Shown here: one piece after another, positions 1 through 36,855 of the stretch
Layout: each line of letters starts with the position of its first letter
Position numbering within the stretch: position 1 is the stretch's first letter
Assembly (NCBI GenBank): GCA_028279865.1
Contig: JANQMV010000039.1
Span: 1 to 36,855 of the forward strand
DNA: 36,855 nt
Direction of reading: 5' to 3'
Source of the DNA: Candidatus Altimarinota bacterium
GTDB lineage: Bacteria > Patescibacteriota > Gracilibacteria > JANQMV01
Made by a program: the position numbers and the translations under genes
The notes under the pieces: generated by a model
The model's database searches: none
Seen by the model: the letters and a program-made list of their open reading frames with translations, nothing else
What the model was told of the DNA's origin: nothing

Positions 1-1
1 A

Positions 2-64
2 CCAATGACGGTTGCTTCCTTAATTGCCAATGTGGTGAGGGCGGCGGAAAGGCAGAAAAACTAA
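2..64 (+). CDS. C-terminal end of an unidentified gene (partial)
   Basis: An open frame enters from the left edge and ends in TAA; the last residues read ...ASLIANVVRAAERQKN. No TGA or other stop interrupts it. It lies upstream of purF on the same strand, so a purine or other biosynthetic gene is possible, but 20 residues are not enough for me to name a family. The only support is the open frame and the plausible helical, basic C-terminus. Confidence 0.4.
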   Translation, partial: PMTVASLIANVVRAAERQKN

Positions 65-219
65 TTTTTTCCTCCCCTTTGAGGAAAGGTAGGCATTATT
101 AAGATGAAACAAAACATTATGTCTACTTAAGCACTTTAACCCTCTCGGTTTCCCCTAAAAGGAGAGAAGTAGCTAGATCTAACTAAGCTTTAAACTCTAT
201 TTTCTAACCAATCTAAGTC
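65..219. repeat. Intergenic region with two GC-rich palindromic repeats
   Basis: This 155-base gap before purF holds two copies of the window's GC-rich palindromic family. The first is TTTCCTC-CCCTTT-GAGGAAA at 68-87. The second is around 139-170, with CTCTC at 142-146 and GAGAG at 162-166 around a TTTCCCCTAAAAGG core. Related copies sit at 4917-4951, 4999-5041, 5907-5940, 22034-22060 and inside leuC. The role is unknown; they could act as transcript-end hairpins or be REP-like mobile repeats. Confidence 0.6.
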
Positions 220-1704
220 ATGTGTGGATTAATTGCTGTTTATGAGCAAGAAAATGTTATTCAAGATATTTATGATGGATTAACAGTCCTTCAACACAGA
301 GGGCAAGATGCGGCTGGTATCTCGACTTATGATGGAAAACAGTTTCATATTAAAAAAGGAAACGGTTTGGTCAGAGATGTTTTCAGGACAAAGAATATTC
401 TCCGTTTAAAGGGGAATTATGGGATTGGACATGTGCGTTATCCTACGGCGGGGTCAAATAGCTCAGATGAATCTCAACCATTTTATGTAAATTCTCCTTA
501 TGGAATTGCTTTAGCACACAATGGTAATTTGACAAATGTGGAAATTTTAGCGAAAAACCTTTTTGAGAGAGACTTGAGGCACTTGAATACAACCTCTGAT
601 TCGGAGGTTTTGTTAAATGTTCTTGCCGATGAGCTAAGGAAAGAAAAAGCTCTTGAACTCAAGCCAAGCCAAGCTTTTAAATCAGTTGAAAGATTAATGA
701 AGAGGGCAAAGGGAAGTTTTGCGGTAGTTTCTTTGATTGCTGACCAAGGAATCTTGGCTTTTAGAGATCGTTTTGGAATTAAACCTTTGATAGTAGGTAA
801 AAGAAGCGGAAAATTTAAGAATGAATATATTATAGCCTCGGAAGATGTGGCGATTAAAACGCTCGGTTTTAAAGTTGTGCGCGATGTTGCTCCCGGTGAG
901 GCGGTTTTTATTGACAATAAGGGAGAAATTCATTGGCAAATTTGTTCGAAAAAAACACAACTTTCTCCTTGTATTTTTGAATATGTCTACTTCGCTCGTC
1001 CGGATAGTTTTATGGATAATGTGAGTGTTTACAAAACACGCTTGAGAATGGGGGAAAAATTAGCTGAAAAAATAAAAAAAGTTGATTTAAAAATAGATAC
1101 TGTTATTCCCGTACCGGAAAGTTCCCGTCCATCAGCTATGCAACTTGCGAAAGCGATTAATGTTAAATACAGGGAAGGATTCGTGAAGAACCGTTACATA
1201 GGTAGAACTTTTATTATGCCGGGGCAAAAAATTCGTAAAAAATCTGTTCGTTACAAACTCTCTCCGGTAAATCTTGAATTTAAAAATAGAAACGTTTTGC
1301 TTGTGGATGATTCAATCGTGAGAGGAAATACCAGTCAACAAATTGTAGACATGGCTCGTGAGGCTGGTGCAAAAAAAGTTTATTTTGCAAGTGCGGCACC
1401 TCCTCTACGTTTTCCTTGTTTGTACGGTGTTGATATGCCGAGTAAAAAAGATTTTATTGCCAATAAATTGACTAAAAACGAAATAAAAACATTGATTAAT
1501 GCTGACGAACTTTTTTACCAGACGATTGATGATTTAATTGAAGCGGCAAAGGAAGGCAACCCGAAAATTAAAAAATTCTGCTCGGCATGTTTTGATGGAG
1601 ATTATGTGACGGGTGACGTAACCGATGAAATGCTTGAAAACGCTGAATGTTCTCGAGGATGCATGGTCCTTTCCGAAGAGGATCAGCAGATTACTTTGGT
1701 TTAA
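220..1704 (+). CDS. purF: Amidophosphoribosyltransferase (PurF)
   Basis: Catalyses the first committed step of purine synthesis, PRPP + glutamine to 5-phosphoribosylamine, in the cytoplasm. It starts MCGLIA, so Cys2 becomes the N-terminal nucleophile of the class II (Ntn) glutaminase domain after Met removal; there is no propeptide. HRGQDAAG follows near residue 27. The phosphoribosyltransferase half carries the PRPP loop LLVDDSIVRGNT at about 360-371. Four cysteines, about C251, C400, C454 and C457 (the last two as CSAC), match the 4Fe-4S ligands of the Bacillus-type enzyme. Length of 494 aa is normal. It contains no TGA despite many glycines. No Shine-Dalgarno is visible. purF is followed 61 bases later by a pyrophosphatase, whose PPi substrate this reaction releases. 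A de novo purine gene is notable for a CPR-like genome. Confidence 0.96.
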   Translation: MCGLIAVYEQENVIQDIYDGLTVLQHRGQDAAGISTYDGKQFHIKKGNGLVRDVFRTKNILRLKGNYGIGHVRYPTAGSNSSDESQPFYVNSPYGIALAHNGNLTNVEILAKNLFERDLRHLNTTSDSEVLLNVLADELRKEKALELKPSQAFKSVERLMKRAKGSFAVVSLIADQGILAFRDRFGIKPLIVGKRSGKFKNEYIIASEDVAIKTLGFKVVRDVAPGEAVFIDNKGEIHWQICSKKTQLSPCIFEYVYFARPDSFMDNVSVYKTRLRMGEKLAEKIKKVDLKIDTVIPVPESSRPSAMQLAKAINVKYREGFVKNRYIGRTFIMPGQKIRKKSVRYKLSPVNLEFKNRNVLLVDDSIVRGNTSQQIVDMAREAGAKKVYFASAAPPLRFPCLYGVDMPSKKDFIANKLTKNEIKTLINADELFYQTIDDLIEAAKEGNPKIKKFCSACFDGDYVTGDVTDEMLENAECSRGCMVLSEEDQQITLV

Positions 1705-1765
1705 ATCACAAGCTTTTGTTTTTTACACATACAACAAAAATTATTTTTTAATTTACTAGAAACGA

Positions 1766-2671
1766 ATGTTATACATTGGACACAAAAACCCAGATACAGA
1801 CAGTATCTGTGCTGCTCTTGCCGCAGCTGAACTTTTTGGTGGAGAAGCGGGAATGACATCCTCAGAACTTCCTCCGGAGAGTGCTTTTGTTTTAGATAAG
1901 TTTGGCTTTGAATCTCCCGCTTATGTTGATAACTTAAAAGACAAGGAAGTTATTTTAGTTGATTTTAATCAAAAATCTCAGGGACAAGAGGGACTTGAAG
2001 AAGCAAGCATTCAAGGTATTATTGACCATCATGCAATGGGAGAGGATATTGCTTTTAATTCTCAGCCAATTTTTGTGCGCATTGAACCAATTGGTTCAAC
2101 CTGTAGTATCATTGCAAAGATGGCCGGAGAAACAGAAGTTGAGATTACACCTAAGCTAGCTGGAATTCTCTTGGCTGGGATTGTCTCAGATACTTTGGCT
2201 TTGCGTAGCCCGACTACTACTGAAGATGATCGTGAAATAGTAGAGTACTTACAAAAAGTTGCAGGTGTAGAAGATATAACAGACTTACTTAAGGATATGC
2301 TTAAAGCAAAATCAGATTTAAGTAAAAAAAATGCCATTGAAATTTTGCAACTTGATTATAAGATTTTTGATTATACTAAAAAGGTTGGTATTGGAGTTGC
2401 AGAAACAGTCTCACCGGAAGATTTAATTGCGCGTAAAGAGGAATTGCTTGAAGGGATGCAAAAAATTAAAGAGAAAGATGGATTGGACTATATTTATTTT
2501 GCAGTTGTTGATGTTTTAAATGAACAATCTGATTTATTAATTTTAGGTGATGATGAGCTTGTTTTAGCTAAAAAGGCTTTTGAGGCAGATGCTGAAGAGA
2601 ATATTATGAATATTGGGAGTCGTATTTCACGTAAAAAACAAATTGCTCCCGGTATTCAAGAGGCTTTGTAG
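1766..2671 (+). CDS. ppaC: Manganese-dependent inorganic pyrophosphatase (family II, DHH)
   Basis: Hydrolyses pyrophosphate to phosphate in the cytoplasm, pulling biosynthetic reactions forward. The N-terminal metal-binding motif GHKNPDTDSIC is at residues 5-15. The DHH motif (IIDHHAMG) is centred on D87-H88-H89. The C-terminal substrate-binding motif SRKKQ is near residue 290. This order of DHH then DHHA2 domains is diagnostic of family II PPases (PpaC), and 301 aa is close to the family norm of about 310. It probably shares a transcript with purF (61-base gap) and mraY (74-base gap). It ends in TAG and has no in-frame TGA. Confidence 0.95.
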   Translation: MLYIGHKNPDTDSICAALAAAELFGGEAGMTSSELPPESAFVLDKFGFESPAYVDNLKDKEVILVDFNQKSQGQEGLEEASIQGIIDHHAMGEDIAFNSQPIFVRIEPIGSTCSIIAKMAGETEVEITPKLAGILLAGIVSDTLALRSPTTTEDDREIVEYLQKVAGVEDITDLLKDMLKAKSDLSKKNAIEILQLDYKIFDYTKKVGIGVAETVSPEDLIARKEELLEGMQKIKEKDGLDYIYFAVVDVLNEQSDLLILGDDELVLAKKAFEADAEENIMNIGSRISRKKQIAPGIQEAL

Positions 2672-2745
2672 TTTTCTCAAAGATTGAAGAAATAAAATTT
2701 TTTCAAAACCAAGCAACAAATATTTATAATTTTAAGTTTGAAGCC

Positions 2746-3792
2746 ATGACTCATGTTCCCGCACTGATTCAAATGTTTAGCTATTCAATGTTTTCTTTTT
2801 TAATAGCTCTTGTTTTGACTAAACCTTTTGTAAAGCTTCTTTATAAATATAAAATTGGTAAGAAAATCCGCTCAATAGGATCTGATGGTAAGGCTGCAAA
2901 ACTTTTTGAGGCGCTTCATATTAAAAAATCAGGAACACCAACAATGGGGGGGATTTTAATTTGGGGGACAACTTTATTTGTTGTTTTGTTTTCACGTTTG
3001 CTTTCTCTCTTTGGTGTAATTGAAAAGTCCTTGCTTGATCGTGGTGAAGTTTATTTGCCTTTATTTACTTTAGTTTCAATGGGTTTTTTAGGAGCTCTGG
3101 ATGACTATTACAATGTTAGAGAACTTGGTAAAAGTAAAGGTTTGAACATTGGTCCGAAGTTTATTTTACTGACTCTTTTTGGGCTTTTGGGAGCTTTTTG
3201 GTTTTATTATAAATTGGGTTATAGTTCTATTCATGTGCCAAGTGTTGGTGATTTTGATATTGGAATGTGGTATATTCCACTTTTCACTCTTGTAATTGTG
3301 GCGACTGCAAATGCGGTGAATATTACCGATGGTCTGGATGGGCTTGCGGGAGGTCTTTTAATTATTGCTTTTACTGCTTTTACTTTGTTAGCGTATTTAA
3401 AAGGACATACGACACTTGCATTGTTTTGCGGAGTAATTAATGGAGCCTTGCTTGCTTTTCTTTGGTTTAATTTACCGCCTGCTTTGTTCTATATGGGGGA
3501 TACGGGGTCTCTTTCCTTGGGAGCAACCCTTGGGGTAATTGCGATGATGACTGATACTGTTTTCGTTTTGCCTTTGATTGGCTTTATTTTTGTGGCAGAG
3601 ACCATGTCTGTAATTATTCAGCTTACTTCAAAAAAACTTTTTGGTAAAAAAGTTTTTAAAATAGCTCCTGTTCATCATCATTTTGAACATCTTAAGTGGG
3701 GAGAGTCTAAGATTGTGATGCGTTTTTGGATGATTGGGGGAATGTTTACGGTAGTCGGTTTAATTATTGGAATTATTGGAATGGGGGATTAA
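2746..3792 (+). CDS. mraY: Phospho-N-acetylmuramoyl-pentapeptide transferase (MraY)
   Basis: Polytopic inner-membrane enzyme that transfers phospho-MurNAc-pentapeptide from UDP to undecaprenyl phosphate, giving lipid I for peptidoglycan. Visible motifs in order: GTPTMGGI near residue 65; DD at 119-120 (LDDYYNVR); NAVNITDGLDGLAGG at 189-203 with its catalytic Asp; GDTGSLSLGA; and the PVHHHFE triad with H310-H312. About ten hydrophobic segments are visible. Length of 348 aa fits the family. It sits away from any mur cluster in this window, after ppaC on the + strand. No TGA codons occur although the protein is glycine-rich, which is informative for the UGA pattern in this genome. Confidence 0.96.
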   Translation: MTHVPALIQMFSYSMFSFLIALVLTKPFVKLLYKYKIGKKIRSIGSDGKAAKLFEALHIKKSGTPTMGGILIWGTTLFVVLFSRLLSLFGVIEKSLLDRGEVYLPLFTLVSMGFLGALDDYYNVRELGKSKGLNIGPKFILLTLFGLLGAFWFYYKLGYSSIHVPSVGDFDIGMWYIPLFTLVIVATANAVNITDGLDGLAGGLLIIAFTAFTLLAYLKGHTTLALFCGVINGALLAFLWFNLPPALFYMGDTGSLSLGATLGVIAMMTDTVFVLPLIGFIFVAETMSVIIQLTSKKLFGKKVFKIAPVHHHFEHLKWGESKIVMRFWMIGGMFTVVGLIIGIIGMGD

Positions 3793-3810
3793 TATTTTTT
3801 GGAAATAGTT

Positions 3811-4170
3811 TTATACTTTCTCATTCTCTTTTTTTTGTGCAAGAATTTCTTCATGCTGACTAGCTGAAATAAAACTTAGCAGGTGATTCCTATATTTCGC
3901 CATAAACCAGTTTTTAATTTGTTGAAGACGCCTTAAAGAGTTTAGTTTTTGGGAATGAATTTTTACATCTTGTAGAATTATGTGTGCTTCAAGATATAGC
4001 CTTTCATACTCTGGCTTAGCTTCAATCATTTCACTAATTCTTTTGCTTATTTCACTGGTTTGCATCGTATGAAATTTATACATTGAAATTAGCAAAACCC
4101 TTTCAGCTTCTTGAATTTCTTTTGCTGAATGCTTAATATCTAGCTCCTCACTCTGATTATTCCTTTCCAT
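3811..4170 (-). CDS. Hypothetical helical protein, 119 aa
   Basis: I do not recognise a family. The product is almost entirely predicted helix, with charged heptad-like stretches (EIQEAERVLLISMYKF, then ISKRISEMIEAKPEYERL) and a basic middle section (LRRLQQIKNWFMAKYRNH). It has no signal peptide or membrane segment. It lies convergent to mraY with only 18 bases between their ends, and upstream of no clear partner; the PLPBP gene on the same strand ends 60 bases before its start. No Shine-Dalgarno and no TGA. The open frame and normal composition make it a probable real gene, but nothing else supports it. Confidence 0.55.
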   Translation of the reverse strand: MERNNQSEELDIKHSAKEIQEAERVLLISMYKFHTMQTSEISKRISEMIEAKPEYERLYLEAHIILQDVKIHSQKLNSLRRLQQIKNWFMAKYRNHLLSFISASQHEEILAQKKENEKV

Positions 4171-4230
4171 TTGTAGTATTTATGTGCAGAGAATCCTCTC
4201 AAAATCAGTTTATTTTGTCAATTTTTATTA

Positions 4231-4896
4231 CTACCTTTTCCCAAAAATCCCTGTACCTACTCGAATAATTGTACTACCTTCCTCCAAGGCAACTTTATAA
4301 TCATTGCTCATTCCCATAGAAAGATGTCTTAGATCTGTATTTGGTATGTTTAATGTTTGAGCTTGTTTAAATAAATCCTTTAGCAATTTAAAACTCTCAC
4401 GGCAATTTTCAGGATTTGACTCAAATTTGGCAAGAGTCATGAGTCCAATGATTTTTAAACTTTCTAACTGACTGATTTCTTTTAAAGAATTGATCACTTC
4501 ATCCGGAAGAAAACCATTTTTTTGTTCTTCGCCGGAGGTATTTACTTCGAGCATAACTGGCATAGTTTTAGCTATTTTTTTACATTCTTCGTCAATTTTT
4601 TTTGCTAAACGCAAACTATCTACTGATTGAATTACATCAAAAAGCTGAACGGCTTTTTTAACCTTGTTTCTTTGCAAGTGACCGATGAGATGTTTTTCAA
4701 TAGAAGAGGGGAGTGATGGAATTTTTTTTTCAGCTTCTTGTACTCTATTTTCTCCAATCATTGTTGCTCCGGCTTGAATTGATTCTAAAATGCTTTTTAC
4801 GCTTTGTGTCTTGGTAACAACACAAATTTGAGCATTTGAGTTAATGCTTTTTGCCTCTTTGAGTAAGTTGCTGTAGTTTGTTTGGACGTTGGACAT
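4231..4896 (-). CDS. YggS/PROSC-family pyridoxal-phosphate homeostasis protein
   Basis: Cytoplasmic PLP-binding protein of the alanine-racemase-like single-barrel family (YggS, PLPBP), involved in vitamin B6 and amino acid homeostasis; it is not a known catalyst. The PLP lysine lies in CVVTKTQ near residue 29. Other family signatures are GATMIGENRVQEA, HLIGHLQRNKVKKA, the LMT segment after KIIG, LRHLSMGMSNDY and the terminal IRVGTGIFGKR. Length of 221 aa is typical. It ends in TAG. In many bacteria this gene lies near ylm/ftsZ genes, but here it sits between a hypothetical gene and lgt. No TGA codons are present. Confidence 0.93.
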   Translation of the reverse strand: MSNVQTNYSNLLKEAKSINSNAQICVVTKTQSVKSILESIQAGATMIGENRVQEAEKKIPSLPSSIEKHLIGHLQRNKVKKAVQLFDVIQSVDSLRLAKKIDEECKKIAKTMPVMLEVNTSGEEQKNGFLPDEVINSLKEISQLESLKIIGLMTLAKFESNPENCRESFKLLKDLFKQAQTLNIPNTDLRHLSMGMSNDYKVALEEGSTIIRVGTGIFGKR

Positions 4897-4916
4897 GATA
4901 TTTTTTTTATGCCTTA

Positions 4917-5041
4917 TCTCTCTCCAGAAAGGGGAGATTAAGAGGGGTGTATAAATAAGTGTTATTGAACTTAGTTTTTTAAATGGAGCAGCAATCTACA
5001 CCCTATCTAACGTCTCCTTTAAGGGGAAGGAGTAGGAGATT
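4917..5041. repeat. Pair of inverted GC-rich palindromic repeats, one overlapping the lgt 3' end
   Basis: Two related elements lie head to head. One is at about 4917-4951 (TCTCTCC-AGAAA-GGGGAGA then AAGAGGGGTGT). The other is at about 4999-5041 (ACACCCTATCTAACG then CTCCTT-TAAGGGG-AAGGAG at 5014-5032, then TAGGAGAT). On the reverse strand the second reads in the same order as the first, so they are inverted copies about 45 bases apart. The second supplies the last codons (RQSPTPSP) and the TAA stop of lgt. The single-element hairpins could also end the convergent or co-directional transcripts here. Confidence 0.65.
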
Positions 5042-5813
5042 GCCTTTTAGAATTCAAACGCACAACCATAAAAATTCCCAACAAAAACATCGGTATTGAT
5101 AACAGCTGTCCCATTGTGAAATAATTGAGAACAAAGCCAATGTGTAAATCAGGTTGGCGTGTGAATTCTACTAAGAATCGGAAAAGTCCATAAAGCATAA
5201 TTCCTCCCCAGAAATATGAGCCTTTTTTTAGTTTTAAACGCAAGGAAAATAATAAAATAAAAAAAGCTAATAGATTTTTCCCAACAGCATAAAGTTGAGA
5301 AGGATGTCTCTTGCCTTCATGTCCTTCAAATTCCATCCCCCAAGGTATTTCCGTAATTCTACCAACAAGTTCTCCATTGATAAAATTTCCAAATCTTCCT
5401 AATGCTAATGCAATAAAAACAGGAATAATCGCTAGGTCGGCGATTTGATAAAAATTTAATTTTTCTTTTTTACAAAATAAATAACCTGCCAAAATTACTC
5501 CTAGAAAGCCTCCATGAAAAGACATACCCCCTTCCCAAACCGCAATAATTTTCAGAGGATTTTCCAGGTAGTAGCTTAGATTATAAAAAAGGATGTAGCC
5601 AAATCTACCTCCTAAGATTACTCCAAAAATTCCGTAGCTTAGAAGGTCGAGCATTTGCTCATTGTTAATTTTTATACTCTTTTTTTTAAAAACTTTTTGA
5701 GTGAAGAAAAAAACAAAAAGAGCTCCTAGTGCATACATTAAGCCATAGTATTTAAGCTCAAGAGATCCAATGGTTAAAAATGTTCTTTCCAGTGGAGTAA
5801 ATGAGAATTCCAT
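5019..5813 (-). CDS. lgt: Prolipoprotein diacylglyceryl transferase (Lgt)
   Basis: Inner-membrane enzyme that moves diacylglycerol from phosphatidylglycerol to the lipobox cysteine of prolipoproteins. Signatures visible in order: YGLMYALG in the first membrane segment, GGRFGYILFYNL, MSFHGGFLG, the core motif GRFGNFINGELVGR with its conserved Arg and Asn, HPSQLYAVGKNL, and GLFRFLVEFTRQPD. About seven membrane segments; 264 aa is normal. The gene implies that lipoproteins are made, though I see no clear lipobox among the exported proteins here. The last eight residues (RQSPTPSP) and the stop are encoded inside a GC-rich palindromic repeat, which suggests the C-terminus was altered by repeat insertion. 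No TGA codons. Confidence 0.95.
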   Translation of the reverse strand: MEFSFTPLERTFLTIGSLELKYYGLMYALGALFVFFFTQKVFKKKSIKINNEQMLDLLSYGIFGVILGGRFGYILFYNLSYYLENPLKIIAVWEGGMSFHGGFLGVILAGYLFCKKEKLNFYQIADLAIIPVFIALALGRFGNFINGELVGRITEIPWGMEFEGHEGKRHPSQLYAVGKNLLAFFILLFSLRLKLKKGSYFWGGIMLYGLFRFLVEFTRQPDLHIGFVLNYFTMGQLLSIPMFLLGIFMVVRLNSKRQSPTPSP

Positions 5814-5906
5814 AATTATAAATGCAAAATTATACTTATTTCCTCTTGAAAAAGGAACTGAGGGGATTGTTTTGATTTGCTTCTTTTTGTCTTTTCTTTT
5901 AACATT

Positions 5907-5943
5907 TTAACCCTCTGTTTTTCCCTTGTTAAGGGAGACTAAT
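5907..5943. repeat. GC-rich palindromic repeat between lgt and mnmA
   Basis: The sequence reads AACCCTCTGTTTTTCCC then TTGTTAAGGGAGACTA, with a hairpin TCCCTT-GTT-AAGGGA at 5922-5936. It matches the layout of the copy at 139-170 (ACCCTCTCGGTTTCCCC, AAAAGGAGAG). Since mnmA and lgt run on the minus strand, it lies between them and could also end the mnmA transcript. Confidence 0.6.
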
Positions 5944-5974
5944 TCTTAGCGATATATTTTCTAAACACTAAATT

Positions 5975-7111
5975 CTATATAATGATTCCTCCTCCAAGCA
6001 CTTTCTCGCCATTATAATATACCGCAGATTGTCCGGGTGTGATAGCGCGGAGAGGGGATTTTAGACGTAGCAAGTAGTTAGTAGTTGATAGTTGGTAGTT
6101 GGGAACAAGGGTTGCTTTTTCTTTTTTTGCAAGATGACGAATCCTAACATCAATTTCAATATCTTCTTCAGGTAAATTACCTTCAATCCAATGATTTTCT
6201 TTTGTCTGAATTTCTTTTTTCCAGAGAGCTTCGTCAGAATCAAGGATAAGCTGATTTTTTTCTAAATTAAAGCCGATTACATAGATAGGTTTTTCTTGTC
6301 CACCAACCAAAACGCCTTTGCGCTGACCAATTGTGTAGTTAATCAATCCATTGTGTTCTCCCAGTACATTTCCTGCTTGATCAACAATCTCACCGGAAGT
6401 AAAATATTTTTCTGGTAAATATCTTTTTAAAAAATCTACATAGTTTTTATCAGGGTAAAAACAAACTCCCTGGCTTTCTTTTTTGCTTGAGAGTTTTTTC
6501 AAACCAAGTTTTTTGGCAAAGTCTTTTACTTCTGATTTTGTAAAATCTCCCAAAGGTAAAATAATATGAGCTAATGTTTCTTGCTCTAATTGATGTAAAA
6601 AGTATGATTGATCTTTTGCTTTATCAACTCCTTCGTGAAGTTCAAAAGTAGACCTACCAGATCTTTGTAGGATTCTTACGTAATGGCCTGTTGCTATATA
6701 ATCGGCCCCAAGCTCTTGCATTTTCCTTTGTAAGACACCGAACTTAATTTTTTTGTTACAGGTTACACATGGGTTTGGTGTTTGTAAGAGGCTGAATGTC
6801 TGAATAAATTCATCGACAATCTCTTTTTTAAATTCTTTTCGAAAGTTAAGCGTATAAAAAGGAATCTCTAATTTGTGTGCAAAAGCTTTGGCGTTATTTA
6901 AATCTTCCAAGCTGCAGCATTTATTTGTAATCTCAGCCTCATTTTCCGAGGGGATATATTTTGGATCAGTCCAGTATTGCATGTAAATTCCTATACACTC
7001 AAATCCCGCTTTTTTCAGTAAATAAGCGGCAATAGTTGAATCAATTCCTCCAGACATTGCAACTAGAATTTTTGATTTTTTTCTAATGTGTTTAGGAGGA
7101 AGATATTTCAT
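5975..7111 (-). CDS. mnmA: tRNA-specific 2-thiouridylase (MnmA) with an in-frame repeat insertion
   Basis: Adds sulfur at C2 of wobble uridine 34 in tRNA(Lys, Glu, Gln), using ATP and persulfide sulfur. PP-loop SGGIDS at residues 20-25; the catalytic Cys115 in TPNPCVTCNKKIKFG; the second catalytic Cys near 217 in SQGVCFYPDK; the RNA-binding part shows GLINYTIGQRKG and the C-terminus AITPGQSAVYYNGEKVLGGG. 378 aa is slightly long. The extra length includes about 14 residues at roughly 334-348 (NYQLSTTNYLLRLK) between two strands of the C-terminal barrel. They are encoded by TAGTT/AACTA-rich DNA at 6066-6108 like the repeat at 36779-36827. Divergent neighbour is an IscU-like scaffold, consistent with linked sulfur metabolism. 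Ends in TAG. Confidence 0.95.
   Translation of the reverse strand: MKYLPPKHIRKKSKILVAMSGGIDSTIAAYLLKKAGFECIGIYMQYWTDPKYIPSENEAEITNKCCSLEDLNNAKAFAHKLEIPFYTLNFRKEFKKEIVDEFIQTFSLLQTPNPCVTCNKKIKFGVLQRKMQELGADYIATGHYVRILQRSGRSTFELHEGVDKAKDQSYFLHQLEQETLAHIILPLGDFTKSEVKDFAKKLGLKKLSSKKESQGVCFYPDKNYVDFLKRYLPEKYFTSGEIVDQAGNVLGEHNGLINYTIGQRKGVLVGGQEKPIYVIGFNLEKNQLILDSDEALWKKEIQTKENHWIEGNLPEEDIEIDVRIRHLAKKEKATLVPNYQLSTTNYLLRLKSPLRAITPGQSAVYYNGEKVLGGGIII
6066..6111. repeat. AACTA/TAGTT-rich repeat inside mnmA
   Basis: On the + strand this segment is a run of TAGTT-based units (AAGTAGTTAGTAGTTGATAG then TTGGTAGTTGGG). On the mnmA strand it reads as repeated AACTA/CAACTAT units. Such units are foreign to the MnmA barrel and are shared with the perfect palindrome after rplI at 36779-36827. 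It keeps the mnmA frame open. Confidence 0.6.
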
Positions 7112-7213
7112 TTTGCTTTATAAATTTTCTTTAAAAATATACTAAAAACTGTTTGATTTGTCATTTTAACTTTTTTTTAGCATTCTGATTTTCTCTTTTT
7201 AAGTTTTACAATC

Positions 7214-7242
7214 TTGCAACTTATTTGCCCAGTTGCTATATT
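7214..7242 (+). promoter_or_regulatory. Candidate sigma-70-type promoter for the nifU-like gene
   Basis: TTGCAA at 7214-7219 and TATATT at 7237-7242 are separated by exactly 17 bases, 42 bases before the ATG at 7285. It lies in the divergent gap between mnmA and the NifU-like gene (7112-7284). Sequence match only; AT-rich DNA gives chance matches. Confidence 0.5.
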
Positions 7243-7284
7243 ATTTAGGCGAATTAATTCAATTAAAACTAACTTTTTTTAAAT

Positions 7285-7905
7285 ATGCTATACAATCAAA
7301 AAGTCCAAGATTTATTTTTAAAACCACACAATTTGGGAGAAATTAAAGATGCTGATGGAGTAGGGGAGGTTGGTAACGCAAAGTGTGGGGATATAATGAA
7401 AATATGGATCAAAGTTGATTCCCGGAAAAATGTCTTAAAAGAAATTAAATTTAAAACATTTGGTTGCGCAGCAGCGATTGCGACATCCTCGATTATTACG
7501 GATATGGCGATGGGCAAAACCCTTGAAGAAGCTGAACAAATCACCAATCAGGATGTTGCTGAAGAACTTGAAGGATTGCCTCCTGCCAAAATGCATTGTT
7601 CAAATCTGGCTGCAGATGCTTTGAAAAAAGCAATTACAGACTATAAGCAAAAAAAAGGTGGTCTTGATTCTTCTGAAGAGGAAAAAGAGGCTGAGACAGA
7701 AAAAATATCAGGTCATATTAATAAAAAAATGACAATTTCTGAGGTCATTGAAAATCATCCTAAGGTTATTGAAACTCTTTTGCAGTTTGGTTTTCATTGT
7801 GTCGGCTGCCAGATGTCTTCAGTGGAAACACTTGAAGAAGGAGCACAAAAGCATGGTATTGATATAGATGAAATGGTAGATGTTTTGAATGGAGTAATTA
7901 ACTAA
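7285..7905 (+). CDS. IscU/NifU-type iron-sulfur scaffold fused to a DUF1858 domain
   Basis: Residues 1-125 are an IscU-like scaffold on which Fe-S clusters are built. Ligand cysteines appear as GNAKCGD near residue 34, FKTFGCAAAIATSS near 60, and KMHCSNLAADAL near 104. A charged linker (EEEKEAETEK) follows. Residues about 145-206 (ITISEVIE-like KMTISEVIENHPKVIETLLQ, then GFHCVGCQMSSVETLEEGA) match DUF1858, a small domain with a CxxC redox pair usually found alone or next to hybrid cluster proteins. The fusion suggests that the CxxC domain hands electrons or sulfur to the scaffold; this is inference. It diverges from mnmA, which also needs persulfide sulfur. No cysteine desulfurase lies in the window. 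Confidence 0.88.
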   Translation: MLYNQKVQDLFLKPHNLGEIKDADGVGEVGNAKCGDIMKIWIKVDSRKNVLKEIKFKTFGCAAAIATSSIITDMAMGKTLEEAEQITNQDVAEELEGLPPAKMHCSNLAADALKKAITDYKQKKGGLDSSEEEKEAETEKISGHINKKMTISEVIENHPKVIETLLQFGFHCVGCQMSSVETLEEGAQKHGIDIDEMVDVLNGVIN

Positions 7906-7930
7906 ATTATAATTTTTAAACATAATCAAA

Positions 7931-9463
7931 ATGAAGAACTGGTTTAAACAGCATAAAATGCTGATTTTTGTTTTTTTGATTTTCATTTTTCTAGGCATCT
8001 TTTATTTTGCGATGCAAAAATTCGCAAAAGTTCCAATAAATTCAGAAATAAATAATTCTGAAGAGAAGATAAACGGAAACATTAACGAAAAAATCCCATA
8101 TGCTTTAAATGATCCCTTTTTAAAACACCATAAATTATTAGATTTTGCTAAGCAAGAGCTTAGAACAAGTGAAGTTATTCTTGGAGATGAAAAAAAATCC
8201 AATAATGGAATGCCGGACACATGGAATGGTTTTAATACAAGAGTTTCAAACCTAAATCTAGGGCGAACTTCTGATTCGGAATATTATACAGAGGAACAAA
8301 ATCCCAAGAAAATTGATGGTATTTATTATGTAAGAAGTGTAGAAGGAGTTCCGACTCTCTATAAAATGGCAACAAACGCTGAAATTGCCTATGAAGTTGA
8401 CATAAAAATTCCGCCAAATTCTGCGAAACATAAAATGATCAGCGAGAAACATTTTGCTTACATTGCAGAGGTTGATGTTGATCAAACAGGTAAATCAGTT
8501 GTGGTGCTTAATTTGGAAACCAACCAAGAGCATTTGATCAATGCCTCTAAACCGGAAATGAGAATTGCTTCTATTTTTGCTAGTCCTGATGCCAAAAAGA
8601 TTGTCGTTGGAGAAGAATATCCTCCCACATCCGGAGATAATTTTGCAACCGGAGATACCTTAAATCATAGGGTTTGGGTTTACGATTTAGAGAACCCGGA
8701 ACTTGAACCTGCTTTTATTTTTGACCAACAGCTTGATGTTATTGAAAGGTGGCCAATTTTTTGGTCACAATTGGATAATAAGGTTTATTTTAATTCATGC
8801 GATGTTAAAGAATTGCACTGTAATTTTGGCATAACACGCACTTCACCTATCTCGGATGACCGAGAGCCTGTTCCCGGTTTAGAAGTGGGAACTTATGCTT
8901 CTCAGCCGGTTTTGTCTAACAATGGTCGGCACATTGCTTATGTTGCTTGGAATGGTAACAAAGAGACTCCTTTATACAAAGAAGGGGATAACAAGAATAA
9001 TGAATTTTTGAATAAAAACAGTATTTGGCTTTATGATATTGAAAATGGAGAAAAAAAAGAGTTAATTGATTTTGGTAACAACCGTATTATCGATCATTTG
9101 TTCTGGTCTCCTGACGGGATGTTTATTTATTTTGAATTGAGACAACTTGTCAAAAATGTAGATGGAAGTGTTTTTCCTACTTCAAATAGTACGGGTTTTT
9201 GGAGGGTTAATGTTGCTACGGCTAAATTTGAGAGAATTGCTCAAGATGTTACGATTAGTCCGGGGCAAATACTTTCTCATTTTAACCCTGTGCCGAACGG
9301 AAGCGGAATAATGTTTACAATTACAAAAATTTTCCCAAAAACAACTTTTAATGATCCTACAAAAGAAGTTGAGAAAGTTGAATATCTCTTACGTTTGTCG
9401 GATATGAAACTTATTGAATTAGGTGATAATGTAATGAGCGTGTTTAAAACAGAACCTCTTTAA
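7931..9463 (+). CDS. Membrane-anchored beta-propeller (TolB/WD40-like) protein
   Basis: One N-terminal membrane segment (MLIFVFLIFIFLGIFYFAMQ, about residues 9-28) anchors a large exterior domain. From about 120 to 500 there are repeated blade-like strands of the TolB-propeller type: SPDAKKIVVGEEY, RWPIFWSQLDNKVYFNS, PVLSNNGRHIAYVAW, SIWLYDIENGEKKEL, LFWSPDGMFIYFEL. I infer a substrate- or protein-binding scaffold on the cell surface. It is the first of three consecutive exported proteins (next genes 54 and 81 bases away) that precede the VirB6-like cluster, so a structural role in that system is possible. No TGA and no Shine-Dalgarno. Specific function unknown. Confidence 0.75.
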   Translation: MKNWFKQHKMLIFVFLIFIFLGIFYFAMQKFAKVPINSEINNSEEKINGNINEKIPYALNDPFLKHHKLLDFAKQELRTSEVILGDEKKSNNGMPDTWNGFNTRVSNLNLGRTSDSEYYTEEQNPKKIDGIYYVRSVEGVPTLYKMATNAEIAYEVDIKIPPNSAKHKMISEKHFAYIAEVDVDQTGKSVVVLNLETNQEHLINASKPEMRIASIFASPDAKKIVVGEEYPPTSGDNFATGDTLNHRVWVYDLENPELEPAFIFDQQLDVIERWPIFWSQLDNKVYFNSCDVKELHCNFGITRTSPISDDREPVPGLEVGTYASQPVLSNNGRHIAYVAWNGNKETPLYKEGDNKNNEFLNKNSIWLYDIENGEKKELIDFGNNRIIDHLFWSPDGMFIYFELRQLVKNVDGSVFPTSNSTGFWRVNVATAKFERIAQDVTISPGQILSHFNPVPNGSGIMFTITKIFPKTTFNDPTKEVEKVEYLLRLSDMKLIELGDNVMSVFKTEPL

Positions 9464-9516
9464 ACATTAAACATTGACCTTTTAATTAAAAATATTTCAT
9501 TAAACAATTTCTTGGT

Positions 9517-11031
9517 ATGAATAATATAAAAAAAAATTGGGGATTAATTCTTTTCTTTTTTCTTGTCGCAATAATTCCATTAAAAGCAGATGCGCGTACT
9601 GCAGAAAGTTTTAAGGCTCACTGTAGTCAAAATTTGCAATTTAATGATTTTGCCTCAATTACAAGTATTCCACCTGCCTTAAATACACCATTAACCCAAG
9701 CAGATGACGGAGGGTGGGTTGCTATCTATGAAATTGATACTGAAAATGAAAACACTTCTTCCGAAGAATTACTTATTGAAGTAGCAGGAAGTGTTAATAA
9801 AAACAATGCTTATGCAACAATTTGTATTAATGGTTTGGTGCTTGGAGTTGTTCCTACATATCAAATTTCACCTACGGATACCGATAGTTATTTTAAAATT
9901 CAATATACACTTGAGTTAAAATCAGGAGAAGAATCAGGGGTAAAAGCTATTAACCCAATTGTTTTTTCTTCAAACAGTGATTTTGCATCTGTTAATAAAG
10001 TAAATGATTGGAATGATGCTGATTTGGCTTTCATAGAATTAGAAGAAGTTCAGGCGGATCTAATACCTTCTTTTAGCGATGATTTTGAAAAAATTGCAGG
10101 AGGGTATGCTTATCATGAAGTTTACGCAACCTATAGTCCTCAAGACTTAGCTGTAAAGAAAAAAGCTTTTACTATGGAGGCTTTTGATAGGATTACCAGC
10201 TTTAACTATGCTATTTTTCCTCCCCTTGAAACATTAAGTGGTTGCAATGCTTCTTCTTTGGCGAATTTATCCGTTGAAGATATAAAATGCTTTCCTGCAA
10301 AAAGGCAGGAGGAATTTAAAAAATATTTTCTGGGTTTACCTGAGGTAATTCAACGTCTCTTTGACTTTGCTGCAGATGTTGAAGACGAACCGGCTTCAAT
10401 AGATGGTTCTAGGGAGTTAATTGTAAATTATTTTAATGAAAAAAGCGGAAGTTTAGAATCTGCTCCAACTACAGGGGAATGGCTCTCAATTTCTGAGGAA
10501 GACAAAAAATACAGATATTTTCCAATTAAATCTATTGAGATTGATTCTGACTTAAGTAATGGATTGGAATCTTACTACGATATGTGTGATCCTTCTCTGC
10601 CTGCAAGTGAATTTAATGGTTGTTACAGCGGGATACATGGTTGTAATGTTAATAATAATTTAGATATTATTGCTGAAGTTGGTCAATCTATGGTTGTTGG
10701 TCAGGGGATTTGCTCCGGAGAAAATCTGCCGGCAGATACAGCTTCGCTTTTGAGTCACGTGGGTATCAATGATCCAAATGATCCTAAAATCGTTGCTTTA
10801 GCAAATATGAATGCAGAAGCAAATAAAATTTGTAGAGAAATTAATGACTCTGGTTCTATTTCCAAACTTCAAGCGATCAATGCCTCTTCTGTTGCAATTA
10901 CGCAATATTTAGCAGATCTTGATTCTCGCTATGAAGGTTTTAATGCTTGCGAAAAAATTAGTGCCATCAATACTTTGTCGGGGCTGATGGATAGAACTTT
11001 AGAGGTTTTAGGTAGATCCAGCCAAAACTAA
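9517..11031 (+). CDS. Exported protein of unknown function, 504 aa
   Basis: A clear Sec signal peptide covers residues 1-27 (basic MNNIKKNW, hydrophobic LILFFFLVAIIPL, cleavage near ADA). The mature part begins with a beta-rich region and later becomes helical (NMNAEANKICREIND, ITQYLADLDSRYEGF). About nine cysteines, several in CNASS, MCDPS, NGCYSGIHGCN and GQGICSGE, suggest disulfides in an exported fold. I do not recognise a family. It is flanked on the same strand by two other exported proteins, so the three probably form one transcript and may act together on the surface. No in-frame TGA. Confidence 0.75.
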   Translation: MNNIKKNWGLILFFFLVAIIPLKADARTAESFKAHCSQNLQFNDFASITSIPPALNTPLTQADDGGWVAIYEIDTENENTSSEELLIEVAGSVNKNNAYATICINGLVLGVVPTYQISPTDTDSYFKIQYTLELKSGEESGVKAINPIVFSSNSDFASVNKVNDWNDADLAFIELEEVQADLIPSFSDDFEKIAGGYAYHEVYATYSPQDLAVKKKAFTMEAFDRITSFNYAIFPPLETLSGCNASSLANLSVEDIKCFPAKRQEEFKKYFLGLPEVIQRLFDFAADVEDEPASIDGSRELIVNYFNEKSGSLESAPTTGEWLSISEEDKKYRYFPIKSIEIDSDLSNGLESYYDMCDPSLPASEFNGCYSGIHGCNVNNNLDIIAEVGQSMVVGQGICSGENLPADTASLLSHVGINDPNDPKIVALANMNAEANKICREINDSGSISKLQAINASSVAITQYLADLDSRYEGFNACEKISAINTLSGLMDRTLEVLGRSSQN

Positions 11032-11112
11032 ACTTTATTTTTCAACTAACTTTCTAGATTGCTTTAGGGAGTTTTGATACGCAAAATTTTCTTGGTATTT
11101 TATAAAAATTTT

Positions 11113-13923
11113 ATGAAGAAATTTACACCTTTTTTGCTTTTCTTTCTCTTTATTGTCGCAGGATTTTTCTTTTTTTGCTCTATTCCGAAAGCTCAAGAAT
11201 TTGCATTTTCCAGTCCGATCTGGAGAGGTGGAGAAATTAATGTCTATGGAAAACAGTTAATTAAGCAAGACAGTTTAAAAATAAATTTGAATTTGGAAAT
11301 TCAAGATCGTTTGATTGAAAAATTTGCAGAACCGGAAGATGAAATTTCTGTTTTATTTGTTGCAGAGAGACTTTTTGATGCTCAAGGTAAAGCGCGTACG
11401 ATAAATAATGAATTTTATTCGACTGTTTTGACTCCTGCAGGCAGACCTATAGAGTTTTCAGAAAACTTGTGGGGTGCTCCATCAAAGTTTAATACCAAAG
11501 AAGACGGGCTATTTTTTACTACCCCCTTAGACAAAATTAATTCTTTTAAAATTAGAGATTTTCAAGATGATCGGACCGGAAAAATCAGGACGATTAATTT
11601 GCAAATAGAAGAAAATATTGAGTCATTTGAAAAAGGTTTATACAGACCGAGAGTTTATTTCTTTTATAATAAAAAAGGGGTTAATGAAAATAAAAAAGCA
11701 ACACCTGAGAAATCAATTCTTTTGGTAAGGCAGGCCTTGTTCCCTTTGAAAAAAGAATTCATTAGTAAGCCTGATTTATGGGATAGTGTTGATGATTATA
11801 AGGCGTTAAAAGATCAAATTTTTTATTTGCCAATGTTTAAAAAGGGTAATCTGGAAGAGTTAAAAATGCCTGCAGTTCTTTTTGCGGAGGAAAATTCTCA
11901 AGGTTCTCGCGGAATTGTTGCCGAAGAGGATCGTGATAATTTTAGAATCTCTACTCATGAAATCAATCAGTCTAAGTTAGTCCTGCCACCTCAAAAATAT
12001 TCTCTTAATCCTGCTTTACCTTTAGTCGCTTCTTACGACTCTGAGCTAAAAGTTAAGACGGAAAGAGTTCCATTAATGAAAAAAGGTTTTTTAGAGGGAG
12101 AAATTCACTTGCCTAATGGTTCAATTGAAAAAATTTCAAGGAAAAAAATTACGGATTTTGGTGTTGCCGACGAAGGACCTTTTCAAACAGGTCAAGCCAT
12201 TGCTTGGAAAAAAATAAAAACAGAAAACAAAAACACCTATGATTTCGAGAAAACAGGAAAATATAAAGTCTTCTTAAATGGGAAAATTTATGATGAATAC
12301 AATAATGCATATGAGATAGGTGGTACGTATGACTTTTTTATTGGTAAGAAACTTACTTTTTCTTCTGCAGTGAAGCCGGGCACGCCCTTTTTTGTAGGTG
12401 ATGCTTATTTCCCGAGGTTTGCTTATTTTCCTTCTTTTAAGGGGGCTGTAAAATTTAAATATACTTTTTATCCTTTTGATAAATCAAAAAAACCTGTTGA
12501 GCAAGTGATTGAAAAAGAAAATGTTGAAGGAGGATTGGGAGCACCTCCGATCCCTTTTGAAGAACCCGGGGAATATCATGTAGAAGTATTTGCAAAAGCA
12601 GATCATTTTATGATGGGGGAACATTTTGGCACTTATGTTGGTGGTGCTTTGGTTTTGCCAAGAGATTCAAAATTGGAATTACACGGTAAAATAGGTGCTA
12701 ATTTTGCAGATGGTACAAAGATTACTGAACCTCGTTTTATTGCTGAACGTAATCCTATTTTTGAAACAAGGCGTGAATTTTATTTTCCATATTACTCAGG
12801 AGATATTTTAAAAATTGCTGCAAACGCAAATAATGCAATTGATCCAAAAGTGGAAGCGAAAGAAAAAGGTGGAGAAAAAATTACAGTAATTCCGCGCGCA
12901 TTAAATAATTTTCATCCTTTTAATTATCCGGAAAAAATTAATCGGCATGCTTTTCTTTTTATTGTCTCTGAGAAAGCAGGATTAATTGCGCGAAGCTTTG
13001 TAGGAAGTGAATTTTTAGAGCATGGTTTTTGGAATGTTAGAAATCAAAGTTTTGGTGGTCGTTTAAATTCGAGCAAGTATGGAGATTTGGAAAATGACAT
13101 TTATCGAAACTTTGCTGCAGTTTATTATGAAGATGAGAAGGGAGAATGGAAGTCAGATCACTATGTTTCCAATATAACCATTACATCGGAATTTGCAGAG
13201 GATGATCGGGTTATTGAACCTTTCTCAGAGAATTTTGCTGTTACTCGTGGCGTTGAAACTCCATATTTAGTTGGAACGGCAATGCAAAAACCTCTTGGTG
13301 CTAATTTTTCTCAATATTTGCATGTAGCTCCAGCTGTTGGTGATGTTAAAATTCAAATAACTTTGACTGATCCAAATGGAAAAGTAATAAAATTTCAGCC
13401 GGTTTATACAGATGAACATGGTTTTACTCCTATTGGTGAAACCTATCCTTTGGATATTTTAGGTGTTTGGCATGTAAGAGCTGATGCTGAATATAATGGA
13501 ATTAAAGCTGAAGACTTATATAAAATTTTTGTTATTTCAGAAGAAACTGAAAAATGGAATATAGGGATACCGTATATGTCAAAGATTAAACCTGAGGCAC
13601 CTGTTGTTTTTAAGGGTAGTGTTCCTGAAGCTGCAGAAAAAGTTGAAATTGATTATGAAGTTATCACTCCGGGCGCAGTCTTGGATTCCAATGAGATTAA
13701 TATTTGTGACTTTAAAATGGATGAAAACGGTTTTGAATACCATTTTGATTTTGAGAAAATTAATTCAATTTACAAAAATTTTGAAATTCAACCACTTTCC
13801 AGAATGGCTATTTTATATTTTCACCTCTCCGGTGAGATTGAAGGTGAGAGATTCTATAAATTTGGGACTGCGATGATTAGGTCAGATAACATGTACTATT
13901 TGGGAATTTTACCAGAACATTAA
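11113..13923 (+). CDS. Large exported beta-rich protein of unknown function, 936 aa
   Basis: The ORF track starts at a TTG (11074), but ATG at 11113 gives a textbook signal peptide: MKKF, then a 20-residue hydrophobic core ending GFFFFCSIPKAQ. The mature chain looks like serial Ig-like or beta-sandwich modules. Phrases such as NTYDFEKTGKYKVFLNGKIY, PFEEPGEYHVEVFAKADHF and GETYPLDILGVWHVRADAEY resemble strands of PKD/fibronectin-type domains. No transmembrane segment after the signal. I infer an extracellular or cell-surface protein. It ends TAA overlapping by 4 bases with the convergent RidA gene. No TGA in over 900 codons, unlike the neighbouring VirB6-like gene. Confidence 0.75.
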   Translation: MKKFTPFLLFFLFIVAGFFFFCSIPKAQEFAFSSPIWRGGEINVYGKQLIKQDSLKINLNLEIQDRLIEKFAEPEDEISVLFVAERLFDAQGKARTINNEFYSTVLTPAGRPIEFSENLWGAPSKFNTKEDGLFFTTPLDKINSFKIRDFQDDRTGKIRTINLQIEENIESFEKGLYRPRVYFFYNKKGVNENKKATPEKSILLVRQALFPLKKEFISKPDLWDSVDDYKALKDQIFYLPMFKKGNLEELKMPAVLFAEENSQGSRGIVAEEDRDNFRISTHEINQSKLVLPPQKYSLNPALPLVASYDSELKVKTERVPLMKKGFLEGEIHLPNGSIEKISRKKITDFGVADEGPFQTGQAIAWKKIKTENKNTYDFEKTGKYKVFLNGKIYDEYNNAYEIGGTYDFFIGKKLTFSSAVKPGTPFFVGDAYFPRFAYFPSFKGAVKFKYTFYPFDKSKKPVEQVIEKENVEGGLGAPPIPFEEPGEYHVEVFAKADHFMMGEHFGTYVGGALVLPRDSKLELHGKIGANFADGTKITEPRFIAERNPIFETRREFYFPYYSGDILKIAANANNAIDPKVEAKEKGGEKITVIPRALNNFHPFNYPEKINRHAFLFIVSEKAGLIARSFVGSEFLEHGFWNVRNQSFGGRLNSSKYGDLENDIYRNFAAVYYEDEKGEWKSDHYVSNITITSEFAEDDRVIEPFSENFAVTRGVETPYLVGTAMQKPLGANFSQYLHVAPAVGDVKIQITLTDPNGKVIKFQPVYTDEHGFTPIGETYPLDILGVWHVRADAEYNGIKAEDLYKIFVISEETEKWNIGIPYMSKIKPEAPVVFKGSVPEAAEKVEIDYEVITPGAVLDSNEINICDFKMDENGFEYHFDFEKINSIYKNFEIQPLSRMAILYFHLSGEIEGERFYKFGTAMIRSDNMYYLGILPEH

Positions 13924-14423
13924 TTTTTATTTAATGCCCAAAGCTCTATTTCAACCAGTAAATCCGAGCGGCAAATCTTAGCTTCAACGCAAGTTGCCGC
14001 CGGGTAAAAAGGTAGCTCTAAAGAGTCATAAAATTTTTTACGGGTTTTGCAAAAATCTTCATAATCTCTGTCAATATCACGTAAATAAATATTGGTTTTT
14101 ATCACATCTTTCCACTCAAGTTCGCTTTCTTCCAAAAGAGCTTTTAGATTTGCAAAAGTTCTCTCTGTTTGGGCTTTTAAATTATTTTTGTGAATACTTT
14201 CACCTTTTTCATTTACACTTGCTGTTCCCGAAATAACTACAAGATTAAAAGGACCGTAACTGATTTTTGTTCCTCTGGAAAAAGTAGCGGGTTTTGCGTA
14301 CGAGTAAGCTTCGTTGAGGCTCTTTGGAGCAGATATTTGTTTTTTGATAATTTTTATTATGGATTGATTTTTTATCCTTAAAATGATACAATTATCGGAA
14401 TTATTAGGCAAACTAAAAAACAT
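13920..14423 (-). CDS. RidA/YjgF-family protein with uncertain start
   Basis: Small cytoplasmic protein of the YjgF/YER057c/UK114 family, whose typical member RidA hydrolyses reactive enamines/imines made by PLP enzymes. Signatures: LVVISGTASVNEKGES, KAQTERTFANLKALLEESEL, KDVIKTNIYLRDIDRDYEDF, FYPAATCVEAKICRSDLLVEIE. The conserved core starts near ISAPKSLNEAY. The start is unresolved. The track start at 14477 runs into the VirB6-like gene. The ATG used here shares the CATG with that gene's ATG on the other strand. A later non-ATG start near 14350-14360 is also possible, since AAGGA occurs just upstream on this strand. This subfamily's DRDY form differs from classical short RidA. Confidence 0.85.
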   Translation of the reverse strand: MFFSLPNNSDNCIILRIKNQSIIKIIKKQISAPKSLNEAYSYAKPATFSRGTKISYGPFNLVVISGTASVNEKGESIHKNNLKAQTERTFANLKALLEESELEWKDVIKTNIYLRDIDRDYEDFCKTRKKFYDSLELPFYPAATCVEAKICRSDLLVEIELWALNKN

Positions 14424-17313
14424 GAAGCTATTAAATTTCATCAAAAAAATTGGAATTATTTGTTTTTTGACTTTCACTTTTTTTCTTTCTTGAGAAAGCG
14501 CAAAGGCTTTTGATGAGGATTATGTTGACTTGATTATCAAAATTCATATTGGAAGGGAAGAAGGTCAGCTTTATTCATTTAACCCCGAAGGTTCCCATTT
14601 ATCATTAGCTTTTCAAGATGAGTATTTGCCAAATGATGCCGGGGACTATTCCGGAAATAGAGATTACGCTCAAAGCGTTTGGATTGAATTAAGCCAATTT
14701 GGTCTTAATCCTACCAATTTTGCTTCTTATGAAAGCGCTTTAGCTGCTTTAGAATCTCAAGTACTGCCGGAAGATATTCAAGATATTTTACTGGTTAATG
14801 CGAGTAATTATCAAGAAAACCAAGATGGCAACAATACTTTTTTAGTTTCTCCGCTTGATGGTTTTTTGCATTTTAAGATTAGAAAATCATATTTATTGGG
14901 ATTAAATCCGAATCCAAGTATAAAAATTATCTCTCCTGCATTACCTCCCACTTTAGATGCTAAATTTTGTATTGAGGATGTTCAATGTTCTTCTTCTAAT
15001 TTAAATGAAATGGGGGTAAATAGATGAATTACGCCATACGGTTTTTTTGAAGATGGAGGACTTTTTTCCCAAGAAATAAGTGTTGCAGCATTTGCAGAAG
15101 AAGATTTGGGATTAGATAAAGTTATTGTTGGCTTAGTTATCACTAAGAACCATGAAGAACAAATGACTCGTCAAAATTTTGTTAAAACTGCGGCATGGAC
15201 TTCTAGTTCGCTGGTAACCTTTTCGCAAAAATTTGTTATTAGAGGATTCCATTTATTAGATTGGGTTTTGCAAGTTGATAATAGCGGAATAGAAGACGAA
15301 TCAATTTTAACTTATTATAAAAAAATTCTTGCTTCTATAAACGGACTTTTGATTGTTATTTTGTTAATAATCGCTTTGCTTTGGAATTTCAGTTTTTTTA
15401 TTACAGGAGAGCGTTTACGAAAAATGATGCTAACTTACTTTATAGTTGTGATTGTTGTAAATTTTTCAGTTCCTCTTGTGAGGTTGGGGATAGATGGCGC
15501 GAATATGTTACAAAATGTTTTTTTGTATACCCAGGATCCTCTAACCTGAGAATCTCGTAAAATTGTCGCCAGTGATTTTTTTGATTATGGATGAATTGAG
15601 TATGACCAAGTCAAAGGATATGCTTTAGAAAATGTGAATAGAGAATACAGAGAAATTATTACACAAGGAACATTGGATACAACTTCGGATTCTTTTACTT
15701 TTGAAGGAGAGTTTCCCGTAGCTTCAATTGCTGGTTGATTTGACTCTATTTTTACTAGCGTACTTTCTGAAGGGGCTTCTTGATCGGGAACAATTAATAA
15801 CAACACAGATACTTTTGAAATGGTTACACAAGTACCAATTAATGAAAGATATGAAGACCGTATTTTTCATTCGGTTATGCTTCTTTTAACAGGACTTGGC
15901 TATTTCTTACTAAGTATGGTCTTTTTATTTAGAATTGTTATTCTTTGGTTTATTATTATTTTATCTCCATTTTTATTCCTTCTCTTAACTCTCCCATTTT
16001 TAAAAGGTTATTTCAAATATTGGATTTGGCTCTTTGTACGTTGGATTGTGATTTGACCGCTTTTGGCAATCTGTATCGGGGCATCTATTTTTATTTGGAA
16101 AGAAATAGGAGTGCCAATTACCAGTTTGTATTCATCTTACACTTCCTATGCACAGTCTACTAATTTCCAGATATCTGCTCCGGGGATGACAACCACAGGT
16201 TTAAATTATACAAAGCCAATGGCAGAGTATATTGTTGCTCTGATTATGCTTTATCTTCCTATTCTGTTAGCTTTCTGGTTAACACGTAGATTAAATGGCG
16301 GAGCTTGTTGTAATGCCGACTCTTCAAAAGGCTTCTTTAATTTATTCAGAAAAAAGAAATACAATAACCTTCCTCCTTCCGGATCAAATAATTGAAATGA
16401 ATCTGCTGAAATGCCAAAAACAAAGTCGCCTCAAAAATCAGCGATAGGGCAATTTGCTACAAAAATGTTGGGAAGAGATGAAAGTAAGTTTAGTTTTGCT
16501 AATAAAATGATTAATGAAGAAAATTGAGCTAAGTGAGCTACGCACTCTTCTAAATCGAGTTTGAAAGACTTGGTGGACACCAAAAAATGACTTAATAATG
16601 AAAATATTGTTAATAAAATCCAAAAATTAGACACCCAGTTTTTAGCTGAATTATTAAACCTGATTCCAATAACAAATGAAAATCGTAATCAAGCTCTTTG
16701 AGAACTTGGTGATTTAACTAATGTTTCCAATCAAATAAGAAGAGATAATTTGGAAGGAATTAAATGAGAATTAGTAGAGCGTGCTCAGAATGGTGATAAA
16801 ATGGCACAGAGTATTGTCGAAGAATTGTCACAAGATTCAGGGAGTTCAAGAATTGAGTGAATGCAAGATTCAGCAAAAGAGGAAAAAATTCCTCAGTCTA
16901 TAGATGAAAGCACAGAAGGAAATAACTCTCTATGAACAAAAGTTTGAGAGGAGAATATGTTAACTCAGTGAAACAGTGAGTATGTTGATGATATGGATGA
17001 TCTTAATCTTCAGACGAATCTTAATCCGGAAAAATCTTATGTAAAAGCTTGAGATTCATTACGTCAGGAAGAATCTTTAAACAAAAATTTCAATTTAAAG
17101 AATGATTCTGTCTGAGAAAATAAAAATTTTTATTATGCAAAAAATGAAACGCAAGATTGATTAAGGAGATGAAAACAAGCTAAAGAAGACATTATTTCAA
17201 GCAAATTAAATACAGCGTGACTAAAGGAGAAGAAAAGCTCATTTTCCGATAAACCTAAGTCTTATTGAACAGAAGAACGTGGTCTGGATCACTTAAATCC
17301 TTGAAAAAAATAA
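14422..17313 (+). CDS. VirB6/TrbL-like membrane protein rich in UGA-glycine codons
   Basis: One uninterrupted frame of 963 aa when TGA is read as Gly; it carries 24 in-frame TGA codons and ends in TAA. Residues 1-32 form a signal peptide (FIKKIGIICFLTFTFFLS, UGA, then ESAKA). An exterior domain of about 250 residues follows. Membrane segments then lie near 303-325, 335-355, 483-525 (two), 533-558 and 601-626. This layout and phrases such as LPFLKGYFKYWIWLFVRW match VirB6/TrbL-type channel proteins of type IV secretion systems. A roughly 320-residue hydrophilic Ser/Asn/Glu/Lys-rich tail completes it. UGA makes up about a third of all glycines but about two thirds in the tail. It is followed 25 bases later by VirB2-like genes. 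The standard-code track shows only fragments (14530, 15106, 15820, 16063), all in one frame. Confidence 0.85.
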
Positions 17314-17338
17314 ATCAATCAAAGTAATCTCTTTAAAT

Positions 17339-17920
17339 ATGTGAAAAATAAAAAAAATATATCTTCACTTGATAATTCTCCCATTTGTGAGTCTTCCAAA
17401 TTCTGTTTTTGCAAAAGAAACAGCTTTGGGGGAGGCGGATAATTTTTGAGAATTGGTTAGTTTATTTTGGAGTTGGGGATTAAGAATTATTTTACCTCTT
17501 TCGGTTTTGACATTAATAGTTGCAGGTTTTATGTACATGTCTTCAGGAGGTGATGAAAACAAAGTTTCCGATGCTAAACAAGTGTGAACTTGATCAATTA
17601 TTTCAGCGACTATTTTGCTTTTTTCAGGTGTTTTAAAAACTTTTATACAAAAACCGCTGGCAAATATCGAGCAAGGAGGGGGAACACTTAACACTTTGCC
17701 TCAAGTTATTCAAAATATTTCAAATTTACTTTTAACTCTGGTTTGAGCTTTTGCTGCTGTTGTCTTAATTTATAATGGAATTCAATATATGTTAGCAGCT
17801 GGAGATCAAGAGAAAATTGATAAAGCTAAAAAACAATTGAAATATGCTCTAATCGGTTTGATTATAGCTGTTTCATCTTATTATCTGATAAATCTGCTTA
17901 TTAATTTCTGGGTCAATTAA
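17339..17920 (+). CDS. VirB2/TrbC-like membrane protein with two tandem units
   Basis: Frame of 193 aa with five in-frame TGA codons, the first directly after the ATG, so it is invisible to standard-code gene callers. A signal peptide (IYLHLIILPFVSLPNSVFA) is followed by two VirB2-like hairpins. Unit 1 reads ILPLSVLTLIVAGFMYMSSG, then GDENKVSDAKQ and a second membrane helix. Unit 2 reads VVLIYNGIQYMLAAGDQEKI, then DKAKKQLKYALIGLIIAVSS. The pattern 'hydrophobic-YMxxxGDxxKxxxAK-hydrophobic' is the one seen in pilin-like VirB2/TrbC subunits of CPR and Gram-positive conjugative systems. The internal duplication is unusual, as typical VirB2 has one hairpin. Likely inner-membrane or pilus subunit of the same machine as the VirB6-like protein. 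Confidence 0.8.
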
Positions 17921-17947
17921 TTTTAGTTTGTTTAATTAATAGATGAA

Positions 17948-18331
17948 ATGTTTAACATCCTTAAAAAAACTCTTTTCCTTTCTTTTTCTTTTCTTTCAAA
18001 AAAAGCTTTTGCTAATTCTGAACTTGAACTTTGTTCAGATGGTACGGTCAAAGATCCTTCAATCGGCTGTATTGAAGCTCCGGGAGGAATTATCAGTTCT
18101 TATTCCAATATGTATGATTTAATTGCCAGAGTGGGGGATTTTATGCTTGTCAGCGCAGGAAGTATTGCAACAATTATGTTGATTATTTCTGGTTTTCAAT
18201 ATGCAACTGCTATGGGAGATGACGAAAAAATTACCACTGCAAAACGTAACATGAAATGGTCATGAATTGGCTTAGGTATATCTCTAAGTGCTTATTTAAT
18301 TGTTGAATTTGTAATTAAAAACGTTATATAA
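17948..18331 (+). CDS. VirB2/TrbC-like protein, single unit
   Basis: 127 aa with one in-frame TGA (codon 18263-18265, in KWS[TGA]IGLG) and a TAA stop at 18329-18331. An N-terminal hydrophobic signal (LFLSFSFLSKKAFANS) precedes a short exterior section with a likely cysteine pair (LCSDGTVKDPSIGC). One VirB2-like hairpin follows: ATIMLIISGFQYATAMGDDE, KITTAKRNMKWS, then the second helix IGLGISLSAYLIVEFVI. It lies 27 bases after the two-unit paralogue and is clearly homologous to it. The standard-code track truncates it at 105 aa, which removes half of the second membrane helix. Likely a pilin-like subunit; exact role is inferred from family and neighbours. Confidence 0.82.
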
Positions 18332-18394
18332 AAAAACAAAAACAGGAGTGGTCAAGTGATAATCTTGCAAAAAGCTTGTCTATGGAAATTTTAA

Positions 18395-18415
18395 ATGTAC
18401 AATAATTTTGTACAT
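18395..18415. terminator. Hairpin after the VirB2-like gene
   Basis: ATGTACAA-TAATT-TTGTACAT is a perfect 8-bp hairpin followed by GATCTTTTTATTT on the + strand. It lies in the 134-base gap between the UGA-containing VirB2-like gene and the UGA-free one at 18466. It could end the upstream transcript or be an operator. A TATAAT at 18440-18445, 20 bases before the next ATG, may be the -10 of a new promoter, but no good -35 is seen. Confidence 0.5.
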
Positions 18416-18465
18416 GATCTTTTTATTTATTCATGAACTTATAATTTACTCTTAATTCTCCTCTT

Positions 18466-19110
18466 ATGAAAAAGCAAAAACTCACATCATTTTTGGCTTT
18501 ATTTATGATTTTGATCATGAATTTGGCTTTTATTTCTACTGTGGATGCCCTTGATTGTGTGGATGAGGATAATGATGGATATATTGTACTTGATTCAGGG
18601 GATATAGATGATCCGGACGGGAATTATTCTCCGGAAGAATGGAAAATTTATTTCGACGAATATAAAGCTTCCCCCGGAGCGTGTGATGGTATTAATTTCA
18701 AGAAAGGAGCCGAACCTGAAAGATGTGATGCTATAAAGGTTGAGGACAGGAGGGTTATTGCAGAGGGTAATATCTTAGGTTCCAAAGTTAATCCGGGAGC
18801 AATTGACGGACCAAATAATGGAATTGATGAGGATTGTGATGGTGCTGATGGTGAATACGTTCAAGGTGGCAGTAATGCTGCGGATATTACGGATCTTTTA
18901 AACAATATTATTAATATCCTTGGATACTATGTCGTGGGTGGTGTTTCTGTCCTCGTGCTGCTTTGGGGTGGCGTGACCTATGCAGGTGCAGCTGGTGATG
19001 ATACAAAGACGACTAAAGCTGTTAAAGCCATGAAAGGCGCGATTATTGGTTTGATTATTGGTATTGCAGCTCCTTCTATAATTACTTTTATCATAGAGAA
19101 GGTCTTCTAA
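18466..19110 (+). CDS. MopE-like metal-binding head fused to a VirB2-like pilin hairpin
   Basis: 214 aa. Residues 1-28 are a signal peptide (LALFMILIMNLAFISTVDA). The exterior head is very acidic. It opens with a calcium-loop-like stretch DEDNDGYIVLDSGDIDD and closes with VNPGAIDGPNNGIDEDCDG, the hallmark of the 'putative metal-binding motif' repeat of MopE-type proteins. From about residue 140 there is a VirB2-like double-helix hairpin: VGGVSVLVLLWGGVTYAGAA, then GDDTKTTKAVKAMKG, then AIIGLIIGIAAPSIITFII. I infer a pilin-like subunit carrying a divalent-metal-binding exterior domain. Unlike the two upstream homologues it has no TGA codons. A strong terminator follows at 19161-19190. Confidence 0.8.
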   Translation: MKKQKLTSFLALFMILIMNLAFISTVDALDCVDEDNDGYIVLDSGDIDDPDGNYSPEEWKIYFDEYKASPGACDGINFKKGAEPERCDAIKVEDRRVIAEGNILGSKVNPGAIDGPNNGIDEDCDGADGEYVQGGSNAADITDLLNNIINILGYYVVGGVSVLVLLWGGVTYAGAAGDDTKTTKAVKAMKGAIIGLIIGIAAPSIITFIIEKVF

Positions 19111-19160
19111 ATTTATCGCTTATAGATTGCTTAACTAAAATAAAAACAAAAAAACAAAAG

Positions 19161-19196
19161 AAAGAGAGCCTTGGAGGAGGGGCTCTCTTTCAATTT
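19161..19196 (+). terminator. Strong rho-independent-type terminator after the VirB2-like cluster
   Basis: AAAGAGAGCC at 19161-19170 pairs perfectly with GGCTCTCTTT at 19181-19190 around a 10-base loop. The 3' arm ends in TTT but is followed by CAATTTGG rather than a long U tract. It sits 50 bases after the MopE/VirB2-like gene and 77 bases before ligA, so it marks the end of the cluster. Confidence 0.7.
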
Positions 19197-19252
19197 GGCA
19201 TTTTAAAATTTACCCTTCAGTAAAGCAAACAAGTAAGTTATAATCGTGCTGA

Positions 19253-21831
<2,579 letters not shown>

Positions 21832-21842
21832 TTTTAACCTTG

Positions 21843-21881
21843 GTCAGTTTTGTTTTTTTGAGGAAGAAACTGACGTTGGTA
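21843..21881 (+). terminator. Candidate terminator after rlmH
   Basis: GTCAGTTT at 21843-21850 pairs with AAACTGAC at 21867-21874, with a 16-base loop, followed by GTTGGTATTTTTATTA. The long loop weakens the call. Beyond it, TATAAT at 21947-21952 may be the -10 of the FecR-domain gene, 18 bases before its ATG, but no matching -35 is visible. Confidence 0.45.
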
Positions 21882-21969
21882 TTTTTATTATCTTTTTCTT
21901 AATTTACCTTTACTTTTACCTTTATTTAGGGTAGAATATATAGAATTATAATTCATATCAAAAGAAAAA

Positions 21970-24605
21970 TGCTGAAAAAAATAGGAATAATTTTGGTTTT
22001 TATCTTTACAACAATTATTTTTGCCTGAAATCAGCCCTCAAGAGGGGAGGATTGATCCCTCGAATATCCCTATCTATCTTTTAATCGAAGCAGTCGAGTG
22101 GAACACAAAGGAATTTTTGATCTAAATTACTCTGCTATTCGCGATAGCCGAATGTTAAGTAATGGCGATGAAATTAAGGTTAGAAAGGCTGTGTGAGTTG
22201 AATTATATTTGAATCCGGAGAGCGTAATACGTTTGGACGATGATACGGAAATAGAATTAAAAGACTATGATGGAGAGGATTTTAGGATCAAGTTGGAAGA
22301 AGGTCAGATTTGGGTAAATATAAATAACTTAGATTTAGAGCTAATGTCTGGCAATGCTCTAATTTCAATGAATAATGGAACTGCTAATATTCAAAGAGAG
22401 GAGAATAAAAATTTCATAACGAGTTTAAAAAATACAAATAAAGTTACTTTGCTCAATGATGATGGGGAAAATTTAAACCAGATTTATCTTCCCGTGAAAA
22501 ATGAAATTACTCTTGTTGATACGGCAATGACGCCGGCTTATGCTAAAGTTAAATTTTCCAAATTAAAAAAAGAGTTAAAAATGACTCATCTTTCTCAAGA
22601 ATTGATTGATGAGCAAGAATGGCTAAGGGAAAATCTTGCGCAAGATATTACTTTTACAAATAGGATGTTCACAGATATCCAGCAAAAATATACAACTGTT
22701 CGTATTTCTCAGGCAGCATCAAATTTTAAAAATTCATTTAATTTTTTGATCTTCAATGATTCCAAAACACAAGAAAGATACTTAAACAGAATTAAAGATT
22801 TATATACAAGTGCTTTTTATTTTGCATCTTTGGAACAAGTAGATCAAGCAAAGGGAAACATATCGAAAATAGATGAAATAAGTTCGAATTTAAATGAAAA
22901 TGTATTACCTCAGCATCTTGATAATTTAAATGGCTTATATCAAGAGTATAAAGAAATTTCTTATAATAATACTTGATTTTTTGTAAAGCAAAAGCTACAA
23001 GGAGATATTTTGTCTTTTGCTTCTGAAGATAAAGAATTGTATAGTAGAGATTTTGAAATAGACGAAGTTAGGAATTTTGAGCAAGCTTTATTTGATTATA
23101 AATTATCCGAAGCAAAAATAATTTTAGCTTGAATTATAAATTCTTGGTCAGAAAAAAGTTCATTCAATCAACAAGAAAAAGAGATTTTATTTGCAAATAT
23201 TGAAAATATCTACAATGCATTGATTTCAAATATTACGAATCTTGACGAAGATTTCCTAGCTTCCCAAATCAAGTTAGAGCAAATGAAACTATCGAATTTA
23301 AATGAGGCTGAGAGAAAGGAAATGGCCTTAGAGAACTTAAAATACAGAATTCGTTTAAGTAGTGATTTTTTGGCATTACGTAAATATACTTTGGCAAAAT
23401 ATATTGCTGAAGAAAATATTGAAGAATTAGAGGAAAATTTGGATAAAACCAATCAATCTGTGCAAAATTATTTGGCTTTATTAAAAAAAGAGCTAGATGT
23501 AAAAATGGCTTATATTGAGGAAAATTTACATGGATCTGCACACTATAATGAAGAAAATTACCAAGACTATTTTTCACAAACAGAAGCAGAAGAAAATGCT
23601 TACAACACTTTGATTGAATACAAGGAAAAAACTATTAGAGAACAAGCTACCTCTAATATTCAGAAAAATATTGAAATAAATTTTGTTTTAGAAAAATTTA
23701 GATCAAATAATATCTATGTTCTTTCTAGTAATATTGAAAGATTGGAGGATCTAGCCGATAAATTTATCATCAAAGAAGCACGTACAACAAAAGAAGACGT
23801 TTTCTCTGCAAAATTTAATGCGACGACAAACGCACTATATGAAATTAAATTTGAATGACAAGAAATTAAAAACAGTTTGCTTTTAGGTGAAATTACTTAT
23901 GCATTGCAGCATATACCTAAAAATCTTGATTCACAAGAGATTGTAGTTAGTGATGATGCTCAAAAATCAACTAAAAGCTTAACCTTTGAACTGAGAAGAG
24001 AAACAGGTTTAAAAATTATGCAAGATTTAGGTTTTGAAGTGGAAAAACAAAATTTACTCAGAAATTCTGAAAATAATATCATTGTTAATTTAAAAATTGA
24101 TGAAATACCAGTTACTTTTATCTTGGATGAACAGAAGCAAACTGCTAGTAACATTATGATTATTGATGTTGGTACGATCGAAGAAGAGATTGCTTTAGAA
24201 GAAATTCTTGAAGTAGTTCGTAATTTTATTGTTGAAACAAAAAAGGAAGAAGAACTAAATTTAGTTGCATCTAACTTAGAAAAAATAAATTTGATGTTTG
24301 ATTTGAAAAAAATTCAAAATTTGGAATTTCAAAAATATCAAATCAAAAGTCTTTATGATCGTAAAAATAAAGTTTTGTTTGATGTTGTTTATGATCTTGA
24401 AAAAGAGGTTTTTAATGAGGTTAATTTGCACGATTTATGAATCTTAAATAATGTTAGGTCTGCTAATCTAATAAAAGAAATAACACAATTGAAAGTTGAG
24501 CAAGAGCAAGTAAAACTAGAAGAAGAAATGAAAGAATGACTTAATGAGGAAAATTCCGGAATACTTCCTGTTCTAGTTCCAAATGAAGAATTTACTGGCA
24601 ATTAA
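21970..24605 (+). CDS. Exported FecR-domain coiled-coil protein with UGA codons and an apparent N-terminal frameshift
   Basis: The main frame runs to TAA at 24603-24605 with eight in-frame TGA codons; the standard-code pieces 22209, 23220 and 23877 are all in this frame. Residues about 45-115 match a FecR domain: LSNGDEIKVRKAV, ESVIRLDDDTEIEL, then IKLEEGQIWVNI. The remaining 700 residues are mostly helical and Glu/Lys/Asn-rich, with long coiled-coil-like stretches. A perfect signal peptide (MLKKIGIILVFIFTT...) starts at ATG 21970 but in another frame. One extra T in the TTATTTTGCC run at 22016-22025 would join them as ...TTIIFA-Gly-NQPS. This is either a sequencing indel or a real frameshift. 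The gene is 18 bases before pilB, so a pilus- or envelope-linked role is likely. Total would be 878 aa. Confidence 0.75.
22034..22060. repeat. GC-rich palindrome inside the FecR-domain gene
   Basis: CCCTC-AA-GAGGG at 22035-22046 is followed by GAGGATTGATCCCTC, a second imperfect inverted repeat. It resembles the core of the intergenic GC-rich family. In frame it encodes the segment between the signal peptide and the FecR domain (PSRGEDGSLEYP with UGA as Gly), next to the apparent frameshift. Confidence 0.5.
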
Positions 24606-24623
24606 ATTGATTTTTTTAAGACT

Positions 24624-26285
24624 ATGCAAAATTTTCAAATAAAAACATGAGAAAAAGATGACATTGGTATTTCTCAGGCAATTTCAAATTTTAATCAGGA
24701 TGTAAAGGAAAAAGAGGTAAGTCAAAAAGCGAAAGCTTCAGGTTTGGGGTATATAAATTTACACTGAGTTCATATAAATTCAGATTTAGCCAAGATTGTT
24801 ACCAGAGAAGAATCAGAAAAAGCAGATTTAATTCCCTTTTTAAAAGTTGGTAAAAAGCTAAGAATTGCTTTTTTAAACTTTGAAAAAAAAGAAACCAAGC
24901 TTTTAATTCAAAAATTAAAAGAGCAGGACTATCGTTTAAACTTAAACTTGTGCTCAGAAGAAAGTTTGAAATTTGGTCAGCTTTTATATAAGACAGAAAA
25001 ATTTAAACCACGTACTGAAACAGAGCTGAGTATTGAGGAGCGTGATATTGGTACACATGATGCTGAAATTGAGAATTTGTCAAATTATGCCGATAAGTTG
25101 GAGAATTTGCAAACAGATACTTTGCTTGAACTTATTAGTGCCGGCGCGATAAAGACAGCTTCTTCTGATGTACATATTCAGCCGGAAGAGACACATACGC
25201 TTTTACGTTTTAGAATTGATGGTGTTTTAAAAACTATTTTTAAGATGCCTAACAAGGTTTATCAAGCTTTGGTTAAGCAGGTAAAATATGAATCACGTTT
25301 AAAGTTTAATATTACGCACTTACCTCAAGATGGACAGTTTCATATAAAAGCAAATTGAGTAAAAATTGATGTGAGAGTTTCCACTTTGCCTACTGAGTTT
25401 TGAGAGACACTGGTAATGCGTTTTCTTGACCCGAATAGAGGCATTGTTGAGCTATCTGATTTGGGTGTTAAAGGAAAAAATTTAAAAATTCTGGAAGAAG
25501 TGATTAAAATTCCAAATGGGATGATTCTGGTAACCGGTCCGACTGGATCAGGTAAAACAACCACCCTTTATTCGATTTTGAATCAATTGAACTCATCTGA
25601 AAAAAAAGTTATTACATTGGAAGACCCCATTGAATATCATTTGGAAGGAATTTCACAAAGCCAGGTCGAGGACGAAAAAGGTTACACGTTTGCTTTGGGC
25701 TTACGTTCTATCTTACGTCAGGATCCTGATATTGTGATGGTGGGTGAAATTCGTGATCAGGAAACAGCGGAAACAGCTGCTCAGGCGGCTTTGACCGGTC
25801 ATTTGGTACTTTCGACTTTGCATACGAATTCTGCGGTTGAGACGATTCCGCGTTTGGTGAATATGGGACTTAAGCCTTTTATTCTTGCGCCGGCGTTGAA
25901 TGTTTTGATTGCGCAGAGGTTGGTGAGGCGTTTGTGTCCGATGTGTTCGGAGGAAAGGGAAATTTCTCAGGCTGAAAAAGATTATTTAAAAAAGCGTGTT
26001 CAGCAAATGCAGGAACGTTGAATTGACTTACCTGATTTGCCGGCAAAGTTGAAGTATCCGGTTGGTTGTGCGAAATGTAGTAAAACCGGTTTTCATGGTC
26101 AGGTTGCTTTGATTGAAGTTTTGAGGATTTCAGATGAGATTGAAAAGATGATTTTAAGAGAAGCTTCTTCTGTGGAGATTATGAAGCAAGCTTTAAAGGA
26201 GGGGATGGTTACTTTGGAGGAAGATGGGGTGATGAAGGTTTTGGAGGGAGTGACAAGTGTGAGTGAGATTGTGAGGGTTGCGTAA
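24624..26285 (+). CDS. pilB: Type IV pilus assembly / type II secretion ATPase (PilB/GspE)
   Basis: Hexameric cytoplasmic ATPase that drives pilus extension. Continuous frame of 553 aa once TGA is read as Gly, with five TGA codons; standard-code pieces 24948, 25416 and 26037 share the frame. An N-terminal GspE_N-like domain occupies about 1-130. The core has SSDVHIQPEETHTLLRFRIDG, then STLPTEF-Gly260(UGA)-ETLVMRFLD, Walker A GPTGSGKT at 305-312, the Asp box LEDPIEYHLEGISQSQV, Walker B DPDIVMVGEIRD near 366-377, and the His box LVLSTLHTNSA. A Cys4 metal site is formed by CPMC near 438-441 and CAKC near 482-485, as in PilB/GspE. Directly downstream of the FecR-domain gene (18 bases). A terminator follows at 26331. 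The conserved Gly at a UGA codon is the clearest proof of recoding here. Confidence 0.95.
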
Positions 26286-26330
26286 GGCGCAAATTATAAA
26301 TTTTAGATTATAGATTATAAATTAATTTAG

Positions 26331-26364
26331 CCCTTTCCCTTTCTAGAGAACGGAAAGGGTTTTT
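26331..26364 (+). terminator. Rho-independent terminator after pilB
   Basis: CCCTTTCC at 26331-26338 pairs with GGAAAGGG at 26352-26359, followed by TTTTTGG. It lies 45 bases after the pilB stop and just before the convergent toxin gene ends at 26375. The AT-rich lead-in (AAATTATAAATTTTAGATTA type) resembles short dispersed repeats. Confidence 0.8.
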
Positions 26365-26374
26365 GGAATGTTCT

Positions 26375-26641
26375 TTATTTATAAATATCTTTTCTGTGTT
26401 TTATGTTTAGGATCATGAGAATTTGAATTTTTCCTGATGTGTCAATTTCAAAGATTGCTCTGTAGTTGCCAATACGAAATCTATATTTATTGTTTTTAAA
26501 TCCTTTGAGTTTTTTTGCATAGTCAAAAATATCTTTTTGTTTTGAAAAGAAAAGAATCTTTTTGATAATTCTTTTTGCAATTGTTTGATTGATTTGTCTG
26601 AGCTCTTTTATGGAGTTTTTTGAATAAACAACGGTGTACAT
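26375..26641 (-). CDS. RelE/ParE-family toxin
   Basis: 88-aa basic protein of the RelE superfamily, usually a ribosome-dependent mRNA interferase. Family pattern: MYTVVYSKNSIKELRQINQT with the alpha-helical start IAKRIIKKI, the central KLKGFKNNKYRFRIGNYRAIFEID with its conserved Arg residues, and the C-terminal ILNIKHRKDIYK, where His/Arg/Lys contribute to catalysis in relatives. It lies 6 bases after the antitoxin gene on the same strand. Length is typical. No TGA codons. The pair may be chromosomal stabilisation or stress module; the role is not visible from sequence. Confidence 0.88.
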   Translation of the reverse strand: MYTVVYSKNSIKELRQINQTIAKRIIKKILFFSKQKDIFDYAKKLKGFKNNKYRFRIGNYRAIFEIDTSGKIQILMILNIKHRKDIYK

Positions 26642-26647
26642 GGTGTT

Positions 26648-26899
26648 TTATGATATTCCAAATTCGTGCATAATTTCTTCTTGAGTTGCGAATTCTCCGT
26701 TTTGAATTTGTTGTTTAGATTCTTCCAGTTCTTTTACTATTTTTGTGTATGCGTATTCTTTTTCATCGATAGGACTGATCTCAAGAACAGGTGTGTTTTT
26801 TTTAAGTACGATAAACTTAATTTTTTGGTTGTTTGCCTCTTTTGTGTATCTGGACATATTTTGACGAAAGTCTTTCATCCCTACAAATTTTGTAGTCAT
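26648..26899 (-). CDS. Phd/YefM-type antitoxin
   Basis: I prefer the ATG at 26899 (MTTKFVGMKDFRQNMSRYTK) over the track start at 26935, since it gives the standard Phd/YefM N-terminus and leaves the upstream palindromes free. The N-terminal half binds DNA; the C-terminal tail (EESKQQIQNGEFATQEEIM) would wrap the toxin. 83 aa is normal. Antitoxin first, toxin next, 6 bases apart: a classical type II module. TTAAGTT-T-AACTTAA and GTGTACAC directly upstream are candidate operators. Confidence 0.85.
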   Translation of the reverse strand: MTTKFVGMKDFRQNMSRYTKEANNQKIKFIVLKKNTPVLEISPIDEKEYAYTKIVKELEESKQQIQNGEFATQEEIMHEFGIS

Positions 26900-26910
26900 A
26901 ATTCTCTGAA

Positions 26911-26933
26911 TTAAGTTTAACTTAAGTGTACAC
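26911..26933. promoter_or_regulatory. Candidate operator of the toxin-antitoxin module
   Basis: Two adjoining perfect palindromes, TTAAGTT-T-AACTTAA (26911-26925) and GTGTACAC (26926-26933), lie 11-34 bases upstream of the antitoxin ATG. Phd/YefM antitoxins repress their own promoter by binding such palindromes, so this is a plausible autoregulatory site. Assignment rests on position and symmetry. Confidence 0.5.
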
Positions 26934-26978
26934 AATCTTTAGTAAAAAGTCCAGAAAAACTATTAAACTAATGCTTTT

Positions 26979-27178
26979 TTACATACCTATAAACTTCATC
27001 AATTCATAAACCAAAAAGGCTGACCAGACGCAGGCTTTGAGGAATCCTACGACTCCCATTCAGAATCCGGTGGAGGTTGTGATGTAGTAAATTAGCTGCG
27101 CCGAGGAAACCGAATGAATAGAATGCGCTTGGGGAAGTTTGGTACTTGAAGCATTTCTTGTTTGCCTTTTTTTGTCAT
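26979..27178 (-). CDS. Small membrane protein with a UGA codon and a frame break at an A tract
   Basis: On the minus strand one frame reads SSAQLIYYITTSTGF-Gly(UGA)-MGVV, then GFLKACVWSAFLVYELMKFIGM and TAA at 26979. It is a compact protein with a membrane segment; 'KACVWxAFLVYE' looks like a conserved small CPR protein, but I cannot name it. The only nearby ATG (27178) is in another frame, just before a run of seven A (ATGACAAAAAAAGGC). Eight A would give a 66-aa product starting MTKKRQTRNASST. So either an indel in the sequence or slippage at the A tract. It follows the PD-(D/E)XK-like gene by 11 bases on the same strand. Confidence 0.5.
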
Positions 27179-27189
27179 AGAAATAAAAA

Positions 27190-27648
27190 TTATTTAAAAG
27201 TATCAAAATTATTGAATTGATATTTGTTATATCGTGGTTTTGAATATTCGTATTTTTTCTTTGTTTCTCTGTTTGTTTTACATCCATTAAAACATATAGA
27301 ACGTTTGCCTTTATTGTTTCCTGTTTTATTTTGTGATGCTTCCTTAATAAAGTCCTCTGAAGACATTATCCAAAATTGTTCTAATTTTTCTGAGTAAAAA
27401 ACAAAGAAATAATTTGGTCTGAAATCGTGAGAAATTGCAGAAAATCTTGCTCCATCACCTAATTTTGAGGATTTAGATCTAGCCTTTATTTGGATTTCAA
27501 CAAAACTACCATCTTCTTTTCTTAGAACAGCATCTATGCCAAAGTCATCAACAAGAGGCACATAAAGATCAAGTCCTTCTTTCAACATTTTAGCAAGAAC
27601 CCAGTATTCAATCCTTTTACCAAAACCTGCAGAATGACGAAAATTCAT
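27190..27648 (-). CDS. PD-(D/E)XK nuclease-like protein
   Basis: 152 aa. The N-terminal half has the pattern of a small endonuclease-like fold: GKRIEYWVLAKMLKEGLDLY, then VPLVDDFGIDAVLRKEDGSF, then VEIQIKARSK, giving D(x)n-E-I-Q-I-K as the likely metal-binding triad. Similar architecture occurs in DUF4365-like and group I intron-associated PD-(D/E)XK proteins. A strand-rich middle (RPNYFFVFYSEKLEQFWIM) follows, then a basic low-complexity tail. Function is not established; DNA repair or defence-type cleavage is possible. It lies between leuC (14 bases upstream) and the small membrane protein, near a toxin-antitoxin pair. No TGA. Confidence 0.65.
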   Translation of the reverse strand: MNFRHSAGFGKRIEYWVLAKMLKEGLDLYVPLVDDFGIDAVLRKEDGSFVEIQIKARSKSSKLGDGARFSAISHDFRPNYFFVFYSEKLEQFWIMSSEDFIKEASQNKTGNNKGKRSICFNGCKTNRETKKKYEYSKPRYNKYQFNNFDTFK

Positions 27649-27662
27649 GACGATACTTTTAT

Positions 27663-28985
27663 TTAACTAATTCTTGGATCAGCAATAAACCCTTTAATCG
27701 CACTAGCTGCAACAGTAGCTGGAGAAGCAAGATAAACTTCGCTTTCCGGGCTTCCCATGCGACCGACGAAATTTCGATTCGTTGAAGAAATACAGCGTTC
27801 TCCGGAAGCTAAGATTCCCATGTGACCTCCCAGACATGCACCACAAGTTGGCGTGGAAATAGTCGCACCTGCATCAGTGAAAATATCAAAAAGACCTTCC
27901 CTCATCGCTTGTTTCCAGATTTCAGTTGTAGCCGGAATTACAATCATGCGCACTTCCGGATGAACTTTTTTGTCTTTCAAAATTTCCGCCGCTTCACGTA
28001 AATCTTCAATTCTACCATTCGTACAAGAACCAAGATACGCCTGTGTAATTTCAATTTCTTCGGTAATTTCACTAAAAGTTTTTCCGTTACTTGGTAAGTG
28101 TGGGAAAGCCACGATTGGTTCTAATTCACTTACATCAATTTCAATAATTTCTTTGTAGTGAGCATCTTGGTCTGCCTTGAATTCAGCAAAATCATCTAGC
28201 TGCAAACACCCCCCTGCCCCCTCAAGGGGGTCTGAAGAGTTGGCTTTGCCAACTCCTGACTTTGCACGAGCATTGTTGATATAATCAATGGTTTTTTGAT
28301 CAGGCGCGATCAATCCCGCTTTTCCTCCTGCTTCAATCGCCATGTTACAGATGGTCATGCGTCCCTCAATGCTCAAATTATCAATATAATCTCCTTCAAA
28401 TTCCATACTCATATAAAGCGCACCATCCACATCAATTTTTCGAATGATGTGTAAGATGATGTCTTTGGCACTTACCCCCGGTTGTGGTTTGCCGTTTAAC
28501 TTGAACAAAATGGTTTCCGGAACTTTGAACCAAAGTTTTCCTTCTGCTAAAGCAAAAGCAAGATCCGTTGATCCGATTCCTGTTGCAAAAGCTCCTAAAG
28601 CACCATGTGTACAAGTATGTGAATCCGCTCCCACAATTATATTCCCGGGAACAACGTGACCTTGTTCGGGTAAAATTGCATGACAAACTCCGTGATTGCC
28701 CAGTTCATAGTAATTTTTAATTTCATGTTTTTTACTCCACTCACGCAGCCTCTTAACAAGTTCGGCTGACTTAATGTCTTTGTTCGGGACAAAATGATCC
28801 GGAGTTACGACAATTTTATCTGTATCACAAATTTTGGTAATACCTTTTTCTTCCAGCATACGAATTGCAGGAGGAGTGGTTACTTCATGACACAAAATCG
28901 TATCAACTTCGGCAAAAACCAGTTCACCCGGTATGACTTTGGATTTACCACTATTTTTTGCCAGGATTTTTTCGCTAATGTTCAA
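27663..28985 (-). CDS. leuC: Aconitase-family isomerase large subunit (LeuC/HacA type) with an in-frame repeat insertion
   Basis: Large subunit of a 4Fe-4S hydro-lyase of the isopropylmalate/homoaconitate isomerase type. Ligand cysteines about C321 (GSCTNGR), C381 and C384 ([12 protein letters not shown]); substrate-site motifs [20 protein letters not shown] and [20 protein letters not shown] are present. Start is a TTG with no Shine-Dalgarno. At about residues 241-263 a stretch ([17 protein letters not shown]...) is encoded by two DNA palindromes and has no counterpart in the family between the [12 protein letters not shown] and [19 protein letters not shown] segments. No small subunit (LeuD), leuA or leuB lies in the window, so the substrate is uncertain. 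Ends 14 bases before the PD-(D/E)XK-like gene. No TGA. Confidence 0.88.
28207..28262. repeat. Double palindromic repeat inserted in frame in leuC
   Basis: CCCCC-TCAA-GGGGG at 28217-28230 and GAGTTGGC-TTT-GCCAACTC at 28237-28255 lie side by side inside the coding sequence, both perfect. The first is the core of the GC-rich family seen between genes elsewhere in the window. The frame stays open through the element, which adds about 20 residues to the protein. Confidence 0.8.
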
Positions 28986-29296
28986 AACGTATTGTGTTAA
29001 ATAAAAAATATTTTTATTTTCATTCCCGTGAAAACGGGAATCTATCGGAGAGGGTAATTTGCAACTATCTTAAAGGAACTACTTTTGTTTGTGTAATTTT
29101 AGGAGAAAGAGATCTTGGGCTGCTTCAGGCTTGTAGTCTGAACCTTTTGATTTATGCCAACCTAAGGTTATGATTGTCGTTTGGATAAACACTTAGGTTC
29201 AACCTGTAAGGTTGAAGCAGCGACATATTAACATTAAGGACAAAATTCAGGGATGACAGGCAGGGGAATTCGTAATTCGTAATTAAAAAATTGACT
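28986..29296. repeat. 311-base gene-free region filled with three kinds of hairpin repeat
   Basis: Between leuC and ybaB (both minus strand) I see no gene. It contains ATTCCCGT-GAAA-ACGGGAAT (29022-29041), a perfect 8-bp hairpin with GAAA loop. Next is the 103-base REP-like pair at 29119-29221 (separate entry), with a small AACCT-A-AGGTT palindrome in its middle at 29159-29169. Finally a direct repeat GAATTCGTAATTCGTAATT lies near 29268-29286. The ybaB stop (TAG) is at 29297. Nothing tRNA-like was found. Confidence 0.7.
29119..29221. repeat. Inverted pair of REP-like hairpins (BIME-like)
   Basis: The left arm starts GCTGC and contains TTCAGGC-TTGTA-GTCTGAA; the right arm contains TTCAACC-TGTAA-GGTTGAA and ends GCAGC. 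Each arm folds on its own with 7-bp stems (one G-T pair in the left), and the two arms are also inverted copies of each other (about 21 of 27 positions by eye). This is the layout of paired REP sequences mobilised in trans by RAYT (IS200-like) transposases; no transposase is in the window. Confidence 0.65.
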
Positions 29297-29584
29297 CTAC
29301 ATCCCCGGAAGTCCCATGCCGCCCATAACGACTTTCATTTCTTCGGCAGCAATTTGTTGGGATTTTTTGGTTGCTTTGTTGAGGGCTTCTTTGATACTTT
29401 TTTCCAGTGTTGCTTTGTTTTCCATGGCTTCGTCAGAGATTTGAATGCTGACGACGTTTTGCTCTCCATCAACGGTAACAATCACTCCTTTTTCTTCTGC
29501 TTCAATGTGGATATTTTTAAGTTTTTTCTTGATTTGTTTTGCTTGTTTTTGAAGTTTGTACATGTCTTTCATTTTTCCTAGCAT
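29297..29584 (-). CDS. ybaB: YbaB/EbfC-family nucleoid-associated protein
   Basis: Small DNA-binding protein that forms dimers shaped like tweezers; often linked to recR and dnaX, but not here. Pattern: MLGKMKDMYKLQKQAKQIKK helix, then GVIVTVDGEQNVVSIQISDE strands, then a long C-terminal helix (LEKSIKEALNKATKKSQQIA) and the flexible Met/Gly-rich end VVMGGMGLPGM. 95 aa is close to the usual 100-110. ATG start, TAG stop, no TGA. Upstream RluA-like gene is on the same strand, 179 bases away. Confidence 0.92.
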   Translation of the reverse strand: MLGKMKDMYKLQKQAKQIKKKLKNIHIEAEEKGVIVTVDGEQNVVSIQISDEAMENKATLEKSIKEALNKATKKSQQIAAEEMKVVMGGMGLPGM

Positions 29585-29763
29585 AGCTTTTCTTTGTTAA
29601 GAATAAAAATAGCTTTTAGCTGCTTTAGTTTACTTTGAAGAAGGGGAATCGTCAAAGGATTCTACTTTTTTTCATTTCTGTAGATGTTTAGTATTTCACT
29701 AACAAAAAATATGTCACATGACAAATGTAATGTAGGGGGAAGCGATCGCTGCCCTCTACATTA

Positions 29764-30732
29764 TTAAATATTTTTCAAAAAAAACCTTAAATCTGCAGAT
29801 AATTCTGCTTTTAATGAAAGTTTTTTTCCGGTACGCGGATGTGGGAATTCTAGATAATAAGCATGTAAAAAATGTCTTTTGAGTCCGTAGCGTTTTTTAA
29901 TGGCATGGTTAAATTTATAATCTCCGTAATTTTTATCGCCAACGAGGGGGTGCTTTAATGTAGCAAAATGGACACGAATTTGGTGCATTCTTCCTGTTTC
30001 CAGTTTGATTTCCATTAAGGAGAAATCTCCGTATTTTTCAACAGTTTTGTAATGAGTGACCGAGTCTTTGGCGTGTTCTGATTTGGAGGCAATGATTTTC
30101 GTACTTCTTTGCTTGCCTTCTGTACGAACCAATCCAATCTTGATAACCCCGTTTTTCTTTTTTAATGCTCCTTTAATTAAAGCTAAATATCTTTTTTCAA
30201 TTTTTTTCTCACGCACTTGTTCATTCATCTTTCTCAAGGAATATTCATTTTTTGTCAAAATAACCAAGCCTGAAGTGTCTTTGTCTAAGCGGTGGACCAA
30301 ACTGACGGATTCTCCTTTTTGTTTGCTGCCTTCATGCTTTACATAAGCTTGAGCGATATCGAGGAGTGTTTGTCCTGAATAATTTTTAGTCCCCGGATGC
30401 ACTGCGATTCCTGCTGTTTTTTCTAAAACTAATAGATCTTCATCTTCATAAGCGACTTTCAGATTTTCTTTATAAAATTTTGTTCCATATATTTTGGGAG
30501 TTTTTTTTACTTCTTTCTTGGTGAAATCAAGTTGCTCCGCTGTGAAAAAAAGTTTTATTTCATCTCCTTTTTTGAGGATTGTTTCGGGTTTGGGCTTTTT
30601 GCCATTTAATTTAACTTTGTTTGTGCGGATGGATTTGAAAATAAAGCTTAAAGGAGCTTTAACGAAACGTTTTTTTAAAAAGCGATCGACACGCTGATTT
30701 TCCAAATTTTCGTCGATTTTAATTAATTCCAA
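29764..30732 (-). CDS. RluA-family 23S rRNA pseudouridine synthase
   Basis: Converts specific uridines of 23S rRNA (RluC/RluD class) to pseudouridine. An S4 RNA-binding domain covers about 1-75 (VDRFLKKRFVKAPLSFIFKS, TNKVKLNGKKPKPETILKKG). The catalytic domain has VLEKTAGIAVHPGTKN and the active-site HRLDKDTSGLVILTK near residue 146-160 with its catalytic Asp. LETGRMHQIRVHFATLKHPL and FLHAYYLEFPHPRTGK follow. 322 aa is normal for RluD-like enzymes. TTG start, TAA stop, no TGA. I cannot assign the exact target uridine. Confidence 0.92.
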   Translation of the reverse strand: MELIKIDENLENQRVDRFLKKRFVKAPLSFIFKSIRTNKVKLNGKKPKPETILKKGDEIKLFFTAEQLDFTKKEVKKTPKIYGTKFYKENLKVAYEDEDLLVLEKTAGIAVHPGTKNYSGQTLLDIAQAYVKHEGSKQKGESVSLVHRLDKDTSGLVILTKNEYSLRKMNEQVREKKIEKRYLALIKGALKKKNGVIKIGLVRTEGKQRSTKIIASKSEHAKDSVTHYKTVEKYGDFSLMEIKLETGRMHQIRVHFATLKHPLVGDKNYGDYKFNHAIKKRYGLKRHFLHAYYLEFPHPRTGKKLSLKAELSADLRFFLKNI

Positions 30733-30848
30733 TTTTTGTAATTTTAAAAAGAACTTAAAGCTATTTTAAAATTAACATACTTTTATTTACTTTACTATTT
30801 GCGAAAAGAAGAAAACGTGAAAAATACTTTATTAAAAGATATTTATGA

Positions 30849-30870
30849 AAGAAAAAACTTGTTTTTTCTT
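30849..30870. other. AT-rich perfect hairpin upstream of the pilT operon
   Basis: AAAGAAAAAAC-TT-GTTTTTTCTTT is a perfect 11-bp palindrome in the 179-base divergent gap between the RluA-like gene and the 30912 gene. It overlaps the candidate -35 element, so it could be an operator, or a terminator read from either side. Confidence 0.4.
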
Positions 30871-30887
30871 TTAATAAATGGTAAAAT
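30859..30887 (+). promoter_or_regulatory. Candidate promoter for the 30912-pilT operon
   Basis: TTGTTT at 30859-30864 and TAAAAT at 30882-30887 are exactly 17 bases apart, 25 bases before the ATG at 30912. The -35 overlaps one arm of the hairpin at 30849-30870. AT-rich context makes chance matches likely. Confidence 0.4.
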
Positions 30888-30911
30888 AAACTGAAAAATT
30901 AAAATAAAAAT

Positions 30912-31262
30912 ATGCAAAAAAAGATATTTCTAAAATGAGTTCGGCAAATAGTGGAAAGCTTAAGTGAGGAAGAACTCAAGGAAGTTTTAACTTCTGATCT
31001 TCTGTCAAAATTAAATTCTGAGCCTAAACCTATTGCCGTAGAACCAAAGGAAAGCGATTCTGAAGCTAAAGAAAATATCTTTGGACGCCTCAAAGATTTA
31101 GGCATAGAGAGATTTAACGATGTTAAAGATTCAATCTCCGAAACGGTTTCTAAAATGAAGGAAAAAAAAGAAGTTGAGCAAAAGGTAGATGAAAAAATAG
31201 AGTCAAAGGAGATACGTAATAATCCCTTTTTAAAAATGCAAAAATCCAATAATTCTCAATAA
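30912..31262 (+). CDS. Small charged protein upstream of pilT, one UGA codon
   Basis: 116 aa, starting MQKKIFLK-Gly(UGA)-VRQIVESLSEEEL; the standard-code track starts too late (30951) because of the TGA at codon 9. The sequence is hydrophilic and helical with alternating acidic and basic stretches (LSEEELKEVLTSDLLSKLN, then DSISETVSKMKEKKEVEQKV), and has no membrane segment. I do not recognise it. It ends 2 bases before the pilT ATG, so it is very probably co-expressed and may be a pilus-retraction accessory or adaptor; that is inference from position only. Confidence 0.7.
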
Positions 31263-31264
31263 AA

Positions 31265-32323
31265 ATGATTACACTTAAAGAAATTCTAAAATTTCAAGCT
31301 GATAATGAAATTTCTGATTTACATCTCATTACAGGTGAAGTTCCCTGTATGCGCCAATCTAACTGAAAGATTGAGGCACTCAATGAAACCCCTCTGACAA
31401 AATCAGATATCGCTGAGTTAGTAAATTCATTTCTTTCCACAGAAGAAAAAGAGCAATTTAAAAAAGATGGAGGGTTTGATTTTGCAAGAGATTATGAAGG
31501 TTTGGGACGTTTTAGGATAAACCTTTACCATGAAGTAAGAGGAATTGGCTTAAATATAAGGTTTATTGAAAATAATTTGGTTGATATTGAAAAAATGGAG
31601 ATTCCACAGCAGATTTTAGATGTTGTGAATAATCGCTCAGGGCTTTTACTGATTACAGGACCAAACAATTCAGGGAAAACAACATTGTTAAATAGTTTGG
31701 TTGACTACCTAAATACAGAAAGAGCTTTAAAGATTGTAACCTTTGAAGATCCTATTGAATATGTTCATCGTAGAAAAAAGAGTATTATCTCTCAAAGACA
31801 AATGGAAAATTCAATGGAAGCAAATGCCCGTCAAATGAAATATGTCTTTAGGCAAGATGCAAATGTTGTTTGTATTGGTGAAATTAGAGATTATCAAACT
31901 ATGCACGCTGTTATGACTCTATGTGAAGCGGGATATTTTGTAATCGCGACCTTACACAGTATTGGTGCAGTACAAGCCGTAGAAAGAATTGTGAATCTCT
32001 ATCCTGCAGAAAAAAGAGAGCAAATTTTTTCACAAGTAAGTAGCGAGTTGAAAACAGTTCTTTGTCAAACGCTGTTACAATATAAGAATGAAAAGAAATT
32101 GGTGCCTTGCCGTGAGATTTTCATTCCTGATGATGCAGTAAAAAGAAAACTAAAAGAAGGTGATTTACAGTCAGTTTATACTCATATGGAAACCACTTCT
32201 CAAAAAGGAAACATTCTCTATGATCAATATTTATTAGGACTTTTTCAGTCAGGCGCAATTACACAAGAAACTTTGATGAAAAGTTATCATGATCGAGATT
32301 TTATTCAGAGTTTACTGGATTAG
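31265..32323 (+). CDS. pilT: Type IV pilus retraction ATPase (PilT)
   Basis: 352 aa, the usual PilT length. The TGA at 31364-31366 (residue 34, RQSN[TGA]K) matches the glycine of the N-terminal 'R-x-N/D-G' turn of PilT. Walker A is GPNNSGKT at 132-139, Asp box FEDPIEYVHRRKKSIISQRQ, Walker B VVCIGEIRD, His box VIATLHSIGAVQAVERIV. The P-loop has NN where PilT usually has TG, and Walker B lacks the usual acidic start (ANVVC rather than PDVIL), so it may be a PilT-like variant (PilU-like?). It powers pilus retraction, or regulates it, in the cytoplasm. Its 3' end overlaps the convergent CCA-adding gene by 23 bases. The track start at 31502 misses the N-terminal 79 residues. Confidence 0.92.
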
Positions 32324-33644
32324 ATCCTTTTTCTATAATTTTCTCAAGGAAGATAAAAGCGGCTTTTTTAGTCTTTATTTTTCCTTCCAGTTGTTCTTCA
32401 TGGATCAGATTGAGGTATTTACCAATTTCAGGTCCTCTTTTGAGGTTAAACTTTTCAATGAGCTCATTGCCGTTTAAGAGTGGCTTGATTGGGGTTGTTA
32501 GTAGCTTTTCTGACTTAAATTTTTCGTATTCCTTTTTGACTTTATAATACAAACTTAAATCGACTGGAATTGAACCGCTTTCATCACAGCGATGCAGTTC
32601 CAGTAAGTCTTCAAACCAAGGATTCATAAATAGTTTGATTCTTTGAGCTAAGCGCATTTCAATAATTTGTGCTATGCGCATGTGATTTTCTACAAGCCAA
32701 CCTATTTTACTTTTCAAAACATTATTAAAGCGAAAGCGTCTTCCGATTTCTTGTGAAAATTCCAATGATTTTTCAGCATGTCCATCAAAATGAATGCGAT
32801 CTGCTTTACGTAGAAAAGTAGGACGTTTGCCTGTGTCATGCAAGAGAGCTGCCCAAATTAGTGCAATATCCGCATCTTTTTTTAATTCTTGCATAACCAT
32901 TAATGTGTGAGTTAGAACACCTCCTTCTTGATGATATTTAATTGGCTGAGGAATATCTTTTAGAGCTGTGACCTCAGGAATTAGATCTTCTAAAATTCTT
33001 AAATCGATTAAATCTTCCACTGCTTGTATACGCGAAGAATCATTCAGTATTTTGTTGAATTCTTCACCAATTCTTTCTCGACTGACTTCTCGAATAAACT
33101 TGGCGTTTTTTGTAAGAGCTTTACTAGTTTCAGGGTCGTATTTTAAGTTAAAACGATTTTTAAAACGAACGGCACGTAAAATTCTTAATTTATCTTCCTG
33201 AATACGCTCATATGGATTTCCGATAAAACGTAAAATACCATTTTTCAAATCTTCTTCACCGCCGACAAAATCCAGGATTTTATTTTTAATCGGATCATAA
33301 AACATTCCATTAATTGTAAAGTCACGTCTGAGTGCATCTTTTTTGGGAGAAGTGAAATAAATGGCATCCGGTCTGCGTCCGTCGCTATAACCGCTGTCTG
33401 AACGAAATGTTGCTATTTCAAAGTGATGGTCGTTTTCAATTGCTAAAATCACACCAAATTCTTTTCCAATTGGAATGGTTTTTTTTAATAGTTTTTCAAT
33501 TTCGTCAGGAGTGGCGGATGTGGCTATATCATAATCTTTTGGTTCTTTCTGCATAAGCATGTCCCGTACAGAACCGCCAGCTAGATAGGCTAGAAATCCG
33601 GCTTTTTGTAATTTTTTAACGATTTTATTTGCGGTTTTTTCCAT
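32301..33644 (-). CDS. cca: CCA-adding tRNA nucleotidyltransferase with HD domain
   Basis: Class II nucleotidyltransferase that adds or repairs the CCA end of tRNA. N-terminal head: LAGGSVRDMLM at 21-31 and catalytic DYDIAT at about 38-43. The template region shows RRDFTINGMFYD, the neck ERIQEDKLRILRAVRFKNRF and EVSRERIGEEF. The C-terminal HD domain has LLHDTGKRPTF near residue 267. Length of 447 aa agrees with CCA enzymes that carry an HD domain. The family also includes poly(A) polymerases, but the RRDFTING and ERxxxE patterns favour CCA addition. Ends within the pilT 3' end. No TGA. Confidence 0.92.
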   Translation of the reverse strand: MEKTANKIVKKLQKAGFLAYLAGGSVRDMLMQKEPKDYDIATSATPDEIEKLLKKTIPIGKEFGVILAIENDHHFEIATFRSDSGYSDGRRPDAIYFTSPKKDALRRDFTINGMFYDPIKNKILDFVGGEEDLKNGILRFIGNPYERIQEDKLRILRAVRFKNRFNLKYDPETSKALTKNAKFIREVSRERIGEEFNKILNDSSRIQAVEDLIDLRILEDLIPEVTALKDIPQPIKYHQEGGVLTHTLMVMQELKKDADIALIWAALLHDTGKRPTFLRKADRIHFDGHAEKSLEFSQEIGRRFRFNNVLKSKIGWLVENHMRIAQIIEMRLAQRIKLFMNPWFEDLLELHRCDESGSIPVDLSLYYKVKKEYEKFKSEKLLTTPIKPLLNGNELIEKFNLKRGPEIGKYLNLIHEEQLEGKIKTKKAAFIFLEKIIEKGSNPVNSE

Positions 33645-33768
33645 TGATTTTTTAGATATATTGAGGTTTTTGTTTTTATTGAATTCTAGATAATTATACC
33701 ATGAAAAGACCTTTACAATATAGAGGAGTTTGCTTAAAATTCCTTCAGCAATTTTTAACTATATTTTT

Positions 33769-33984
33769 ATGTATCAATTTCTAACGATTTCTCAGATTAT
33801 CATTTCAATTCTTTTGGTTTTATTTATCTTAATGCAAGACAAAGGTACCGGACTTTCGGCTACATTTGGTGGTTCGGGTAATTTTTATGCCTCAAAGAGG
33901 GGAGTAGAAAAAATTCTTTCAAAAGGAACGATTATTTTAGCTATTCTATTTTTTGTTAATGCTGTAGCCTTTCTTTTTGTTTAA
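33769..33984 (+). CDS. secG: Preprotein translocase subunit SecG
   Basis: 71-aa two-helix membrane protein that helps SecYEG export. ATG at 33769 is preferred over the track's TTG at 33730. Pattern: MYQFLTISQIIISILLVLFI helix, the conserved loop LMQDKGTGLSATFGGSGNFY, then ASKRGVEKILSKGTIILAIL helix. The loop motif is typical of SecG. It is followed 21 bases later by the peptide-binding protein, an arrangement I recall from other CPR genomes (recollection, not checked). No TGA. Confidence 0.93.
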   Translation: MYQFLTISQIIISILLVLFILMQDKGTGLSATFGGSGNFYASKRGVEKILSKGTIILAILFFVNAVAFLFV

Positions 33985-34005
33985 TTAGCTAAAAAGAAGT
34001 ATTTT

Positions 34006-36273
34006 ATGTGGAAAATTATAACTAATTTCACTCGTCTGGAAAAAGTTTTAGTGATTTTTTTAACGGGGGTGATTGTTTTTACCAGCCTGCAACTCTCTTG
34101 GAGATTTTACCAAGAAAACACTGATGTTTTGCCTGCAAAAGGAGGTATTTATGCAGAAGGAATTGTAGGTGAGCTCAAGTTAATTAACCCGGTTTTTGCG
34201 AACCAGAATCCTGTGGATGCTGATATTGTGAAGCTTGTCTTTGCAGGTCTTATGAAATATGACTCTGATCAAAAGACAATAGTAGATGATTTGGCTGATC
34301 ATACACTTTCATATGACCAAAAAACATATACTTTTACGATCCACGATAATGTTTATTTTCATGATGGAGAAAAGGTAAAAGCAGATGACGTTATTTTTAC
34401 TTTTAATGATGTTATCAAAAACCCTGAATTTAAGAATGAACTGTTACGCCGTGAATTTGAAGGGATTGAAATAAAGAAGATTGATGCAAAAACAGTTACT
34501 TTTACTTTGCCAAAACCGTATAAATTTTTCCTGACAAATTTAACAGTTGGTATCTTACCAAAGCATTTACTTTTTGATTTGCCGGTTGAAAACTTGGATC
34601 AATCCTCTTTTAATCAAAACCCTGTCGGCGCAGGTCCGTTTAAATTTAATCAAATTTTAGTCAACACAAATAGCATCGATGTTATTTTAAAGAAATTTGA
34701 GGATTATCATGGAGAAAACCCTCCTCTTGATGGTTTAGTTTTAAAAGTCTACAGAGATTATCAAACACTAATCAAAAATTTAGATGTTTTAAACGGAGTA
34801 AGAGCTATTCCAAAAGATCAGGTAGAGACTTTTCCCAAACAAAATCGTTTTGAGATAGCTAATTATCATCTACCTCAGTATGTTGCACTTTTCTTAAATA
34901 ATGATTCTAAAATATTAAAGAATGAAAAAGTTCGTCTTGCTTTACAACTGGCAACAAATCGTGAAAAAATTGCAAAAGACTTAGAAGAAGACATGATTAT
35001 TGATGATCCATTGATGGAAATTGATAATCAAAACTGGATATACCAATATGACACAAAAAAAGCTGCAGGAGGTCTTTTTGACGCGGGATGGCTTTTGCCA
35101 CAAAAAAAAGAAAATAAAGCGGAAGACAAAACTAAAACCAGTACAGGAGAAAAAATAACTGAAACTGTCACTTTTAAAAATATTTTTTCTTTTCCTAAAG
35201 CAAAAGCAGAAGAAGTTAATTATATCACTGCTCCAAATCAAGGAAAGGACTATGAAACTAAAGAAGAAAGTCTCTTCATTCTGGGAAATACTCCGGCAAA
35301 TATTAAAGAAATTTGGGTAAATGATTATTCTTTAAAACGCTACGAACCGGGAAAGGGGACTTGGTCTTACAAAGCAAGTACAGAAATTGGAACATTGCAG
35401 AAAGGAGAGAATCTTTATGAAATATTTGCAGTCGATGAATCCGGTCGTAAAAGTAAAATTGATGAAATCAGAATTACTTTGTTGGATGAGAACAATTCTT
35501 CTGCAGTTAATTCTGAACCTGTAACTTCAGTGAAGGAAGAACAGCCTCTTGATACAGAGACAGAGAAAAAAGAAGCTTCTGATGCGGAAAAAGAAACTGA
35601 AACTGAGACTGAGACAGGTTCAGTGATCGAAATAGAGCCGGAGGTAATAGAAGAGCCGATTCAAGAAAATTTTAATATTCGCCAAAATGATGAAGGAGAA
35701 GTTTTGAATTTACGCTTAATTACATCGAATCGTCCTGTTTTTTATCAAGAAATTGCAGAAGAAATTAAGTCTCAGTGGCTTGAAGTAGGAGTTGAGGTGA
35801 AAATAGAAGTTTTTGAAATGAAAGAATTCCAAGAAAAAGTCCAGGCAAGAGATTATGATGTTTTGCTTTATGGACAGAGTTTAGGTTATAATCTTGATGC
35901 TTATCCATATTGGCATTCAAGCCAAATCGGAGAAAAAGGTCTTAATTTGGCAAATTATGCTAGTTTTGAGAGTGATAGTCTGATGGAAGAAGTTCGTATG
36001 ACTCATGATGTGGAAACAAGGAGAGACTCTCTGGAAAAATTAAAAAAAGGGATGAGCAAGGATTTGCCGGCAATTTTCCTTTATAGACCTGTTTATTACC
36101 TTGCTTATGACAAAAGATTAAAAAATATCAGTATTACGGATTTACCTACAATTAGTGATAGATTTGCCAACATTGAAAGATGGTATCTAAAAGAAGAAAG
36201 ATTTTTTAATGAAAACAAAGGATGGAAAAACCTTTTTAGTTGGATAAAAGAAACTGCTTGGAAGCTAAATTAA
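34006..36273 (+). CDS. Peptide-type ABC substrate-binding protein with an internal Ig-like insertion
   Basis: Family 5 solute-binding protein (OppA/DppA type). An N-terminal membrane segment (VLVIFLTGVIVFTSLQLSW, about 14-32) anchors it outside the cell. Signatures: LVFAGLMKYDSDQKTIVDDL, YTFTIHDNVYFHDGEKVKAD, DVIFTFNDV, NPVGAGPFKF, and the C-terminal lobe LRLITSNRPVFYQEIAEEIK, DVLLYGQSLGYNLDAYPYWH. Between FDAGWLLPQ (about 366) and the C-lobe (about 560) sit almost 200 extra residues: a Lys/Thr-rich linker, a beta-rich Ig-like module (ESLFILGNTPANIKEIWVND, GENLYEIFAVDESGRKSKID), and a Glu/Thr-rich linker with ETETETETG. No permease or ATPase genes are beside it. No TGA in 755 codons. Confidence 0.88.
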   Translation: MWKIITNFTRLEKVLVIFLTGVIVFTSLQLSWRFYQENTDVLPAKGGIYAEGIVGELKLINPVFANQNPVDADIVKLVFAGLMKYDSDQKTIVDDLADHTLSYDQKTYTFTIHDNVYFHDGEKVKADDVIFTFNDVIKNPEFKNELLRREFEGIEIKKIDAKTVTFTLPKPYKFFLTNLTVGILPKHLLFDLPVENLDQSSFNQNPVGAGPFKFNQILVNTNSIDVILKKFEDYHGENPPLDGLVLKVYRDYQTLIKNLDVLNGVRAIPKDQVETFPKQNRFEIANYHLPQYVALFLNNDSKILKNEKVRLALQLATNREKIAKDLEEDMIIDDPLMEIDNQNWIYQYDTKKAAGGLFDAGWLLPQKKENKAEDKTKTSTGEKITETVTFKNIFSFPKAKAEEVNYITAPNQGKDYETKEESLFILGNTPANIKEIWVNDYSLKRYEPGKGTWSYKASTEIGTLQKGENLYEIFAVDESGRKSKIDEIRITLLDENNSSAVNSEPVTSVKEEQPLDTETEKKEASDAEKETETETETGSVIEIEPEVIEEPIQENFNIRQNDEGEVLNLRLITSNRPVFYQEIAEEIKSQWLEVGVEVKIEVFEMKEFQEKVQARDYDVLLYGQSLGYNLDAYPYWHSSQIGEKGLNLANYASFESDSLMEEVRMTHDVETRRDSLEKLKKGMSKDLPAIFLYRPVYYLAYDKRLKNISITDLPTISDRFANIERWYLKEERFFNENKGWKNLFSWIKETAWKLN

Positions 36274-36320
36274 ACTTTAAATCTAATACCTAAATAAATA
36301 TATTTTAACCAATTATTAAA

Positions 36321-36770
36321 ATGAAAGTAATTTTTACCCAAAATATTGCTGGTACAGCTAAAAAAAACGATATCAAAGAAGTTTCCAATGGATATGCAGC
36401 AAATTTTCTTTTTCCAAAGGGACTTGCAAAGGTTGCGACACCTGAAGCCATAAAAAAAGCCGAGGAAGCTAAAGCAAATGCTGTTGCAAAAAAAGAAGAG
36501 CTTAAAGAAAATGCCAAAGAGGTTGGAAAGAAATTAAGTGGCTTGAAAATCGTATTTAAAGAAAAAGTTGGAGACAATGGGCATTTATATGGAGCTATTG
36601 CAGAAAAAGATATTATTGAAAAAGTTGAAAAAGAAGCTAAGGTCGAGTTGGCAAAAAAGAATATAAAAATGGAAAAGCATATTAAAGAATTAGGTGAACA
36701 TGAGGTAGAAATTAAAATTTCCTCAGAAGTTAGTGTAAAAATTAAGATTATTATTGAGGAGGAAAAATAA
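36321..36770 (+). CDS. rplI: Ribosomal protein bL9
   Basis: Large-subunit protein with an N-terminal rRNA-binding domain (MKVIFTQNIAGTAKKNDIKE, VSNGYAANFLFPKGLAKVAT), a long exposed connecting helix (KKAEEAKANAVAKKEELKEN) and a C-terminal domain (VGDNGHLYGAIAEKDI, ELGEHEVEIKISSEVSVKI). 149 aa is the usual length. The SNGYxxNFLxPxGLA pattern is diagnostic. TAA stop, followed 8 bases later by a large perfect palindrome. No TGA. Confidence 0.96.
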   Translation: MKVIFTQNIAGTAKKNDIKEVSNGYAANFLFPKGLAKVATPEAIKKAEEAKANAVAKKEELKENAKEVGKKLSGLKIVFKEKVGDNGHLYGAIAEKDIIEKVEKEAKVELAKKNIKMEKHIKELGEHEVEIKISSEVSVKIKIIIEEEK

Positions 36771-36778
36771 TAATCAAA

Positions 36779-36827
36779 AATTATCAACTAATAGTTACGA
36801 AGTATTCGTAACTATTAGTTGATAATT
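36779..36827. repeat. Perfect 23-bp inverted repeat after rplI
   Basis: Arms 36779-36801 and 36805-36827 are exact reverse complements around a 3-base loop (GTA). The arms start AATTATCAACTAATAGTTAC and share the AACTA/TAGTT units seen inside mnmA. Such a hairpin can end transcription of rplI, but there is no U tract afterwards, and its arm length exceeds a normal terminator. It lies 15 bases before the tRNA start. Confidence 0.8.
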
Positions 36828-36842
36828 CATTGCAAACCTTGA

Positions 36843-36855
36843 GGGCCTGTAGCTC
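36843..36855 (+). tRNA. 5' end of a tRNA, probably tRNA-Ile or tRNA-Ala (partial)
   Basis: GGGCCTGTAGCTC at the right edge matches the 5' acceptor strand, T8 and the start of the D arm of bacterial tRNA-Ile(GAU) and related tRNA-Ala. Only 13 bases are in the window, so the anticodon is unseen. Confidence 0.55.

What the first reader, a model, noticed from the sequence alone, without database searches (positions are those of the whole stretch)
14422..19110. A VirB6 plus multi-VirB2 cluster hidden by the standard code: candidate undescribed surface machine
Rejoining the frames reveals a VirB6/TrbL-like channel with an exported N-terminal domain, then three VirB2-like genes holding four pilin-type hairpin units (two in one protein). 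No relaxase, coupling protein or VirB4 ATPase is visible, so this is not an obvious conjugation operon. Directly upstream are three large exported proteins (7931-13923). The set could be a cell-surface secretion or attachment system using T4SS-type membrane parts.
Basis: inference. Interest (0 to 1): 0.8.

Follow-up and report, generated by a model that had tools for sequence, protein, structure and literature searches.

The report
Scattered Patescibacteria T4SS: VirB6-pilin cassette
This is the membrane-pore and pilus-subunit part of a known kind of secretion machine that ultrasmall bacteria are thought to use on their host cells; its motor genes lie elsewhere in the same genome, and most of the cassette is invisible unless the stop codon UGA is read as glycine.

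Summary
With TGA read as Gly, window 14422-19110 encodes a VirB6/TrbL-like channel followed by three T4SS_pilin (VirB2-like) genes with four helical hairpins, two of them in one protein. Profile, synteny and (weakly) fold evidence agree. The same four-gene cassette, in the standard code, recurs in Peregrinibacteria-type genomes.

The interpretation 'undescribed surface machine' is only partly supported. The genome has a VirB4 ATPase, PrgI/VirB3 with a TrsD-like neighbour, four VirD4/TraG-like ATPases and further pilin genes on six other contigs. I found no relaxase of the one class searched. This matches the dispersed, mostly relaxase-free T4SS already described for Patescibacteria, essential for epibiotic growth in one cultured species. 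The cassette adds a VirB6 in a class where it was reported scarce or absent, a two-hairpin pilin and a pilin with a metal-binding-type ectodomain. The three exported genes upstream are not an adjacent part: a minus-strand RidA gene intervenes, and the one I traced has no relative in 352 other class genomes.

More surprising: the genome carries a tRNA-Gly(UCA) and an intact RF2 together, and TGA is concentrated in a minority of genes, suggesting an unfinished genetic-code change.

The parts
14422..17313 (+). VirB6/TrbL-like channel protein, 963 aa, 24 TGA(Gly) codons. N-terminal signal helix and exported domain (about residues 24-260), polytopic core (263-369, 475-562, 597-630), long charged C-terminal tail
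   Evidence: Family alignment A1: 9/11 members hit PF04610 TrbL; relatives at E down to 7e-71; the six best Foldseek PDB matches of the model are chains of R388 T4SS structures, described as TrwI/VirB6 stalk or inner-membrane complexes, though weak (E 0.44-1.9); model confident only in the core helices
17339..17920 (+). P1: VirB2-like protein with leader helix and two pilin hairpins (unit 1 about 17444-17647, unit 2 about 17693-17914), 193 aa, 5 TGA
   Evidence: PF18895 6.5e-18 with two stretches, TrbC 2e-7; AlphaFold helices 36-68/73-103 and 119-152/157-192; conserved in relatives
17948..18331 (+). P2: VirB2-like pilin, one hairpin (about 18116-18313), 127 aa, 1 TGA
   Evidence: PF18895 3e-11
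18466..19110 (+). P3: VirB2-like pilin, 214 aa, no TGA; signal peptide, about 110-residue ectodomain with a MopE-type metal-binding motif (NNGIDEDCDG), then a hairpin (about 18886-19092)
   Evidence: PF18895 5e-11; PF11617 3.8e-4, below its cut-off; motif conserved in all relatives aligned
13920..14350 (-). Boundary, not part of the machine: RidA-family (endoribonuclease L-PSP) gene separating the upstream exported genes from virB6
   Evidence: PF01042 1.7e-20; start codon uncertain
7931..13923 (+). Three exported proteins E1-E3 (510, 504, about 937 aa), no TGA among 121 Gly; probably not part of the cassette
   Evidence: One N-terminal hydrophobic helix each; no family over its cut-off; no relative of any of them in the fetched loci; E3 in 0 of 352 other class genomes
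24624..26285 (+). PilB/GspE-type ATPase of type IV pili, 5 TGA; probably a separate surface machine nearby
   Evidence: PF00437 1.7e-122

Best explanation
The cassette encodes the inner-membrane channel (VirB6) and three pilus subunits (VirB2-like) of the Patescibacterial type IV secretion system in a lineage of class Gracilibacteria related to Peregrinibacteria. Inferred working: Sec exports the pilins and the N-terminal VirB6 domain; VirB4 (contig 44), docked through PrgI/VirB3 (contig 27), extracts the hairpin pilins from the membrane and stacks them on the VirB6 platform. P3 would put its metal-binding-type ectodomain on the outside, and the other pilin arrays would supply alternative or minor subunits. 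The machine would then touch a neighbouring cell and move protein or nucleic acid across the contact, rather than conjugate a plasmid. Shown: gene content, homology, conserved order, presence of the ATPases. Inferred: that the scattered parts form one machine, the assembly order, the substrate and the direction of transport.
For: Pilin profiles. TrbL hits in 9 of 11 family members. Conserved virB6-P1-P2-P3 order, in the standard code, in L059-L061 and L063-L065 and in most related-loci loci. The six best PDB fold matches of the VirB6 model, of 350,542 chains, are chains of R388 TrwI/VirB6-containing complexes, and DotA-IcmX of Dot/Icm is seventh. VirB4 with P-loop_TraG 5.1e-27. PrgI 1.5e-10 beside a TraC-N/TrsD-like gene. 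Four VirD4/TraG-like proteins. 22 T4SS_pilin matches at E up to 1, 15 of them over the curated cut-off, on C50 and other contigs. TrsD and VirB3 genes apart from virB4 match what PMC12102498 reports for Gracilibacteria. A pilin-bearing T4SS is essential for epibiotic growth in S. epibionticum (PMC10633639).
Against: The window VirB6 has no Pfam hit on its own, and PF04610 finds nothing in this genome. Fold-match E-values are weak (0.44 and above), and P1's fold search was uninformative. No physical link ties the C50 cassette to VirB4 on C44; they could serve different complexes. No VirB8 or VirB1 was searched for. Only one relaxase family was tested genome-wide.
Confidence: 0.8

Rival explanations
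1. DNA-import machine like the archaeal Ced/Ted systems: VirB6 pore, VirB2-like pilus and VirB4 motor taking up DNA from a neighbour or host, supplying nucleotides or genes.
For: Ced/Ted consist of VirB6-, VirB2- and VirB4-like parts (PMC9905601); the same three are present here.
Against: Four VirD4-like proteins are not part of the described Ced set. In S. epibionticum a comEC deletion abolishes competence without harming viability, so T4SS essentiality there is not explained by ComEC-linked DNA uptake (PMC12857230); this does not exclude other import routes.
Confidence: 0.12
2. Remnant or part of a conjugative element (ICE) whose other parts were lost or lie on other contigs.
For: VirD4/TraG-like and VirB4 proteins exist in the genome; VirB2/VirB6 are conjugation parts; the P1 pilin also hits the pilin-like conjugal transfer model NF045849 at 9.5e-14.
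Against: Housekeeping flanks (mraY, lgt, mnmA; ligA, rlmH), no integrase or relaxase recognised in the window, no PF03432 relaxase in the genome, and the cassette conserved over many genera.
Confidence: 0.04
3. A new adhesive surface machine built from T4SS membrane parts with the three upstream exported proteins, independent of VirB4.
For: In Peregrinibacteria the cassette lies beside a divergent, weakly YidC/Oxa1-like gene and large Ig/EGF/dockerin exported proteins, so an association with surface proteins is real there.
Against: Here E1-E3 show no similarity to those proteins, E3 is absent from the other class genomes, a RidA gene intervenes, and VirB4 and PrgI are present in the genome.
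Confidence: 0.04

Closest known systems
Patescibacterial T4SS (MPF-FATA-related; Quinonero-Coronel et al. 2025, PMC12102498; S. epibionticum T4SS, PMC10633639)
   Same: VirB4, PrgI/VirB3, TrsD-like, VirB6 and arrays of divergent VirB2-like pilins; mostly no relaxase; chromosomal; in Gracilibacteria TrsD and VirB3 lie away from virB4
   Different: VirB6 sits with three pilins in a cassette; one pilin has two hairpins, another a metal-binding-type ectodomain; that study found VirB6 scarce or absent in Microgenomatia and Gracilibacteria; the genes use UGA as Gly
Ced/Ted archaeal DNA import systems (PMC9905601)
   Same: VirB6-, VirB2- and VirB4-like parts
   Different: Archaeal; no pilin arrays of this kind in the passages read; direction of transport unknown here
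VirB6/TrwI of the R388 conjugation system (PDB 7o3v, 8rt9, 8rtd)
   Same: Best fold matches of the predicted core
   Different: The window protein is much longer, with an exported N-terminal domain and a long charged tail; match E-values weak
Genetic code 25 (SR1/BD1-5 Gracilibacteria)
   Same: UGA = Gly, tRNA(UCA) with Gly identity elements
   Different: RF2 (prfB) is present here; prfB was not detected in any available BD1-5 genome (PMC6851277)

Membership tests
Patescibacterial T4SS | VirB4 ATPase | tested here: met
   C44:2536-4707, P-loop_TraG 5.1e-27, TraC_F_IV 9e-7; VirB4 phylogeny not done
Patescibacterial T4SS | PrgI/VirB3 | tested here: met
   PF12666 1.5e-10 on C27
Patescibacterial T4SS | TrsD-like protein | tested here: inconclusive
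   Gene next to PrgI hits TraC_F_IV at only 0.0032; CONJScan TrsD model not available
Patescibacterial T4SS | VirB6 | tested here: met
   By family: 9/11 relatives hit TrbL; fold matches to R388 TrwI complexes weak but top-ranked; the window sequence alone has no hit
Patescibacterial T4SS | VirB2-like pilin array | tested here: met
   Three genes in the window plus C12, C29 and C15 arrays and single genes
Patescibacterial T4SS | No relaxase (usual, not absolute) | tested here: inconclusive
   PF03432 absent; other relaxase classes not searched; genome 95.8% complete
Patescibacterial T4SS | VirB4 falls in the Patescibacteria clade of the VirB4 tree | not tested
Patescibacterial T4SS | Required for growth on a host cell | not testable with these tools
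   No culture
Conjugative element (ICE) | Relaxase and integrase near the transfer genes | tested here: not met
   None recognised among the window ORFs; no PF03432 in the genome
Ced/Ted DNA import | VirB6 + VirB2-like pilin + VirB4 | tested here: met
Ced/Ted DNA import | DNA taken up rather than exported | not testable with these tools
   Needs an uptake assay
Genetic code 25 | UGA at conserved Gly positions | tested here: met
Genetic code 25 | tRNA-Gly(UCA) | tested here: met
   C1:4485-4561, G1:C72, C2:G71, G3:C70, U73; the criteria of PMC8629427
Genetic code 25 | RF2 lost | tested here: not met
   prfB on C59, 464 bits against cut-off 370, SPF and GGQ motifs present

The most novel reading that the evidence does not exclude
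The organism is caught in an unfinished change of the genetic code: it keeps an intact RF2 while carrying tRNA-Gly(UCA), and UGA-Gly codons are concentrated in a minority of genes that include the T4SS channel, pilins and type IV pilus ATPases. Full-length VirB6 (24 UGA) and P1 (5 UGA) would then depend on the tRNA outcompeting RF2, so decoding could limit or gate the surface machinery.
Probability: 0.3. Interest if true: 0.8.

Novelty: new member of a known kind. Interest (0 to 1): 0.5.

Why it matters
It supplies a VirB6 channel and a conserved VirB6-pilin cassette for a class in which a 3,035-genome survey reported VirB6 scarce or absent, so the machine there can now be searched for with a proper profile. 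It also shows that standard-code gene calling hides parts of it. The co-occurrence of RF2 and tRNA-Gly(UCA) would give a rare natural test of how a stop codon changes meaning.

Tried and rejected
P1 fold search against PDB returned only unspecific helix bundles. PDB sequence searches with the VirB6 and P1 profiles gave only chance-like matches. The idea that the 997-aa gene next to VirB4 on C44, or long genes on C29, C15 and C12, are further VirB6 copies was tested by hhalign and failed. PF04610 and PF03135 found nothing in the genome. E1-E3 as part of the machine was rejected. No terminator and no promoter excess was found around the cassette, and no Rfam element.

Full report
What is in the window. 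The window is a whole contig (C50) of a 1.48 Mb, 59-contig genome estimated 95.8% complete. Read with TGA = Gly, the stretch 14422-19110 holds four plus-strand genes: a 963-aa VirB6-like protein, then P1 (193 aa), P2 (127 aa) and P3 (214 aa), spaced 25, 27 and 134 bases apart. Under table 11 the VirB6 gene breaks into pieces. VirB6 has 24 in-frame TGA, P1 five, P2 one, P3 none. At P1 codons 37, 85 and 136 and VirB6 codon 545 every aligned relative has Gly. Other TGA positions mostly fall in variable or gapped columns, many of them in the C-terminal tail, and are not informative.

Pilins. All three proteins hit T4SS_pilin PF18895 (6.5e-18, 3e-11, 5e-11); P1 has two stretches, so four hairpins in three genes is right. 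AlphaFold places a leader helix and two helical hairpins in P1 (pLDDT mostly 65-82 there). The fold search with this model was uninformative. P3 carries a MopE-type metal-binding motif before its hairpin (PF11617 3.8e-4, below cut-off); NGIDEDCDG-like residues are kept in all relatives aligned.

VirB6. The window protein has no Pfam hit, but it aligns with relatives at E down to 7e-71, and 9 of 11 members of that alignment hit PF04610 TrbL, best 2.9e-10. Three members carry DUF11, consistent with an exported N-terminal domain. AlphaFold is confident only in the core helices. Its PDB fold matches are weak by E-value (0.44-1.9), yet the six best of 350,542 chains belong to R388 complexes that contain TrwI/VirB6, and the Legionella DotA-IcmX protochannel is seventh.

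Conservation. The order virB6-P1-P2-P3 recurs in six of the genome-search loci (L059-L061, L063-L065). Two more (L058, L062) keep VirB6, P1 and P3 with another gene, or a gene on the other strand, where P2 would be. It also recurs in most related-loci hits, whose records are named Candidatus Peregrinibacteria, Candidatus Gracilibacteria or Patescibacteria group bacteria; several of those are the same contigs as the first set. Those relatives have no in-frame TGA in VirB6. A profile of the family matches 61 of 353 class genomes, about 20 strongly and the rest weakly. Beside the cassette in Peregrinibacteria lies a divergent gene family of 335-371 aa (856 aa in one genome); two of the members scanned show sub-threshold similarity to the YidC/Oxa1 insertase (60KD_IMP 7.6e-6 and 1.4e-4). 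Large exported proteins with Ig-, EGF- and dockerin-type domains follow.

The rest of the machine. VirB4 is on C44 (P-loop_TraG 5.1e-27). PrgI/VirB3 is on C27 (1.5e-10) with a TrsD-like gene just downstream of it (TraC_F_IV 0.0032). Four VirD4/TraG-like proteins are on C34, C6, C35 and C32. More pilin genes are on C12, C15, C29, C31, C6 and C14, one of them fused to about eight PKD domains. No PF03432 relaxase was found; other relaxase classes were not searched. The window itself shows only housekeeping and envelope genes on either side.

Comparison with what is known. Quinonero-Coronel et al. 2025 (PMC12102498) describe a T4SS in most Patescibacteria with VirB4, TrsD, PrgI and VirB2 arrays, mostly without relaxase, with VirB6 scarce or absent in Microgenomatia and Gracilibacteria and with TrsD and VirB3 in Gracilibacteria not near virB4. 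Wang et al. 2023 (PMC10633639) found the T4SS with its pilins essential in S. epibionticum. The present set fits that kind. The new points are the VirB6 assignment, the conserved cassette, the two-hairpin pilin and the ectodomain pilin; I found no description of them in the papers searched, which is not proof that none exists. How it works remains inferred: contact-dependent translocation on a host cell is most likely, DNA import as in Ced/Ted (PMC9905601) is the main rival.

The exported neighbours. E1-E3 (7931-13923) each have one N-terminal hydrophobic helix and no family over its cut-off. They show no similarity to anything in the fetched relatives. E3 has no relative in 352 other class genomes. 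A minus-strand RidA gene lies between them and virB6. I reject them as part of the machine.

The genetic code. The genome has a 77-base tRNA with anticodon UCA that carries Gly identity elements (ARAGORN's label SeC rests on the anticodon). It also has an intact RF2 gene (464 bits, SPF and GGQ motifs), on a contig that also holds TGA-using genes, so it is not easily explained as contamination. In 260 kb read, 135 of 187 ORFs of 150 aa or more lack TGA, against 56 expected if TGA were spread evenly over Gly codons (at most 78 in 2,000 simulations). TGA-rich genes use it for 25% of Gly. The ORF set is a mechanical call and includes some spurious frames, and the stretches were chosen around T4SS, tRNA and prfB hits, so these numbers are approximate and not a genome-wide sample. 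Few ORFs look as if they end in TGA (ligA ends ATGA overlapping rlmH, with TAA four codons on), against 22 of 160 in relatives. Known code-25 BD1-5 genomes lack prfB (PMC6851277; compare PMC8629427). Whether this RF2 still acts at UGA cannot be told from sequence.

Noticed in passing
G000:C59:6984-8006 (L090, L139) and G000:C1:4485-4561 (L127): Intact RF2 gene (SPF and GGQ motifs) and a tRNA(UCA) with Gly identity elements in one genome; other UGA=Gly Gracilibacteria are reported to lack prfB. Possible transitional code.
   Followed up: partly
Window and own-genome loci L046-L056, L134, L138, L139: TGA(Gly) is very unevenly spread: T4SS, pilin, PKD, FecR-like and type IV pilus ATPase genes use it, most housekeeping genes never do; E1-E3 have 0 of 121 Gly as TGA.
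   Followed up: partly
Window 21364-21367: ligA appears to end in an ATGA overlap with the rlmH start, with a TAA four codons later: a candidate surviving TGA stop.
   Followed up: partly
L049:6578-10357 (C15): A 1258-aa exported protein with an N-terminal T4SS_pilin hairpin fused to about eight PKD domains.
   Followed up: no
L047:20-1947 (C12): Two pilin-array proteins of 313 and 325 aa with several hairpins each: more multi-unit VirB2-like proteins.
   Followed up: no
L076:7402-8514 and homologues in L058, L059, L061, L063-L065: A gene family, weakly YidC/Oxa1-like in two members, divergent from the virB6-pilin cassette in Peregrinibacteria; might insert the pilins.
   Followed up: partly
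Window 21969-24605: FecR-domain-like exported protein of 878 aa, 8 TGA, next to pilB; no clear family (FecR 9e-4, below cut-off).
   Followed up: no
Window 26375-26641: ParE-like toxin gene on the minus strand (PF05016 1.4e-7); antitoxin not looked for.
   Followed up: no
L134:10367-11221 (C27): Exported putative zinc metallopeptidase two genes from PrgI; sub-threshold matches to metallopeptidase models only.
   Followed up: no
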